The translations under genes were made by a program, and so were the position numbers. Below the pieces are notes generated by a model. It saw nothing but the letters and a program-made list of their open reading frames with translations. It ran no database searches and was not told the origin of the DNA. A stretch of DNA of 64,000 bases, from the NCBI RefSeq assembly GCF_001428605.1, contig NZ_LMID01000011.1:758704-822703 (forward strand). The letters are read 5' to 3'. The DNA is from Sphingomonas sp. Root720 (lineage in GTDB: Bacteria; Pseudomonadota; Alphaproteobacteria; Sphingomonadales; Sphingomonadaceae). Shown here piece by piece: positions 1-64,000 of the stretch. Each line of letters opens with the position of its first letter. The first letter of the stretch is position 1.

Positions 1-833
1 AGACGCCCGTGCTCACCTTCGCATCGGGGCCGACCAATTCGATGCGGGGTGCCGCGCTGCTGAGCGGGCTTTCGGATGCGATCGTGATCGACATCGGCGG
101 CACGACATCGGACATCGGCGTGATTCATTCCGGCTATCCGCGGGAATCGAATATTCCGGTCGACATCGGCGGGGTGCGGACCAATTTCCGCATGCCCGAC
201 ATGATGTCGATCGGCCTTGGTGGCGGAAGCCTCGTGTCGGTCGAGGGCGACATGGTTTCGGTCGGGCCGCGCTCGGTCGGCTACCGCCTGATCGAGGATG
301 GACTGGTGTTCGGCGGCGCGACGCTGACGGCGACCGATATCGCGGTCGCGTCGGGCCTCGCCGATGTCGGCGACGTCTCGCTGGTTCGCCATCTCGACAA
401 GACGATGCTGCAACGCGCCCGCAATGCGATCCGGCGCCTGTTGGAAGACGGGATCGACCGGATGAAGTCTTCCTCGCACGAGGTGCCGGTGGTGCTCGTC
501 GGCGGCGGTGCGATCCTCGTGGAGGGCGACCTCCACGGGGCGGCCGACATCGTCAGGCTCGACCATGGCGGGGTCGCCAATGCGGTCGGCGCCGCGCTCG
601 CCCAGGTGGGCGGCGAGGTCGACCAGATCTATGTCTACAGCCAGGTCGGGCGCGACAACGCCTTGCAGGGCGCGCGGGAACTGGCGCGGTCCAGGGCCAT
701 CGAGGCGGGCGCCGACGAGCGCACATTGGAGATCGTCGAAGTGGACGAAGTGCCTATCGATTATGTGCCGGGCCAGGCGGTCCGCGTCCGCGTCAAGGCG
801 GCGGGCGACCTGGTGGCGGGAGGGGTTCAGTGA
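1..833 (+). CDS. Hydantoinase/oxoprolinase A-type subunit, C-terminal part (5' end outside window)
   Basis: The frame is open from the first bases, so the true start lies upstream and only about 277 C-terminal residues are visible. The segment DIGGTTSDIG is the phosphate-binding motif of the ASKHA-like HyuA/oxoprolinase fold, and GPTNSMRGAALL just before it is typical of the family. Full HyuA proteins are about 520-700 residues. Members hydrolyse cyclic amides (hydantoins, 5-oxoproline) with ATP. The stop codon overlaps the next gene in a GTGA junction, so the two are translationally coupled. The substrate cannot be read from sequence. No HyuB partner is visible downstream. Confidence 0.85.
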   Translation, partial: TPVLTFASGPTNSMRGAALLSGLSDAIVIDIGGTTSDIGVIHSGYPRESNIPVDIGGVRTNFRMPDMMSIGLGGGSLVSVEGDMVSVGPRSVGYRLIEDGLVFGGATLTATDIAVASGLADVGDVSLVRHLDKTMLQRARNAIRRLLEDGIDRMKSSSHEVPVVLVGGGAILVEGDLHGAADIVRLDHGGVANAVGAALAQVGGEVDQIYVYSQVGRDNALQGARELARSRAIEAGADERTLEIVEVDEVPIDYVPGQAVRVRVKAAGDLVAGGVQ

Positions 834-1981
834 AGACGCTGCGACGGGAAGATATCGAGGATTTCGCTCTTGGCGGAGGTCTGTTCGGCTGCGGCGGGGG
901 CGGGGATACCTACCTTGGCAAGCTGATGCTCGAAATCGAAATGGAGCGCTGCGGCGAGATCCCGCTGCTGTCCGTCGACGAGGTGCCCGACGATGCGATG
1001 GTGGTGCTGACCGCCGTCGTGGGGGCACCGAGCGTCTTTCTCGAAAAGGTGCCCAATGGCGGTGAGGATCGCCGCGTCATCGAGCAGGTCGAGAAGGAGT
1101 GCGGCAAGCCCGTCTTCGGGATCCTGATCGGCGAAGTGGGCGGGCTCAATTCGATCCTGCCGGCGGTCACCGCGGCGAGGCTCGGCCTGCCGCTGATCGA
1201 TGCCGATCCGACGGGGCGTTGCGTCCCTTCGGTGCATGCGACGGCGTTCAACATCAACCATCTCGACATCTCGCCGATCGTCATCGCCGACGAGTTCATG
1301 AACACCGTGGTGATCCGCACCGACGATCATCTGAAGGGCGAACGCCTGACCCGTTCGATGATCGTCGAGATGGGCGGGAGCGCGATCTTCGCCTTCTGTC
1401 CTATCAGTGGAGCGCAGTTGCGCAAGATCGCGCTGCCCGGCGCGGTGACGCATCCGATCGCGGTCGGACGGGCCATCCGCGAGGCGCGCGCATCGGGCAA
1501 GAGTCCGTTCGAAGCGGTGGCCAGGCTGCTCACCGATACCCCGCTCTACGGCTGGGCCGATACGCTGATCGAGGGCAAGATCGTCGACGTGCACCGACGC
1601 AGCGATACGGGGTTCACCATCGGCCGCACGGTGATCCGGTCGCTTGGGGGCGGGCAGGACGAGCTCGAGCTCGAGTTCAAGAACGAGCATCTGGTCGCGC
1701 GGATCAACGGCGAGGTTCGCGGCACCGTGCCCGATCTCATCACCGTTCTGGACAGCGAGACCGGCGAGCATATCGGCACCGACCGCCTGCGCTACGGGCA
1801 GCGCGTGACGGTGATGGTGGCCCGCGCGCCGGCGATGTGGCGGACCGAACGGGGCCTTTCGCTTCTCGGACCGCGAGCATATGATATCGATTGCGATTAT
1901 GTGCCCGTAGAGATGCTCAATGATCGATCGTCGAAGACCATCCGATCAGAAGAAGACCAGAGCGCCGAGTGCGAAGCATGA
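830..1981 (+). CDS. DUF917 family protein (HyuA-associated)
   Basis: This 383-residue protein starts at a GTG that overlaps the upstream stop. The N-terminal glycine-rich segment GGGLFGCGGGGDTYLG and the stretch around residues 100-140 (GEVGGLNS, then DADPTGRC) are characteristic of DUF917, a family usually encoded directly next to hydantoinase A genes. Some relatives are described as S-methyl thiohydantoin desulfurases. Length is close to the family norm of about 360-390. It probably acts with the HyuA subunit on a cyclic ureide or amide. The exact reaction is inferred from context only. Confidence 0.85.
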   Translation: MKTLRREDIEDFALGGGLFGCGGGGDTYLGKLMLEIEMERCGEIPLLSVDEVPDDAMVVLTAVVGAPSVFLEKVPNGGEDRRVIEQVEKECGKPVFGILIGEVGGLNSILPAVTAARLGLPLIDADPTGRCVPSVHATAFNINHLDISPIVIADEFMNTVVIRTDDHLKGERLTRSMIVEMGGSAIFAFCPISGAQLRKIALPGAVTHPIAVGRAIREARASGKSPFEAVARLLTDTPLYGWADTLIEGKIVDVHRRSDTGFTIGRTVIRSLGGGQDELELEFKNEHLVARINGEVRGTVPDLITVLDSETGEHIGTDRLRYGQRVTVMVARAPAMWRTERGLSLLGPRAYDIDCDYVPVEMLNDRSSKTIRSEEDQSAECEA

Positions 1982-4547
1982 CGGCTGGTCCGACGAGCTG
2001 CAGGCGGTGAGCATGGCCTTTCGGGCGAACATTCCCGAGGTAGCGCCCCGACCGCGTCTCATTGCGAGCATCGAACAAGCCTTGTCCACCGGCGACCTTC
2101 TGGTCGTCGGTGGTGCCGGTTTCGGCAAGCGCGCATTGTTGCGCACCTGGGCTGCGCAGGCTGGATCGCAGCCGCTTGTCTGGCTCTCGGACGACGCCGA
2201 GCTGCCGCCCCCCGAATACGCCGCCATCGTCATCGCGAGCGATCGGAACGGGGCGGTGCTCGATCGCCTCGGAGAGAGCGGCGAACGTGCCTGGAAGCTG
2301 ATCGTCGTTGCGGGCCAGTGCCCGTCCCGGGACCTTTCGGTCGCCCAGCTCAACGGAACCCTGTCGATTCTCGATGCCGAGCAGTTGCGGATGAACGGCG
2401 ACGAGGTGCTGGTCGCCCTGCCGGGCATCAGCCATGCTGCCGTCGCCCGCATATTGGAATTGACCGGCGGGTGGCCGATCGCGGTCCAGGCCATCGTGAC
2501 CCGGCTGAACCGGGGCCAGGGCGGCACGGCGGAGATGGACAGCGTCTTTGCCGGGCTGTCCGCGGCTTTCCACGATTTCTGCGAAAACCATATCCTGGCC
2601 GGAGCGACCGCCGAGGAGCGCCGCCAGCTCGGCATATTGTCGGCGATGCTGGAACTGGACGGGCCGGTCACCGATCTTCTGGTCGGGAGCGGGCAGGGGA
2701 GCGGCGCGCTCGACGTCGGTCTGAAATTCGGGCTGATACGCCGCATGCCGGACCGCGCTGCGCGCTGGCAAATGTGCCACCCCGTCCTCGCGCGGCATCT
2801 GGGCGAGATCGAGCGGGAAAAGGGTTTCGGCGCCATCCGCGCGCGCCATAATGCGGCGGCGGATTACTTCTCGACGATCGGCGAACATGAAACGGCGATC
2901 GTCTACGCACGCTATGCCGAGAACTGGGCGCAGCTCGCACGATGGGTCGAGCATAGCGGCGGCTGGCGGTTGGCTGTCGACTGGCGCAATCGGCTGTCGA
3001 GCCGGGACTGGTTGCACAGTTGCGTCGAGGATCTCCCGGAAGAGTTCGTCGAAGCAAGCCCGGCCCTGCGCCTGGCGCGGGCGATGCTGCGATTTTGCTC
3101 CGGCGAAATCCGGCAGGCGATGCGCGACTATGACCTGCTCGTCAGCCAGCGCGAGAGCCTCGGCGCCGATCTTCAGCTCGAGATCGCCATCGTCGGGCAG
3201 TTGATGCGCATGCTCGAAGAGCGCCCGCCGTCGATCGAGAGCCGGCGGGAGATCGAGCAGTGCCTCGAGCAGATTCCGTCGAGTGACATCATGACGGTCG
3301 CGCTGATGGAGAATGCGCTGAGCATCGCGGCCGCGCAGCGCGGCGAAACCGATGATGCGCTGGAGTCGGGGGAACGCTCCCGCCGTCTTTACACCCGGCT
3401 GGGGTCCGAGGTGCCGATTGCGGTGGTGGGGCTCGTGCAGGGGCGCGCCTGTTCGGACGCAGGGATGCGCAATCTCGCAATCCAGTATTTTCGGGCATCG
3501 CTCGAGGCCGTTCAGCAGCGGCTTGGCTTCAACTCCGACCTGGCGCGCTGCTCCCGCGCGCTGATCGGGCAGGAGGCGTTCAAGGGGAACGACATCGCGA
3601 CCGCGCAATCGTGCCTCGCCGATGCGCTTCCATGGGTCGAGGCGCAGGAGCCGGTGTTCCACGCGGCGACGTTCCTGACGTCGGCCAAGCTTGCGGTGCT
3701 CGACAAGGGGCTCGATGCCGGCGCCGACATCATCGACACCTGCATCCGCTTCGCGCAGCGACGGGGGCTCGGACGGCTCGAACGGCTCGCCCAGATCTGC
3801 TGGCTCGAACAGCTGTGCGGTGCCGACGAAGCCAAGGCGGCAGGCCGCCTGGCCGAACAGGTCAGCCTCCAGCAGCTCACGCAGAACCGCGATGATCGGC
3901 TGCTGGCGCTCGCGGCGACGATGATGCTGGCAGAGATCGAGATCGGCAGCGACGAGCCGGCAGCCGCCCTGGCCCGCCTGACTGCATTCCGGCAGTCCGA
4001 TCTATGGCTCGAGAACACGGCGTCGCGCAGCCAGTGGCATGTTCTGTCGAGCCTGGCGTTCGCACGGCAGAATGCGATGGAGGCTGCGATCCAGGCGGTT
4101 GGAGAGGCGATCCAATACGCCATGCCCGAAGGCCTCACCCGACTGTTCATCGCTCGCGGCCGGGACATCTATCCGATCCTGCGCGATCGCCAGCGGACCC
4201 AGCAACGCAAGGGACGGTTCGCCAATCATGCCGAGGACGAGTTCGTCACCGATATCCTGATGTCGATCCGGCGGGAGCGGCGAATGCACCGCCTCGCCGT
4301 CGAAGGCGTGTCGTTGACCGCCAAGGAAGAAGAGATCGCCGATCTTCTGATCAAGGGGCTGTCGAACAAGGAAATCGCACGGCTGCTCGATGCCAGCGAC
4401 AACACGGTGAAGTGGCATCTGAAGAATCTCTTCAGGCTGTTCCACGTCACCAGCCGCTCCGAGCTGGTGACGTCCTACCTGATCAATCTCCAGAAGCGCA
4501 CCGAGCATAATGTCAGCGTGTCGATGACCAGTTTCCGCATACAGTGA
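1920..4547 (+). CDS. Large LuxR-family (MalT/LAL-like) transcriptional regulator
   Basis: The protein is 875 residues if it starts at ATG 1920, which overlaps the DUF917 gene by 62 bases. ATG 2013 (844 residues), just before the RPRLIASIEQAL segment, is an alternative start. The N-terminal region resembles the P-loop NTPase of MalT/LAL regulators, but the Walker A reads GGAGFGKRALL, with Arg where Thr or Ser binds Mg. No clear Walker B is seen. The middle is helical, TPR-like repeat sequence. The C-terminus is a clear LuxR helix-turn-helix (LTAKEEEIADLL ... SNKEIARLL ... NTVKWHLKNL). It is probably the regulator of the surrounding catabolic genes. Confidence 0.88.
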   Translation: MIDRRRPSDQKKTRAPSAKHDGWSDELQAVSMAFRANIPEVAPRPRLIASIEQALSTGDLLVVGGAGFGKRALLRTWAAQAGSQPLVWLSDDAELPPPEYAAIVIASDRNGAVLDRLGESGERAWKLIVVAGQCPSRDLSVAQLNGTLSILDAEQLRMNGDEVLVALPGISHAAVARILELTGGWPIAVQAIVTRLNRGQGGTAEMDSVFAGLSAAFHDFCENHILAGATAEERRQLGILSAMLELDGPVTDLLVGSGQGSGALDVGLKFGLIRRMPDRAARWQMCHPVLARHLGEIEREKGFGAIRARHNAAADYFSTIGEHETAIVYARYAENWAQLARWVEHSGGWRLAVDWRNRLSSRDWLHSCVEDLPEEFVEASPALRLARAMLRFCSGEIRQAMRDYDLLVSQRESLGADLQLEIAIVGQLMRMLEERPPSIESRREIEQCLEQIPSSDIMTVALMENALSIAAAQRGETDDALESGERSRRLYTRLGSEVPIAVVGLVQGRACSDAGMRNLAIQYFRASLEAVQQRLGFNSDLARCSRALIGQEAFKGNDIATAQSCLADALPWVEAQEPVFHAATFLTSAKLAVLDKGLDAGADIIDTCIRFAQRRGLGRLERLAQICWLEQLCGADEAKAAGRLAEQVSLQQLTQNRDDRLLALAATMMLAEIEIGSDEPAAALARLTAFRQSDLWLENTASRSQWHVLSSLAFARQNAMEAAIQAVGEAIQYAMPEGLTRLFIARGRDIYPILRDRQRTQQRKGRFANHAEDEFVTDILMSIRRERRMHRLAVEGVSLTAKEEEIADLLIKGLSNKEIARLLDASDNTVKWHLKNLFRLFHVTSRSELVTSYLINLQKRTEHNVSVSMTSFRIQ

Positions 4548-4567
4548 GCGGCGGCGGCGCTCGGCGG

Positions 4568-5263
4568 TCAGACCGCGCGCGCCCACCAGCCCGTGAACCA
4601 CAGGCTGCGAAAAAATGGTGAGATGACCTCGAACCCCGCATCGTGGAGCAATGTGCGGTTCCTGGCGGGATCGACCACGCGCTTCTCGATGGGGGAGCGC
4701 ATGGCCCGGGCAAAATCGGCCGGCCTCGTCGCGACATCCTCGGGCAGGCCCAATATCGCGCCCCTCTGGCGAAAGACGGGTGCGATATTGTCGGCTTCCA
4801 GATCGCTTTCGATGCTCACATCGACGTGGATGTAGGGAGCCCCGGCAGGAAGCCGGGCCCGGATCGCGCTCAGATAGGCGGCTTTCGCGCCGTCGTCCGG
4901 CAGGAAATGCATGACGAGGACGGAGGTCGCGGCCGCGAACTGACGGTCGGCCGGGACGTCGTCGACATACCCCTTGATCAACGAGACGCGGTCCGCGCTT
5001 CCGGCCGGAAGGTGGTCGCGCGCCAGGTCGAGCATCGCCTGGGAGGGATCGACGCCGGTCAGGCTGAACGCGCCCGGGGATGCCAGCAAGGTTTCGAGTT
5101 CGCGCCCGCCGCCGGCGCCGACCACAAGGATCTCCGCATGGTCCGGCAGGCTGTGCCGGAGGATCGCATCGATATTCTCGTAGAGCGCTGCGATGCCGGG
5201 GACGATGTTCTGGAACGTCCGGTAGTCGGCGACCGGAACGGGTGGGGTCTTGTCGAAATCCAT
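4568..5263 (-). CDS. Class I SAM-dependent methyltransferase
   Basis: This is a 231-residue protein. The start at 5263 (MDFDKTPP) was chosen because the open frame upstream runs through the RidA gene in another phase. The SAM-binding motif I is VVGAGGGRELETL near residues 46-58, followed by the acidic GVDPSQAMLDLAR segment (motif II) and a post-motif helix, giving a typical Rossmann methyltransferase. It lies 13 bases downstream of a RidA gene on the same strand, so the pair is probably co-transcribed. The substrate is unknown. Confidence 0.85.
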   Translation of the reverse strand: MDFDKTPPVPVADYRTFQNIVPGIAALYENIDAILRHSLPDHAEILVVGAGGGRELETLLASPGAFSLTGVDPSQAMLDLARDHLPAGSADRVSLIKGYVDDVPADRQFAAATSVLVMHFLPDDGAKAAYLSAIRARLPAGAPYIHVDVSIESDLEADNIAPVFRQRGAILGLPEDVATRPADFARAMRSPIEKRVVDPARNRTLLHDAGFEVISPFFRSLWFTGWWARAV

Positions 5264-5276
5264 GCTGCCGATCCGA

Positions 5277-5627
5277 TCAAACCGCCGCGATGACCGCGAC
5301 TTCGACTTTCCATTCGGGTCGGGCGAGGCGCGATTCCAGGCAGACCCGGGCCGGCGTGCGCCCCTGGACGACCCAGGCGTCCCACACGTCGTTGAACGTC
5401 GCGAAGTCGTCCATATCGGCGAGATAGACGCTTGCCATGATGATGCGGTCGCGTCCGGAGCCCGCCTCGGCGAGCAGCTTGTCGACCTTTTCCAGAACCA
5501 GGCGGGCCTGAAGCGCGACGTCGGGCGCGCAATCGGGTTCCGGCAGCTGGCCGGCGACATAGGCGGTGTTGCCGGCGATGACGATGTGGCTGAGCCGGGG
5601 GCCGCTATTCTTGTAGATCAGGTTCAT
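5277..5627 (-). CDS. RidA family (YjgF/YER057c/UK114) protein
   Basis: This is a 116-residue protein, close to the usual 115-130 of the family. The start at 5627 is preceded by a strong AGGAG site. Family features include GNTAYVAGQLPE near the N-terminus, the SVYLADMDDFATFNDVWDAW helix region, RTPARVCLES and a C-terminal KVEVAVIA strand. The conserved Arg of RidA deaminases is present in RTPARVC. Members hydrolyse reactive enamines or imines, and many act as accessory enzymes in catabolic clusters of N-containing compounds. It is followed closely by a methyltransferase. Confidence 0.9.
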   Translation of the reverse strand: MNLIYKNSGPRLSHIVIAGNTAYVAGQLPEPDCAPDVALQARLVLEKVDKLLAEAGSGRDRIIMASVYLADMDDFATFNDVWDAWVVQGRTPARVCLESRLARPEWKVEVAVIAAV

Positions 5628-5889
5628 GACATGGTCTCCTTCGCCCAAGCCATGCTGTCCGAGCGGGTGTCGCGGCAAGGATGATCGCGGGTGGAAACAT
5701 GACCAAAGCGAAGGGGGCACGGTGCCGATCGCGCCAGGCCGGGGCCCGAAGGCCCGGCCGTTACAAATGACCGGGCGGCCGTGGCTTCCGGCCACCCTTA
5801 TCCTCATCGGAGCCACCCGAATGGACCGGGATTTTCGGCCAGCGTTCGAAGCATAGTCGGCGATAGGAGCCATTGGTGCCGAAAGGGGA

Positions 5890-7056
5890 ATGATGAGGTC
5901 CACACAGCGCGTATTGAGCCTCGCCTTCGCCAACAGCGTCGGTTTTTCGGCGACCACGGCGATGGCGTTGTGGATCACGACCATCGACCGGTTTCTGTCC
6001 GTGCCGGTCTGGTGGGGCAGCGTCGTCGGTTCGGCGCAACTCGGTGCTGCTGCCGTCGTCAATCTGGCCGCGCCCTATCTGTTCCGTCGCATGGCTTGCG
6101 AGGATCTGGCGAAGGTCGCGGCCGGCGCCGCGGCGCTGTGCGGAGTGGTCATGGCCAGCAGCACGAACAGCTGGATCTTCGCTGCCGCCGCCATCGGTCT
6201 GGGCATGGCGTTGGGCTTGTTGCTGAGCGGTTCCAACGCGCTGCTGGCGCGCTCGCATAGCGTGCAGAGCAACTATGCGACGGCGCAGATGTGCGAGGTC
6301 GTCTTCTCGTCGACCTTCTATGTGGTGGCCGGAAGCCTTCTCGCGATGTTCGGCCTCCGGTCTGTGTTCGGCCTGCTGGCCGTCATGGCGCTCGCGGTGG
6401 CGCTGCTCATGCACAGGCTTTCGATCGGGACGAAGAGCCCGCGGGACGCGCCGGACGCAACGCATGGCGGGCCGAACTGGCGCGTCCCGGTTGCCATGCT
6501 CGCCTTCGTCACCTTCTTCATCGGGCAGGGCGCCTTCTATCAGCATCAGATGGCGATCGGCGGACAGCTCGGGATCGGGGCGATCGACATGAGCCGGCTG
6601 ATGGCCATCGCGACGGTAGGTGGCATCATGGGCGCCGTGACGAGCAAGTTCGTCGGGGTGCGCTATGGCGTGGTCGCGCCGTTGATCCTCACCACCTGCA
6701 GCCTCGCGACGATCCTGGTCTTCGCCGTCCGGACCGACAGCCCGATCCTGTTCGCCCTGTGCGCGATCCTGGTGCAGGCGCTGACCATGGGCACGGTCCC
6801 CTATGTCTTCGCGATATTGGCCGGGCTCGATCCGACCGGTCGACTACCTTCGCGCGGGCCGGCGCTGCTCCTGATCGGGGTGGCCGGCGGGCCGCTGCTC
6901 GCCGAAAGCTTCATCCGCATCGGCGGCTATCCGTTGGTCGGCATCGTGGCGTCGGTGCTCGTCCTGCTGGCGGGATGCCTTTTCGTGCTCGGGACGTGGC
7001 GGCAGCCGTCCCCCGCGACGATCGGCGACATGGAAATGGTCGTTCCGCCGGCTTGA
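5890..7056 (+). CDS. MFS transporter
   Basis: This is a 388-residue integral membrane protein with about 12 hydrophobic segments in two halves, separated by a hydrophilic loop near residues 180-195 (KSPRDAPDATHGG). AAGGGGAA-like purine sequence precedes the ATG. It is diverged from the RidA gene across 262 bases. The N-terminal segment (LAFANSVGFSAT) is similar to that of the MFS protein at 16998-18173 (LAIVNSIGFSGS), which points to paralogues in one cluster. Substrate and direction are not readable. Uptake of the cluster's substrate is the likely role. Confidence 0.85.
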   Translation: MMRSTQRVLSLAFANSVGFSATTAMALWITTIDRFLSVPVWWGSVVGSAQLGAAAVVNLAAPYLFRRMACEDLAKVAAGAAALCGVVMASSTNSWIFAAAAIGLGMALGLLLSGSNALLARSHSVQSNYATAQMCEVVFSSTFYVVAGSLLAMFGLRSVFGLLAVMALAVALLMHRLSIGTKSPRDAPDATHGGPNWRVPVAMLAFVTFFIGQGAFYQHQMAIGGQLGIGAIDMSRLMAIATVGGIMGAVTSKFVGVRYGVVAPLILTTCSLATILVFAVRTDSPILFALCAILVQALTMGTVPYVFAILAGLDPTGRLPSRGPALLLIGVAGGPLLAESFIRIGGYPLVGIVASVLVLLAGCLFVLGTWRQPSPATIGDMEMVVPPA

Positions 7057-7131
7057 TCCGGCCGGAGCGATACCGCGCCCGCGCGCCATCCGGGCCGCGC
7101 TTTTTCCCCTAGCGACAGGACGAGAAGACCC

Positions 7132-8046
7132 ATGTCCGAAGATCTGATCATCATAGGCGGCGGCATCGCCGGGCTGAGTGCCGCGCTGCTGTGCGGCAGG
7201 GCGCGGCGAAAGGTGGCCGTGATCGATGCCGGCCGACCGCGGAACCGGTTCGCCGACCATTCGCACGGCGTCTTCGGATGGGACGGCGCGGGTCCTGCGG
7301 ACATGACGGCCCGGCAGCGCGACCAAGCGCTCGGCTATCCGTCGGTGCGGATCGTCCAGGGCGAGGTGTCGGCGGTCGAGCGGAGCGGAAAGGGGTTCAG
7401 GGTCCTCACCACCGGCGGCGACGTCCTTCAGTCCCGCCGCCTGCTTCTCGCGGCTGGTGTCAGCGACATGCTGCCCGATATCGAAGGCATGGAAGGCCGA
7501 TGGGGCAAGACCGTGCTGCACTGCCCCTATTGCCACGGCTATGCGTTCGCCGATCGTCCGACGGGCGTTCTCGCGACCACCCCCATGGCGGTGCATCAGG
7601 CGCTGGTCGTGGCGGATTGGGGGCCGGTGACCCTCTTCACCAGCGGGCTGATCGAGTTGGACGAGACGCAGCGGGCGCGGCTTGGTGCCCGCAAGGTCCT
7701 GGTCGAGACGGGCCCGGTGCGGCGGCTGGTCGGTGGCGATGGCGCGCTGGAGGGCGTCGAACTGGACGACGGTCGTCGGATAGCGGTGGACGTTCTCTAC
7801 ACGGTCCCGCGGATTAGCCTGGGTCTGGACTGGCTCGATGGTCTCGGCGTCGTGGTCGACGAGGGGCCTTTGGGGCCGATCGTCCGGACCGACGAGCGCC
7901 GCGCGACCACGGCCGGTGGGATCTATGCGGCAGGCGACTGTGCCCGCCAGCCCCATAATGCCAGCTTCGCCAGCGCGGATGGCGTCGCGGCCGCGATGGC
8001 CATCCACATGTCGCTCATCGAGGAGGAGATCGCACGGGCCTTGTGA
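7132..8046 (+). CDS. Thioredoxin-reductase-like FAD-dependent oxidoreductase
   Basis: This is a 304-residue flavoprotein. The FAD dinucleotide motif GGGIAGLSAA lies near the N-terminus, a CPYCHG dithiol near residue 130 and the C-terminal FAD motif IYAAGDCA near residue 265. These fit the low-molecular-weight thioredoxin reductase fold. The usual GxGxxA NADPH motif after the dithiol is replaced by VLATTPMAVHQA, so cofactor use may differ. It follows the MFS gene by 75 bases on the same strand and converges with the GST gene at 8107. It could serve redox or glutathione-linked chemistry in this cluster. Confidence 0.85.
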   Translation: MSEDLIIIGGGIAGLSAALLCGRARRKVAVIDAGRPRNRFADHSHGVFGWDGAGPADMTARQRDQALGYPSVRIVQGEVSAVERSGKGFRVLTTGGDVLQSRRLLLAAGVSDMLPDIEGMEGRWGKTVLHCPYCHGYAFADRPTGVLATTPMAVHQALVVADWGPVTLFTSGLIELDETQRARLGARKVLVETGPVRRLVGGDGALEGVELDDGRRIAVDVLYTVPRISLGLDWLDGLGVVVDEGPLGPIVRTDERRATTAGGIYAAGDCARQPHNASFASADGVAAAMAIHMSLIEEEIARAL

Positions 8047-8055
8047 GACGGCCCG

Positions 8056-8082
8056 CCACGGCCGATCGGGGATCGGCCGTGG
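8056..8082. terminator. Perfect inverted repeat between convergent genes
   Basis: Arms CCACGGCCGATC and GATCGGCCGTGG are separated by GGG. This 12-bp perfect stem lies in the 60-base gap between the convergent flavoprotein and GST genes. No T-run follows, so it is a terminator-like hairpin rather than a textbook intrinsic terminator. Confidence 0.6.
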
Positions 8083-8106
8083 ACGACGGGTTCCGCCGCG
8101 AGCGGC

Positions 8107-8769
8107 TTAGAGAAAATCGCGCAGCGGCGCGATCGGGACCATGAAATCCGGATAGGCTTCGGGGGCCGCGCTGGGGCGCTGCAGGAAGCGGTTGAAGATC
8201 GCTTCGAGCTTGGTGAGCTCCTTCGGAAGCCGCAGCTTGTACAGATCGCGCATGAACTGTTCGGACGCGAAGAAGGTGACGTCGGCGATATTCGGCGTCT
8301 CACCACCGAGATAATCGCCGCCACCGGCCATCCCCTCCAGGCTGGCCAACACGCGCGCATATTCGAAGTGCATCGCCTTGGCGACTTCGTCGCTGGGCTT
8401 GCGCCGCTGCACGAAGAGCGGGCTGCCATAATAGGTGCAGATGCCGGCGAAGTTATAGGCTTCGTTGACGAGCGCCAGCTGGTCGTGGGTGCGCGCCTGA
8501 TCGGCGGGCGTCCCGCCGATCATGTCGGGCGACGGATGAAGCTGCTCGAGATACAGCAGGATGGTCGAGGACTGGCAGATGACGCGGCCATCATCTGTCT
8601 CCAGGGCCGGAATGGTGCCCGTCGGGTTCCGCGCCAGATAGTCCGGCTTGCGATTGTCGCCGGCGACGACGTCGAGTTCGACCATCTCGATCCCGGAAAT
8701 TCCCTTTTCCTTGAGATAGACGTGGATGCGCCGGGGATAGATGCCCCAGGGGAATTGATAGAGTTTCAT
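8107..8769 (-). CDS. Glutathione S-transferase family protein
   Basis: This is a 220-residue protein, start 8769 overlapping the upstream amidohydrolase stop by 4 bases (ATGA). The N-terminal thioredoxin-like domain runs from MKLYQFPWG through NPTGTIPALETDDG, with the cis-Pro of TIPAL and the glutathione gamma-Glu-binding QSSTILLYLE. The C-terminal helical domain carries TPNIADVTFFASEQF. The first strand is followed by YPRR rather than a clear Ser or Cys active-site residue. It is one of three GST-like genes in a minus-strand run that also includes an amidohydrolase. Confidence 0.9.
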   Translation of the reverse strand: MKLYQFPWGIYPRRIHVYLKEKGISGIEMVELDVVAGDNRKPDYLARNPTGTIPALETDDGRVICQSSTILLYLEQLHPSPDMIGGTPADQARTHDQLALVNEAYNFAGICTYYGSPLFVQRRKPSDEVAKAMHFEYARVLASLEGMAGGGDYLGGETPNIADVTFFASEQFMRDLYKLRLPKELTKLEAIFNRFLQRPSAAPEAYPDFMVPIAPLRDFL

Positions 8770-10190
8770 GTTCGTCTCCAATCGTGGTTCGGGGAAGGGG
8801 GGAGCGCGCGGGTGCCGTCCCGCATCGGCTTGCCGAAGCGCGCGACGAGCGCCTCTCCGGCCTGCTGGGCCTCGCGCCAGAGGGCATCTTCGTCGACGGT
8901 GACGCACCGGCCGTTCTCGACCACGATCCGGCCATCGACGAGGACGGTGTGGACGCCCCGCCCGTCGGCGGACCAGATCAGCTGATTGACGACGTCGAGG
9001 AGCGGGCGCCATTCGGGCCGGTCGGTATCGTGCAGGACCAGGTCGGCGTATTTGCCGACCTCGATCGACCCGATCTCATCGTCGAGCCGCAAGGCTCTGG
9101 CGCCGCCCAGCGTCGCCATTTCGAACACCTGCGCGGCTGGGAAGATGGACGGATCGCGCCTCGCGTCCTTGAACAGACCCGCGACGGCATGCGCGGCACG
9201 CATCAGATCGGCGTGGTTGGCCGAATTGGCCGCGTCGGTGCCGATGGTCACATTGATCCGCCGATCGGCCATCTCGGGAAAGCGGCCGATCTGGGTGACG
9301 CCATAACCACAGCGCATCGCCGAGGTGGGGCAGTGGCTCACATGCGCACCGCTCTGCGCGAGGATGTCGATTTCGGAATCGCTCGCATGGACGAGGTGGG
9401 TGACGACGGGCCGCTGATCCATGACCCCGATGTCGGCGAGCCGTTCGAGCGGTCGCCGGCCATAGCGGCGATCGAAATCGCGAATGTCGATCGCATCCGG
9501 CGACATGTGGAAGGCGAAGCCGGCGGCATGCTCCATCGCGAGGGCGGTCGCGGCTCTCCAGAGATGTTCGGTGCCCGTGGTGTGTCCGACGAGGATCGCC
9601 CAAGCGGCAATGAGGCCACCGTCTCGATCGGGATAGCGTTCCAGCTGATCCTGAAGACGGGCGATCGCCTGATCAGTCGTCTGCCGATAGGGCGCGGGTT
9701 CGTCGGGAACGTCCCAGATCCAGCCGCCGACCCGTCCGCGAATGCCGGTCTCCAGCAGCGCGTCGACGGTTTCGTCGAGAAACTGGCTCGAGCCCGCCTC
9801 GAGGAAGCAGGTCGTGCCGCTGCGCAGCATCTCCACCGCTGTCAGGCGGGCTGCCAGCCGATCGTCCCCCGGGCGTCGCGCGGCGAGCAGGGGCCCTAGC
9901 CATTCGAACACATGCTCCTCGAAGCCGAGGTGGTCGGGAATGAAGCTCTTGAACAGCGTTTCGCCCGTGACGTGGATGTGCGTGTTGACCATGCCCGGCG
10001 CGAGTACGAAGCGCTGACCACCGATTTCCCGAGCGCCGGGAAAGCGGCGGCGCAGGTCGTCCGGCGCTCCGATCGCGCATATCCGCCGTCCCCTGACCGC
10101 GACGGCCTGATCGAGCAGGATATCGCGCGCGGGATTCATCGTGACGATGTGCCAGGCGCGGATGATGAGATCGGCTGTCTCTTGCATCAT
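8766..10190 (-). CDS. Amidohydrolase family protein (TrzN/AtzB/cytosine-deaminase-like)
   Basis: This 474-residue protein has the amidohydrolase layout: an N-terminal beta domain, then NTHIHVTGE (first metal-ligand His pair) near residue 70, the SGTTCFLEAG segment, a downstream THLVHASD His, GAHVSHCPTS and the GTDAANSANHADL Asp region. GSIEVGKYADLVL closes the barrel. This pattern fits ATZ/TRZ chlorohydrolases and related deaminases. It overlaps the GST gene by 4 bases and sits 94 bases downstream of another GST-like gene. A dechlorinating or deaminating role on an N-heterocycle is possible but not shown. Confidence 0.88.
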   Translation of the reverse strand: MMQETADLIIRAWHIVTMNPARDILLDQAVAVRGRRICAIGAPDDLRRRFPGAREIGGQRFVLAPGMVNTHIHVTGETLFKSFIPDHLGFEEHVFEWLGPLLAARRPGDDRLAARLTAVEMLRSGTTCFLEAGSSQFLDETVDALLETGIRGRVGGWIWDVPDEPAPYRQTTDQAIARLQDQLERYPDRDGGLIAAWAILVGHTTGTEHLWRAATALAMEHAAGFAFHMSPDAIDIRDFDRRYGRRPLERLADIGVMDQRPVVTHLVHASDSEIDILAQSGAHVSHCPTSAMRCGYGVTQIGRFPEMADRRINVTIGTDAANSANHADLMRAAHAVAGLFKDARRDPSIFPAAQVFEMATLGGARALRLDDEIGSIEVGKYADLVLHDTDRPEWRPLLDVVNQLIWSADGRGVHTVLVDGRIVVENGRCVTVDEDALWREAQQAGEALVARFGKPMRDGTRALPPSPNHDWRRT

Positions 10191-10284
10191 GCGAGCTTAT
10201 CGGTGGCCGTCAGGCGGGGGGGAAGCGACCCACTCCAAAAGCCGGCCCGGCCCCCCGTCGCCGTGCCCGCCGCCATATTGGCCG

Positions 10285-10899
10285 TCAGGGGGTCGGATGG
10301 CGGAAGATGCCTGTCTCGACGTTGCGTCGATACCAGGCCTGCAATTTCGGGCAGTTGTCGGGGATCGGTTCGATGCCGATGTCGCAGGCATACCAGATGC
10401 AGGCCGCCACGATCAGATCGGGGAGATAGGCTTTTGGCCCCAACAGGAAGCTGTCGCCCGTGGCGTAGCGTTCGACGATGCCCATCTTCTTGCCATAGGT
10501 TTCGAGCAGGGCATCCGGTGCCGGCGATCCCGCATGCCACATCGGGCCGTCATAACCGGGCAAATCGCCGATATGACTGGCTGCCAGCATGAGGTGGCCT
10601 TCGTCGATGATCTGGCACAGCGAGCGGACCACGCCGCGCGCGACCGGGGTTTCTCCGCACAGGGAGAGTTCGGCGAAGCGACGATCCAGCGCCTCGCCCA
10701 CGCTCAGGAAGGAGAAGGTCGGTTCCAGCTCGTCCCGATAGGCGATGAACGCGGACACCAGAAAGCGCTCCGCCACGACGGGATGATCGAGTTCGTCATA
10801 GCGGCCCAGCCTGACCTTGAGGTTGGGCGCCACCCGGAACAGCGCCTTCACCAGATAGGCGTATGGCGCCCAGTCTTCCACATAGATGGTCGGTGTCAT
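10285..10899 (-). CDS. GST C-terminal-domain-like protein, thioredoxin domain not apparent
   Basis: This is a 204-residue protein, start 10899 overlapping the previous stop by ATGA. The C-terminal half (YLPDLIVAACIWYA, then CPKLQAWYRR) matches the helical GST C-domain. The N-terminus (MTPTIYVEDWAPYAYLVKAL) lacks the strand-helix-cisPro-QSSAI pattern of a thioredoxin fold that both neighbouring GSTs have. It may pair with the adjacent 225-residue GST or be a divergent all-helical member. Function is unknown. Confidence 0.7.
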   Translation of the reverse strand: MTPTIYVEDWAPYAYLVKALFRVAPNLKVRLGRYDELDHPVVAERFLVSAFIAYRDELEPTFSFLSVGEALDRRFAELSLCGETPVARGVVRSLCQIIDEGHLMLAASHIGDLPGYDGPMWHAGSPAPDALLETYGKKMGIVERYATGDSFLLGPKAYLPDLIVAACIWYACDIGIEPIPDNCPKLQAWYRRNVETGIFRHPTP

Positions 10900-11573
10900 A
10901 TCCGCTCTTTCACCATGCCATTGCTCATTCGGTGGATGTAGCCGGGCTCCAGCCGGTACGGCTCCAGCGGGTAGATCGCGCCGAAGCGCTCGTACCAGGC
11001 CGTGAGGTTGAGGAGGTGCGGCGGAAAGAAGCGGTCGTAGACCGGCCGGATATATTCCAGCATCGTATAGAGCATGATGTCCGCGATGGTCGGGACGTCG
11101 GAGGTCAGGAAGGCGTGCTGCCCCATGACCAGGCTGATCTGCTCGCACCGGCTCCAATCCAGCCTGTCCGTCACCAGCGATGCTTCCGGCGCCCGGACCT
11201 TCTGATAATAAGTGAGGTAGGGCGTGGTCGTGGCCAGCGATATCTTGCGATAGGCCATCACGTCGTTGATCAGTTGCGCCTGGGTTTCCAGCCGCCTGCG
11301 TTCACCCTCGTCGCGTCCGCCCATCGGCGGATCCGGGAACATCTCCTCGAGATAATCCATGATGGCGGACGATTGGGTGATCGACACGCCGCCGTCGGTC
11401 ACCAGCACGGGCAGGCTTCCCGCAGGCGTCAGGGCCAGAAATTCCGGACTCGTCATTGCCTCCCGATCAAAGATGTCACGCTCTTCGATCTCGATGCCGC
11501 CGATGCCCTTCATTTTGAGGTAGCACAGGATGCGACGCGGGAAGGGGCCTTCGGGAAAGATATACAGCTTCAT
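10896..11573 (-). CDS. Glutathione S-transferase family protein
   Basis: This is a 225-residue protein. The N-terminal thioredoxin-like domain begins MKLYIFPEGPFPRR and includes TPAGSLPVLVTDGG with its cis-Pro and the glutathione-binding QSSAIMDYLEE. The C-terminal helical domain contains VPTIADIMLYTMLEY and NLTAWYERFG. It closely resembles the GST at 8107-8769 at the N-terminus. It is the first gene of a four-gene minus-strand run with ATGA overlaps at two of the junctions. Diverged from the dioxygenase gene at 11887. Confidence 0.9.
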   Translation of the reverse strand: MKLYIFPEGPFPRRILCYLKMKGIGGIEIEERDIFDREAMTSPEFLALTPAGSLPVLVTDGGVSITQSSAIMDYLEEMFPDPPMGGRDEGERRRLETQAQLINDVMAYRKISLATTTPYLTYYQKVRAPEASLVTDRLDWSRCEQISLVMGQHAFLTSDVPTIADIMLYTMLEYIRPVYDRFFPPHLLNLTAWYERFGAIYPLEPYRLEPGYIHRMSNGMVKERI

Positions 11574-11886
11574 GCACGGGGCTCTCTTCGGACCGGCATG
11601 CCGCGGTTGCGGCTGCTGCCATGGTCCTAAGCGGAGCGCGGACGCGCGGGCACAGGCTTTACGAGTGGGTTGTCCTGAGATTCAGGTGGCGGCCACCGCG
11701 GCACGGACGGGCGGCGTGGAGAAATCCCCTCCCAATTAGCGGCCCTACCACACCATAATCCGATGGCGGCCGATCCGTAGCCGCCTAGCTTCAACGACAA
11801 GGATGGGAGCCAGCATCGGCCATGGGCGCGGGCCTGCACGGGGTGGCGCCTGGCATGTCGGCTTTTCGAAGAAGGAGACGGACGTC
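11574..11886. other. Divergent intergenic region, GST run / dioxygenase
   Basis: About 313 bases hold the promoters for both directions. A small inverted repeat CCTGA-GAT-TCAGG and a GGTGGC/GCCACC palindrome are visible near 11673-11705. No gene is supported. The open frame that starts at ATG 11803 looks like an artefactual extension of the dioxygenase. Confidence 0.5.
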
Positions 11887-12762
11887 GTGGCAATCGCGTT
11901 TCAACCCATTCAGGACGGTTTCGCGGCGCGGGTGACCGGCGTGGCGCTGGCGAGCGAACTCGATCGGGAGACCGTTGCGGCGATCAACGACGGCATGGAC
12001 CGCTATGCGGTGCTGGTGTTCAATCGACAGCCGCTGGAGCAGGCCGAGCAGATCGCCTTCGCCTGCCGCTTCGGCGCGCTCGACCTCGGCCTCCGCAAGG
12101 CAGTGATCCATTCGAAGGACCGGACCTACGCGGCCACCCGCCTCGATTACGAGGCGCTGATGGACATCTCGAACGTCGACAATGACGGTGCGCTGTCCGG
12201 CCCGGAAAGCCGCCGCATGCTTTCGAATCTCGCTAACCAGCTGTGGCACAGCGACAGCTCGTTCCAGCAGGATCGGGTCAGCTATTCGATGTTGTCGGCG
12301 GTGATCTGCCCGGCATCGGGCGGCGACACCGAATTCGCCGACATGCGCATGGCGTATGACGCGCTCGACGACGCGACGAAGGCCTATCTCGAGCCCCTGG
12401 AGGCGGAGCATTTCGCCTTTCATTCGCGCGAACTTCTCGGCGCCTTTCCGACCGAGGAGGAACGCGACAGCATTCCTCCCGCGGTCTGGCCGATCGTGAG
12501 CAGACTGAGGAACGGCCGGCGTTCGCTCTTCATAGGAGCGCATGCGCGCAAGGTGCTGGGAATACCCACGGCTCAGGGACGCATGCTCCTCATGGACCTG
12601 CTCGAACATGCCACGCAGCGATCGTTCGTCTATCGACATCAATGGGCGCCCGGCGACCTGGTGATCTGGGACAATCGGACCACGCTGCATCGGGGTAGGC
12701 CCTACGACACGTCGCAGCGCAGGGAATTGCGACGGACCACCATCCTGGAGGACGCCGCCTGA
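11887..12762 (+). CDS. TfdA/TauD family Fe(II)/2-oxoglutarate dioxygenase
   Basis: This is a 291-residue protein from GTG 11887, chosen because GAAGGAG lies about 10 bases upstream and the family homology begins at FQPIQDGFAARVTGV. The iron-binding facial triad is visible as WHSDSSF (His and Asp near residue 118) and TLHRGRPYD (distal His near 268), with the 2-oxoglutarate-binding Arg in the following RELRRTTI. Length matches TfdA (about 287). Such enzymes hydroxylate and cleave aryloxyalkanoates, taurine or similar. It is followed by an MFS carrier. The actual substrate is unknown. Confidence 0.9.
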   Translation: MAIAFQPIQDGFAARVTGVALASELDRETVAAINDGMDRYAVLVFNRQPLEQAEQIAFACRFGALDLGLRKAVIHSKDRTYAATRLDYEALMDISNVDNDGALSGPESRRMLSNLANQLWHSDSSFQQDRVSYSMLSAVICPASGGDTEFADMRMAYDALDDATKAYLEPLEAEHFAFHSRELLGAFPTEEERDSIPPAVWPIVSRLRNGRRSLFIGAHARKVLGIPTAQGRMLLMDLLEHATQRSFVYRHQWAPGDLVIWDNRTTLHRGRPYDTSQRRELRRTTILEDAA

Positions 12763-12862
12763 TGGCATCCGGCGCACCCCGCACGGGCGTCCGTCGCGCC
12801 TGGGATGGGCGCGAACGAATCGTCATCGGACGAAGGCGGCGACCACTTCGCAGGATGAGAGC

Positions 12863-14233
12863 GTGACCGGCGGCGGCGCACGCTGGCCGTCACCCGTCCG
12901 GGCCTGGTCAGTCGTGATGCTCCTGGCAATGCTCTATTGCCTCTCGTTCATCGACCGGATGATCCTGACCCTACTGGTCGGGCCGCTCAAGGCGGACCTC
13001 GGCCTGACGGACACGCAACTCGGCCTGCTTCATGGGCTGGCTTTCGCTATGTTCTATGCGACCTTGGGCTATCCGCTAGGTCTGCTGGCGGATCGCATCA
13101 GCCGCAAGTGGCTCATCATGACCGGCGTGCTGCTGTGGGTCTCGATGACGGCCCTCAGTGCCTTCGCTCAATCCTTCTGGACGCTGTTCCTGTGTCGCAT
13201 GGGGCTGGGGCTGGGCGAAGCCGCGCTGTCGCCGGCCGCGCTGTCGCTCATCGCCGACTATTTCCGTCCGCAGATGCGCGCGCGGGCGGCCAGTGTCTTC
13301 ATCACCGGAGCCTCGGTGGGCGGTGCGCTGGCAGTAATGGTCGGCGGCTGGCTGGCGGGAGTTGTGGGGCAGGGCGGCTCGGTCCATCTTCCCGTCTTCG
13401 GTGACCTCCGGACCTGGCAGCTCACCTTGCTGGCGGTGAGCGCCCCGGGCTTCGTGCTGGGCCTGCTCGTCATGCTGATACGCGAGCCCCCCCGGCGCCA
13501 GTCCGTCGAGACGCAGCAGACGAGCGGCATCCTCGCCTATCTGCGTTATCGGCGTCGGCTCCTCTCGTTTCACATCGGCGGCATGGGGCTCTGTGCGGTC
13601 TGCACCTATGCCTTCAGCATGTGGATTCCGACCCTCCTGATCCGCGAACTCGGATGGACTCCCATCGATGTCGCCGGTCTTTATGGCCCGGCCTTGCTCG
13701 TCGCATCGGTGGTCGGCATGATCGGCGGCGGCATGCTGGCGGACCGGGGCGTCCGGGCGGGCGATCCGGGCCGGACGCTCAAGATCGCTTTCTGGAGCAT
13801 GATCCTGCTGATGATCTCGGCGATCCTGATCACGATCGTCGCGCGCGATACGATGTCGATGATGGCCAGCCTCGCGCTGTTCAACATGGCCGGGGCGGCG
13901 CCGTTCGGGGTCAGCCTCGCCGCCCTGCTCGCGACCACGCCCAACCGTTTCCGCGGCCAGATCACCGCGCTGTATCTGTTCGGCCTGACCTTCGGGGGAT
14001 TTGCCGTCGGTCCGCCGCTCGCCGGACTGTTCAGCGATCATCTCTTCCCGGCGAGTTCGGGGCTGGCCCATGCGCTGGCCCTGCTGGCGGCGCTGTCGCT
14101 GCCGTTGGCGGCCGTGTTGCTGGGGTGCGCGATCAAGCCCTATCGCGCCGCGGTCGAGGACCTGAAGCTCTGGGAAAACCTGCCGGCGGAGGCCGATTCC
14201 GGCGCGTCGGCCGCGCCCACCAGCATTTCATGA
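12863..14233 (+). CDS. MFS transporter (spinster-like group)
   Basis: This is a 456-residue, 12-segment membrane protein from GTG 12863. It shows the LYCLSFIDRMIL start, the MFS motif A region GLLADRISRKWLI, and RMGLGLGEAALSPAALSLIADYF, typical of spinster-like carriers common beside TonB receptors in sphingomonads. It follows the dioxygenase by 100 bases. It probably imports the compound that the dioxygenase or the receptor at 14452 handles. Confidence 0.9.
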   Translation: MTGGGARWPSPVRAWSVVMLLAMLYCLSFIDRMILTLLVGPLKADLGLTDTQLGLLHGLAFAMFYATLGYPLGLLADRISRKWLIMTGVLLWVSMTALSAFAQSFWTLFLCRMGLGLGEAALSPAALSLIADYFRPQMRARAASVFITGASVGGALAVMVGGWLAGVVGQGGSVHLPVFGDLRTWQLTLLAVSAPGFVLGLLVMLIREPPRRQSVETQQTSGILAYLRYRRRLLSFHIGGMGLCAVCTYAFSMWIPTLLIRELGWTPIDVAGLYGPALLVASVVGMIGGGMLADRGVRAGDPGRTLKIAFWSMILLMISAILITIVARDTMSMMASLALFNMAGAAPFGVSLAALLATTPNRFRGQITALYLFGLTFGGFAVGPPLAGLFSDHLFPASSGLAHALALLAALSLPLAAVLLGCAIKPYRAAVEDLKLWENLPAEADSGASAAPTSIS

Positions 14234-14368
14234 TGCCGGCAATCATTTCCTTGTAACGGGCTCGGAATTGGCTGTCTTGGTCAATGGCTGGCCAATAATA
14301 TCCGATGTGGATCGAGCCCACCCATTAAATACCATAACCACCCATAGATCCCGGATCGGAAACCGACT

Positions 14369-14380
14369 GTATCAAGATAC
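14369..14380. promoter_or_regulatory. Short inverted repeat upstream of a TonB receptor gene
   Basis: GTATC-AA-GATAC lies about 70 bases before the receptor ATG in an AT-richer 218-base gap, and could be an operator. No second copy was recognised in the window. Confidence 0.3.
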
Positions 14381-14451
14381 TATCATCCTGAAAATATCGT
14401 CCCAGTAGCGACTTGAATTAGAAGGCTTTCTATAAAAAGGGGATAGGAAAC

Positions 14452-16776
14452 ATGTATTTCAAAAAGATGAACGGTCTTGCCTCTGTGAAGGGGGCTACAT
14501 GTTTAGCAGCCATCGCCGGGGCGATCTGTATACCCGCGCCGTCCGCAGCGCAGGCCGCCGCCGATGAGGCCAGCGCAGGCGGGGCGATGGACATCGTCGT
14601 CACCGCCCGCCGCAAGAGCGAGAATATGCGCGACATTCCGGTCGCCATTTCCGCCGTGAGCGGCGACCAGCTCAAGACCGCGAACATCGCGGCCATTCGT
14701 GATCTCGTCGTGACCCAGCCCGCATTGTTCGTGTCCTACGGATCGGCCGCCCCGTTCACGCTCATTCGCGGCTTCGGTTCGGGATCCAACGGCTCGTTCG
14801 ATCAGGCCGTCGGCAAGTTCGTCGACAATGTCGTCTATGCCCGCGATCAGGATGCGCGGATCCCGCTGTTCGACATCGATCGGGTCGAAATCCTGAAGGG
14901 CCCGCAGGTACTGCTCTACGGCACCAGCACGACGGCAGGTGCGCTCAACATCACCACCAAGAAGCCCGGCGATCAGCTGGAGGCCGATCTGTCGACCTCT
15001 TACGAGTTCAACAATCGCGAAATACTGACCCAGGGCGGCTTCACCATCCCCGTCGCGGAAGGCCTCAGCGCGCGCTTCGCGGGCTTTTACAACCGGCTTG
15101 CGAAGGGGTGGATCCGCAACGACATTTCCGGAAAGACCGAGCCGCGCGACAACAAATATGCGCTGCGCGGAACGGTGAAGGTCGAACCTTCGCCCAACCT
15201 GACCTTCTACCTGAAGGCGGAATATGATCATTTCAACCAGAAGGGCGGCGTGCTGCAGCCTTATGTCCAGAATGCGATCCCGGCGATCGCCTTTCCGGAA
15301 ATCAAGCTGGATGGGCACCGATCCGTTACCAACGATGTCGCGCCCTTCGGCAATACCGACTTCTTCCGTCTGCGGAACCAGACCTACCAGATCGATGGAC
15401 AGCTGATCCTTGGCGGCGCGACGATCGCCACCACCACCGCCTATCGCACGGAGCTCTATCGGATCGGTATCGATGCCGATGCTTCTCCGCTCGCGCTGTT
15501 CCACGCGCTCGTGACCACGCATTTCAATCAGTTCAGCCACGAAGCGCGGATCTTCGGCGATGTCGGCAAGCTGGAATATCTCGCCGGCGGATATTACGAG
15601 CGGAACCGGTTCAAGATCGCCAGCGCCAATTTTTTCAACATCCAGCCGCTGGGCGCTCCCACACCGCCCGTCGGCCGCTATTTCATCCTCGACCGGGTGA
15701 CCCACACCTATTCGGGTTATGCGGACCTCACCTATCATCTGACCAGCAAGTTCAGCGTCGAGGCCGGGGTCCGCTATACGAAGATCAACATGACGGCGGA
15801 TCAGTCGGCCATCGCCTTCTCCATCGTGCCCGGCATGGACGACTTCACCGAGGCGCAATATCTCGCCCAGCAGAACAGCGCCCTCAATTCGGCTTTCTCG
15901 CGGTTCGGCGGAGCGCCGCACGCCTTCTTCGGCCTGAAGAACCGCGAGGATCACTGGCAGCCGCAGGTCGTGACCCAATATAAGTTCAGCGACGAACTGA
16001 TGGCCTATGGCAAGTTCGTCAAAGGCGCGCGGTCGGGCGGTTTCGACGGCGTCTATTCGGGGACCGACCCGAACCAGGCGGGTCGCTTCGGTCCCGAAGC
16101 TGCCAAGTCGTTCGAGATCGGTCTCAAGGGGCTGGTGCTGAACAATCAGCTGAGCTTCTCGATCGATGCCTTCCGGACGACCTTCAAGGGGCTGCAGGTC
16201 TCGGTGTTCGACGGGGTCGCATCCTTCCAGGTGGCGAACGTCGGCAAGGCCCGGACTCAGGGCGTGGAGGCGGAGCTCCTATGGAAGCCGGTACGAGGTC
16301 TCTCGATCAACCCCGTCTTCGCCTACACGGACGCCAAATATCTGAGCTATCCGGGTGTCGCCTGTTATTATGCCCTGCAGATCGCGACCCCGGCCGGGCA
16401 GGTATGCCGACAGGATCTTTCCGGCACCGCGACCGTGATGTCGTCCAAGTGGAGCGGCGGCGTTCGGATCAACAACGAACATGCGATCTCCGATGATCTG
16501 CAGATGATCGAAGGCTTCGAAGCGTTCGGGCGCAGCCGCTACATGGCGGGGACGATCAACAATCCGAACCATTACCAGAACGGCTATGTTCAGATTAACG
16601 CCCAGTTCGGCCTCAAATCGACGGACAAGCGTTGGGAAGTCGCGCTGTTCGGCAAGAACCTGACCGACAAGCAGTTCAAGGAGTTCGCGGCGCAAACGGT
16701 GATCGCGTCGGGTGGCGAGATGGCGTCGATTTCGCGCGGCCGTCAGATCGGCCTGCGCGTCCAGCTGCAATATTGA
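14452..16776 (+). CDS. TonB-dependent receptor
   Basis: This 774-residue outer-membrane protein has a Sec signal peptide (hydrophobic core to about residue 34, cleavage after AQA). Then comes the DIVVTARR TonB-box-like motif and a plug domain (DIPVAISAVSG ... VEILKGPQ ... TKKPG), and a 22-strand beta-barrel ending in the aromatic-terminal VQLQY. AAGGGGATAGG precedes the start. It lies between two MFS genes, so outer- and inner-membrane uptake of one substrate is likely. The ligand is not predictable. Confidence 0.93.
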   Translation: MYFKKMNGLASVKGATCLAAIAGAICIPAPSAAQAAADEASAGGAMDIVVTARRKSENMRDIPVAISAVSGDQLKTANIAAIRDLVVTQPALFVSYGSAAPFTLIRGFGSGSNGSFDQAVGKFVDNVVYARDQDARIPLFDIDRVEILKGPQVLLYGTSTTAGALNITTKKPGDQLEADLSTSYEFNNREILTQGGFTIPVAEGLSARFAGFYNRLAKGWIRNDISGKTEPRDNKYALRGTVKVEPSPNLTFYLKAEYDHFNQKGGVLQPYVQNAIPAIAFPEIKLDGHRSVTNDVAPFGNTDFFRLRNQTYQIDGQLILGGATIATTTAYRTELYRIGIDADASPLALFHALVTTHFNQFSHEARIFGDVGKLEYLAGGYYERNRFKIASANFFNIQPLGAPTPPVGRYFILDRVTHTYSGYADLTYHLTSKFSVEAGVRYTKINMTADQSAIAFSIVPGMDDFTEAQYLAQQNSALNSAFSRFGGAPHAFFGLKNREDHWQPQVVTQYKFSDELMAYGKFVKGARSGGFDGVYSGTDPNQAGRFGPEAAKSFEIGLKGLVLNNQLSFSIDAFRTTFKGLQVSVFDGVASFQVANVGKARTQGVEAELLWKPVRGLSINPVFAYTDAKYLSYPGVACYYALQIATPAGQVCRQDLSGTATVMSSKWSGGVRINNEHAISDDLQMIEGFEAFGRSRYMAGTINNPNHYQNGYVQINAQFGLKSTDKRWEVALFGKNLTDKQFKEFAAQTVIASGGEMASISRGRQIGLRVQLQY

Positions 16777-16781
16777 GGTTC

Positions 16782-16808
16782 GGCGAGCGGTCCTGCGAGC
16801 CGCTCGCC
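16782..16808 (+). terminator. Hairpin after the TonB receptor gene
   Basis: Arms GGCGAGCGG and CCGCTCGCC form a perfect 9-bp stem just 6 bases past the receptor stop. There is no T-run, so it is terminator-like, not certain. Confidence 0.5.
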
Positions 16809-16997
16809 ATCCTTGGTCGAACGTTTCCGCGCCGTTGGTGCGGGAGCGTTCGGTCGATTGGTGCGGCACCACCCGTAAGCTGTGCCGAACCACTCGCGGG
16901 ACCGCCTTGGTCGGGATCGCACCTGCAGACAATCTCTCGGTCGTAAACCGAACCGGAGCCTTTTCATGCGCATGCGCCAGTACAAGTCGATCCAGTC

Positions 16998-18173
16998 GTG
17001 ATTCCGCAATCGGCGCCCGCGGAGGCGAGTTCGGGCAAGGTTCCGTGGCTGCTGCTGCTGCGCCTTGCCATCGTCAATTCGATCGGCTTTTCGGGTTCAA
17101 CATTGGTCCCCGTATGGGTGAGCGGCATGGGGGAAAGGGTAGGGGCCGAGCCATGGTTCGGGGGTTTCGTCGCCACCAGCCAGCTGATCGCGACCGCCCT
17201 GTTCAACCTGCTGACGCCCGTCCTTTTCGCGAAAGTGCGCCCCGACCGGCTCGCGAGGATGATCCTGCCGGCGGCGGCGCTGATCTATCTTGCGACCCAG
17301 GCTGCCACCCCCGAGCTCCTCTTCGGGGCCTGCCTATTGGCGGGCGGGCTGCTCGGCATCGTGCTCAACGCGACGAACCGGATCGTGGCGGAATCGGTTC
17401 ATGTCCAGAAGGGCTATGTGATCTTTCAATTGACCGAGAGCGCCTTTTCGGCAGCGTTCATCATGGTCGGGACGCTGGTCGTCGCGACCACCGACATCGT
17501 GCGTATATTCCTGTGCAACGCGCTCATATGCGTCGTGGGCGTGGCGCTGCTCCACAGATTGCCGGTGAAGCGTATCGCACCGCAGGTCGACCAGGGCATC
17601 AAGGCGACGATCAGCCCGATGGCGATCCCGGCCCTGTTCGCGATCACGCTGTTCTTCATCGGCCAGAACGGCATCCTGTCCTATTCGGTCCCGCTTGGGC
17701 GGCTGATGGGGCTGGAGCCGTCCTGGGTCACCGGGACGATCTCGATCGGCCTGGCCGTGGCGCTCATCGGCGCGATCCTGGCGGATGTGGTCGGCGAACG
17801 CTGGGGCATGCGCCTGCCCATCGTCGGCTCGACCCTGGTGCTTGCGCTGGTCTTCCAGGTCATGACGCTCGGCGGGGACAGCAACCTGTTCCTGGCGGGG
17901 CTGTTCTGGATGTCGACGACGACGATGTTCATCGTCCCCTATTTCTTCACCCTGCTCGCGAAACTTGACCGATCGGGTCGGATCGCATCGGTCGGGCCCG
18001 CCTTCCTGGTGGCGGGCGTCGCGTTGGGATCGGGCATGGGGGCGCTCGTCAGCGCCCGGCACTCGGCCATGTGGATCGGGCCGGCGGCGGGGATTTCGCT
18101 GCTGCTGTCGGCGCTGCTCATCCTGCTCGCGACCCGTCGGATGCGGTCGGCCGCTGATCGATCGGATCGGTGA
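16998..18173 (+). CDS. MFS transporter (paralogue of 5890-7056)
   Basis: This 391-residue polytopic membrane protein starts at GTG 16998. No strong ribosome site is seen, so the start is uncertain. The first segment LRLAIVNSIGFSGS and the FNLLTPVLFAKV region parallel the carrier at 5890. About 12 hydrophobic segments are present. It ends at a bidirectional terminator shared with the NTF2-like gene. It probably transports a cluster substrate or product. Confidence 0.83.
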   Translation: MIPQSAPAEASSGKVPWLLLLRLAIVNSIGFSGSTLVPVWVSGMGERVGAEPWFGGFVATSQLIATALFNLLTPVLFAKVRPDRLARMILPAAALIYLATQAATPELLFGACLLAGGLLGIVLNATNRIVAESVHVQKGYVIFQLTESAFSAAFIMVGTLVVATTDIVRIFLCNALICVVGVALLHRLPVKRIAPQVDQGIKATISPMAIPALFAITLFFIGQNGILSYSVPLGRLMGLEPSWVTGTISIGLAVALIGAILADVVGERWGMRLPIVGSTLVLALVFQVMTLGGDSNLFLAGLFWMSTTTMFIVPYFFTLLAKLDRSGRIASVGPAFLVAGVALGSGMGALVSARHSAMWIGPAAGISLLLSALLILLATRRMRSAADRSDR

Positions 18174-18200
18174 CGATGCTGTCCTCCGGGCGTATGAAAA

Positions 18201-18238
18201 GCCGCGCCTTCCCGGAGGGGAGGGCGCGGCGGTCTTTT
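18201..18238. terminator. Bidirectional intrinsic terminator
   Basis: Stem GCCGCGCCTTCCC / GGGAGGGCGCGGC (one G-T pair) is followed by GGTCTTTT on the plus strand and by CTTTTCAT on the minus strand. It lies between the convergent MFS and NTF2-like genes and should stop both. Confidence 0.8.
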
Positions 18239-18284
18239 GGGCGATGTAGAGGCTGGTCGACGATCGGCGGCTTTCGATCGACGA

Positions 18285-18719
18285 TCAGGTCGGTGCGGCT
18301 TCGTCCTGGGCGAAGGATTTGATGTCGAGCGGTTGCTCGGAAAAATAGACCGTTTCCAGGATGCTCGATATTCTGTCGTCCTCGACCGTGAAGAAGCAGA
18401 AGTCGTACATGCGGTTCTTCTTGCCGGTCTTGTCCTCGAAATCGACGGTATAATAGCCGACGACGTTGTCGCCCTCGACGACCACGCGCTCGAAGGGAAT
18501 GTTGAACCTCCACTTGGCCATCTGCGCGCGCAGATCCAGCGCGTGCTGCAGATGGGTCGCGTGATCGTGGCAGATTATGTCGCCGTTCAGGTACATCGGC
18601 GCTCGCGGCGTGAAGATCGCGGCGATATGCGCCAGGGTCATGTCCTCACCGGTCGATCCCACCCGGTTCAGCCAGCGAAACAGCCGATAGACGGCCTCCA
18701 GCTTTTGCTCTCGTGCCAT
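18285..18719 (-). CDS. NTF2-like (SnoaL-type) protein
   Basis: This is a 144-residue protein. The layout fits the NTF2-like cone fold: N-terminal helices (KLEAVYRLFRWLN), a short strand block around HIAAIFTPRAPMYLNGDII and C-terminal strands (NVVGYYTVDFEDK, MYDFCFFTVEDDRISSI). Members include steroid isomerases, polyketide cyclases and dehydratases. No catalytic residues can be assigned with confidence. It lies downstream of the receptor gene at 18821 on the same strand, but a strong terminator separates them. Confidence 0.75.
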   Translation of the reverse strand: MAREQKLEAVYRLFRWLNRVGSTGEDMTLAHIAAIFTPRAPMYLNGDIICHDHATHLQHALDLRAQMAKWRFNIPFERVVVEGDNVVGYYTVDFEDKTGKKNRMYDFCFFTVEDDRISSILETVYFSEQPLDIKSFAQDEAAPT

Positions 18720-18770
18720 GATGAAGTCCCGTTGCGCAAAAGCCCCGCATGGCGGGGCCCGGAATCATGT

Positions 18771-18802
18771 GAAAAAATGGCCGGGGCTTTTCAACCCCGG
18801 CC
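18771..18802 (-). terminator. Intrinsic terminator of the TonB receptor gene
   Basis: On the minus strand, GGCCGGGG and CCCCGGCC form a stem around an 8-base loop, followed by ATTTTTTC. It starts about 19 bases past the receptor stop. Confidence 0.85.
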
Positions 18803-18820
18803 AGTCGGACGTTGACGCCG

Positions 18821-20965
18821 TCAGAAGCGGACGTTGGCTTCGATGCCGTAGGACCGCGGGGTGTTCATGGTCCGCAGCGTCAGCACCGGGCCGCCGAGCG
18901 GCGCGAAGTTGGCTGCGTTGGGGCCGACGACTGTCGGGAAGCGGGTGTTGGTGATGTTCTTGGCGAACGCGCCGATCGACCAGTGCTCGCTGTCGAGGAA
19001 CAGTCGGAGATCCGCTAGATTTTTCGGTCCTGTGCGGAAGCTGTTGTCCGCGGACCAGTAGATCGGTCCGCGGCGTTCGAAGCTGACGAACGGACGAAGC
19101 TCTAAGTCGCCGCCCAGCGGGATGCGATATTGCATCGAGCCGGTCACGCTATAGCCATTCGACTGGGGCGTCTTGTTGTCGATGGTGGCTGGTTGCGCAG
19201 CGAAGCCCTTGATCACGCTGTCGGCGGTACCGATCCCGAGCGTCACATCGAGCCGGTCGATGGGGCGAGCCGTCATTTCGAGCTCGAACCCCGTCTTGCT
19301 GGTCTTGTCGATATTCGTCAGATTCTGCGCCGGCGGATTGGTGGTGACGAAGTAGATCTGCTCGTTCTTGAGCTCGATATAATAGACGGCGCCGCTCAGG
19401 AATAACCGGTTGTCGAGGAAGCTGCCCTTGAAGCCGAGTTCGTAGCTCCAGTTGGTTTCCTGGGCATATTGGCGCTGGGTGCTCGTCGCCGCATTGAACC
19501 CGCCGCTGCGGAAGCCGCGCGCAACGGTCGCATAGGTCTGGAAATTCTGATCCCAGTTATATTTCAGAGACATCTTCGGCTGGAGCGCCTTGAACGACTT
19601 CGCCACCGCATTGTTCGGCGGGGCGGTCGAGCCATCGTCGTCGGAGCTGCGCTTGTCATGATCGTAGCGCAGTCCGAGCGTCAGCTGGAACGCCGAGCCG
19701 ATGTCGGCCGTGGTCTGGCCGAAAACGGCGTAGGCCTTGCTCCGATTATGATCGTTGCTGTCCTGCAGGAACACGGTCGGATTGAGCTCGAACGGAATCA
19801 CCAGGACGCGCCCGGTCTTGCGGTCCTGGTAGAAGCCGCCGACGAGCCAGGTGATGCCCGAGCTGTTGTTCGAAGCCAGGCGGACTTCCTGCGAAAAAGC
19901 GTCGATATTGATCCGCACGTCCTGCGTGAGCGCGGGCAGCGTGGAGAAATCGCCGTCCCCATATTGGGACTGGCGCGCGCGGTTGCGGTAGCTGATGGAT
20001 GACAGCGTCGCGCCGCCGAAATCATAATCGACCTTCAGCGACCCCTCGTACAGTTTCCTGTAAAGGTCGAGATCGAGGTTGGTGGCGAGGTGCGATCGCT
20101 TGTCGTTCAGGTCCGACTGTCCCAGCACGAGTTCGTTGCCGAACGAACCGAAAACGGAATCGGTGTAGCTGCCGCGGAGTTCGACGTTCAGGGCGCCGCC
20201 TTCATTGTAGATCAGCGCCGCCCGCACCGACTTGTCGTCGATCATGTTGGCGTTGCGGCGGGTTCCGACATTCGGAAAATAGCCGTTGAAGGCGGGATCC
20301 GGGAAGGTCGTGATCCGCTGCGCGGGATCATTCTTATAATTGCCGTCGAACTTGCGATAGGAACCGCTCAGCGAGAAGTAGAGCGCATCGCGGGCGATCG
20401 GCCCGGAGACATTCGCCTGGGCGACCTTGTCATCGCCGTTGGCGTAGGAAATTTTCGCCATCGCCGACAGGGCGTTGGTCGGCTTCTTCGTGGTGATGTT
20501 GATGGCACCCGCGATCGCGTTGCGGCCATAGAGCGAGCCCTGGGGACCACGCAGCACCTCGATGCGGTCGATGTTGACCAGATCGATGTTCAGAAAGGTG
20601 AGGTCGCTCAGCTGCACGCCGTCGATCACGATCGCCATCGGCGCTTCGGCGCCCTGCGGGGTGGTGATGCCGCGTGCGGTGAGCACCGTATAGGCCGGCC
20701 CGAAGCCGGTGTTGATGTTCACATTGGGGGTGAACTTCGAAAAATCCTCCACGTTCCGGACGCCCGCATTCGCGATGACGGTGCTCGATATCACGCTGAT
20801 GGATTCCGGAACCTTCTGGAGGTTCTCCGAACGCTTGCGCGCCGTCACGACGATGTCGCCGGCGCTGCCGCCTTCAGCCCCGCCGGTCTGCGCCAGCGCC
20901 GACGTCGAGATCGCCGCGGTGGACGCCATGAGGATCGCGATAGTTCCACTACTGATTTTGATCAT
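18821..20965 (-). CDS. TonB-dependent receptor
   Basis: This is a 714-residue outer-membrane protein from ATG 20965, preceded by AAAGGGGAAATCA. The signal peptide spans about 27 residues and is cleaved after ALA. The DIVVTARKR box, plug domain (VPESISVISS ... IEVLRGPQGSLYGRNAIAGAINI) and barrel follow, ending GIEANVRF. It is oriented against the receptor at 14452 and is preceded on its strand by the molybdopterin enzyme. A terminator lies right after the stop. It is distinct in sequence from the other four receptors. Confidence 0.93.
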   Translation of the reverse strand: MIKISSGTIAILMASTAAISTSALAQTGGAEGGSAGDIVVTARKRSENLQKVPESISVISSTVIANAGVRNVEDFSKFTPNVNINTGFGPAYTVLTARGITTPQGAEAPMAIVIDGVQLSDLTFLNIDLVNIDRIEVLRGPQGSLYGRNAIAGAINITTKKPTNALSAMAKISYANGDDKVAQANVSGPIARDALYFSLSGSYRKFDGNYKNDPAQRITTFPDPAFNGYFPNVGTRRNANMIDDKSVRAALIYNEGGALNVELRGSYTDSVFGSFGNELVLGQSDLNDKRSHLATNLDLDLYRKLYEGSLKVDYDFGGATLSSISYRNRARQSQYGDGDFSTLPALTQDVRINIDAFSQEVRLASNNSSGITWLVGGFYQDRKTGRVLVIPFELNPTVFLQDSNDHNRSKAYAVFGQTTADIGSAFQLTLGLRYDHDKRSSDDDGSTAPPNNAVAKSFKALQPKMSLKYNWDQNFQTYATVARGFRSGGFNAATSTQRQYAQETNWSYELGFKGSFLDNRLFLSGAVYYIELKNEQIYFVTTNPPAQNLTNIDKTSKTGFELEMTARPIDRLDVTLGIGTADSVIKGFAAQPATIDNKTPQSNGYSVTGSMQYRIPLGGDLELRPFVSFERRGPIYWSADNSFRTGPKNLADLRLFLDSEHWSIGAFAKNITNTRFPTVVGPNAANFAPLGGPVLTLRTMNTPRSYGIEANVRF

Positions 20966-21179
20966 TGATTTCCCCTTTCGCGTCCCGGGGCATGTTCTGG
21001 GCTCCCGGGAAGAGATGGAAATGCTACGCGAGGGGTAGGGAATGGCCTCATCCCCATAAAGGTGGGTTGGCAGCAGAATAGAGGGGGAGCGCCGTTCGTC
21101 TCCCTGCGCGACCAAATAGCGCACCCTCTCATTTCCAGTGCGAAGCCGGATTAGCTTATCAGGATTGCCCTCGCGACTG

Positions 21180-23333
21180 TCATTCGGACCTCGCTATATT
21201 ATCCTGGCCGGCACGTTCCGCCTGGTGATCCGGCCGCAGCCCTCGGACCTGGCAGGGGATAGCCTGAAACACCGAGCCCGCCGATGGCCGATCGACGAGT
21301 TTCTCGTCGACGAGCAGGTTGAAATTGGCACCCGGCAGCCGGCCGGCGATCTTCCAGTGCGGTTCTGCTACACGGTGGTCCCATCCATGCGGCAAGCAGA
21401 GGCTGCCCTGCATGATCTCGTCGGAGATCCGGATCTGGGTGGTCGCCGCGCCGGTTGCCGTGCTGACTTCCGCCCAGTCGTCGTCGACCAGCCCGAGCTG
21501 CGCGGCATCGACGGGATGGATGAGCAGATGATGGTCCGGCCTGCGCGCCATCAGGCGAGGGAGATTGTGCATCCAGCTGTTGTTGGAGCGAGCGTTGCGG
21601 CGACCGATCAGCAGATGCTCGTCATCGCTGGCCTGGTCGAGCAGGTGGCCTATGTCGTCGAGGATCGCCGGACAGGCCAGATCGATGCGCTTGCTCGCGG
21701 TCATCAGCCGACCGGGCATGCAGGGTTGTAGTGGGCCGAGATCGATACCGTTCGGTCGGGCCAGCAAGGCATCGACGGTGATGTCGGGACGCGGGCTGCG
21801 CGCCAATATGGCGGCGAGCATGGCCTCCGGCGTCGAAATGGGCGTAGCGGGCCTATTGCCGCGAGACGCGAGGCGCCGGGTCAACTCTTCTAATATCTCC
21901 CAGTCCTGCCGCTCGTCGGGGCCTGCCGGTAACAGCGCGCGGGTATAGCGGGCGGAGTTGCGGACACCGAAGCGGGCCGTGAACATCGGGTAATGATCGC
22001 GCTGGAGCAGCGAAACCGGTGGAAGCACGATGTCGGCCAGTCGGTTGCTCTCGTTCAGATAGAAGTCGATGGCGACGAAAAAATCGAGCGAGCGTAACGC
22101 CGTGGACATCTTGTTGCTGTTCGGTGCGGACCGCACCGGATTGCCGGCCAGCGAGACAAGTGCACGAACGCGGCCCTCGCCGGGGGTGAGGATCTCCTCG
22201 GCAAGTGCCGCGACGGGCATCAGGCCGCTGAACTCCGGATAGGCTGAAACCCGGCTATGCCATCTCCCGACGGCGCCCGCATCGGCTATCGACGGCATGT
22301 CCGGTGCGACATGATCGGCGAACATGACGCCGCCCGGACGATCGAAGTTGCCGGTCAGAAGATTGAGGAGCTGGATCGCCCATTGGCACAGGCTACCGAA
22401 CCGCTGCACCGATATGCCGATTCGACCATAGCATGCCGCGCCTTTTGCATCGGCCAGATCGCGTGCGAGCGCGCGGATCACCTCCGGTGCGATGCCGGTC
22501 CGCAGAGCGGCGCGTTCGGGCGAAATCGTGGCGCAATGTCGCCGTACCGCCTCGAGACCATCGACATGATGGCTCATCTTGCCGAGATCGACGCGTCCTT
22601 CCTCGAACAGGACATGGATCATCGCCAGCAGCAGGAAGGCGTCGGTTCCCGGTCGGATGAAATGATGCTCGTCCGCGACCCTCGCCGTTTCGGTGCGGCG
22701 CGGATCGATCACGATCATTCGTCCACCCCGCGCCCTCAGTGCCCGCAGGCGTCCGGGAAAGTCGGGAACCGTCATCATGCTGCCGTTGGAGACCATAGGG
22801 TTGGCCCCGATCGCCAGCAGGTGGCTGGTTCTATCGATGTCCGCGACGGGCAGCAGGAACTGATGTCCGTACAGAGCGAGCGCGACCAACTGCACCGGAA
22901 GGATGTCGAGCGACGCAGCGGAATAGATGTTGCGGGTGGCGAGTTCGGCCAGAAACGGCGGGTAGTGGCTATGGATACCCAAATTGTGGGCGGTAGGATT
23001 GCCGCCATAGACGGCGATGCTGTCGCCGCCGTGGCCGGAGCGGATTTCGTGAAGCCGATCGGCTACCCGGTCCAGGGCCTCGTCCCAGCTACATCGTCTC
23101 CAGTCATCGCCATGTCGGATCATCGGCGTTCGCAGGCGATCGGGATCTTCAAGTAGATCCTTCAGCGCCACACCCTTGGGGCAGACATGGCCCCGGCTTG
23201 CCACATCGGCCGGATTGCCGCGGATCGACGTGACGGTCTCGCCGTCCAGTTCGACCAGCAGCCCGCACCCCGCCTCGCAGATCGGGCAGATGATATGCGA
23301 CGACCGTTTTCCCGCCGACGGGGTAGGGGTCAT
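21180..23333 (-). CDS. Molybdopterin-dependent oxidoreductase, 4Fe-4S type (formate-dehydrogenase-like)
   Basis: This is a 717-residue protein. The N-terminal iron-sulfur motif is CPICEAGC plus GHVCPKG, giving the CxxCxxxC...C pattern of the Mo/W-bis-MGD enzymes. GGNPTAHN and a NIYSAASLDILP segment lie near the Mo site, where a Ser or Asp rather than Sec/Cys seems likely. LLAIGANPMVSNGS and IVIDPRRTETA follow, and the C-terminal MGD-binding domain (NNSWMHNLPRLM ... VEVSTATG-like region) is present. No electron-transfer subunit is adjacent. It overlaps the AhpD-like gene by ATGA. The reaction is not assignable. Confidence 0.87.
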   Translation of the reverse strand: MTPTPSAGKRSSHIICPICEAGCGLLVELDGETVTSIRGNPADVASRGHVCPKGVALKDLLEDPDRLRTPMIRHGDDWRRCSWDEALDRVADRLHEIRSGHGGDSIAVYGGNPTAHNLGIHSHYPPFLAELATRNIYSAASLDILPVQLVALALYGHQFLLPVADIDRTSHLLAIGANPMVSNGSMMTVPDFPGRLRALRARGGRMIVIDPRRTETARVADEHHFIRPGTDAFLLLAMIHVLFEEGRVDLGKMSHHVDGLEAVRRHCATISPERAALRTGIAPEVIRALARDLADAKGAACYGRIGISVQRFGSLCQWAIQLLNLLTGNFDRPGGVMFADHVAPDMPSIADAGAVGRWHSRVSAYPEFSGLMPVAALAEEILTPGEGRVRALVSLAGNPVRSAPNSNKMSTALRSLDFFVAIDFYLNESNRLADIVLPPVSLLQRDHYPMFTARFGVRNSARYTRALLPAGPDERQDWEILEELTRRLASRGNRPATPISTPEAMLAAILARSPRPDITVDALLARPNGIDLGPLQPCMPGRLMTASKRIDLACPAILDDIGHLLDQASDDEHLLIGRRNARSNNSWMHNLPRLMARRPDHHLLIHPVDAAQLGLVDDDWAEVSTATGAATTQIRISDEIMQGSLCLPHGWDHRVAEPHWKIAGRLPGANFNLLVDEKLVDRPSAGSVFQAIPCQVRGLRPDHQAERAGQDNIARSE

Positions 23334-23668
23334 TGCCCTGTGGTGTTGTCGAAGGCGTCAAGGGCGCGGGTGGAGTAGACCAAGGCTGCACCGGCGTTCA
23401 TGGACACCGCGACGCCTAGGGCTTCGGCCAGTTCTTCGCGGCTCGCGCCAGCCTTCATAGCCTCGTTGCTATGGACTGAGATGCAGCCGTCGCAGCGCGT
23501 TGTCACGGCGACCGCCAAGGCAATGAGCTGGCGGGTCTTTTCATCGAGCCGGGCGGTCTTGCGACCGGCACCGGAGGCGGTGAGATAGCCCGCCACGGTG
23601 TCGGGAGACAGTTCGTGCAATTTGCCGACATTGGCGAGCAAATGATCGCGGGTATCATTCCAGTTCAT
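23330..23668 (-). CDS. Carboxymuconolactone decarboxylase/AhpD-like protein
   Basis: This is a 112-residue protein, the usual size for the family. The all-helical fold carries a TTRCDGCISVHS motif near residues 58-69: two cysteines three apart followed by His, as in AhpD-type peroxidases and thiol-disulfide relays. The ASREELAEALGVAV helix is typical. It overlaps the molybdopterin oxidoreductase by 4 bases, so the two are co-translated and the AhpD-like protein may support redox or thiol chemistry for that enzyme. Confidence 0.88.
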   Translation of the reverse strand: MNWNDTRDHLLANVGKLHELSPDTVAGYLTASGAGRKTARLDEKTRQLIALAVAVTTRCDGCISVHSNEAMKAGASREELAEALGVAVSMNAGAALVYSTRALDAFDNTTGQ

Positions 23669-23827
23669 GGCTTTCTTCCTGTGGTGGCGGAAGCCCCAAG
23701 CTAAATGACCGGCTGGGCTCTCACAATTGAGCCAACTAGGGCTGCGATATCGGTGCTGCTATTAATTCTCGAAATAAATCAGATGGATCATTGGGTTAAG
23801 GAAATTTTGTGCTCGGCGTCCCATCCC

Positions 23828-24046
23828 TTATCGATCAGACACCACACTAATTTTGTACAGAGTTCCGTTGGCGGGCATGTCGGCCTTGAGTGGCGCATTT
23901 TTACAGTCTGAGAGGAACTCAGGCAGGATGTTGGACGAACTGCAATAGACGCAGCGAGGCACCCGGACACGGGCTGAGGAATTATGGCCTTTGGCCAGAT
24001 CGCAAGTTGGAAGCGCCTCGCTGTAGCCGACTAGAATGGGGCACAT
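23828..24046 (-). CDS. Possible small Cys-rich hypothetical protein
   Basis: This is a 72-residue open frame from ATG 24046, with a weak CAGGAAG site upstream. It contains five cysteines, including CVYC near the middle, and ends in a LYKISVVSDR strand-like segment. Third-position GC is clearly lower than in the surrounding genes, so if real it is probably foreign. I do not recognise it and a chance frame is possible. Confidence 0.28.
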   Translation of the reverse strand: MCPILVGYSEALPTCDLAKGHNSSARVRVPRCVYCSSSNILPEFLSDCKNAPLKADMPANGTLYKISVVSDR

Positions 24047-24113
24047 TGGGCCTGCTTCCTGCCGCGAAGCGAGCAATCAGACCCGTGCTCCCGCGACACT
24101 CGGGAGCGGGGCC

Positions 24114-24225
24114 TAGTAACCTCTCTACGCAGACTCGGTCACCAGTTTCTGGAGGCCGGGTGGCATGCGCGTATGTCCAGCCGGCAACGGTAAAGGCGCA
24201 TGCGCCTGTGCGTAGCAGGTTACTA
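24114..24225. repeat. Long imperfect inverted repeat (112 nt)
   Basis: Outer arms TAGTAACCTCTCTACGC and GCGTAGCAGGTTACTA match except for a one-base bulge and one mismatch. A 12-base palindrome GGCGCATGCGCC lies inside the right part. It could be a structured RNA or recombination scar. The attC core pattern is not satisfied. Confidence 0.45.
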
Positions 24226-24310
24226 ACATCCGGCTTTGGCCGTCGCCCCGAGAGGACATAGGCGCGACGAGACAAGCCGAGGCCAAGGCGTCGCCCGAAC
24301 TGGGGACGTC

Positions 24311-24909
24311 GTGAAGAAGACATCACAGCCTGATACCGGAGCGCGCCGACGCATGCGCGGCCTCTGGCGGCCAACAATCTCCGTGGCATCGCTGACAGCG
24401 CTTGCCCTGACCGCAGCCTGCTCTCCGCAGGCGTCTGATTTGTCAATGGAATCGAACAAAGTCGATGCGGTGCAAAACAGCCAACAAGCGGTGAACTCTA
24501 CGCCCTGAATGCCTCTGGCTCGTGCACTTGGGTCCATCTCACACCTGCCGAATGCGGGGCCGCGATCAATGAGATCCAGGACAATATCGGGCAGCGGATC
24601 AGCGGTTGGGAGAAGTTCCGGGATGGCCTGATCATCCAGCTGCAAGACGGCACGAAGATGTCTCTGGTCGCGGCGTATCGATTGCCTCGACCCGCCATAT
24701 ACGCCTTTGTCGCGATTGGCCGCGGGAATGCGGGGCTTTCGTGCTGGGCGGCGCATCTGGTGCAGTGCGTGGAGACGTTTTTAGACAGGCATGGTTGGGC
24801 TTCTGCGCGGCTCTTCTCAGCTACCGCTGATTTGTGGTCGGCAGATGCGATGCAGTTGAGACGTCAGGCAGATGCTGCGTGCACCTTTCGGTGCGATGTT
24901 TTCCTATAA
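24311..24909 (+). pseudogene. Frameshifted lipoprotein-like gene
   Basis: One frame (GTG 24311 or ATG 24353) encodes a lipoprotein signal with a SLTALALTAAC lipobox but stops at 24508. The next frame is open from 24439 to 24909 and reads as protein (ELYALNASGSCTWVHL ... GWEKFRDGLIIQLQDG), yet has no start of its own before 24658. A single frameshift in 24439-24508 would join them into a secreted lipoprotein of about 200 residues. I do not recognise the family. Two overlapping chance frames remain possible. Confidence 0.42.
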
Positions 24910-25287
24910 AGTGGGGGCTTATAGAAGGCGGCCCATCGCGGCTGCAGCTTGATGCGGATCGCCTCGGGCGACCGCCTATTTCGCTAGGTGAGGCCGCCGT
25001 GTCGGCAAGCGGGGCGGGGAAGCGGACGACCGCTTTCGCCGACATAGCGGACGATCGGCGAGCCCTTCCGGTTTACCAAAAGCGGACCGTCGGCTTTTAG
25101 GCGCGGCCGCGGCAGCTTAGCGTCAGCTTGGGGGTGGATTGCTGTCCGTCCGTTTACGGGCGGCTCAACGTGAAACCTGCCGTCTCCTCGGTCAAGCGTC
25201 CGTCGCAATCTGCACATAGGTCGGAACGAGCATGTTTCTCCTGCGCGTATCCGAGCGGGTCGATCCGCGGCTGTCGCGGGCGAAGCG

Positions 25288-25896
25288 TCACGCGGGGAAG
25301 CGTTCGCCGGTCAGCGCCTGCACGTAGAACTTCTTCAGCATGACCAGTATGTTCTTCTTGACGTCCTCGCTGACGTCCTCGTGGTCGTATCCGAACTCGC
25401 CGATGAGGGTCTCGGGATAGGACAGCGACTTGGACAATATCAGCGAGGAGAAGCGCAGCTCCTCGTCGGAGCGGAAGGAGCCGCCCAGCTCGGCGATGAG
25501 GTCGTGGATGAACTTGAACCAGTTGGCGCGGTGGACCTTGTACTGGAAGGTCCGCTTGGCCGAGAGGTCGGCGATCGGCCCCGCCTGGAGCAGCGAGAGC
25601 TCCGGCCGGTCGAACCATATGTTGAAGACGATTTCGATGAACCGTTCGAGCTTGGCCTTGGGATCGGTGAATTTGTTGACCTCCTTGATGACCCGCTCGT
25701 CCAGTTCCTTGATGAGGTTCTCGTAGCAGGACCAGAGGACCTGCTCCTTGTTCTTGAAATGATAATAGATCGCGGCCGGCGTGATGTCGCATTCGCTGGC
25801 GATGTCCGGCATCGACGTGCCGCGATAGCCCTTGTTGTAGAAAAGCTTGATGGACGCTTCGATGATAGCGGCTTTGGTTCCGTCTTCTACGTCCAT
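25288..25896 (-). CDS. TetR/AcrR family transcriptional regulator
   Basis: This is a 202-residue protein from ATG 25896, chosen because GGAG lies 8 bases upstream; 25908 is possible. The N-terminal DNA-binding domain (AIIEASIKLFYNKGYRGTSMPDIASECDITPAAIYYHFKN) is a classic TetR helix-turn-helix. The ligand domain has a FDRPELSLLQ segment often seen in regulators of lipid or CoA-ester metabolism. It is downstream of glpF on the same strand. Palindromic operator candidates at 26095, 29941, 30076, 33168 and 38791 make it the best local candidate for controlling region 2. Confidence 0.9.
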   Translation of the reverse strand: MDVEDGTKAAIIEASIKLFYNKGYRGTSMPDIASECDITPAAIYYHFKNKEQVLWSCYENLIKELDERVIKEVNKFTDPKAKLERFIEIVFNIWFDRPELSLLQAGPIADLSAKRTFQYKVHRANWFKFIHDLIAELGGSFRSDEELRFSSLILSKSLSYPETLIGEFGYDHEDVSEDVKKNILVMLKKFYVQALTGERFPA

Positions 25897-26094
25897 TGAA
25901 CGCTCCATAAGGGGTATGGATTCGGGCAATCCATCTGTGTCTGTTCTTCGGGAATGGGCCCCGGCGGGGCGGAGGATCGGCTGCGCCGACGCCATCAGAT
26001 CATGATGATAGGATGGTCGCCCCCGCCAACTGCCATGCCCGAACGCCTATGCAATATCTGCCGGCCACTATGCCAGAGAATAGCGCCGCGTCCA

Positions 26095-26112
26095 TGATTG
26101 ATCGTTCATTCA
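26095..26112. promoter_or_regulatory. Putative TetR operator (autoregulation)
   Basis: The sequence TGATTGATCGTTCATTCA reads TGA-W-TGA-W-CG-W-TCA-W-TCA and is symmetric about the central CG except at the A/T positions. It lies in the 232-base gap between the glpF stop and tetR, about 200 bases before the tetR start. It shares GATCGTTCA with the site at 30076. Confidence 0.5.
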
Positions 26113-26128
26113 GTGCGTTGCGCGTGTG

Positions 26129-26854
26129 TCAGGCGCCGATGCGCGACAGGGCGAGGCCGGCCAGCGCGGCGCCGATCACGGGCCCGAGCACCGGGATGGG
26201 GGCGTAGCGCCAGTCGGAATCTCCCTTGCCGGGGATGGGCAGCAGCGCATGGGCGATGCGTGGGCCGAGGTCGCGGGCCGGGTTGATCGCATAGCCGGTG
26301 GTCCCGCCCAGCGACAGGCCGATCGCCCAGACGATCACCGCGACCAGATAGGGCGCGACGCCGTCGGCCAGGCCGTGCGGCGCGACCGCCGGGGACAGCA
26401 TCGCGCCGATCGCGAAGGTCAGCGCGAAGGTGCCGATGATCTCGCTGATCAGGTTCGCCTTGACGTCGCGCAGCGCTGGCGCGGTGCAGAAGGCCGCGCG
26501 CTTGATCGCCGGATCGGCGGTGCCCCGCCAATGCGGAAGATAGTGGAGGAAGACCAGCGCGGCGCCGAGCATCGCGCCGAGCAGCTCGCCCGCGATCGCC
26601 TGCGGGATGCCGGTCCAGTCGCCGTGCCGGACCGCCATGCCGATCGCGAAGGCGGGGTTGAGATAGGCGGCTGCGCTGCCGCATGCCTTGGCGACGACGA
26701 TGCCGACGAACACGGCGAAGGCCCAGCCGGCGGTGATCGCCATCCAGCCGGCATTCTCCGCCTTCGACGCCTTGAGCAGTGCGCCGGCGACGACCCCGTT
26801 GCCGAACAGGATCAGCGCGGCGGTACCCAGCAATTCCCCGAGGAAGATATTCAC
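26129..26854 (-). CDS. glpF: Aquaglyceroporin, glycerol facilitator-like MIP protein
   Basis: This is a 241-residue channel from GTG 26854, overlapping the glycerol kinase stop by 4 bases (GTGA). The frame is open further upstream, but MIP homology starts at [20 protein letters not shown]. Both NPA motifs are present: LNPAFAIG after the second membrane helix and [10 protein letters not shown] in the second half. The Asp right after NPAR is the marker of glycerol-conducting rather than water-only channels. Six membrane segments are visible. Last of the glpDKF run. Confidence 0.92.
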
Positions 26855-28380
26855 GCGGCATCGTCCGCCGCGGCCTGCGGCCGATCGATCCAGCCGAGCG
26901 ACTTGCCGATCGCCTTCTTCCAGGACCGCTGGTGGTGGGCGCGGAGATCGGCCGGCATGGTCGGCCGCCAAGTCGCGTCGACGCCCCAATTGTCGCGCAG
27001 CTCCTGCGTCCCCGACCAATAGCCGACCGCCAGCCCCGCCGCATAGGCGGCGCCGAGCGCGGTCGTCTCGGTGATGCGGGGGCGGACCACCGGCGCGCCG
27101 AGCATGTCGGCCTGGAACTGCATCAGCAGCTCGTTGGCGACCATGCCGCCGTCGGTCTTGAGCGTGGCGAGGCGGATGCCGCTGTCGGCCTCCATCGCCG
27201 CGACCACGTCGCAGACCTGATAGGCGGTCGATTCGAGCGCGGCGCGGGCGATGTGGCCCCGGTTCGAGAAGCGGGTGAGGCCGGCGATCACGCCGCGCGC
27301 GCTGTCGTCCCAATAGGGGGCGTAGAGGCCGGAGAAGGCGGGCACGACATAGACGTCGCCATTGTCGGGCACCGATCGGGCGAGCGCCTCGATCTCGGGC
27401 GCGCTGTCGAACAGGCCGAGATTGTCGCGCAGCCATTGGACGAGCGCGCCGGTGATGGCGATCGCCCCCTCCAGCGCATAGCGGGGCGGCTCGTCGCCGA
27501 ACTGGTAGGCGAGGGTGGTGAGCAGCCCGGCCTGCGACCGGACCGGTTCGGTGCCGGTGTTCATCAGCAGGAAGGAGCCGGTGCCGTAGGTGTTCTTCGC
27601 CTCGCCCGGCGCGAAGCAGGCCTGGCCGGCCAGCGCCGCCTGCTGGTCGCCGAGGATGCCGGCGAGCCGCGCGCCGTCGAGCGGCGGCGTCCGGATCGTG
27701 CCGTGCGCGCCGGACGAGGCGACGATCCGGGGCAGGCAGGCGTGGGGGATGCCGAAGGTCGCGAGCAGCTCGTCGTCCCATCGGCAGGTCGCGAGGTCCA
27801 TCAGCATGGTGCGGCTGGCGTTGGTGACGTCGGTGAGGTGGACGCCGCCGTCGGGGCCGCCGGTCAGGTTCCACGCCAGCCAGCTATCGATCGTGCCGAA
27901 CAGCGCCCGGCCCGCCTCCGCCAGCGCGCGGGCGCCGTCGACATTGTCAAGGATCCAGCGCAGCTTGAGCGCGGAGAAATAGGTTGCCAGCGGCAGGCCG
28001 GTCTTGTCGCGGAACCGGTCCTGCCCGCCGTCGCGGAGATAGTGCTGGACCAGTTCGTCGGTGCGCGTGTCCATCCACACCAGCGCGTTGTACAGCGGCC
28101 GGCCGGTTTCGCGGTCCCACAGCAGCGTGGTCTCGCGCTGGTTGGTGATGCCGACGCCGGCCAGGTCCGACGCGGTCAGGTTGGCGCGGGCCAGCGCGGC
28201 GCCGATCACCTCCTGGGTGTTCGCCAATATCTCCAGCGGATCATGCTCGACCCAGCCCGGCCGGGGATAGATCTGGCGATGCTCCTTCTGCGCGACGGCG
28301 AGGATCGCGCCCTGCCGGTCGAAGACGATGAAGCGCGAGCTGGTGGTGCCCTGGTCGATCGCGCCGACGAACTGGGTCAT
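26851..28380 (-). CDS. glpK: Glycerol kinase
   Basis: This is a 509-residue FGGY-family kinase that starts at 28380, overlapping the glpD stop by 4 bases. The N-terminal ATPase motif [14 protein letters not shown], the substrate-binding [18 protein letters not shown] region, [17 protein letters not shown] and the C-terminal [13 protein letters not shown]-like segment are characteristic of GlpK. E. coli GlpK is about 502 residues. It phosphorylates glycerol to sn-glycerol 3-phosphate in the cytoplasm, the substrate of the glpD product encoded just upstream. Confidence 0.95.
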
Positions 28381-29909
28381 GGGTTTGTCCCTTGTGGCGA
28401 AAGCGGCGGCGCGGCGATGCGGTCCAGCCGTTGCGCGACCAGCGCGGCGGTGCCGGGCGGGACGTGCAGGCCGAGCTTCGAGCGCCGCCAGAGGATGTCG
28501 TCGGGATGCCGCGCCCATTCATGGGCGACGAGATAGTCGACCTCGGCCTCGGTCAGGCCGCCGCCGAGGTCCGCGCCGAGGTCGTCCATCGTCGCGGCGC
28601 CGCCGAGCAGCGCCTCGACCCGCGTCCCATAGGCCTTGCCGAGGCGGCGCAGCAGCGCGGGCGGCAGGCCGGGACGGCTGGCGACGAGCGCGTCCGACCA
28701 GGCGTCGAAGGATCCGCCGCCGATGTCGCCGCCGGGCAGCGGCGCCTGCGCGGTCCAGCCCGGCGCGACGGGGCGGCCGAGCGTGGGCAGCAGCTTCGCC
28801 ATCGCATGCTCGGCGAGGCGGCGATAGGTGGTGATCTTGCCGCCGAACACCGACAGCAGCGGCGGTTCGCCGCCGCCGCCGTCGAGGGCGAGGAGATAGT
28901 CGCGGGTGACCGCCGAGGCGCTCGCCGCGCCGTCGTCGTGGAGCGCGCGCAGGCCGGAGAAGCTGTGGACGACGTCAGCCGGGGTCACCGGCGTGCGGAA
29001 ATAGCCCGAGATGTTGGCGCAGAGATAGGCGACCTCCTCGTCGGAGATCGCGACCTCCGTGGGATGGCCGTCATAGGGGATGTCGGTCGTGCCGATCAGG
29101 GTGAAGCGGTCCTGATAGGGGATGGCGAACAGGACCCGGCCGTCGGGATTCTGGAGGATGAAGGCATAGTCGCCGTCGAAGCGGCGGGGCACGATGATGT
29201 GGCTGCCCTTGACCAGGCGGATGCGGGCGGCGTCGCGCCGGCCGAGGCGGGTCTCGAGCAGCTCCGCGACCCAGGGGCCGGCGGCGTTGACGATCGCGCG
29301 GGCGGCGACGGTGGTCCGCGCGCCCGAGCCGCGGTCCTCGATCCCAGCCTGCCAGACGGAGCCCGTCCGGCGCGCCGACAGCAGGCGGGTATAGGGGCGG
29401 ATCAGCGCGCCGCGCTCGGCGGCGTCGAGCGCGTTGAGCACGACCAGCCGGCTGTCGTCGACGCGGCAGTCGGCATAGGTGAAGCCGCGCCGGTAGCCGG
29501 GCTTGAGCACGGCGAAGCCCGGATGGTGCGGGGCGACGACGGCGCGCGACGCGGGTAGCCGGCGGCGGCGGGCGAGATGGTCGTAGAGGAACAGCCCGGC
29601 GCGGATCATCCAGGCGGGCCGCTGCCCGGCGGCATGCGGGAGGAAGAAGTCGAGCGGGGCGATCAGGTGCGGGGCGATCGCCATCAGCCGCTCACGCTCC
29701 TGCAGCGATTCCCGCACCAGCCGGAACTCATGATATTCCAGGTAGCGCAGCCCGCCATGGATCAGCTTGGTGCTGGCCGAGGAGGTATGGGCGGCGAGGT
29801 CGTCCTGCTCGACGAGCATCGTCGACAGGCCGCGCCCGGCCGCGTCGCGGGCGATGCCCGCGCCGTTGATGCCGCCGCCGACGATCAGCAGGTCGACCGC
29901 CAGCGTCAT
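28377..29909 (-). CDS. glpD: Glycerol-3-phosphate dehydrogenase, FAD-dependent
   Basis: This is a 510-residue flavoprotein from ATG 29909 with a GAGGAGAGGAT ribosome site. The FAD motif [17 protein letters not shown] is at the N-terminus, followed by [16 protein letters not shown], a signature of GlpD. The C-terminal domain carries a [21 protein letters not shown] segment typical of the family. It oxidises G3P to dihydroxyacetone phosphate at the inner membrane, passing electrons to quinone. It is first in the glp run. A TTGACA-17 bp promoter overlapped by an operator lies 32 bases upstream. Confidence 0.95.
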
Positions 29910-29940
29910 ATCCTCTCCTCTTTGCGATGCTTCTTGCGGA

Positions 29941-29963
29941 TAAACTGAATGGTCATTTAATAA
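29941..29963 (-). promoter_or_regulatory. Promoter-overlapping operator of the glp operon
   Basis: On the minus strand, TTGACA (29987-29982) is followed by a 17-bp spacer and a TTTATT -10. The -10 runs into the operator, whose halves are TTATTAAA and TTCAGTTTA around TGACCA. The 23-base site matches the one at 30076 at 19 positions. A repressor here would block RNA polymerase directly. Confidence 0.62.
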
Positions 29964-30075
29964 ACTGGCTCCCGCCTGCGCTGTCAAGAGGCCGGCCGCC
30001 TCCCCCGGATATTTCCGCATGGAGGAATGGATCGGGAGCGCGTCACGCATCATTGACTCGCTGAGTATCATTGTT

Positions 30076-30098
30076 TTACTAAATGATCGTTCAGTTAA
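30076..30098 (+). promoter_or_regulatory. Promoter-overlapping operator of the NTF2/esterase unit
   Basis: TTGACT at 30053-30058 is followed by a 17-bp spacer and then the operator halves TTACTAAA and TTCAGTTAA, with TGATCG between them. The left half occupies the -10 position. It is divergent from the glp site 113 bases away. Confidence 0.62.
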
Positions 30099-30126
30099 CA
30101 ATATATCCGACGCGATGGAGATTCTG

Positions 30127-30501
30127 ATGACCGACCTGTCCAATGGCTTTGGCGATCATGCGGAGATCGCGCGTCTGATCGGGCGCTATGTCGACGGCGC
30201 GCGGGCCGGCGACAGCGGGCCGATGCGGGAGGTCTTCTCCGATGAGGCGACAATCTGCGGCTTCCTCGGCCCGGACAAATTCGCCGGCCCGATCGAGATG
30301 CTGTTCGCCTACGTCGACGGGGCGGGGCCGTCGCCCGACATCGTGGTCTCGATCCGGTCGATCCAATGCCTCGACGGGATCGCCTCGGCGGTGGTCGCGG
30401 CGCGGCATTGGGGCGGCCACGACTTCGAGGATATCCTGTCCTTCGTGAAGTTCGGGGCCGAGTGGAAGATCGTCGCCAAGACGTTCCGGCTGGTGGCCTG
30501 A
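30127..30501 (+). CDS. NTF2-like (putative lumazine-binding type) protein
   Basis: This is a 124-residue protein. ATG 30127 was chosen since GGAG lies 8 bases upstream and the frame further up crosses the operator. The N-terminal helix pair (HAEIARLIGRYVDGARAGD) is followed by alternating strands (SIRSIQCLDGIASAVVAARHW, EDILSFVKFGAEWKIVAKTF), the pattern of small NTF2-like proteins. No active-site residues are certain. It is the first gene of a unit with a carboxylesterase and a lactonase-like protein. An accessory isomerase or binding role is possible. Confidence 0.78.
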   Translation: MTDLSNGFGDHAEIARLIGRYVDGARAGDSGPMREVFSDEATICGFLGPDKFAGPIEMLFAYVDGAGPSPDIVVSIRSIQCLDGIASAVVAARHWGGHDFEDILSFVKFGAEWKIVAKTFRLVA

Positions 30502-30532
30502 AGCCGATCGGATTTAGATAAGGAGAGGATCG

Positions 30533-32194
30533 ATGCAGCGGCGGGACTTTCTCTTGGCATCGATCGCCGGGATGGGGTGGATGCAGGGATCGGCATATGC
30601 GGGTCGGCGTACGGCGAAGGCGGCTTCGCCCGCGCCGGTGGTGCGGACCAGCGAGGGCCTGGCGCGCGGCGCGCGCAGCGGTGGCGTCTCGCTGTTCAAG
30701 GGGCTGCGCTACGGCGCGCCGGTCGGCGGGCGGGCGCGCTTCAGGCGCGCCGCGCCGCCGCAGCCCTGGCCGGGTATCCGCGATTTCCGGGACTTCGGCG
30801 ATCGCGCGCCGCAGCCGGGCAAGCATTCGCCGCAGATCGGCCTGCCGGCCCCCGATGCCGGGCCCTGGGCCTCCTTCACCGATCCCGCGCCCGAGGGCGA
30901 GGATTGCCTGCGGCTCAACATCTGGACGCCCGAGGCCGACCCCGGCGCGGCGCGACCGGTGCTGGTCTGGCTGCACGGCGGCGGCTTCCGCGAAGGATCG
31001 GGTAGCATCAACGCGAGTGACGGGCAGGTGCTGGCCGCCGAGAACGGCGTCGTCGTCGTGACGCTCAACCACCGGCTCGGCGTGTTCGGCTATCTGTCGC
31101 TCGACCATCTCGATCCGGCCTTCGCCGATTCGGGCAATATCGGGATGCTTGATATCGTCGATGCGCTGAAATGGATTCGCCGCAACATCCGGGCGTTCGG
31201 CGGCGATCCCGACCGTGTCGCAATCTTCGGCGAATCCGGCGGCGGGGCCAAGGTCTGCGCGCTGATGGCGATGCCCGAGGCGCGCGGCCTGTTCCACGGC
31301 GCGATCACCCAGAGCGGGGTGCTGGTCTGGGGCATGGAACGAGCTCAGGCGGCGGAGGCGGCGAACGCGCTGCTCGATAAGCTCGGCCTCGGCCGCGATC
31401 CGCAGCGGCTGCTCGACCTGCCGGCGCAGGCGATCCTCGACGGTGTGGCTGCGCTCGGCGACGGATGGGCGCGCAAATTCCTGCCGGTGATCGGCGGCAG
31501 CCTGCCGAACCATCCCTTCGCCGAGGGCGTCCCGGCGGCGAGCCGCGACGTGCCGATGATCATCGGCACCAGCCGCGACGAGGCGACGATCCTGGTCGGG
31601 TCGCCGCCGATCTTCGCGCTCGACTGGGACGGGCTCCGGGCCGCGCTGGCGAAGATGTTCCCCGGCGACATGGCGGTGCTGGTGGCCGGCTATCGCCGGC
31701 TCTATCCGGCCAAGGGCCCAGCCGACATCTTCTTCGCGGTGATGAGTGAGTTCCTGATCGTCCGCTCGTCCGCCTATGTCGCCAATCTCCGCGCCGCCGG
31801 GGCGAGCGCGCCGACCTGGGTGTACAGCCTCGAATGGCCGACGCCGATCATGGGCGGGAGGTTAGGCGTCCCGCACGGGCTGTCGGTGCCGCTGGCGTTC
31901 GGGACGATGGCGCAGGTGCCGAGCATGGTGCCGGTCGATGCCGGCTCGACGGCGGTGTCGGCGCTGATCCGGCAGGGCTGGTCGAGCTTCGCGGGCGGCG
32001 GCGCCCCCCGGCCGTCGTCGATCGCCTGGCCGCCCTATAGCGCGGCGGGGCGCGAGGTGCTGGCGATCGACGCGGCGCCGTCGATCGTCCGCGATCCGCG
32101 CGGCGCCGAACGCCGCCTGCTCGCCGAGCTGCCCTGGTTCGACACAAATGGCGACCATCGCGCCGCGCCGGCCGCCGCGAAGGACATGTGGTGA
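30533..32194 (+). CDS. Type-B carboxylesterase, probably Tat-exported
   Basis: This is a 553-residue protein. The N-terminus QRRDFLLAS is a Tat-like twin-arginine motif, followed by a hydrophobic stretch and AYA, so export to the periplasm is likely. The catalytic Ser lies in IFGESGGGAK, the oxyanion loop in VWLHGGGFREGSG and the His in VPHGLSVPLAFG, all typical of type-B carboxylesterases (about 500-560). EDCLRLNIWTP is another family mark. It probably cleaves an ester, and the glycerol genes next door make an acylglycerol or glycerol-bearing ester attractive. Confidence 0.9.
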   Translation: MQRRDFLLASIAGMGWMQGSAYAGRRTAKAASPAPVVRTSEGLARGARSGGVSLFKGLRYGAPVGGRARFRRAAPPQPWPGIRDFRDFGDRAPQPGKHSPQIGLPAPDAGPWASFTDPAPEGEDCLRLNIWTPEADPGAARPVLVWLHGGGFREGSGSINASDGQVLAAENGVVVVTLNHRLGVFGYLSLDHLDPAFADSGNIGMLDIVDALKWIRRNIRAFGGDPDRVAIFGESGGGAKVCALMAMPEARGLFHGAITQSGVLVWGMERAQAAEAANALLDKLGLGRDPQRLLDLPAQAILDGVAALGDGWARKFLPVIGGSLPNHPFAEGVPAASRDVPMIIGTSRDEATILVGSPPIFALDWDGLRAALAKMFPGDMAVLVAGYRRLYPAKGPADIFFAVMSEFLIVRSSAYVANLRAAGASAPTWVYSLEWPTPIMGGRLGVPHGLSVPLAFGTMAQVPSMVPVDAGSTAVSALIRQGWSSFAGGGAPRPSSIAWPPYSAAGREVLAIDAAPSIVRDPRGAERRLLAELPWFDTNGDHRAAPAAAKDMW

Positions 32195-33117
32195 GCGCCG
32201 GGGTTCCGATCGTCGACGCGCCGCTGGTCCACGACTGGAAGGCCGCGATCGCCGAGGCGCCGGTCTGGGACGAGCACGGCCAGGCCTTCTGGTGCCTCGA
32301 CAATGTCAGCGGCGAGATTATCGAACTGGGAAGCGACTGGAGCATCCGCCGGACGATCCGGCGCGGCCGCCCGACCGCCGCCGCCCTGCTGCGCGCGGAC
32401 GGCGGCCTGCTGCTCGCCGAAGGCTGCGCCTTCACGCTGCTCGACGCGGACGGCGGCGAACGGCCCCTCGCGACGATCGACGCCGACCCGTCGTCGGTGA
32501 GGATCAACGAGGCGGCATGCGATCCCCAGGGCCGCGTCTGGGCGGGGACGGTAGACGCGGCGCTGTCGATCGGCGGCGGCGCGCTCCATCGCGTCGATGG
32601 CGAGGGGCGCTGCGTCCGCGTCCTCGAAGGGCTGACGATCGGCAACGGCATGGGCTGGAGCCCTGACGGCGCCACCTTCTACTTGGTCGATTCGCCGACC
32701 GGCCGGGTCGACGCGTTCGACTTCGACGGCGCGGCCGGCGTGCTGGCCAACCGCCGCACCGTGCTCAACTTTGCTGTAGGCGAGGGCTGGGCGGACGGGC
32801 TGTGCGTCGATGCCGAGGGCTGCCTCTGGGTCGCGATCCCGCTGACCTCGGAAGTGCGCCGCTATTCGCCCGATGGCGTACTGCGGCTGCGCGTCCGGGT
32901 AACGGCGCCGTTCGTGACGAGCTGCGCGTTCGGCGGCGCGGACCACGCGACGTTGCTGATCACTACCGGCGCGGTCGCGCTGCCGCGCCGGATGGTGGCG
33001 GCGATCGGCTTCGATCCCGGCACGGCAGAAGGCGCCGCGACCGCACCGGGGGCGGGCGGCCTCTTCGCGCTGAAGCCCGGCGCGAAAGGGCTGGCGGAAC
33101 CCGCCTGCGGCTTCTGA
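32188..33117 (+). CDS. SMP-30/gluconolactonase/LRE-like hydrolase
   Basis: This is a 309-residue protein. The start is GTG 32188 or 32191; the second gives a GTGA overlap with the esterase gene. The six-bladed propeller metal ligands are visible: Glu in IAEAPVWDEHG, Asn in IGNGMGWSPDG and Asp in WADGLCVDAEG. ARVWAGT-like CDPQGRVWAGTVD is a family hallmark. Members open lactone rings with a divalent metal. Co-translation with the esterase suggests a second hydrolytic step. Confidence 0.9.
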   Translation: MVSAGVPIVDAPLVHDWKAAIAEAPVWDEHGQAFWCLDNVSGEIIELGSDWSIRRTIRRGRPTAAALLRADGGLLLAEGCAFTLLDADGGERPLATIDADPSSVRINEAACDPQGRVWAGTVDAALSIGGGALHRVDGEGRCVRVLEGLTIGNGMGWSPDGATFYLVDSPTGRVDAFDFDGAAGVLANRRTVLNFAVGEGWADGLCVDAEGCLWVAIPLTSEVRRYSPDGVLRLRVRVTAPFVTSCAFGGADHATLLITTGAVALPRRMVAAIGFDPGTAEGAATAPGAGGLFALKPGAKGLAEPACGF

Positions 33118-33137
33118 CGATCCGCTGAAAAGTGAAT

Positions 33138-33187
33138 TTGACAGCCCGACGGAACTGACATAATCAGCTTACTAAATATTCAGTAAG
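33138..33187 (+). promoter_or_regulatory. Promoter and palindromic operator of the hyuBA unit
   Basis: TTGACA lies at 33138-33143 and CATAAT at 33159-33164 (15-bp spacer; TAATCA at 17 bp is an alternative). The operator at 33168-33187 has halves CTTACTAAAT and ATTCAGTAAG, a near-perfect palindrome with one mismatch per arm. It sits over the expected transcription start, 14 bases before the GTG of the hydantoinase B gene. Confidence 0.7.
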
Positions 33188-33201
33188 TTTATGAGGCAGA
33201 C

Positions 33202-35001
33202 GTGGACGAGAGGCTGGAAGTGAGCGGGACTGCGGTGAAGATCGAACCCCACATGTTGGCCATCCTCGCGAGGAAGTTCAACGTGATCGTCAACGAGATG
33301 AACCACACGCTGGAGAAGGTGTCGCGGTCGGCGGCGCTCAATCTCGCGAAGGATTTCTCGTCGGCGGTGCTAACCAGCGAGGGCGACCTGTTCTGCCTGA
33401 CCCAGGCGATCCCGATCATCGTCGCGTCGTGCAGCATGGCGGCGAAGCAGATGACCGGCCTGTTCGGCGATCTCCGCCCCGGTGACTGCTTTCTCAACAA
33501 TTCGCCCTATTACGGGTCGAGCCACCATGGCGACTTCGCCTATATGGCGCCGGTCTTCTATAAGGGCGAGCATATCCTGACGACGCTGAGCGTCGCTCAC
33601 CAGGCCGATATCGGCAACAGCCAGCCGACCACCTTCATGCCCTTCGCGAAGGACCTGTACGAGGAAGGCGCGCTCGACTTCCCCTGCGTCCGCGTCCAGC
33701 GCGACTATGCCGATGTCGAGGACGTAGTGCGGATGGCCAGGATCCGCATCCGCAATCCCGAGCAATGGTATGGCGATTATCTGGCGGCGGTCGGCGCAGT
33801 GCGGATCGGCGAGAAGCGGATCATCGAGTTATGCGACAAATATGGCGCCGCGACGATCAAGGCGTTCCTCGCAGAATGGCAGGACTATTCGCGCCGCCGC
33901 ATGGTCGACGAGATCGGCAAGCTGCCGCGCAAGAGCTGGGAAGCCACCAACGCGCACGACCCGATCGAGGGGCTGGCGCCCGACGGCATCCCGCTCAAGG
34001 TCAGGCTCTCGATCCTGCCCGAGGAGGGCAAGATCCAGGTCGACCTGCGGGACAATATCGCCTGCCTCGAGGCCGGCTATAATCTGAGCGAGGCGACCAC
34101 CCGGTCGGCGGTCGTCACCGGCATCCTCAACAACCTGTCGTCCGATCTGCCGCGCAACGACGGCGTCTACAACTGCATCGAGATACTGGCGCGCGAGAAT
34201 GCGATCGTCGGCGGGGTGCAGCCGCCCTACAGTACCTCGATGGCGACGGTGGGCGTCGCCGCGCGGCTGATCAACCTGATCCAGTCGATGTTCGCCGAGC
34301 TCGGCCCCGACAAGGGGCTTGCCGAGGGGGCCACCTCGTTCAGTCCCAGCGTCGCCTCGGTCTGCGGCAAAGACTTCCGCTACGACGACCGGCTGTTCGT
34401 CAACGCGGTGATCTACGGCTTCGGCGGCGGGCCCGCGCTGCACGGCCATGACGGCTGGCTGACCTATCTGGGCCCGCCCGGCGGCTGCCAAGTCGACTTC
34501 ATCAGCGCCGAGATCTTCGAGCTCAAGATGCCGATCATGTTCGGCTGCTGCGAGGTCGAGACGGACAGCGGCGGCGCGGGCGAGTGGGACGGCGCGCCCG
34601 GCATACGCTGCCTGATGCGGCCGCGCGGCAACCCGGCGCTCTGGTCCTATTTCCTCGATTCCAAGGTCTTCCCGCCGAAGGGGCTGCACGGCGGCCATGC
34701 CGGCGCGCCCTCGGCCGCGTGGAAGGTCGATGCGGCCGGCAACGAGGTCGCGATCCCCGACATCTCCAGCGAGGAGATCCAGCCGACCGAATGGATCGGC
34801 AGCCTGTGGCCGGGCGGCGGCGGCTTCGGCGATCCGCTCGATCGCGATCCCGAACGGGTGCGCCACCGCGTGCGCAACGGCTGGGTCTCGCCCGAAAAGG
34901 CGCGGGCCATCTACGGCGTCGCCCTCGACCTGTCGGACGAGGACTGTCGCGTCGACCAGGAGCGGACCGCGCAGCTCCGCCTGGAACTCCGGAATAGATA
35001 A
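33202..35001 (+). CDS. Hydantoinase/oxoprolinase B family protein
   Basis: This is a 599-residue protein from GTG 33202. The N-terminus (FNVIVNEMNHTLEKVSRSAALNLAKDFSSAVLT) is classic HyuB, followed by GDCFLNNSPYYGSSHHGDFAYMAPVF, and Asn/His/Asp-rich metal-site segments AHQADIGNSQP and TSFSPSVASV. The C-terminus carries GGGGFGDPLDRDPERV. It pairs with the HyuA-like subunit 12 bases downstream to form an ATP-dependent cyclic-amide hydrolase. The substrate is unknown; members act on hydantoins, oxoproline, N-methylhydantoin, or carboxylate acetone or acetophenone. Confidence 0.92.
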   Translation: MDERLEVSGTAVKIEPHMLAILARKFNVIVNEMNHTLEKVSRSAALNLAKDFSSAVLTSEGDLFCLTQAIPIIVASCSMAAKQMTGLFGDLRPGDCFLNNSPYYGSSHHGDFAYMAPVFYKGEHILTTLSVAHQADIGNSQPTTFMPFAKDLYEEGALDFPCVRVQRDYADVEDVVRMARIRIRNPEQWYGDYLAAVGAVRIGEKRIIELCDKYGAATIKAFLAEWQDYSRRRMVDEIGKLPRKSWEATNAHDPIEGLAPDGIPLKVRLSILPEEGKIQVDLRDNIACLEAGYNLSEATTRSAVVTGILNNLSSDLPRNDGVYNCIEILARENAIVGGVQPPYSTSMATVGVAARLINLIQSMFAELGPDKGLAEGATSFSPSVASVCGKDFRYDDRLFVNAVIYGFGGGPALHGHDGWLTYLGPPGGCQVDFISAEIFELKMPIMFGCCEVETDSGGAGEWDGAPGIRCLMRPRGNPALWSYFLDSKVFPPKGLHGGHAGAPSAAWKVDAAGNEVAIPDISSEEIQPTEWIGSLWPGGGGFGDPLDRDPERVRHRVRNGWVSPEKARAIYGVALDLSDEDCRVDQERTAQLRLELRNR

Positions 35002-35013
35002 GGGTCAACAGAC

Positions 35014-37086
35014 ATGCGTTTCAGGGTGTGCTCCGACGTGGGCGGCACGTTCAGCGATCTGTTCGTGTTCGACGAAAACAATGGCGAGTGGAATATCTTC
35101 AAGGCGTTCACCGTCCCGCGCCGGCCGAGCGACGGCATCATGGCGGGGCTGCGCCAGGCGGCCGATCATTATAAGCTGACGCTCGACGGCTTCCTGCGCG
35201 ACTGCGTGTCGCTGGTGCACGGCTCGACGGTGGCGCTCAACGCCCTGATCGAGGGCAAGGTGGCGAAGGTCGGGCTGATCTGCACCCGCGGCTTCCGCGA
35301 CATCCTGACGACGCGGGAGCAGGGCCGCAGCGAGCCCTTCCTGTGGAAGACCGACTATCCCGATCCGTTCGTGCCGCGCTACCTGACGCTGCCGGTCACC
35401 GAGCGCGTCAATTCGGAGGGCGGCGTCGAGATTCCGCTGAACGAGGACGAGGTCCGCGCGGCGGTGCGGCAGCTCAAGGGTCATGGCGTCCAGGCGATCG
35501 CGGTTGCGCTGCTCTGGTCGATCACCAACGGCGACCATGAGCGCCGGATCGAGGCGATCATCCGCGAGGAATGGCCCGAGGTGCCGGTCGTCCTCAGCTC
35601 GCAGCTCAACCCGATCCTGCGCGAATATCGGCGCACCTCGTCGACCGTGGTCAACGCCTCGCTGCTCGACGTGATCCGCACCTATGTCTCCGACCTGCAG
35701 GCGCAGCTCAGCGACAACGGCTATGCCTGCCCGCTGTCGCTCGTCACCTCGGCCGGCGGCATCGCCAGCGTCCAGGATATGATGGAGCGCCCGATCTACA
35801 GCATCAATTCAGGGCCTTCGATGGCGCCGATCGCGGGCCAGACCACGGTCGCGATGGAGCAGGGCATCGACAATGTGCTGGTCGTCGACATGGGCGGCAC
35901 CAGCTTCGACGTCAGCGTCGTGCAGGACGGCAAGATCAACCTGTCGCGCGAGATCGTGATGGGCGGCTGCTTCCTCGGCGTCGACCTGGTCGACAGCCGC
36001 AGCGTCGGATCGGGCGGCGGCAGCATCGCCCGCGTCGACGCCGGCGGGCTGGTCCATGTCGGGCCAGAGAGCGCGGGCGCCAATCCGGGGCCGGCTTTCT
36101 ACGGGCGCGGCGGCACCCGCCCGACCGTCAGCGACGCCGACCTCGTCCTCGGTTATCTCAACACCGAGGCGTTCGCCAGGGGCGGCACCCCGCTCGACCC
36201 GGCGCTGTCCTCCGCGGCGATCGAGGAGCATGTCGCGAAGCCGCTCGGCATCGACGTGGCGCAGGCCGCCTTCACCATATGGAGCACCGTCAACAACGAC
36301 ATGCAGGCGGCGATGCAGGACCTCGCCATCTCGCGCGGGATCGACCTGCGCGACTTCGTAGTCGTCTCGGGCGGTGGGGCTGCGGGCATGCACATCCAGG
36401 CGATGGCGATGGAGCTCGGCATCAGGGAGCTGATCATCCCCAAGGCGGCCGGCGTGCTCAGCGCCTATGGCGGCGCCTTCGCCGACCTGGTGAAGGAGTA
36501 TAGCGCGATCGCCTTCGTCGAGAGCAACCGCTTCGACTTCGCGGGCGTCAACGCCCTGCTGGAATCGCTGGAGAGGAGCGCGGTCGCATTCCTCGACGGC
36601 CATGGCATCGATCCCGCCGACCGCCGCCTCGAATATTATGCCGAGGCCCGCTATCCCGAGCAGATCTGGGAGCTGCCCGTGCCCCTGCGGACCGGGCGGA
36701 TCGCCGATCAGGCGCAGCTCGACGCGCTGGTCGCCGACTTCCACGACATCCACGAGCGGATGTACGCGGTGAAGGACCCGTCCCAGCCGATCGAATGCCT
36801 GCACTGGAAGGTCCGCGCGATCGGCGCGACGCCGAAGCCGGCGATCCGCAAGCTGCCGTTCGGCGGCGAGGGCGCCGATCATGCGCTGAAGGGAACCCGC
36901 AAGGCCTTCTTCAAGGATCTCGGCGGCTTCGTCGACGCGGCGGTCTATGACGGCACCAGGCTGACCTGCGGCAACCGGATCGAGGGGCCGGCGGTGATCG
37001 AGGAGCCGACGACGACGGTGGTGGTCATGCCCGGCACGGCGATGACGGTCAGCGAATATGGCAGCTATGTCTCGCGCTTCGCCTGA
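35014..37086 (+). CDS. Hydantoinase/oxoprolinase A family protein
   Basis: This is a 690-residue protein. N-terminal DVGGTFSDLFVFDE and later VVDMGGTSFDVSVV are the two phosphate-binding loops of the ASKHA fold. The HGSTVALNALIEGKVAKVGLI segment and ALSRGIDLRDFVVVSGGGAAGMHIQAMA (here ISRGIDLRDF) are family marks, and NPGPAFYGRGG is typical. Length agrees with ATP-binding HyuA/AcxA-type subunits. It follows HyuB by 12 bases. Acetophenone or acetone carboxylase alpha subunits belong to the same superfamily, so a ketone substrate is an alternative. Confidence 0.92.
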   Translation: MRFRVCSDVGGTFSDLFVFDENNGEWNIFKAFTVPRRPSDGIMAGLRQAADHYKLTLDGFLRDCVSLVHGSTVALNALIEGKVAKVGLICTRGFRDILTTREQGRSEPFLWKTDYPDPFVPRYLTLPVTERVNSEGGVEIPLNEDEVRAAVRQLKGHGVQAIAVALLWSITNGDHERRIEAIIREEWPEVPVVLSSQLNPILREYRRTSSTVVNASLLDVIRTYVSDLQAQLSDNGYACPLSLVTSAGGIASVQDMMERPIYSINSGPSMAPIAGQTTVAMEQGIDNVLVVDMGGTSFDVSVVQDGKINLSREIVMGGCFLGVDLVDSRSVGSGGGSIARVDAGGLVHVGPESAGANPGPAFYGRGGTRPTVSDADLVLGYLNTEAFARGGTPLDPALSSAAIEEHVAKPLGIDVAQAAFTIWSTVNNDMQAAMQDLAISRGIDLRDFVVVSGGGAAGMHIQAMAMELGIRELIIPKAAGVLSAYGGAFADLVKEYSAIAFVESNRFDFAGVNALLESLERSAVAFLDGHGIDPADRRLEYYAEARYPEQIWELPVPLRTGRIADQAQLDALVADFHDIHERMYAVKDPSQPIECLHWKVRAIGATPKPAIRKLPFGGEGADHALKGTRKAFFKDLGGFVDAAVYDGTRLTCGNRIEGPAVIEEPTTTVVVMPGTAMTVSEYGSYVSRFA

Positions 37087-37093
37087 TCGCGCG

Positions 37094-37888
37094 ATGCGGA
37101 TCGTCCGCTTCCGCTATCTGGGCCGCCGCCGCTACGGCCTGCTCGACGGCGATGGCGTCCGCCCGCTGTCGACCAGCCCGTTCCGCGCCTTCCAGCAGGG
37201 ACGCGACCTGGCCGGCTGTGTCGAGGACGGCGTCGTCTTCGGCCGCGACGAAGTCGTCCTGCTGCCGCCGTGCGAGCCCGGCAAATATGTCGGGATCGGC
37301 ATCAACTATCGCGCCACCGCCGAAGCGCTCGGCATGGCCGTGCCCGACGAGCCGGTCGTCTATGTCCGCCCGCCGAGCTGCATCATCGGCGACGGCGACA
37401 GGATCGTGCTGCCCGCCGACGGCGACGTGGTGTGCGAGGGCGAACTCGCGGCGGTGATCGGCCGGCGGGGGCGGGACGTCGCCGAGGGCGACGTCGCCGC
37501 GCACGTCATCGGCTACACGCTGACCAACGACCTGATGGACGTCGCCCGCTTCCACAAGGACAAGGGCAATCCGAGCCTCGCCAAGGGGCGCGACGGCTTC
37601 GCCCCGCTCGGCCCCTGCATCGCGACCGGGCTCGACCTCGCCACGGCGGAGCTGGTGACCTCCGTCAACGGTGAACGGGTGCAGGCGGGCTTCGCGCGCG
37701 ACATGCTGTTCGGGGTCGAGCGCTGCGTCAGCCACATCTCGCGCTTCATGACGCTCGAGCCGGGCGACGTGGTCGCGCTGGGCTGCCCGCCCACGCCCGC
37801 GCGGATCGCGCCGGGCGATCGCATCGAAATAGGCTGCGCGCCGATCGGGACGCTCGCGAACGAGGTCGCGGGCGCGCCACGGACATAA
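37094..37888 (+). CDS. Fumarylacetoacetate hydrolase family protein
   Basis: This is a 264-residue protein. ATG 37094 was chosen, 8 bases after the HyuA stop; an in-frame ATG further up lies inside HyuA. The FAH fold is marked by GKYVGIGINYRATAEALG, VYVRPPSCIIGDGD, the metal-ligand Glu residues in VCEGELAAVIG and Asp in YTLTNDLMDVARFHKDKGNPS. The family cleaves C-C bonds of acylpyruvates or decarboxylates oxaloacetate. The usual TPGGVG segment is replaced by CPPTPARI. It is part of the hyuBA unit. Confidence 0.88.
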   Translation: MRIVRFRYLGRRRYGLLDGDGVRPLSTSPFRAFQQGRDLAGCVEDGVVFGRDEVVLLPPCEPGKYVGIGINYRATAEALGMAVPDEPVVYVRPPSCIIGDGDRIVLPADGDVVCEGELAAVIGRRGRDVAEGDVAAHVIGYTLTNDLMDVARFHKDKGNPSLAKGRDGFAPLGPCIATGLDLATAELVTSVNGERVQAGFARDMLFGVERCVSHISRFMTLEPGDVVALGCPPTPARIAPGDRIEIGCAPIGTLANEVAGAPRT

Positions 37889-37899
37889 GGGAGACGGGA

Positions 37900-38703
37900 A
37901 TGTATTATCCGGGACTCGAGGGGAAGAACGTCCTGCTGATCGGCGGGCATTCGAACCTGGGCCAGCATGTGACCTGGCATTTCGCAGAATCGGGCGCGAA
38001 CATCGTCATCGGCGCGCGCGACCTCGACCGTGCCGAGAAGGTCGCCGCGCGGGCGCGCGAGCTGGGCTCGGGCAAGGTCTCGGTCGTGTCGGTCGACGCG
38101 ACCGACTGGTCGTCGGTCGAGAATGGCATCGCGGCCACCCGGGCGATGGGGAGTATCGATATCCTATATCATGGCGTGGCCTGGGACATCCTCAGCCATT
38201 TCCTCGATCTCGACCCGCAGCTCTGGGACAAGATCTACGAGCAGAATTTCAAGAGCGTGCTGACCGCCTACAAGATCGTGCTGCCGATCATGATCGAGCA
38301 GAAGGGCGGCTGCGTCATCACGATGAGCAGCGTCATGGGCCGCAAGCCGACCCCGATCGAGCCGGTCTATGGCGCGCTCAAGGCCGGCCTGATCCACCTC
38401 GCCCAGACGCTGGCGCTCGACGTCGGCAAGCATGGCGTCCGCATCAACGTCGTCGCCCCCGGCGGCACCCCGCCCGCCGACCTGAGCGAGGTCAGCGCCA
38501 ATAGCTGCTTCCGCGGGTTCATGGGCGACATGGAGCAGTTCAAGGCGGTCGAGCAGGGGCTGGCGGCAGAGGTTCCGCTGCGGCGGCTCGGCCGGCCGGA
38601 GGATGTTTCGCACGCCGTGCTCTACCTCGCCTCGCCGGTGACGGGCGGCATGCAGACCGGCCAGGTGATCGGAGTCGACGGCGGCGTCTGGATGCCGAAA
38701 TAG
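37900..38703 (+). CDS. Short-chain dehydrogenase/reductase
   Basis: This is a 267-residue protein, 11 bases after the FAH gene. The cofactor motif GGHSNLGQ replaces the usual TGxxxGIG, the catalytic Ser is in VITMSSVMG and Tyr/Lys in VYGALKAG. A C-terminal QVIGVDGGVWMPK matches classical SDRs. The NAD(P) choice is uncertain: IGARDLDRAEK has Arg at the position favouring NADP. It probably oxidises or reduces an alcohol in the pathway of this unit. Confidence 0.9.
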   Translation: MYYPGLEGKNVLLIGGHSNLGQHVTWHFAESGANIVIGARDLDRAEKVAARARELGSGKVSVVSVDATDWSSVENGIAATRAMGSIDILYHGVAWDILSHFLDLDPQLWDKIYEQNFKSVLTAYKIVLPIMIEQKGGCVITMSSVMGRKPTPIEPVYGALKAGLIHLAQTLALDVGKHGVRINVVAPGGTPPADLSEVSANSCFRGFMGDMEQFKAVEQGLAAEVPLRRLGRPEDVSHAVLYLASPVTGGMQTGQVIGVDGGVWMPK

Positions 38704-38764
38704 GCGACATTTTAACATATTGAATTTCAAAGATATTTCATTGAAACGCTGCCGCGAAACGCTC

Positions 38765-38810
38765 TTGACAACGAAGCTGTTCGGAATAAACTTACTAAAC
38801 ATTCAGTTAA
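38765..38810 (+). promoter_or_regulatory. Promoter and operator of the hydrolase/oxidase/receptor unit
   Basis: TTGACA lies at 38765-38770, and the operator at 38791-38810 has halves CTTACTAAAC and ATTCAGTTAA. It matches the 33168 site at 17 of 20 positions. The segment TAAACT (38787-38792) is a plausible -10. The hydrolase ATG is 32 bases past the operator. Confidence 0.65.
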
Positions 38811-38842
38811 AAGATGTGGGCGGGAGCAGAGGGAGGTCGGCT

Positions 38843-39829
38843 ATGGCGGGCAAGGATGTTTCCCGATCGAGATGGATGGGCCGATGCCTGGCCTATGCCG
38901 CCGTCCTACTCGGCCTGGCCGTCGCGTCGCCACAGGCGCGCGCGGCGGACGCGGTGGCCGCGCCGACCGTCGAGACGGTCGCCGCCCGCGACATGCATTG
39001 GCGGGTACTGCGCTGGGGGCCGCGCGACGGCATCGGCGTGCTGCTGCTGCACGGCTTCCCGCAGGATGCCGACAGCTGGCGGCCGGTGGCGTCGGCCCTC
39101 GCCGCCGCCGGCTACAATGTCGTCGCCTTCGACCAGCGCGGCGCGTCCGCCGCGACGCTGTCGCGGTCCGGCGACTATGTCTTCGACAATTTCATGACCG
39201 ATGCGCTGGCGGTCGCCGACGCCACCGGGCTGCGCCGCTTCCACGTCGTCGGCTTCGGCTGGGGCGGGGCGATGGCGTGGATGGTGGCCGCCTATCATCC
39301 CGATCGGGTGCGCTCGATGACGACGCTGCGCTATCCGCATCCCGCCGCCTTCGTCGACGGGATCGAGCATGATCCCGAGCAGCGGGCGTCGTGGGAAGCG
39401 GTGCGCAAGGAGATCGGTCCCGACAATATCGACAAGCGCGCCGCCGCGCTGCTCGCCGACGGTGCGACCGGACTGCGCGCCTTCCTGCGCAAGAGCGGCC
39501 TGCCCGAGGATGCGACCGACCGTTATGTCGCGCGCCTCTCGCAGCCGGGCGTGCTGGTCGGCGGCCTGTCCTGGGGAACCGCGCTGGTGCCGGCGCAGTT
39601 CGCCGCCGTGCCGCCGGTGCGCGTGCCCGCGCTGTTCGTGTGGAGCAAGGGGCCGGCCGTCTCGGCATCCACGGTCAAGGCGTCGGCACGCTATGCGACG
39701 GGCCCCTATCGCGTCGTCGAGCTGAAGGACGTCGGTCATTTCATGATCGAGACCGCGCCGCAGACCGTCGCCGCGCCCATCCTCGGCTTTCTCCGGGAGG
39801 TCGACGCTCCGCCTGCCGCGCGGAAGTGA
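38843..39829 (+). CDS. Epoxide-hydrolase-like alpha/beta-fold protein, nucleophile missing
   Basis: This is a 328-residue protein from ATG 38843, with GGGAGG upstream. A signal peptide (AAVLLGLAVASPQARA) predicts export. The oxyanion segment LLHGFPQDADSW and the DQRG segment match epoxide hydrolases and dehalogenases. The nucleophile elbow, normally G-H-D-W-G-G, reads VVGFGWGGAMAW: the catalytic Asp is Gly. The downstream His region DVGHFMIE is present. It may be an inactive fold used for binding, or an enzyme with another mechanism. First in a unit with an FMN oxidase and receptor. Confidence 0.86.
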   Translation: MAGKDVSRSRWMGRCLAYAAVLLGLAVASPQARAADAVAAPTVETVAARDMHWRVLRWGPRDGIGVLLLHGFPQDADSWRPVASALAAAGYNVVAFDQRGASAATLSRSGDYVFDNFMTDALAVADATGLRRFHVVGFGWGGAMAWMVAAYHPDRVRSMTTLRYPHPAAFVDGIEHDPEQRASWEAVRKEIGPDNIDKRAAALLADGATGLRAFLRKSGLPEDATDRYVARLSQPGVLVGGLSWGTALVPAQFAAVPPVRVPALFVWSKGPAVSASTVKASARYATGPYRVVELKDVGHFMIETAPQTVAAPILGFLREVDAPPAARK

Positions 39830-39859
39830 TCGTCCCGGCCGATTTCAGGAAACACCGAC

Positions 39860-41029
39860 ATGGCTCTGCTTGATGCCCTGTGCCGCCGGCGCCTGCGCGC
39901 GGCCCATTCGATCGACGACCTGCGCGACGCCGCGCGGCGGACGCTGCCGCGGATGGTGTTCGACTATGTCGACGGCGGCGCCCAGTCCGAAAGCACGATG
40001 CGGCAAAACCGCGCCGCGTTCGAGCGCCATCGCCTGCTGTCGGCCGCGCCAGTCGACGTCAGCCGGCGGAGCACCGCCACCACGCTGTTCGGGCAGTCGC
40101 TGGCGATGCCGCTGATCATCGGCCCGACCGGCTATGCGTCGGCCTTCTGGCCGAAGGGCGATCTGGCGCTGGCGCGCGGCGCGGCGGCGGCGGGCGTGCC
40201 GTTCGTCGTCAGCAACGGCGCCAATTCGCGGCTCAGGGACATCGCCGAGGCCTCGGGCGGCCAGGCCTGGCTCCAACTCTACATCGCCCATGACAAGCAG
40301 TCGACGCTGGGCCTGATCGGCGAGGCGCGGGCGCTTGGCTTCGAGACACTCGAGGTGACGGTCGACACCGCCTTGCCGGGCCGGCGGATCCGCGACATCC
40401 GCAACGGCTTCACCGTGCCCTATAGCTGGACCCCGGACAAGGTCGTCGACGTGCTCCGCCATCCCGGCTGGATGCTGCGCGCGCTGCCGCACGGCGCGCC
40501 CCGGCCCGGCTTGATGCCGATGGAACAGGGGCGGAGCTGGGCGACCGTCTCCGAATTCGTCCGCTCGCAGATCAACCCCGCGATCGGATGGGACGACCTC
40601 GCATGGCTGCGCGACCAGTGGCCCGGCACGCTGATCGTCAAGGGGCTGCTTGATCCGGGGCAGGTCGAGCCGGCGATCGCGGCCGGCTATGACGGCATCG
40701 TCATCTCCAACCATGGCGGGCGGCAGCTCGACGGGGCGGTGTCGACGCTCGACGTCCTCCCCGATTTCGCTGCCGCCGCCAAGCAGCGTATTCCGCTGCT
40801 GATCGACAGCGGCGTCCGCACCGGCACCGACATATTGAAGGCCGTCGCGCTGGGGGCGAGCGCCGTCCAGGTCGGGCGCGCCACCCTTTACGGCCTGTCG
40901 ACCGCGGGCGAGGCCGGGGTCGGCCACGCGCTCGGCATCTTCCGCACCGAGCTCGACATGGCGATGGCGCTGGTCGGCCTCAACCGGGTCGCCGACGCGA
41001 CCCCGGCGATCGTCCGGACGATCGCATGA
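39860..41029 (+). CDS. FMN-dependent alpha-hydroxy acid dehydrogenase/oxidase
   Basis: This is a 389-residue TIM-barrel flavoenzyme. The N-terminal FDYVDGGAQSE, the FMN-binding PTGYASAFWPKGD and NGANSRLRDI segments, the VTVDTALPGRR region and the active-site SNHGGRQLDGA motif (His and Arg for hydroxy acid) are all present. VDSGVRTGTDILKA, here IDSGVRTG, completes the phosphate site. It belongs with lactate, mandelate and glycolate oxidases or dehydrogenases. The substrate is probably a 2-hydroxy acid from the pathway, such as the acid released from an ester. Confidence 0.92.
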   Translation: MALLDALCRRRLRAAHSIDDLRDAARRTLPRMVFDYVDGGAQSESTMRQNRAAFERHRLLSAAPVDVSRRSTATTLFGQSLAMPLIIGPTGYASAFWPKGDLALARGAAAAGVPFVVSNGANSRLRDIAEASGGQAWLQLYIAHDKQSTLGLIGEARALGFETLEVTVDTALPGRRIRDIRNGFTVPYSWTPDKVVDVLRHPGWMLRALPHGAPRPGLMPMEQGRSWATVSEFVRSQINPAIGWDDLAWLRDQWPGTLIVKGLLDPGQVEPAIAAGYDGIVISNHGGRQLDGAVSTLDVLPDFAAAAKQRIPLLIDSGVRTGTDILKAVALGASAVQVGRATLYGLSTAGEAGVGHALGIFRTELDMAMALVGLNRVADATPAIVRTIA

Positions 41030-41101
41030 TCCGCAGGCCGCCGGCCGGCCGCACAATATCCACCCTATTTGTATAGACATTATAGAAGGGGAGTGTCCAA
41101 G

Positions 41102-43432
41102 ATGAAGAAGAAGTCGATCCAGGGAGCGTCGTTGGCCGCCATGCTGATGGGCGTCCTGTTGCAGGCCCCGGCCTGGGCGGCCGACCGCGAGGCCGATGCC
41201 GCCGCCGACAGCGGCGAGATCATCGTCACCGCGCAGAAGCGCGCCGAGCCGCTCCAGAAGGTCCCGGTCTCCGCCTCGGTCGTCTCGGGCATCACCCTCC
41301 AGAAGCAGGGCGTCGGCTCGATCCAGGACGCCGTGCAGCATGTGCCGGCGGTCTATGTGTCGCAGGCCGGCCCCGCCAACCTGCTGTTCATCCGCGGCGT
41401 CGGATCGGGCGACAACAACCCGCTGTTCGAGCAGTCGGTCGCGACCTTCGTCGACGGCATCTATCGCGGCCGTTCGCGCTCGACCCAGTCCTCCTTCCTC
41501 GACATCGAGCGCGTCGAGGTGCTGAAGGGCCCGCAGAGCGTCTATTTCGGCAACAACTCGATCGCGGGCGTGTTCAACATCGCCACCAAGAATCCCGGCG
41601 ACCATTGGGAAGGCTACGTCCGCGGCCTGTATAATTTCAACTTCGACAATGCGACGATCGAGGGCGCGGTCGGCGGGCCGGTCACCGACACGCTCGGCAT
41701 CCGCGTCGCCGGGCTGGTCCAGCGCGGCGACGGCTGGCTGCTCGACAAGAGCAGCGGCATCCACATCCCGCGCGTCCGCAACTATGCCGGCCGGGTCACG
41801 CTGCTGTGGAAGCCAACCGACCGGCTGTCGGTCAACCTGAAGGCGCATGCCGAGCGCGGGCGCCAGAAGGGCGGCCTCGCCGCCAAGCTGACGAACTGCC
41901 CGCCGCTGCCGATCTTCACCAACGTCAACTTCGGCTGCACCGCGGCGATCGCCGCCGGCGACGACACCCGCCCCAATTATGTCCGCAGCCAGAACCCGGA
42001 CCAGGGCATCGACTTCGACGCGCAGTCGGCGATCTCGACGATCAGCTATGAGGCCGATCCGTTCACGCTGACCTCGGTGACCGGCTATTACCATCACAAA
42101 TATAATCTGAAGCTCGACGTCGACGCGGCGAGCCCCGACCTGGCCAACTTCACCGTGCCCGAGCGGTTCAGCCAGTTCAGCCAGGAATTCCGAGTGGCGT
42201 CGAACGGCACCGGCCCGTTCGACTATATGTTCGGCGCCTATTATGAGCATGACAGACTGCGCGGCCAGATCTACGCGAACTACGGCTTGTTCTCGCCGAT
42301 CCTGCCGGGGCTCGTCCCGCCGCTCGCGCCCTATCTGCCGTTCGGCCAGGCCGACGATTTCCGCCAGACCTCCGACATATACGGCCTGTTCGCGAGCGTC
42401 GTCGTCCGCCCGACCGACAAGCTCGACGTCACGCTGGCGGCGCGCCAGTCGTGGGTCGACAAGCATTTCGGCATCAACCAGTATTTCGGCACGGGGACGC
42501 AGCCCTTCGGTCCGATCATTCCGCTGCCGGCGGCGCTCGCGCCGATCGGGGCCGCGGTCGGGCAGCAGCTCGGCCTGGGGGTCGCCGGCTATCGCGCCGA
42601 GAACCGCTCGGATGCGCATTTCAGCCCGTCGATCACCATCGGCTACGACGTCGCGCCCGAAATCCGCGGCTATGCCAAATATGTCAACGGCTTCAAGGCG
42701 GGCGGCTATAACGGCCTCGAGCATACCGGCCTGCCGGGCACGCTGTCCTTCGGGCCCGAATATGTCGACTCCTACGAGATCGGCCTGAAGACCCAGTGGT
42801 TCAACCGCCGCCTGACCTTCAACATCGCCGCCTTCCGCAGCGATTTCGAAGGGCTCCAGCAGTCGGCGATCGGCACCAACGGCGTGCAGGGCGGCATCTT
42901 CCCGGTCGTGCGCAACGCCAAGGGCGCGCGCTCGCAGGGGATCGAGACCGACATGGCCTGGCGCGTGAACGAGCATTGGAACACCAGCCTGAGCCTGACC
43001 TGGCTCGATTCCAAGTTCACCGATTTCAAGAATGCCGGCGGATCGCCGACCGACATCGCGCTCGGCCATCCGACGATCGATCTGTCGGGCAAGCGCGGCC
43101 GCTACGCTCCCGAGCTGAGCGGCAATTTCAACGTCGAATATATGTTCGACCTCGGACAGTCGCTGCAGGTCAAGCTGCGGCCCGAGGCGAGCTTCACCAC
43201 CCGCTACAATATCTCGCCGAACAACGATCCGCTGCTGTGGCAGGAGGGCTTCGTCAAGCTCGGCGCGACCGTGTCGGTGGCCAACCCATCGCAGGGCTGG
43301 GAGTTCTCGGTCATCGGCAAGAACCTGACCGATCGCCGGATCATGAACTTCGAGGCGGGGAGCAACGGATCCTATATCATCGGCACCGAGGAGCCGTGGA
43401 GCATCTCCGCCCAGCTCCGGTACGACTTCTGA
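41102..43432 (+). CDS. TonB-dependent receptor
   Basis: This is a 776-residue outer-membrane protein from ATG 41102, with AAGGGGAG upstream. The signal peptide ends in APAWA. The EIIVTAQKR box, plug (VPVSASVVSG ... VEVLKGPQSVYFGNNSIAGVFNI) and a long barrel follow, ending SAQLRYDF. It shares the upstream unit with the hydrolase and FMN oxidase, and ends at a short GC-rich repeat. Likely uptake of the substrate of region 2. Confidence 0.93.
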   Translation: MKKKSIQGASLAAMLMGVLLQAPAWAADREADAAADSGEIIVTAQKRAEPLQKVPVSASVVSGITLQKQGVGSIQDAVQHVPAVYVSQAGPANLLFIRGVGSGDNNPLFEQSVATFVDGIYRGRSRSTQSSFLDIERVEVLKGPQSVYFGNNSIAGVFNIATKNPGDHWEGYVRGLYNFNFDNATIEGAVGGPVTDTLGIRVAGLVQRGDGWLLDKSSGIHIPRVRNYAGRVTLLWKPTDRLSVNLKAHAERGRQKGGLAAKLTNCPPLPIFTNVNFGCTAAIAAGDDTRPNYVRSQNPDQGIDFDAQSAISTISYEADPFTLTSVTGYYHHKYNLKLDVDAASPDLANFTVPERFSQFSQEFRVASNGTGPFDYMFGAYYEHDRLRGQIYANYGLFSPILPGLVPPLAPYLPFGQADDFRQTSDIYGLFASVVVRPTDKLDVTLAARQSWVDKHFGINQYFGTGTQPFGPIIPLPAALAPIGAAVGQQLGLGVAGYRAENRSDAHFSPSITIGYDVAPEIRGYAKYVNGFKAGGYNGLEHTGLPGTLSFGPEYVDSYEIGLKTQWFNRRLTFNIAAFRSDFEGLQQSAIGTNGVQGGIFPVVRNAKGARSQGIETDMAWRVNEHWNTSLSLTWLDSKFTDFKNAGGSPTDIALGHPTIDLSGKRGRYAPELSGNFNVEYMFDLGQSLQVKLRPEASFTTRYNISPNNDPLLWQEGFVKLGATVSVANPSQGWEFSVIGKNLTDRRIMNFEAGSNGSYIIGTEEPWSISAQLRYDF

Positions 43433-43495
43433 TTTGAGAGCATCTCTCGGCCCCTTGGTCCGGCGCGCAGAACGACGGGCCAGGGGGGCGAGCGC

Positions 43496-43781
43496 TCATT
43501 CGAGCCGCTTCGGCGCCGGCCGGGGAGCGGCGAGGCAGGGCGGCGAGAATCGCGCCAGTTCGTCACGGCAGGCGAAGCGTGTCGGATTGGTTCTGAATCG
43601 TCGCCCGGTGCGATGCCGATCACCTCGGAGAAGCGCTCATATTGCCGGTCGCGAGGATGAATCGATCGTCTTGGGTCGGATAGGTCTGGTAGGGCACGAT
43701 GTTGGGATGGGTGTTGCCGAGCCGCGTCGGTGCGATGCCGGAGGCGAGATAGTTCATCGCCTGGTTGGCCAGCGCCTCGAC
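43496..43781 (-). pseudogene. Broken CaiB/BaiF-type CoA transferase fragment
   Basis: On the minus strand the segment ANQAMNYLASGIAPTRLGNTHP ... YPTQDDRFILATGN matches the middle of family III CoA transferases. It then shifts frame, and remnants such as YERFSEVIG and TNPTRFACRDELARF appear in the other two phases down to a stop at 43498. Both ends of the gene are lost. It is a decaying fragment, not the same gene as the intact CoA transferase at 55797. Confidence 0.62.
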
Positions 43782-43854
43782 CAACTGACCGCACACCTCA
43801 GCGACTACAACTATGGGCACCGCCTCAAGACCTTATGCGGCCTCACGCCTTGGC
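43776..43854 (+). pseudogene. Transposase C-terminal fragment (IS481/integrase-core-like)
   Basis: The plus-strand segment LDQLTAHLSDYNYGHRLKTL, then CGLTPW, resembles the end of integrase-core transposases. It starts where the CoA-transferase fragment ends and stops where the recombinase begins, so it marks a former insertion. Confidence 0.5.
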
Positions 43855-44185
43855 TCTGGTCAAGCACCTCGACGATCCGGGCAAGGTCAGCGAGGCTGCG
43901 GGTCAGCCGGTCGATCTTGTAGACGACGATGCAGTCGACCTTGCCGGCCTTGATATCGGCGAGGCGCTGTTTGAGGGCAGGGCGGTGCATAGTACCGCCC
44001 GACAAACCGCCATCGTCATAGGCGGTGGGGACGAGCTTCCAGCCCTCGTGGCGCTGGCTGGCGATATAGGCCTCGCAGGCCTCACGCTGGGCGTCGAGGC
44101 TGTTGAACGCCTGTTCCAGGCCCTTCTCGTCGGACTTGCGCGTGTAGACCGCGCAGCGGATCGGCTTGCCGTCACCGGGCGGCAT
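43811..44185 (-). pseudogene. Truncated serine recombinase (resolvase domain)
   Basis: This 124-residue frame encodes the catalytic N-terminus of a large serine recombinase: IRCAVYTRKSDEKGLEQAFNSLDAQ (nucleophile Ser in the RKSD segment), DGGLSGGTMHRPAL and CIVVYKIDRLTRSLADLARIVE. Homology stops near 43855, where the transposase fragment begins, and the remaining residues to 43811 are unrelated. Full proteins are over 500 residues, so the recombinase is inactive. It overlaps the DUF2924 gene by 14 bases. Confidence 0.82.
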
Positions 44186-44618
44186 CGGGCTTCGCCTTCA
44201 GGCCGAAGAAGCGCGGGCCTGACCACGCCGCCCCGGTGATCTCGCGGGCGATGGGGGTGAGCGAGCGATACTGGCGATCCTGGAACTGGAAGCCGTCCTC
44301 CCGCACCAGCACATGGTAGATGGTGCCATGCCATTGCCGGACGAGCTTGGTCCCCGGCTTCATCGAGCGATCCTTGCCCAGATCGATGTCACCGGTCTCG
44401 ACGAGTTGCTTCGTCAGGCGCTTCAGCTCGCGGCGGGTGGCGGTGGTGAGGCCGCCGCGGACGCGCTCCTGCCTCTGCCAGGCGATGGCACGGCTGGCGA
44501 GGTCGCAACCCAGGCCGAGCGGCATCAGCTGGCCCTTGTGATATTTGCGCCATTCGGTGCGGAGCTGGGCCTGCGACAATGTAGCAAGCCCGGCCAGCTG
44601 GTCGTCGATGGCGGCCAT
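44172..44618 (-). CDS. DUF2924 domain protein
   Basis: This 148-residue protein (LSQAQLRTEWRKYH, then LVRQWHGTIYHVLVREDGFQF) matches DUF2924, which is found beside large serine recombinases in alphaproteobacterial mobile elements. It appears intact. Function is unknown; a DNA-binding or element-maintenance role is inferred from the neighbourhood. Confidence 0.85.
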   Translation of the reverse strand: MAAIDDQLAGLATLSQAQLRTEWRKYHKGQLMPLGLGCDLASRAIAWQRQERVRGGLTTATRRELKRLTKQLVETGDIDLGKDRSMKPGTKLVRQWHGTIYHVLVREDGFQFQDRQYRSLTPIAREITGAAWSGPRFFGLKAKPDAAR

Positions 44619-44870
44619 CAGTTGGCCAGCCGATAGCTGGTCTCGCCGGTGCGGCGGGTTTCCTTCAGAAGCTCCTGCTTCTTGCGGATCCCCGACAGGA
44701 AGGAGCGGGCGCTATGCGGCTGCCAGTGGGGCCTCCATGATCTCGGTGAGCGTCGCATCCCGATGGCGCGAGAGCAGCTTGGTGACGGTTGCGGCCTTGG
44801 AGGGCCGGGCATAACGGGTGCGCTGTCGACCGTCTGCGGGATGTCTTCCATGGTGGTTCTCCTCAGGGCG
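44618..44870 (-). pseudogene. DUF3489 domain gene with frameshift
   Basis: On the minus strand YARPSKAATVTKLLSRHRDA, then TLTEIMEA, runs in one phase and continues as HWQPHSARSFLSGIRKKQEL ... TSYRLAN in another, to a stop that touches the DUF2924 start. Together they match the DUF3489 C-terminal half. A single-base shift near 44725-44735 breaks it. The DUF3489-DUF2924-recombinase order is a known trio. Confidence 0.6.
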
Positions 44871-45029
44871 CGTGATTGCGTCCCACCACCCGGAGCCCCG
44901 TCGGTCGGACCGATCGGGGTGGCAGCACCGTTAAGGGCTGCGATCTAGTAGCAGCACCAGTGCTCCGTTTTTGAGCGAAGTCGAGCGGATTGTTCGGGGT
45001 GTCGATCAAATTTAGTTTTGCGCTGTTCG

Positions 45030-45385
45030 CTAACCTCGAAAGTGAGCGTGAGGCATCTTCCCCTGACGAAAATCAAGCGCGCCTAGGTAGTGGGCAGGTC
45101 GACGGAGCGCGATAAGACAGCCGAAGGCCAGCGCCGCGATGACCATCATGAAAACACCTGGACTGCTCTTCACGCCGAAGGCTGCGATCGAACCGGTAAT
45201 GACGATGGGGTCAGCGCGCCGAACAGCGTTGTGGCGATATCGTGCACGATCGCCACAAAGCTGGTCCGGATAGACACCATCGTCCGCTCGCGCTTCAATC
45301 CCAGCCCTTCATGGCTTCCAGCCGATTTCTCGAAGGTTCGCGCGAATAGCCTTACAAGAGCATCCGGTAACGCACTTTTGGGAAG
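45030..45385 (-). pseudogene. MFS transporter C-terminal remnant
   Basis: Minus-strand translation gives ALPDALVRLF ... SFVAIVHDIATTLFGALTP and, after a shift at a run of C, IVITGSIAAFGVKSSPGVFM, then MVIAALAFGCLIALRRPAHY. This resembles the last membrane helices of metabolite:proton symporters. No N-terminal part is visible. One lost base explains the shift. Confidence 0.5.
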
Positions 45386-45423
45386 CTCTCGCTAAGCCGG
45401 GACGTCCGAAATCCTTTCTAAAC

Positions 45424-47688
45424 CTAAAGTTTTAGATTGATTTCAACGCCATATGTACGGGGTGGCGCGACCGATCGCTGGTCGCCGAAATCGACCGCGC
45501 TCTCATAGACCGAATAGCGGGTGTTGAGCAGGTTGCGGCCGAACAGGTTGACCCCCCAGCGATCGTCGGGCGATCGCCAGCCGAGTTGCCCGCTCACCAG
45601 CCAATAGGCATCCTGCCGCAGCCGGTTGTCGGCGTCCCATGCGAAGCCGTCATTATAGGCCAGGGTGCCGTTGGCGTTGAAGGTGCCGGCGTCGGTCTTC
45701 AGACTGTAATTGCCGCCGGCGGTGAAGGTATATTCAGGGGTGCGGGCGACGTCGTTGCCCGAGACGTCGCAGCGAAAGCGGCGGTTGCGGGTCGTCGCCA
45801 GTCGCTCGGTGCACTGCGCGCTGGGATAAGAGGTGTAACGGGCGTGGGTCCAGGCGCCGCCCAGCGAGATCGACCATTCGCGGGTGATCGACAATTGGGC
45901 GTCGAGGTCGATGCCGTAGATCTTGGACTTGGCGGCATTTGACGTCTGGATCGAAGTTCCGTTCGACACCGGCAACTGCAGGTCGTCATACCAGTAATGA
46001 TAGCCGGCGATGGCGAAACGGAAGGCGCGTGACAGCGATCCCTTGGCGCCGACCTCGACCGCGTCGATCGTTTCCGGCTCGAAGGCGGGCGCTGTGCCGC
46101 TGGTGGCGTTGAAGCTGCCGCTTTTGAAGCCACGGCTGTAGGAGGTGTAGAGCAGGATATCCTCGGTGGGCTTGTAGTCGAGCACCACGCGGTAGCTGGG
46201 ATCCTTGAAGGTCGCTTCCTTGGGCACAATGGGCGTCGCGCTGGTCGGCGTCGGCGGGACGAAGGGGCTGCGCGTCACCACGGTGCCATCGGCGGCGGCA
46301 AAGCGGAAGGTTGTACCCGTCAGCCGGCGCTTGTCGATGGTGTAGCGGGCGCCGGCGCGCAGCCGGAGCTTCTCGGTCAGCGCATAGGTCGCCTCTCCGA
46401 ACGCCGAATAGGAATTGGTGCGCACGACGTTGCTCAGCCCGACCCCGCCGCCGAAAGCGGTTCCGAACAACCCGAGGCCGACCGGGTCGCGGAAGCCGTT
46501 GCGGTCCTTCATGTAGAAGCCGCCGAGGATCCAGGTGAAGGGCTTGTCGGGTGCCGACTGAAGCTGGACCTCCTGGGTGAAGGTCTTGAACAATTCGTTG
46601 GTCTGCACATCGGTCGCGGAGGTGACCGACAGGTCGTTGTCGAAGCGCTGACGTGCCTCGCCATGGCGATAGGCGGAAATGCTGACGAGGGTCAGTTCGT
46701 CGGACAATTCGGCATCGACCCGTGCGGAGACGCCCCAGCCCTTGGCCTTGTAGAGCGGATCCACGCCGGTGTTGGTGTCCCAGAAGCCGGCCGGTGTCCG
46801 GGCACCATCGAGATTGACGACGCCGGGCAGGGCGACGCGCGCGTCGCTGCGGTTCATATTTTCCGAATAGTCGCCGGTCAGGACGACACGGATCGGGCCG
46901 GAATTGTCATAGACGAGCTTGCTGCGCACGACGGTATATTCCTCGATGCCAACGTCCCGGCCCGAGGTCAGGTTGGTGCCATAGCCTTTGCCTTGCCGCT
47001 GCGCAGCGACCGCCACGTCCATTGCGATGGCATCCGACAGCCCGGTGCTGGCGTAGATCTTGCCGGCGACGGTTTCGAAATTGCCGTAGCTGAGCGATCC
47101 CTCGACCGTGGGGGTGTGGGTCGGCGTGCGGGTGATGATCTGGATCAGGCCGCCGGTGGCGTTGCGCCCGAACAGGGTGCCCTGCGGCCCCTTCAGCACT
47201 TCGACATGGTCGATATTGTTGAGCGCGCTGAAGCCCATCTTGGCGGCGGCGATGTAAACGCCGTCGACATAGGTCGCGACAGCGGCTTCCTGTCCTGCGG
47301 TGCCGTCGGCCGACCCCACGCCGCGCAGGAAGATGATCTGCCCGCCGGCCTGCTTGGCGACGGCAAGACCCGGGGTCACGTTCGCCAGGTCGATGGTGTT
47401 CTCGACCCGGGCATTGGTCAGGCTTTGCTGCGAGAAGGCCGAGACGGCGATCGGCACGTCGCTGAGCCGCTCGGAGCGGCGGGTGGCGGTAACGATGATG
47501 TCGTTGACGGCGGCGGTGTCGGTTGTGGCGGCTTCTGCGGGCGCCGGGGATGGTATCGCGGTGGTCTGCGCCGCGAGCGGTGCCAGCGGCGCGGCCAGCA
47601 AGGCGATGGTGGCTGCGGTCGCCCGGAGCCGGACGGGCAGCGCCATGCAGATCGGGCGCGACGGTGCGAAGTCATGAATGACGGTCAT
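45424..47688 (-). CDS. TonB-dependent receptor (paralogue of 61231-63420)
   Basis: This is a 754-residue protein from ATG 47688, with GGGGAGGATG upstream. The signal region ends near LAAQ. NDIIVTATRRSERLSDVPIAV box and plug (VEVLKGPQGTLFGRNATGGL) and a barrel ending in APPRTYGVEINLKL follow. Plug and C-terminus resemble the receptor at 61231 (APPRTYGVELSVKF). It lies 151 bases downstream of a D-aminoacylase gene on the same strand, so it may transport N-acyl-D-amino compounds or a related amide. Confidence 0.93.
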   Translation of the reverse strand: MTVIHDFAPSRPICMALPVRLRATAATIALLAAPLAPLAAQTTAIPSPAPAEAATTDTAAVNDIIVTATRRSERLSDVPIAVSAFSQQSLTNARVENTIDLANVTPGLAVAKQAGGQIIFLRGVGSADGTAGQEAAVATYVDGVYIAAAKMGFSALNNIDHVEVLKGPQGTLFGRNATGGLIQIITRTPTHTPTVEGSLSYGNFETVAGKIYASTGLSDAIAMDVAVAAQRQGKGYGTNLTSGRDVGIEEYTVVRSKLVYDNSGPIRVVLTGDYSENMNRSDARVALPGVVNLDGARTPAGFWDTNTGVDPLYKAKGWGVSARVDAELSDELTLVSISAYRHGEARQRFDNDLSVTSATDVQTNELFKTFTQEVQLQSAPDKPFTWILGGFYMKDRNGFRDPVGLGLFGTAFGGGVGLSNVVRTNSYSAFGEATYALTEKLRLRAGARYTIDKRRLTGTTFRFAAADGTVVTRSPFVPPTPTSATPIVPKEATFKDPSYRVVLDYKPTEDILLYTSYSRGFKSGSFNATSGTAPAFEPETIDAVEVGAKGSLSRAFRFAIAGYHYWYDDLQLPVSNGTSIQTSNAAKSKIYGIDLDAQLSITREWSISLGGAWTHARYTSYPSAQCTERLATTRNRRFRCDVSGNDVARTPEYTFTAGGNYSLKTDAGTFNANGTLAYNDGFAWDADNRLRQDAYWLVSGQLGWRSPDDRWGVNLFGRNLLNTRYSVYESAVDFGDQRSVAPPRTYGVEINLKL

Positions 47689-47839
47689 TGGCATCCTCCC
47701 CATTCACCGGCCCTTCGGCCGGCGGGAGATCGGCGACCCGCCACGTGCGGTTCGCGTCTCCCAGTCTCTCCGGGCCGCGCCGCACGATTCTCTCGTGTCG
47801 GCTACGTCCCTGGATATCGTTCGATCAGCGTTTCATCGG

Positions 47840-49609
47840 TCAGGCCTCGATCGCCTCGCCGACGGTCATCGCCGCCCGCGCTTCGGGCGCTGCCCGGCGG
47901 CCGCGGATGAGCTCGCCGGGCAGGGCGCCGCTATGCTCGCCGTGGCGATAGACGATCCGGCCGTTGACGATGGTGGCGACATAGCCGGTCGCCTCCTGCG
48001 TCAGCCGTCGCCCGCCGGCCGGCAGGTCGAAGCTGATGCGGGGGCCGTGCAGGACCATCGCATCATGATCGATGATGTTGATGTCCGCTTTGTAGCCGGG
48101 CAGCAGCACGCCGCGATCGTGCAGGCCGACCATCGCGGCGGTGTCGTGCGACAGCGCCTTGATCACCTGCGGCAGCGGCAGCCGCTCGCCTTGCGTACGG
48201 TCGCGGACCCAATGGGTCAGCATGAAGGTGGGATAGCTCGCGTCGCAGATCGCCCCGCAATGCGCGCCGGCATCGCCGAGGCCGAGGACGGTGTGCTGGT
48301 GCCGCATCATTGCCAGCACGGGTTCGAGATTACCGTCGGCATAGTTGGATGACGGCAGATAGAGCGTGTCGGTGCCGTCGCCGGCGGTCAGCACGTCGAA
48401 GGCGAATGCGGCTGGGGACAGGGAGAGACGCGCGGCTTCGGCCGCGACCGAGCTGTCGGCCGAGGGTTCATAGTCGGGGCGCGCACCCATCACGAACATC
48501 CGGTCGAACTGCCGAACCGACGCCAGCAGCGGCACCGGTGGGGGCAGGGGCTCCTCCTCGATGATCCGCTGCCGCCGGGCTGGTTCGCGCATCGCGGCGA
48601 GCCGATCGGGAAGCGGGAGATGCGCGATCTCGCGATAGGCGGGGGAGAGGATGAAGGGGTGCATCGACAGTTCGAGCCCGAACAGCATGCCGACACCGCG
48701 TGGTGTGACCTGTCCCTTGACCGAGGCGCCGTCGCGATTGGCGGCATCCATTAGCGCGAGGACCTCCCGCCAGGCATCGGGAGTGTCGTGGAACTGAACG
48801 GTGGGCACCATCAGCGTCTGGCCGGTCTCCCCGGCGACGCGCCGCAGCAGGCTGAACTCGCCCGCGACGTTGCGGCCCTCGTCATAGTCGGTGGCGATCT
48901 CGATGATGCCGCCGCCGGCTTCCTTCATCGCCGTGGCGATGGTCTTCAACTCGCGTTCGCCGGCGGCGAGGGTCGGGGCCTTCTCGCCATCGCTGCTGCG
49001 GTGGAAGATGGTGCGTGACGATCCGAAGCCGAGGGCGCCAGCCGCCATCGCCTCGCGAGTCAGCGCGGCCATGCGGTCGAGATCGTCCTGGGTCGCGGCG
49101 CCCGTCGCCGCCCGCTCGCCCATCACATAGACGCGCAGCGCCGAATGCGGCAGCAGGCTGGCGATGTTGATGTCGTGCGACCGGCGTTCGACCGCGTCGA
49201 GATATTCGGGGTAGGTCTCCCATTCCCAGGTCAACCCCTCGGTCATAACGATCTCGGGAATGTCCTCGATCCCCTCCATCAGGCAAACGAGCCGGTCGCG
49301 GTCCTCGGCGCGGCAGGGGGCGAAGCCGACCCCGCAATTGCCCATCAGCGCGGTGGTGACGCCGTGGTAGCAGGACGGGATCAGCCGATCCTCCCAGATC
49401 ACCTGGCCGTCATAATGGGTGTGGATGTCGACGAAGCCCGGGGTGACGAGCTTGCCGCGCGCGTCGATCGCCTGCTCGGCGGCCCAGCCATCGAGTGTAC
49501 CGATCGCAACGATACGGTCGCTGCGGACCGCGACGTCGGCGACATAGGGTTCACCGCCGTGACCGTCGACGATCGTGCCTTGGCGGATGATCAGGTCGGC
49601 CTGTGCCAT
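47840..49609 (-). CDS. N-acyl-D-amino-acid deacylase (D-aminoacylase)-like amidohydrolase
   Basis: This is a 589-residue protein from ATG 49609. The zinc motif [11 protein letters not shown] lies near residue 70, followed by [18 protein letters not shown], typical of D-aminoacylases. [20 protein letters not shown] carries the later metal Asp, and [19 protein letters not shown]-like DRGVLLPG the end of the barrel. D-aminoacylases are usually 480-560, so this is slightly long. It is 31 bases after an ACMSD-like gene. A paralogue lies divergently at 50976. The substrate is an amide, not otherwise readable. Confidence 0.9.
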
Positions 49610-49640
49610 GCTGGGGTCTGCCCGTTCCACGTCCGAAAGG

Positions 49641-50759
49641 TCAGGCCGCGCGCTTCTGGTCGAGCGCGGTCAGATCGATGCCGAACAGTTCGGCGGCGTT
49701 GCCCGACAGGATCGCCTGCTTCTGCTCGGGCGTGACGAAGCGGGTATGCTCCGCGAGCAGCGACTGGCTGGTTGGCCAGGTCGAGTCCGAGTGGGGAAAG
49801 TCGTTCGCCCAGAGCAGGCGGCGCCAGTTGACGAGGTCGGCGTTGCGGAACGCCAGCGGATCGTCCTGGAAGGTGAAGTAGAGATTCTGGAACAGATAAT
49901 GCGACGGCATCTGCTTCAGGTCGCCAGTCGGCAGGTGATGCCGATGCTCGGTATAGGCGCGGTCGATCTTGTGCGCATAATGCGCGATCCAGCCGCCGTC
50001 GCCTTCGACGCAGACGACCTTCAGGTCGGGATGACGCTCGAACACGCCGCCGAAGATCAGCATCCCCAATATGTCCTGCACGCCGCGGACATGGTTCATG
50101 AAGGTGTTGATCTTAGATCCGCGCACCGGCGGGGTGAAGCCGCCCGCGGCGATGATGTGGAAGGCGACCGGCAGGCCGCTGTCGACCGCCGCCGCCCAGA
50201 AGTCGTCATAGACCGGGGAATCGTAATCCTCGACCCCGGGGACGCCCGGCATCATGATGCCGCGCAGCCCCTGCGCCTTGATCCCCGCGAGATCCTCGAT
50301 GCCCGCTTGGGGGGTCTTCATCGCGGTCTGGCCCATGCCGAGCAAGCGCGAGCGATCGAAGTCGCAATAATCGCTGAGCCAGCGATTATAGGCCTTGAAG
50401 CAGGCGTCCTTGTAATCGAGATCGGGATGGTTGCACAGGATCATTCCCACCGTCGGGTAGATGACCTCGGCCGAGACCCCGTCGCGATCCTGGTCGGCGA
50501 GGCGGTGCGACGAATCCCAGCCACCCCGATGCAGGTCGAGATAGCGGCGCATCGCCTTCTTGCGCTCGGCCGGCGCGATGCCGGCCGCGGCGGCGCCACC
50601 GATCGCGATCGTCCCCATGCCCTTGATGGCAAAGGCGACGCTATCGTTCTCCTCGACCACGAAGGGGGCGTCATCCTTGTACCGCGCGTCGATGTAGCGG
50701 GCGTAGGTGTCGGTCGTTTCCGTAATGTGAGAATCGGCCGAAATGATCGGATAGCTCAC
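49641..50759 (-). CDS. ACMSD-like amidohydrolase (amidohydrolase_2)
   Basis: This is a 372-residue protein from GTG 50759, with AGGAGAG 5 bases upstream. ADSHITE near the N-terminus gives the Asp-x-His metal motif of the family, VAFHIIAAGG and VCVEGDGGWIAHY the later His/Glu/Trp region, and WANDFPHSDSTWP the C-terminal Asp-x-x-His. Members decarboxylate or hydrolyse cyclic metabolites with Zn. It is diverged from the second D-aminoacylase across a TTGTCA palindrome, which should control it. Confidence 0.88.
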   Translation of the reverse strand: MSYPIISADSHITETTDTYARYIDARYKDDAPFVVEENDSVAFAIKGMGTIAIGGAAAAGIAPAERKKAMRRYLDLHRGGWDSSHRLADQDRDGVSAEVIYPTVGMILCNHPDLDYKDACFKAYNRWLSDYCDFDRSRLLGMGQTAMKTPQAGIEDLAGIKAQGLRGIMMPGVPGVEDYDSPVYDDFWAAAVDSGLPVAFHIIAAGGFTPPVRGSKINTFMNHVRGVQDILGMLIFGGVFERHPDLKVVCVEGDGGWIAHYAHKIDRAYTEHRHHLPTGDLKQMPSHYLFQNLYFTFQDDPLAFRNADLVNWRRLLWANDFPHSDSTWPTSQSLLAEHTRFVTPEQKQAILSGNAAELFGIDLTALDQKRAA

Positions 50760-50818
50760 AATCTCTCTCCTGCCAGGAAGACCGTCTGGTCCTCTCCGTA
50801 CCGTCGATGCGGCATTAA

Positions 50819-50836
50819 AATTGTCAGGTGACAAAT
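50819..50836. promoter_or_regulatory. TTGTCA palindromic operator between divergent amidohydrolase genes
   Basis: TTGTCA-GG-TGACAA is a perfect 14-bp palindrome (50821-50834), flanked by AA and AT. A second half-site TTGTCAATT follows at 50854. The same TTGTCA-N2-TGACAA core occurs at 55036-55057 beside a TetR gene. Confidence 0.7.
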
Positions 50837-50975
50837 TGCATTCATTTTGGCAGTTGTCAATTATCGAAGCGTGACGATGCCGCCGGGCATGCGACGTGGC
50901 GATAACGGACGACCTGCAAACCCGTTGACCCTGCGGGTGAAAAAGGCGGGCGCCGGGGAACAGCGAGAGGTTGCT

Positions 50976-52727
50976 ATGGCCGATTATGACGTGGTTATCC
51001 GCAATGGCCTGCTGGTCGACGGAACGGGGGCGGGACCGCTGCGCGGCGACCTAGCCGTGCGCGATGGCCGCATTGCGCGAATCGGGTCGATCGAAGAGCA
51101 GGGGCTATGGGAAATGGATGCCGAGGGCTGTATCGTAACCCCCGGATTCATTGACGTTCATACACATTATGATGGGCAGGCGATCTGGGCCGAACGGATG
51201 GTCCCGTCGTCGGCGCATGGGGTGACGACGGCGGTTATGGGCAATTGCGGGGTCGGATTCGCTCCCTGCCGAGCCGAAGACCGGGCGATGCTGATCGCCG
51301 CGATGGAGGGGGTGGAGGATATCCCCGAGATCGTCATGACCGAAGGACTCGCCTGGGAGTGGGAGACCTTCCCCGAATATCTGCAGGCGGTGGCGGGGCG
51401 GCGGCACGATATCGACCTGTGCAGCTATATCCCGCATTCGGCCCTGCGTGTGTATGCAATGGGTGAGCGCGGCGCGCTACGCGAGCCGTCGACGGCCGAG
51501 GACCGCGCGCGCATGGCCGCGCTGGTGCGTGAGGCTGTCCGGGCCGGTGCCTTCGGGTTCGCGACGTCGAACTTCGCCTTCCACCGCCGGATCGACGGTG
51601 AGCTGATCCCCTCCTTCGACGCGGCGGAGGCCGAGTTGCTCGACATCGCGCGCGCCGTCGCCGACGCCGATGGCGGCATCTTCCAGATGGTGCTCCACCT
51701 CGACCAGGCTGACGCCGCCGACACGAAGCGATCGATCCAGATGCTCGGCCGCATCTCGCGCCAGGCCGGGCTAGTCGTTACCTTCACCCTGGCACAGGAC
51801 AATGCACACCCCGACCGCTGGCGCGCGATATTGGGCTGGATCGGCGAGGAGGTCGCCGCGGGCGCGGACCTGCGGCCGCAGATTTTCCCCCGGCCGGTCG
51901 GCATCATCATGGGCCATGAACTATCGCTCAATCCTTTCAGCGACTGCCCGACCTACAAGGCGTTGCCCGCGACGATCGACGCCCGGCTGGCGCGGCTGCG
52001 CGATCCAGCGGTGCGGGCGCAGCTTCTGGACGAGATGCCCGATGCGCCGGTGCTGCCGATCCACCAGTTGTCGCGCAGCTACGACCGGATGTTCCCGATG
52101 GCCGACCCGCCCAGTTACGAGCCGCCGCTCGACAGCAGCGTGACGGCGCAGGCGGCGGCGCGCGGCGTCAGCCCCGAGGAGGTCGCCTATGATCTGATGC
52201 TGGCCGACGGGGGGCGGGGGCTGCTGTTCATCGCTGCGGCCAATTATGCCGATGGGGACCTGCGGCCGGTGCTAGAGATGATGCGCGATCCCCATGTCGT
52301 GCTCGGCCTGGGCGACGGGGGCGCGCATTACGGCCTGATCTGCGATTCGAGCTATCCGACCTTCGTTCTCACCTATCTGGCACGCGACCGCCCGGGCGAC
52401 CGGGTCGACCTGGCCCAGGCGGTACGGGCGCTGACCGACGTGCCCGCGCGGTTGATGGGGCTGGCCGATCGCGGGCGGCTGGCGCCGGGGCTGAAGGCCG
52501 ATATCAACGTGATCGACCATGAAGGGCTGACGCTCGACCTGCCCCGGGTGAAGTTCGATCTCCCCGCCAGCGGCCGGCGGCTCGATCAGGCGGCGAGCGG
52601 CTTCCGCTGCACCCTGGTCGGCGGCCGGCCGATCCTGATCGACGACGAACCCACCGGCTTGCTGCCCGGCCAACTCGTTCGATCGGGCGCGGTGCGGCGA
52701 AGCGCCGGGGCGGGAGTTGGGAGCTGA
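50976..52727 (+). CDS. N-acyl-D-amino-acid deacylase-like amidohydrolase (paralogue)
   Basis: This is a 583-residue protein. ATG 50976 was chosen because GAGAGG lies just upstream and homology begins at DYDVVIRNGLLVDGTG. The FIDVHTHYDGQ zinc motif, [18 protein letters not shown], and GLGDGGAHYGLICDSSYPTF match the gene at 47840 throughout, with long stretches nearly identical ([20 protein letters not shown]). It is followed after 5 bases by an MFS gene. Transcription is probably repressed from the TTGTCA operator. Confidence 0.92.
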   Translation: MADYDVVIRNGLLVDGTGAGPLRGDLAVRDGRIARIGSIEEQGLWEMDAEGCIVTPGFIDVHTHYDGQAIWAERMVPSSAHGVTTAVMGNCGVGFAPCRAEDRAMLIAAMEGVEDIPEIVMTEGLAWEWETFPEYLQAVAGRRHDIDLCSYIPHSALRVYAMGERGALREPSTAEDRARMAALVREAVRAGAFGFATSNFAFHRRIDGELIPSFDAAEAELLDIARAVADADGGIFQMVLHLDQADAADTKRSIQMLGRISRQAGLVVTFTLAQDNAHPDRWRAILGWIGEEVAAGADLRPQIFPRPVGIIMGHELSLNPFSDCPTYKALPATIDARLARLRDPAVRAQLLDEMPDAPVLPIHQLSRSYDRMFPMADPPSYEPPLDSSVTAQAAARGVSPEEVAYDLMLADGGRGLLFIAAANYADGDLRPVLEMMRDPHVVLGLGDGGAHYGLICDSSYPTFVLTYLARDRPGDRVDLAQAVRALTDVPARLMGLADRGRLAPGLKADINVIDHEGLTLDLPRVKFDLPASGRRLDQAASGFRCTLVGGRPILIDDEPTGLLPGQLVRSGAVRRSAGAGVGS

Positions 52728-52732
52728 GCGCC

Positions 52733-53962
52733 GTGCAGGCGACGCCGGGCGATGGCGAATGGCGGGCCGGCTGGCGGCCGTTGCTGGCGAGTACGGTCGG
52801 CTTCGGCAGCGGCCTCGGTCTCGTCACCTATCTCTCCAGCCTGTTCATCCTGCCGGTGCAGCGCGAGAGCGGCTGGTCGACCAGCGCGGTCACCATCTCG
52901 CCGATCATCAGCCTGCTGGTCGGGCTTTGCTCGCCGTTCGCCGGCATGCTGGTCGATCGCTGGGGCAGCCGGCGGATAAGCCTGATCGGGCTGGCGCTGC
53001 TCGGCGCGACCCTGTGCCTGCTCGCGATGGCCCCGCTTCGGCCAATGACGCTCTATGGCGCTGCGGCGGCGATCGGCCTCGTCGGCGCGCTGTCGAGCAC
53101 GACGCCATTCCTGCGCTGCGTGGCCGGCTGGTTCCCTAGGCGGACCGGCTTCGCGCTGGGCCTCGCGATGAACGGGGTGCCGGTGATGGCCTTCGTCGTG
53201 ACGCCGCTGGTGAGCTGGATCATCTATGCGCATGGCTGGCGGAGCGGCTATCTGGCGCTGGCGGGGGTGAGCCTGCTGGTCGGCTGGCCGCTGGTCTATG
53301 CATTGCTGGCCGACCGCGCCGGATCGGCGCCAGCGGCGCGGCGCGGCGGCGACGCGTCCTTGCGTCCGGCGCTCCGGCAGCCGGCCTTCTGGCTGGTCAC
53401 GCTGGCGATCGGGCTCGCCTCGATCCCGCTGGGCGGCTTCCTCGCGAGCCTACAGCCGATGCTCGCCAGCAACGGCATCCCGATCCGCGACGCGACGATC
53501 CTGGGCATGGTCTATGCGCTGTCGATCATGCTCGGCCGGCTGCTCGGCGGCTATTGCATGGATCGCTTCTGGGATGGCGGGGTGGCGCTGGGCCTGATGC
53601 TGCTGTCGGGGGCGGGCGCGCTGATGCTGGCGGGCGGGGTGATGCCGATGCCGCTGTTGGTGGCGGCCGTGCTGCTGGTCGGCATGGGGCAGGGGGCGGA
53701 GGCCGACATGATCGGCTATTTCGCGCTGCGCCTGTTCGGCCTCGGCGCCTACAGCACGATCGTCGGCCTGTGGACGATGGTGGCGTCGCTGACCATCGCG
53801 CTGGGCGGCATCAGCTTCGCCGGGATCTACGATCATGCCGGCAGCTATGCCGGTGCGTGTTTGCTGGGCGCGGGCTGCTTCCTGCTGTCGGGGCTGCTAC
53901 TGTTCGGCACCCGGCTGACCTATCGCCAGGATTGCCGCGCTTCGGTGCCGGCCGCGGCCTAA
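52733..53962 (+). CDS. MFS transporter (OFA/monocarboxylate-like)
   Basis: This is a 409-residue, 12-segment protein from GTG 52733, 5 bases after the D-aminoacylase gene. The segments STVGFGSGLGLVTYLSSLFILPVQRESGW and MLVDRWGSRRISLIG (MFS motif A) and MNGVPVMAFVVTPL resemble oxalate/formate-antiporter-like carriers. It probably imports the amidohydrolase substrate or exports a product. Its stop overlaps the convergent dehydrogenase stop. Confidence 0.9.
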   Translation: MQATPGDGEWRAGWRPLLASTVGFGSGLGLVTYLSSLFILPVQRESGWSTSAVTISPIISLLVGLCSPFAGMLVDRWGSRRISLIGLALLGATLCLLAMAPLRPMTLYGAAAAIGLVGALSSTTPFLRCVAGWFPRRTGFALGLAMNGVPVMAFVVTPLVSWIIYAHGWRSGYLALAGVSLLVGWPLVYALLADRAGSAPAARRGGDASLRPALRQPAFWLVTLAIGLASIPLGGFLASLQPMLASNGIPIRDATILGMVYALSIMLGRLLGGYCMDRFWDGGVALGLMLLSGAGALMLAGGVMPMPLLVAAVLLVGMGQGAEADMIGYFALRLFGLGAYSTIVGLWTMVASLTIALGGISFAGIYDHAGSYAGACLLGAGCFLLSGLLLFGTRLTYRQDCRASVPAAA

Positions 53963-54948
53963 TCCCGCGCGCCGACGAGATTGAGCGGGGTCCCATCGAC
54001 GAGGAAACGGCGGATATTGTCTAGGGCGAAGCGGTCGGCGCGGTTGCCGAGCCCGTCGCCATAGGCCGAGGCATGCGCCGTCATCCAGACGCGCGGATGC
54101 GACCAGAGCGGATCGTCGGCGGGAAGCGGCTCCAGCGGTGCGACGTCGAGGATGGCGTGGGCCGGGCGCCCGGCGTCGAGCGCCGCGATGAGCGCATAAT
54201 GGTCGACCAGGCCGCCGCGACCGACATTGATCAGCACCGCATCAGGCTTCGTCGCCGCCAGCGCCGCCGCGTCGATCATGTGCCGGGTCGCATCGGACAG
54301 CGGCAGCGCCAGCACCACCACGTCCGCTCCGGCCAGTTCGTCGCTCAGCCTTTCGGGATGGGCGATGCGGTCGGCGGCGGGATCGGGGGACGGATCGCGC
54401 CGCATGCCGACGATCTCCGCCCCGAACGCCTTCGCGCGGATCGCGATGTCGCGGCCGATCGTGCCGAAGCCGACGATCAGCCAACGGGTTCCGTGGATTT
54501 CGCGGAAAGGGAGGGCGCGCCAGTCGCGCGCGGCCTGCAGCGCATGGCGCTCGGGCTCGCGCTGGAACAGCGACAGCAACCGGGCCATCACGAACTCGGC
54601 GATCCCCAGCGACTGGACGGTCGTCCGGCTCACCGCCACGCCGCGATCGGCCAGTTCACGCAGAAAGGGGGCATCGAACCCCGAACTGGCGCTCTGCACC
54701 CAGCGCAGATTGGGCGCGCGGCGAATGGCATCGTGGAAGATGGGGGCGGCGTCGGACAGCCAGGCCCGCGAATCGAGCAGGGCGCCCTCGACCAGCGACA
54801 GCAGATCGGTGGCGGTCGCCGTGTCGCAGGAGAGGCGCCCGTCGGCATGGGCCACGACGATGTGCGCCGGCAGCGCCGCGAGCGCGGACGCCATCGCGGT
54901 CCAGCTCGCCTCGAAGACCAGAAGGCCGGCCGTTCGATCGGTCGTCAC
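53959..54948 (-). CDS. D-2-hydroxyacid dehydrogenase (NAD-binding)
   Basis: This is a 329-residue protein from GTG 54948, preceded by GAGGAGCG; the frame upstream is not protein-like. IVGFGTIGRDIAIRAKAFG is the NAD Rossmann motif. The catalytic Arg is in VLINVGRGGLVD, and a His is in MTAHASAYGD, as in hydroxyacid dehydrogenases (330 is standard). Converts a 2-hydroxy acid and 2-oxo acid. It is diverged from a TetR gene across a 22-bp palindrome. Confidence 0.88.
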   Translation of the reverse strand: MTTDRTAGLLVFEASWTAMASALAALPAHIVVAHADGRLSCDTATATDLLSLVEGALLDSRAWLSDAAPIFHDAIRRAPNLRWVQSASSGFDAPFLRELADRGVAVSRTTVQSLGIAEFVMARLLSLFQREPERHALQAARDWRALPFREIHGTRWLIVGFGTIGRDIAIRAKAFGAEIVGMRRDPSPDPAADRIAHPERLSDELAGADVVVLALPLSDATRHMIDAAALAATKPDAVLINVGRGGLVDHYALIAALDAGRPAHAILDVAPLEPLPADDPLWSHPRVWMTAHASAYGDGLGNRADRFALDNIRRFLVDGTPLNLVGARD

Positions 54949-55035
54949 GTCATATCGCTCCTCGGGATGGGGGACGATCCGTGGGGCGGTCGGCGCGCCG
55001 CCCGGGCTGCGATCGTTGATAGCTGTCGTGCCACG

Positions 55036-55057
55036 ATAATTGTCAGATGACAATTAT
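55036..55057. promoter_or_regulatory. Perfect 22-bp palindromic operator, dehydrogenase/tetR divergent region
   Basis: Arms ATAATTGTCA and TGACAATTAT, separated by GA, are perfect inverted repeats. It is 69 bases before the TetR ATG and 88 before the dehydrogenase GTG, as expected for an autoregulated repressor. Confidence 0.78.
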
Positions 55058-55125
55058 TCTATTGCCTTATGGTCGATCTGTGCGAATGGCGTGGATGTGC
55101 AGGCGATCGGGAGCGAAGAAAGCAC

Positions 55126-55779
55126 ATGAGTCAGGCCGGAACATCGACTTCGCGGGTGAGCAAGCGGGAAGCGCTGGAGGCGGCCCTGCTCGATGCCGCC
55201 GAGATGCTGTTCGGCAGCCGCTCGGTCGAGGCGGTCTCGATGCGCGAGATCGCGGTCGCGGCCGGGACCAGCAACCATTTCGCGGTCCAGCATTATTTCA
55301 ACACCAAGGACGAACTGATCCGCGCGATCTTCCGCCGGCGTGCGGTTTCGATCGAGGGCCAGCGCGCCGAGCGGCTGGACGCGCTCCGCCGGTCGGGGCG
55401 CGGCGAGAGTGCGCGGGGCCTGCTCGAAGTGCTGTTCCTGCCGGTGATCGAGGAGCTCGATCACCATGGCAACCGCAGCTATGCGCGCTTCTTGCTTGGG
55501 GTGATGTGGGCGCATCCCTATATGCAGTTGCGCGACGAGATGAACGAACTGTTCCCTGTGTCCAACGAGGTCATGGCGCTGATCGTCGAGGCGGTACCGC
55601 ACCTGACCGAGGAATTGTTCGCCGCCCGCATCTCCGCCAGTGCCACGCTGTTCCTGCAGGCGTCGCTGCACTGGGACCATGGTGGCGGCAGCTGGCAGAG
55701 CGCCTATCGCGATTTCGACGAGGCGGTCGCGGACGCGATGTCGATGGCGGTCGCGGCGCTCGAGGCGCCGGTCGGCTGA
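55126..55779 (+). CDS. TetR/AcrR family transcriptional regulator
   Basis: This is a 217-residue protein from ATG 55126. The helix-turn-helix is REALEAALLDAAEMLFGSRS ... MREIAVAAGTSNHFAVQHYFNTKDELI, with TetR spacing. The rest is the helical ligand domain. It is the likely reader of the TTGTCA palindromes at 55036 and 50819, controlling the D-aminoacylase, ACMSD-like and hydroxyacid dehydrogenase genes. The site upstream of it would give autoregulation. Confidence 0.9.
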   Translation: MSQAGTSTSRVSKREALEAALLDAAEMLFGSRSVEAVSMREIAVAAGTSNHFAVQHYFNTKDELIRAIFRRRAVSIEGQRAERLDALRRSGRGESARGLLEVLFLPVIEELDHHGNRSYARFLLGVMWAHPYMQLRDEMNELFPVSNEVMALIVEAVPHLTEELFAARISASATLFLQASLHWDHGGGSWQSAYRDFDEAVADAMSMAVAALEAPVG

Positions 55780-55796
55780 TCGGGCCATCCGCGACG

Positions 55797-56981
55797 TCAG
55801 GCGGGTTCGATTCCGAACTCGGCCAGAACCTCGGCGGTATCGGCGCCCAGGACCGGGGCATGGCGACGGACACTGGCCGGAGTCTCCCCGAAGCGAGCGG
55901 GGTGCGCCGACAGGCGATAGGGGCCGATCACCGGATGCTCGCTGTCCTCGATCGTGCCTAGCGCGATGACATAGGGATCACTGGCGACGTCCTCCGGCCC
56001 GTTGACCGGCGCGAATACCGCGTCATTGGCTTCGAGCCGCTCGACCCATTCAGCGCGAGAGCGTCCCTGAAAGGCGCCGGAAAGAATGGCGTTCATCTCC
56101 TCGACGTTGATCAGCCGGTCCTTGAGGGTCAGGAAGCGGGGATCCTCGATCAGATCGGGCCGTTCGATAGCGGTGCACAGCCCCTTCCACTCGGGCTGGG
56201 CGAACATGCCGACGATGATGTGACCGTCGGCCGTCGGGAAGATGTAGCGGACCGACGAGGGGAAGGATCCGCGCTGGACCAGGTCGCCGGTCAGGCTGGC
56301 GTCGGCCATCACGTCGGGCCATAGGAAAGCGATGGCGGCATCGAGCATGCTGATCGTCACATGCTGGCCGATACCTTGCCGCTCGCGGGCGAGCAGCGCG
56401 GCGGTGACCGCTTGCCACACCGTCATCGCGGCGATTTTGTCGGTGATGATGGTGTTGACCATCGTCGGCTCGCCGGTGCCGCGCGGCGCCTGCATCTTGG
56501 CGAAGCCGGCCAGGCCCTGGACGACGATGTCGTAGACGCGCCGCTGGGCGCCGCGGCCTTCGCTGCCGAGCCCGTCGACCGAGACATAGATGATGTCGGG
56601 GCGCAGCGCCTTGACCTGTTCATAGCCGATGCCCAGCCGCTCTGCGACGCCGGGGCGGAAATTCTGGACGATCACGTCGCACTGAGCGGCGATCTTCTGC
56701 GCGGCGGCCTGGCCCTCGGCGCTCTTCATGTCGAGCACGATCGAGCGTTTGTTGCGGTTGCTGTTGAGGAAGAGGCTGGCCATCCCGTCGATGTCGCGAC
56801 GGAAATTGCCAGCGACCCTGGTCTGGTCGCCGCCCGCCACTTCGAGCTTGATGACCTCCGCCCCCTGGTCGCCGAGCAGCATCGTCGCCCATGGCACCGA
56901 GATATTCGCGCCCAGTTCGAGGATGCGATAGCCGTCGAGCGGGCCTTTCGCCGGACCATTTTCAGGGGTCTTGCCGACCAT
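55797..56981 (-). CDS. CaiB/BaiF family CoA transferase (family III)
   Basis: This is a 394-residue protein. GGGAGAAG precedes ATG 56981. N-terminal YRILELGANISVPWATMLLGDQGAEVIKLE, the FLNSNRNKRSIVLDMKSAEGQ segment, and NFRPGVAERLGIGYEQV are hallmark family III motifs. The ligand Asp around YDIVVQGLAGF is in the expected place. It moves CoA between acids in the cytoplasm. It converges with the TetR gene and is diverged from the BVMO. Likely activates a pathway carboxylate. Confidence 0.92.
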   Translation of the reverse strand: MVGKTPENGPAKGPLDGYRILELGANISVPWATMLLGDQGAEVIKLEVAGGDQTRVAGNFRRDIDGMASLFLNSNRNKRSIVLDMKSAEGQAAAQKIAAQCDVIVQNFRPGVAERLGIGYEQVKALRPDIIYVSVDGLGSEGRGAQRRVYDIVVQGLAGFAKMQAPRGTGEPTMVNTIITDKIAAMTVWQAVTAALLARERQGIGQHVTISMLDAAIAFLWPDVMADASLTGDLVQRGSFPSSVRYIFPTADGHIIVGMFAQPEWKGLCTAIERPDLIEDPRFLTLKDRLINVEEMNAILSGAFQGRSRAEWVERLEANDAVFAPVNGPEDVASDPYVIALGTIEDSEHPVIGPYRLSAHPARFGETPASVRRHAPVLGADTAEVLAEFGIEPA

Positions 56982-57010
56982 CCATCTTCTCCCGATATAT
57001 GCTTGATCAA

Positions 57011-57019
57011 TTGCATACA
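57011..57019. promoter_or_regulatory. TTGCATACA motif, CoA transferase upstream region
   Basis: TTGCATACA lies 30 bases before the CoA transferase start on the other strand, and reads TGTATGCAA toward the gene. It is a candidate half-site of a GntR-like regulator. Copies at 57135 and 61162 flank other units of the cluster. Confidence 0.4.
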
Positions 57020-57134
57020 GCAGATGTTCAGGTCAAGGAGGCGCTCCTGCTGGCTGCCGGTTTTTCGATCATTGGTACGGATTTTCGGGATTTTTCCCAC
57101 CGATGACGGAAGGCTTGCGCTGTCGCGATAATCA

Positions 57135-57143
57135 ATGCATACA
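57135..57143. promoter_or_regulatory. ATGCATACA motif upstream of the BVMO gene
   Basis: The core TGCATACA occurs 131 bases before the BVMO ATG within an AT-rich stretch (ATCAATGCATACATTTTTTA). It is in the shared 292-base divergent region. Confidence 0.4.
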
Positions 57144-57273
57144 TTTTTTAGCCGGCCTGTGCCGCGCCGTCGGACCGGAGAGTCCGGCGTCTGGAGAGCG
57201 ATGTACGATGATCGATCGATTTCCGCGCGCAGAATCCGGTTTGCATCCAGATTGCCGCTAGAGGGACATCGCC

Positions 57274-59253
57274 ATGCCAACATCTTCCGCCGCCGCGATC
57301 GCGCCTGCCCGGGAACCGGCAGGGGGCGTCCGTACCGAGTTGCTGGCGGCCAGCGATGCGCAGATCGACGATGTGGTGCGCTATTCCGATCCGATGTCGC
57401 TGCGTGGCCTGATCTACCAGTTGACCGGTGACGAGCAACTGGCGGCGGTCGAGACCGTCAAGAACCGCGTCTTCCTGGCCGAGGCCTGGAATGTCGCGAC
57501 CGAGGAAGGCGTCGCGCTGATCCAGCGCAAGGCCGCCGACTTCCTGAAGGCCTATCGCGATGCGGGCGCCGGGCCGATCGGTCCGGGCCCGGCCGATCGG
57601 TTGCCGCGCAGCCTGCATCTGGCGGCGGGCGATCCGATCCCGGCAGACGAGCTTGGCATGTGGATCGAGGAAACCGCGATCGATCGCTGGGCGCGGGGCC
57701 TGAACTGGCCCGCGCAGCCGACCGCCGAGCAGCTTGCCGGCTTCTCGGTCATCGTCATCGGCGCGGGGATGGGCGGGCTCAACGCCGCTGTGCAGCTCAA
57801 ACATGCCGGTATCGACTATATGGTGCTGGAGAAGAATCCCGAGGTCGGCGGCACCTGGTTCGAGAACCGCTATCCCGGCGCGCGGGTCGACACGCCGAGC
57901 CGCGCCTATACCCATATCTTCGGCGCCGATTTCGTCTTTGACCATCCCTTCTCGCCGCAGGAGGACAATGAACGCTACTTCAACTGGGTGGCCGATCATT
58001 TCGGGGTGCGCGGGGACATCCGCTTCAACACCGAAGTCTCATCGATGCGCTGGGACGAGGCCGCGAAGCTGTGGCGGATCGTCGCGCGCGATGCAGAGGG
58101 CGAGAAGCATTACACCGCAAATGCGATCATTTGCGCGACCGGGCTGCTGGCGCGACCCAACCTGCCCGACCTGCCCGGCATGGGGGATTTCGCAGGGCCG
58201 TCCTTCCACACCGCGCGCTGGCCCGCTGACCTCGACGTGTCGGACAAGCGGGTGGCGGTCATCGGCACCGGAGCGACCGGCTATCAGATGGTCCCCGAGC
58301 TGGCGAAGATCGCCAAGCATGTCGTGCTGTTCCAGCGCAAGCCGCAATGGCTGTTCCCGGTTCCGGGCTATCTGAGCGCCTTGCCCGACCAGGTGACCTG
58401 GCTCGACCGGAACCTGCCCTATCACATTAATTTCCTGCGCTTCCGTACCAACTGGCTGACCGGCGAGCATGTCTATGGCGACGTGTTCACCCTCGATCCC
58501 GACTGGAAGCATGATCTGTCGCGCAGCGCGCTGAACCACGAAATCCGCGAGGGCCGGCTTGCCTATATCCGCGAAAAATTCGCCGGCCGGCCCGACCTGA
58601 TCGAGAAGATGATCCCGCCGCATCCGCCCTTTTCGGCGCGGCCGATCCTCGTCGATGCCGACTATAACATCTATGACGCGCTGCTCCGCGACGATGTCGA
58701 CCTGGTGTCCGCCGGGGTCGACCGGATCACCGCAGACGGTGTCGTTGCCGGCGGCGAAACCCATCCGGTCGACGTCGTAGTCTATGCGACCGGCTTCAAG
58801 GCCAACGACCTGTTGTGGCCGATGGAGATCGTCGGCCGCGACGGGCTGACCGTCGAGCAGTTCTGGGACACGGACGGTTGCCGCGCCCACATCGCCGGCA
58901 GCATGATGCCAGGCTTCCCGAACTTCTTCATCCTCTACGGCCCCAACACCAACCCGGCGCATGGCGGCGGCATCGTCAACCATGAGGAGATGGTCACCCG
59001 CTTCGCGATGGAGGCGATGGCGCATATGATCCTGAGTGGTGACAGGGTCGTCGACGTCAGACGCGACGCCTTCGACCGCTACAATGCGCATCTCGACAAG
59101 CGCGAGGTGCTGAAGATCTACACCGACAGCCGCGCGCAGAATTTCTTCATGAACAAGCATGCGCGATCGTCGGTAATGTGCCCGCTGGGCCCGTCGGAAA
59201 TGTGGCGGATGTTCCGCGACGATGGACCGAACGACATCGTCTTCGGCCGCTGA
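57274..59253 (+). CDS. Type I Baeyer-Villiger monooxygenase, HAPMO-like
   Basis: This is a 659-residue flavoprotein. About 155 N-terminal residues form an extra helical domain, as in 4-hydroxyacetophenone monooxygenase (about 640). The FAD motif VIGAGMGGLNAAVQLKHAG is near residue 163. The BVMO fingerprint FAGPSFHTARWP (FxGxxxHxxxW) follows near residue 307, and the NADPH motif VIGTGATGYQM after it. The enzyme inserts oxygen next to a ketone, giving an ester, using NADPH and O2. The esterase 24 bases downstream would hydrolyse that ester. Substrate range is not readable. Confidence 0.93.
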   Translation: MPTSSAAAIAPAREPAGGVRTELLAASDAQIDDVVRYSDPMSLRGLIYQLTGDEQLAAVETVKNRVFLAEAWNVATEEGVALIQRKAADFLKAYRDAGAGPIGPGPADRLPRSLHLAAGDPIPADELGMWIEETAIDRWARGLNWPAQPTAEQLAGFSVIVIGAGMGGLNAAVQLKHAGIDYMVLEKNPEVGGTWFENRYPGARVDTPSRAYTHIFGADFVFDHPFSPQEDNERYFNWVADHFGVRGDIRFNTEVSSMRWDEAAKLWRIVARDAEGEKHYTANAIICATGLLARPNLPDLPGMGDFAGPSFHTARWPADLDVSDKRVAVIGTGATGYQMVPELAKIAKHVVLFQRKPQWLFPVPGYLSALPDQVTWLDRNLPYHINFLRFRTNWLTGEHVYGDVFTLDPDWKHDLSRSALNHEIREGRLAYIREKFAGRPDLIEKMIPPHPPFSARPILVDADYNIYDALLRDDVDLVSAGVDRITADGVVAGGETHPVDVVVYATGFKANDLLWPMEIVGRDGLTVEQFWDTDGCRAHIAGSMMPGFPNFFILYGPNTNPAHGGGIVNHEEMVTRFAMEAMAHMILSGDRVVDVRRDAFDRYNAHLDKREVLKIYTDSRAQNFFMNKHARSSVMCPLGPSEMWRMFRDDGPNDIVFGR

Positions 59254-59277
59254 TCCGTTTCGCCAGGAGAGCCTCTC

Positions 59278-60240
59278 ATGTCTGTATTGGACCGGATCGA
59301 TCCGGAATATCTGCCCATCGTGAAGATGGTCCCGATCATCGACCTCGAGGATGTCGCCCAGGCGCGCGCCGCGCTGAAGGCGGTGTTCGAGGCCGCGGGC
59401 ACGGCGCCGGCCGATCCCCGCGTGGCGAGCGCCGATCATCATGTCCCGGGCTGGGAAGGCGCGCCCGACGTGCTGGTGCGGACGTTCCGTCCCGTCGATG
59501 CGGTCGGCGACCTGCCGGCGCTGCTGTGGATCCAGGGTGGCGGCTATGTGCTGGGCGCGGCGGATCTCGATGATGCGTTGTGCGGGCAACTGGCGATCGA
59601 GCAGCAATGCCTGGTTGCGTCGGTCGCCTATCGCCGGGCGCCCGAGGCGCCGTTCCCGGCCGCGAGCGACGATTGTTACGCTGCGGCGCGCTGGCTGTTC
59701 GCGCAGGCCGGGGCGCTGCATGTCGATGTGTCGCGCATCGTCGTGGGCGGCGCGAGCGCAGGGGGCGGGGCGGCGGCCGCGCTGGCACTGCGCGCGCGGG
59801 ACAGCGGCGATTTCGCCTTCGTCCACCAGTTGCTGGTCTACCCGATGGTCGACGATCGCAACGACAGCGAGTCCGCGCGGCGGATCACCGATCCGGAATT
59901 GTGGTCGCGCAAGAATAACGGGCTCGCGTGGAAGGCCTATCTGGGCAGTGCTTATGGCACCGACGACGTGTCGCCTTATGCCGCACCGAGCCGTGCGACC
60001 GATCTGGGCCGGCTGCCTCCGGCGACGATCTTCGTCGGAGAGCTCGACGTCTTCCTTGACGAGAGCATCGACTATGCCCGCCGCCTGATCGCGGCCGGGG
60101 TGGCGACCGAGCTGCACCTTTATCCGGCCGTCCACCATGGCTTCGACGTCCACAAGGCCGACGCGGTCACCTCGCAGCGGTTCATCGCCGATCGCCGTCA
60201 TGCGTTGAGCCGGGCCTTCGCCACGGAGGCCGCGCGATGA
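59278..60240 (+). CDS. HSL-type alpha/beta hydrolase (esterase), QGGG variant
   Basis: This is a 320-residue protein, 24 bases after the BVMO gene. Nucleophile elbow GGASAGGGAAA (Ser near residue 161), Asp in VGELDVFLDES and His in AVHHGFDVH complete the triad. The hormone-sensitive-lipase oxyanion motif HGGG is QGGG here (LLWIQGGGYVLG), which may alter oxyanion support. It should cleave the ester formed by the BVMO. Its stop overlaps the SDR start by ATGA. Confidence 0.9.
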   Translation: MSVLDRIDPEYLPIVKMVPIIDLEDVAQARAALKAVFEAAGTAPADPRVASADHHVPGWEGAPDVLVRTFRPVDAVGDLPALLWIQGGGYVLGAADLDDALCGQLAIEQQCLVASVAYRRAPEAPFPAASDDCYAAARWLFAQAGALHVDVSRIVVGGASAGGGAAAALALRARDSGDFAFVHQLLVYPMVDDRNDSESARRITDPELWSRKNNGLAWKAYLGSAYGTDDVSPYAAPSRATDLGRLPPATIFVGELDVFLDESIDYARRLIAAGVATELHLYPAVHHGFDVHKADAVTSQRFIADRRHALSRAFATEAAR

Positions 60241-61067
60241 TCGTCGCGGCATCCCAGTCGATCGCCCTGATCACCGGCGCGGCCACCGGTATCGGCGAGG
60301 CCGCGGCGCGCGCGCTGGCGGCCCGCAACATGGTGGTGGTGGGGACCGACGTCGACGTCGTCCGTGGCGAGAAGCTGTTCGCCGCGCTCGGTGCGCCGCA
60401 CCTGTTCCTGCCGCTCGACGTCCGCGATCCGGCGGCTTGGGCCCGCACGGTCAGGGAGATCGTCAACCGCTTCGGCCGGCTCGATTTCGTCCATCTCAAC
60501 GCTGGGGTGATGAGCCGCCCGAAGGGCGCGCCGCTGATGGACGATCCGCTGACCTGGTTCACCGCCGAAGGCTATGCCAAGGTCATGGACGTTAATCTCG
60601 GCGGCGTGGCGCATGGCATCAAGGCCGCGCTCGAGGCGCCGGGCCTGTCGCGCATCCTGATCACCGCATCGGGGGCGGCGATCCTGCCGCTCGACCTCGA
60701 TCCCTATTACACCGCGTCCAAATATGGTGTGCTGGGGATGGGGCTGGCGCTCGCACCGACCCTGGAGAAGCGCGGCGTGCGGCTGGACGTCCTATGTCCC
60801 GGGGCGATCGGCACCGACCTGACCGCGCCCGATATTCGCGCCGCCATCCATCAGGAGCCCGCGGGCTTCATCGGAGAGGCGGTCGCCACCCTCGCGACGA
60901 CCGACGAGCCGGGGCCGGTGTGGCTCGCCTTCACCGAGGCCGAGGGCCTGAAGCGGTACGACGTTCCGGCGCTGCCGGGGCTTTCAGGGGCGCTAGACGT
61001 GACCGATCAGGCAAATGCACACAATGATCGTAATGTCGTCCCGGCACCTCGATCCTCTGTCAATTGA
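60237..61067 (+). CDS. Short-chain dehydrogenase/reductase
   Basis: This is a 276-residue protein. Cofactor motif TGAATGIGEAAA, catalytic Ser in ILITASGAA, Tyr/Lys in YYTASKYG, all classical. The Asp in GTDVDV after the first beta-alpha-beta favours NAD. It is co-translated with the esterase (ATGA overlap). It probably oxidises the alcohol made by ester cleavage or a ketone precursor. The last ~25 residues are low-complexity. Confidence 0.9.
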   Translation: MIVAASQSIALITGAATGIGEAAARALAARNMVVVGTDVDVVRGEKLFAALGAPHLFLPLDVRDPAAWARTVREIVNRFGRLDFVHLNAGVMSRPKGAPLMDDPLTWFTAEGYAKVMDVNLGGVAHGIKAALEAPGLSRILITASGAAILPLDLDPYYTASKYGVLGMGLALAPTLEKRGVRLDVLCPGAIGTDLTAPDIRAAIHQEPAGFIGEAVATLATTDEPGPVWLAFTEAEGLKRYDVPALPGLSGALDVTDQANAHNDRNVVPAPRSSVN

Positions 61068-61143
61068 AAAGCTCGATTATTCGGTAGATTTGTGGGTGTT
61101 CCGTATGGCGCCGCGATAACCGGCAGCTCCCTTCAAAAATGGA

Positions 61144-61170
61144 TTGCCTACAATCCTATTATTGCATACA
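61144..61170. promoter_or_regulatory. Tandem TTGC(C/A)TACA motif upstream of a TonB receptor
   Basis: TTGCCTACA (61144) and TTGCATACA (61162) lie 18 bases apart in the 163-base gap before the receptor gene. They match the motifs at 57011 and 57135. Confidence 0.42.
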
Positions 61171-61230
61171 TGTTGGGGCGTTAAGAAAAACCGCCAGGAG
61201 GCGGTGCGAGACGCCGGGGAGAGGAAGACG

Positions 61231-63420
61231 ATGAAGCGCAACACGACGGCTCATTGGATGGCGGGCGTTGCCGCGATCCTGGCCTATGCCATGCCGGCCC
61301 ACGCTCAGGACGCGGATGCCGCTCCGGCGGAGCAGCAGGACGGGGGCATCACCGACATCGTCGTGACGGCCAACCGCCGCGCCGAGCGGCTGCAGGATGT
61401 GCCGATCGCCGTCGCCGCTTATGGTTCGCAGGAGCTGAAGGCTTCGGGCGCCAACACCGTCCAGGATCTGGGCAACCTGACCCCGGGCCTGACCATCGCC
61501 AACCAGTCGGCGGGCATCACCCCCTTCATCCGCGGCATTGGCGCGGTCGACAACACGCTGGGGCAGGAGGGCGCGGTCGCGGTCTATGTCGACGGCGTCT
61601 ACATTCCGTCGGCCTATGCCTCGCTCTTCTCGTTCAACAATATCGAGCGGGTCGAAGTGCTGAAGGGGCCGCAGGGCACGCTGTTCGGCCGCAACGCGAC
61701 TGGCGGCCTGATCCACGTCATCACGCGCGACCCCGGCCAGACCACCGCGTTCGAGGGCAGTCTTTCCTACGGCAATTATGACACGGTGAAGGCGCAGGCC
61801 TATGGCGCGGCGCCGCTGTCGGATACGCTGTCGCTGAGCGTGGCGGGCATCTTTTCGCACCAGGGCAATGGCTTCGGCCGCAACACGACGCTCAACCGCG
61901 ACGTCGGCTTCGCCGGCAATGATCGCGCGGGACGGAGCAAGCTCGTCTGGAAGCCCACCGATGACACGACGATCAAGTTCGCGGCAGACTATGCGGTCAC
62001 CAAGCATTCGGACCAAGGTTCGGCCAAGACCTATCTGCCCGGCTCGATCTCGAGCGTCGACGGGCTCAGCGGGGCCGGCGGCTGGTGGGACGTGCGCGGT
62101 GGTGCGATCGAGGGCATCCAGACCAAGCAGGGTGGCGCCTCGCTCCATGTCGACCATGATTTCGGCGGAATCAGCCTGGTCAGCATCAGTTCGTGGCGCA
62201 AGTCGAAGGTCGTCCAGTCGTTCGACAATGACGCGACGCCCGCGGTCGTGCTCGATGCATATATCGATTCCCAGCGCACCCGGACCTACAGCCAGGAACT
62301 CCAGCTGCTGTCCGATCCGAGCGCCAATCTGAAGTGGATCGTCGGCGCCTTCTTCCTCGATGATCGCTCGTCCTTCGCGGCACCCAACGGTCTCGGCCTG
62401 TTCGGCAGCGGGGTCGGAACCGCGGTGCTGATCCAGAACACGATCAAGACGCGTTCCTATTCGGCCTTCGGTGAACTGACCGTCCCGCTGGGCGAAAGCA
62501 CCGAGATCACCGGCGGCATCCGCTACACCAGCGACAAGCGGACGATCTTCGGCAAGACCGATGTTCTCACCGCCTCGGTACCGGGTGCGCCGCTGCTGGT
62601 CAGCGTGCCTTCGCCGGAACAGAGCAGCCGCGAGAAGAAGCCGACCTGGCGCTTGGTCGTGAACCACGACTTCGCCCCCGACGTCATGGGCTATGTCTCC
62701 TACAATCGCGGCTTCAAGAGCGGCAATTTCAACGCCGTCACCGCGACCGACGCGCCGTTCAAGTCCGAGACGGTCGACGCCTACGAGGTTGGCCTGAAGA
62801 GCAAGCTGTTCGACAACCGCCTGCGGTTCAACGCTGCCGGCTTCTACTACAAATATAACAACCTGCAGCTTTCGGTGCTGCAGGGCTTCAACCTGGCGAC
62901 GATCAACGCGGCCAATTCGCGCATCTACGGTCTCGACCTCGACGGCGAATTCGCCTTCAATCGCGATTTCCGGATCCGGTTCGGCGCGGCCTATCTGAAC
63001 ACCAAGTTCGAGGATTTCCCCAACGCCCAATGTTCAAGCCGCAGCGCCGTCGGTCTGACCACCCAGTTCGTCTGCGACGCCTCGGGCAACCGGCTGACCC
63101 GCTCGCCGAAGACGACCTTCACGATTTCGCCGTCCTATGGTTTCGACACCGATGTCGGCCGGATCGATCTGTCGGCGACCTACGCCTATAATAGCGGCTT
63201 CTTCTGGGAACCCGACAACCGCCTCAAGCAGCCCTCCTATTCGCTGCTCAGCGGCCAGATCGGCTGGACCGACAGCAGCGGCCGCTATGGGGTCAGGGCG
63301 TTCGGCAAGAACCTGACCAACGAGAAATATGCGCTGTGGATGGTGGCCTTCGCCTTCGGTGACGAATATGCCGCAGCCCCGCCGCGGACCTATGGCGTGG
63401 AGCTGAGCGTCAAGTTCTGA
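61231..63420 (+). CDS. TonB-dependent receptor
   Basis: This is a 729-residue outer-membrane protein. ATG 61231 follows GGAGAGG; the frame is open upstream, but the signal peptide begins here (MKRNTTAHWMAGVAAILAYA, cleaved after AHA). TDIVVTANRRAERL box and plug (VEVLKGPQGTLFGRNATGGLIHV) match the receptor at 45424. The barrel ends GVELSVKF. It follows the BVMO-esterase-SDR unit and may import the ketone-bearing substrate. Confidence 0.93.
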   Translation: MKRNTTAHWMAGVAAILAYAMPAHAQDADAAPAEQQDGGITDIVVTANRRAERLQDVPIAVAAYGSQELKASGANTVQDLGNLTPGLTIANQSAGITPFIRGIGAVDNTLGQEGAVAVYVDGVYIPSAYASLFSFNNIERVEVLKGPQGTLFGRNATGGLIHVITRDPGQTTAFEGSLSYGNYDTVKAQAYGAAPLSDTLSLSVAGIFSHQGNGFGRNTTLNRDVGFAGNDRAGRSKLVWKPTDDTTIKFAADYAVTKHSDQGSAKTYLPGSISSVDGLSGAGGWWDVRGGAIEGIQTKQGGASLHVDHDFGGISLVSISSWRKSKVVQSFDNDATPAVVLDAYIDSQRTRTYSQELQLLSDPSANLKWIVGAFFLDDRSSFAAPNGLGLFGSGVGTAVLIQNTIKTRSYSAFGELTVPLGESTEITGGIRYTSDKRTIFGKTDVLTASVPGAPLLVSVPSPEQSSREKKPTWRLVVNHDFAPDVMGYVSYNRGFKSGNFNAVTATDAPFKSETVDAYEVGLKSKLFDNRLRFNAAGFYYKYNNLQLSVLQGFNLATINAANSRIYGLDLDGEFAFNRDFRIRFGAAYLNTKFEDFPNAQCSSRSAVGLTTQFVCDASGNRLTRSPKTTFTISPSYGFDTDVGRIDLSATYAYNSGFFWEPDNRLKQPSYSLLSGQIGWTDSSGRYGVRAFGKNLTNEKYALWMVAFAFGDEYAAAPPRTYGVELSVKF

Positions 63421-63493
63421 CGCCGCCCCAGGCCAATTCGCGCCCGCGACGCTCAGCCGGCGTCGCGGGCGCCCCCTTGTTCGGAGGAGCGCG

Positions 63494-64000
63494 ATGACCG
63501 GCCGCCAGCAGGAAGCAAACGGGCTCCCCGGCCAGATGCAGCAATGGGGGCTGACCCTCGACAAGCTGATCGTGCAGGCGGCGCGCTGGCACGGGAAACG
63601 CGCGATCGTCTGGCGCCAGGCCGACGGATCAATCGGGCGGTCGGACTATGCCGCGCTGGAGCGGGACGCCCGGCGCCTGTCGTCGGCGCTGCTCGCCGCC
63701 GGCATCCGGCCCGGCGATCGCATCGCGACCCTGGCCTCCAACAATTTCGACCATCTCGCGCTTTGGTATGGCGCGATGGGCGTCGGCATCGTCTGCCACA
63801 CGCTCAACCCGCGGCTGCACGCCGACCAACTAGTGTTCATCGCCAACCATGCCGAAGATCGGCTGCTGTTCGCCGATGTGGGCCAGGTGGCGCTCGTCGA
63901 GCAGATATTGCCGCGCTGCCCGACCATCGAGGCGGTGCATCTGATCAACGGGCCGGCCGAGGGCGTGGCCTTTCCCGGCTTGTCCGCCTTCGTCGGCGAC
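63494..64000 (+). CDS. AMP-dependent acyl-CoA synthetase/ligase, N-terminal part
   Basis: The gene starts at ATG 63494 after a GGAGGA site and runs off the window, so only 169 residues are seen. The segment LTLDKLIVQAARWHGKRAIVW, SALLAAGIRPGDRIATLASNN and GVGIVCHTLNPRLHADQLVFIANHAEDRLLF is the N-terminal part of the ANL ligase family, typical of medium- and long-chain fatty acid ligases. The ATP-binding motifs lie outside. It would activate an acid to its CoA ester for further breakdown, in line with the CoA transferase. Confidence 0.9.
   Translation, partial: MTGRQQEANGLPGQMQQWGLTLDKLIVQAARWHGKRAIVWRQADGSIGRSDYAALERDARRLSSALLAAGIRPGDRIATLASNNFDHLALWYGAMGVGIVCHTLNPRLHADQLVFIANHAEDRLLFADVGQVALVEQILPRCPTIEAVHLINGPAEGVAFPGLSAFVGD

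Follow-up and report, generated by a model that had tools for sequence, protein, structure and literature searches.

The window, i.e. the whole stretch of 64,000 bp from Sphingomonas sp. Root720 analysed here, contains a hydrolase gene cluster with two divergent intergenic gaps. To the left of the first gap the minus strand carries an Amidohydro_2 gene (49641–50759, GTG start assigned; PF04909, 81 bits), an Amidohydro_3 gene (47840–49609; PF07969, 186 bits) and a TonB-dependent receptor gene (45424–47703; PF00593, 151 bits, and PF07715). Judging from the orientation, 47840–49609 probably forms an operon with 49641–50759, and the TonB receptor gene is probably the end of this operon. To the right of the gap, on the plus strand, follows a second Amidohydro_3 gene (50976–52727; PF07969, 157 bits), whose product is 50% identical to that of 47840–49609. 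An MFS transporter gene (52733–53962, plus strand; PF07690, 90 bits) starts 5 bp downstream of it and probably belongs to the same operon. At the second gap a D-2-hydroxyacid dehydrogenase gene (53959–54948, minus strand, GTG start assigned; PF02826, 164 bits) is divergent from tetR (55126–55779, plus strand, start assigned), which encodes the proposed regulator of 217 amino acids (PF00440, TetR_N, 42.2 bits at a cut-off of 24). Beyond tetR lie a CoA-transferase III gene (CaiB, 55797–56981, minus strand) and then genes for a flavin monooxygenase (BVMO), an alpha/beta hydrolase, an SDR and a second TonB receptor. The best NCBIfam match of BVMO is a Baeyer-Villiger-type synthase, far below the cut-off, and among the matches listed none of the ten locus proteins scanned reached an NCBIfam cut-off. 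A literature search for the catabolic context of the locus found nothing.

Next to the TonB/amidohydrolase block, on its left side, a DUF2924 gene (PF11149) overlaps with the N-terminal fragment of a resolvase (PF00239, 124 amino acids; both within 43811–44618, minus strand). A mobile element at the border of the block may have left this trace. A separate observation concerns a marked expansion in the draft genome of the genus relative G399, where the Amidohydro_2 protein has 12 homologues (E 1e-60 or better); the other 13 genus members have 0–2.

Each of the two gaps contains a predicted operator. Site 1 (50819–50836, no strand; AATTGTCAGGTGACAAAT) is located between the Amidohydro_2 and the Amidohydro_3 gene and contains the core TTGTCAGGTGACAA at 50821–50834. 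Its centre is about 68 bp away from the start at 50759 and about 148 bp away from the start at 50976. Site 2 (55036–55057, no strand; ATAATTGTCAGATGACAATTAT), between the dehydrogenase gene and tetR, is a perfect palindrome with 10-bp arms around the 2-bp centre GA, centred about 80 bp from the start of tetR and about 98 bp from that of the dehydrogenase gene. The first-pass annotation had described a perfect 14-bp core at 50821, a perfect 22-bp palindrome at 55036 and a core common to both, and all of this was borne out: compared to one 18-mer, AATTGTCA-N2-TGACAATT, site 2 matches at 16/16 and site 1 at 15/16 positions. The flanking genes named there are also correct by Pfam (Amidohydro_2 and Amidohydro_3 at site 1, D-2-hydroxyacid dehydrogenase and TetR_N at site 2). 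A weak third site (50845–50862, no strand; TTTTGGCAGTTGTCAATT), which the first-pass annotation does not mention, matches the 18-mer at 12/16 positions, followed in the window by a place with 11/16. Its centre lies 26 bp from that of site 1, and it may be an auxiliary site or a product of chance.

With up to two mismatches, the 14-bp core occurs at four places in the window, namely both sites, 50847 and 61057–61070, compared to 0.42 expected, and none of 100 shuffles of the window reached four matches. Palindromes of the 6-2-6 type as such are frequent (32 in the window), and the arm ATCGCC is likewise present twice. A recurring 6-bp arm is not striking alone; the rarity lies in the TTGTCA arm together with its extension and its placing. 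Sigma-70-like promoters were not recognised in either of the intergenic regions holding the two sites, and terminator-like signals were found at neither site.

The perfect core is present at two places in the 5,588,032-bp genome, both at this locus, while the backwards control gave none. At up to two mismatches 33 places were found against 23 for the backwards control; hence, the weaker matches are mostly background. There are two copies with one mismatch, both on other contigs. The 18-mer at up to three mismatches occurs at three places, which are the two sites (0 and 1 mismatch) and a place on contig C10 with 3 mismatches; here, too, the control gave none. One of the 1-mismatch copies, TTGTCACTTGACCA (C10:75592, positions 1501–1514 of the retrieved locus L003), is flanked by a gene resembling that of the methylamine dehydrogenase heavy chain and by another TetR gene, whose product has a BetI-type C-terminal domain.

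In the family, 15 of 397 genomes contain the perfect core, with two copies here only and a single copy in each of the other 14; for the backwards control the matches listed contain none. Frequent occurrence of the motif at unrelated loci, which the first-pass annotation had named as an argument against its proposal, was thus not observed, as the host genome of 5.59 Mb has no further perfect core and single copies occur in 14 of 396 other family genomes. A rough calculation puts the probability that chance alone would place two copies within 4.2 kb of each other in this genome at around a few in a million; it uses a background of 14 copies in the 396 other genomes, whose about 1.3 Gb were estimated from genome sizes. 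Eight of the 14 outside copies sit under a mechanically chosen open reading frame. A homologue of the tetR product (P0001) is found near one of them, in G196, and the other 13 have none within 1.5 kb. Two of the copies (L053 and L054 in G125 and G183, from one genus) have similar flanks and no P0001-like TetR nearby; they may be used by another regulator. At a further copy, in G218, an open reading frame about 0.4 kb from the core (L056, 508–1116) resembles a TetR-type regulator by reading alone and has no tblastn relation to P0001.

The closest solved relative of the tetR product is 2fbq (E 4.5e-8), which we take to be PsrA, and PsrA-type regulators are its best database relatives (2fbq, NF053516). 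Since NF053516 scores 39.5 bits at a cut-off of 300, the protein is not filed as PsrA; the equivalog cut-offs of BetI (29.7 vs. 201.3 bits) and AcrR (22.5 vs. 271 bits) were likewise not reached. The operator in the window is unlike the PsrA site. The C-terminal part matches PF17939 (TetR_C_30) with 19.9 bits, below the cut-off of 26.3. Homologues at E 1e-12 are present in 54 of 397 family genomes, including its own, and the best near-full-length homologue in the other family genomes is 37% identical. A genus search of 14 genomes yielded one genome, G398, with a 68% identical stretch of the protein. Among plasmid records 15 have a TetR match, 12 of them listed at no more than 38% identity, and the Amidohydro_2 protein has no match on plasmids at 1e-50. 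A search for orthologues in general genome contigs gave four loci with 28–34% identity from Firmicutes (Bacillota), which were set aside.

For a comparison of upstream regions 60 regions were fetched, the 57 top-ranked other family hits and 3 genus-search hits, which are a subset of all hits. L147 and L171 (no tblastn match) and L175 (broken gene) were excluded, leaving 58 regions, the window plus 57 homologues. The tetR starts of the homologues were picked by a script, which placed the tetR start in the window at 55069 instead of the assigned 55126. The 17,400 bp immediately upstream of the tetR genes contain 10 near-palindromes (7 or more of 8 pairs, GNCA-N2-TGNC core), distributed over 9 of 58 regions. 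In the other 671,577 bp there are 6, including site 1. The corresponding p value of 7e-13 overstates the enrichment, because the core was picked post hoc and several carriers belong to related genera. Examples are TTAAGCCA-GT-TGGCTTAA, ATAAGGCA-TC-TGCCTCAT, TTACGCCA-TT-TGGCGTAA and AAAGGTCA-GC-TGACTTTT. Full 8-2-8 palindromes (8/8 pairs) occur in 5 of 58 regions versus 0.45 expected from base-composition shuffles, and those with at least 7 pairs in 24 regions versus 8.3 expected. Two of the five full palindromes (L131 and L170) are without the GNCA core, other spacers are enriched too (spacer 0, 4 vs. 0.4 expected), and a clear palindrome is missing upstream of most TetR homologues.

The letters of the window core itself are rarely found at related genes. 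In the 350 bp upstream of 28 other TetR homologue loci (those placed by tblastn; L045 gave no match and was left out) the core is present at none with 0–1 mismatch, at one with two and at four with three mismatches. In all 29 other P0003 homologue loci examined, the top-ranked of hits in 228 genomes, the core with up to three mismatches is absent from the 400 bp upstream; hence, the arrangement is not conserved in those 29 loci. In G196 the sole perfect TTGTCA-N2-TGACAA of the genome is located in a divergent region, with an enoyl-CoA hydratase/ligase pair on one side and an MFS gene on the other; behind the MFS gene comes a tetR homologue. This homologue lies about 1.9 kb from the core, is 29% identical (E 1.6e-19) and has no Pfam match at 1e-5. 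Both TetR proteins with a perfect TTGTCA site, from the window and from G196, have a phenylalanine at the same position of the recognition helix. Including the window, 5 of 10 regions with this phenylalanine contain the core with up to two mismatches, compared to 0 of 48 others. We regard this as a weak post hoc lead, since the link was defined after two members had been seen, and in three of the five the core has 2 mismatches, a class of sites whose frequency is close to background (33 in 5.59 Mb). Separately, TAAGCCA-N2-TGGCTTA occurs twice upstream of one tetR homologue (L130 in G127), at a distance of 114 bp, in a two-operator arrangement.

We consider it possible, though not quite probable, that the TetR belongs to a subfamily expanded in sphingomonads in which the members' own promoters would each carry an 8-2-8 operator, with a fixed inner GNCA-N2-TGNC and diverged outer bases (TTAAGCCA, ATAAGGCA, TTACGCCA, AAAGGTCA and AATTGTCA). 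A limited literature search retrieved nothing in which TAAGCCA and TGGCTTA appear together, and for TTGTCA-type half-sites together with TetR it retrieved unrelated papers only.

The sister genome G398 is a draft of 460 contigs with 8% contamination. On its contigs C267 and C118 the window is matched at 88–89% from position 55222 onwards to the right, and the contig starts 460 bp before the match. Left of 55222 no orthologue was found among the matches listed; the amidohydrolase regions match at 66–69%, and a search with the Amidohydro_2 protein (P0002) gave no match at 1e-60. G398 lacks the perfect core and has two 1-mismatch places on other contigs. In its tetR, codons 1–32 are missing and three frameshifting gaps are present; the differences at first, second and third codon positions amount to 0.119/0.062/0.246. 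The corresponding values are 0.031/0.015/0.187 for CaiB, 0.031/0.031/0.226 for the 5' part of BVMO, 0.069/0.056/0.259 for the hydrolase, 0.062/0.054/0.320 for the SDR and 0.021/0.019/0.217 for TonB. Frameshifting gaps were found in none of CaiB, BVMO (aligned to 59001), the hydrolase and TonB, and the SDR has three within its last approximately 55 bases. In G398, where the left block was not found, the genes beyond the decayed tetR thus look intact. Most simply, tetR would serve the left block, decay once that block is missing and have no part in the right one. The regulon probably does not include the CoA-transferase/monooxygenase block. G398 may have lost the left block, or the species of the window may have gained it. 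Ahead of the truncated tetR (128–271 of L175, contig C267), 146 bp match the window at 24195–24050 in the opposite direction at 83%, a stretch that is single copy within the window. Because the head of the contig matches this stretch inverted, a rearrangement or a shared repeat is possible in G398.

Taken from the sequence, it is highly probable that both palindromes are autoregulatory operators of the TetR encoded at 55126, controlling the adjoining dehydrogenase gene and the two divergent amidohydrolase operons 4.2 kb away. The local autoregulated TetR regulon suggested by the first-pass annotation is thereby supported as the best reading, by the uniqueness in the genome, by palindromes of the same geometry upstream of some homologues and by the decayed tetR of G398. 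However, a palindrome does not reveal which protein binds it, and 4.3 kb separate site 1 from tetR. The sites could belong to a different regulator encoded elsewhere, with tetR as one target among several; the TetR gene next to the 1-mismatch core at C10:75592 and the 15/16 copies of the 18-mer in two other genomes (L050 and L055), which have no P0001-like TetR within 1.5 kb, would fit such a case. For a regulator of this kind, sites would be expected near its own gene or near other targets, yet the genome contains no further place of the 18-mer at up to two mismatches, and similarly built palindromes lie upstream of some homologues of precisely the 55126 TetR. We therefore regard a different regulator as rather improbable.

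It is also unlikely that site 2 alone works, in autoregulation and for the dehydrogenase gene, with site 1 as a non-functional likeness. The perfect arms of site 1 are indeed 6 bp long (15/16) compared to 10 bp in site 2, but site 1 is the sole other perfect core in the genome and is placed in an intergenic, divergent region. That the palindromes are chance or structural elements, e.g. terminators or repeats, rather than protein sites would agree with the frequency of 6-2-6 palindromes and the recurrence of one other arm. Their uniqueness in the genome, the extent of 18 bp, the divergent intergenic placing and the lack of a terminator-like site at either position make this explanation very improbable.

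In the preferred reading, a regulon of the 55126 TetR, a TetR dimer would bind AATTGTCA-N2-TGACAATT at site 2 and thereby control its own promoter and the divergent dehydrogenase gene. The same protein would bind site 1, perhaps aided by the weak site 26 bp away, and control the Amidohydro_2/Amidohydro_3/TonB operon to the left as well as the Amidohydro_3/MFS operon to the right. At both sites the dimer most likely represses rather than activates, and its release is probably triggered by a compound of the hydrolase pathway, either a substrate or an intermediate. We infer binding, operon extents and inducer as parts of this model.

The RutR operator of E. coli, TTGACCA-N2-TGGTCAA, is similar in that RutR belongs to the TetR family and its palindrome has a CA-N2-TG centre, whereas the outer bases differ from those of the window sites; this comparison covers operator geometry alone. 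A literature search found no text with RutR together with TTGACCA. A palindromic consensus of about 16 bp is given for E. coli RutR in PMC10891134. Closer in layout are the TetR/tetA type and other divergent TetR switches, as described in PMC3511530, where the regulator is divergent from an enzyme or transporter gene with less than 200 bp between the starts and a palindrome in between. In contrast to these, a second site 4.2 kb away here ties in another divergent gene pair. The same paper reports that a divergent neighbour is most likely under the control of the TetR regulator if less than 200 bp separate the two (PMC3511530). The starts of tetR and the dehydrogenase gene, as assigned from reading frames, are 177 bp apart, with site 2 inside. 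This kind of system is already known, since local autoregulated TetR switches are common; the specificity found here is unusually clean.

The analysis links the hydrolase cluster to a proposed regulator with its specific operator and two divergent target regions, which makes the regulon directly testable. The comparison of homologues suggests a usable operator series for a group of sphingomonad TetR regulators whose targets are otherwise hard to predict. If the proposed subfamily is real, it would be a natural series for matching residues of the recognition helix to operator bases, with N-H-H corresponding to GCCA and N-H/R-F to TTGTCA.
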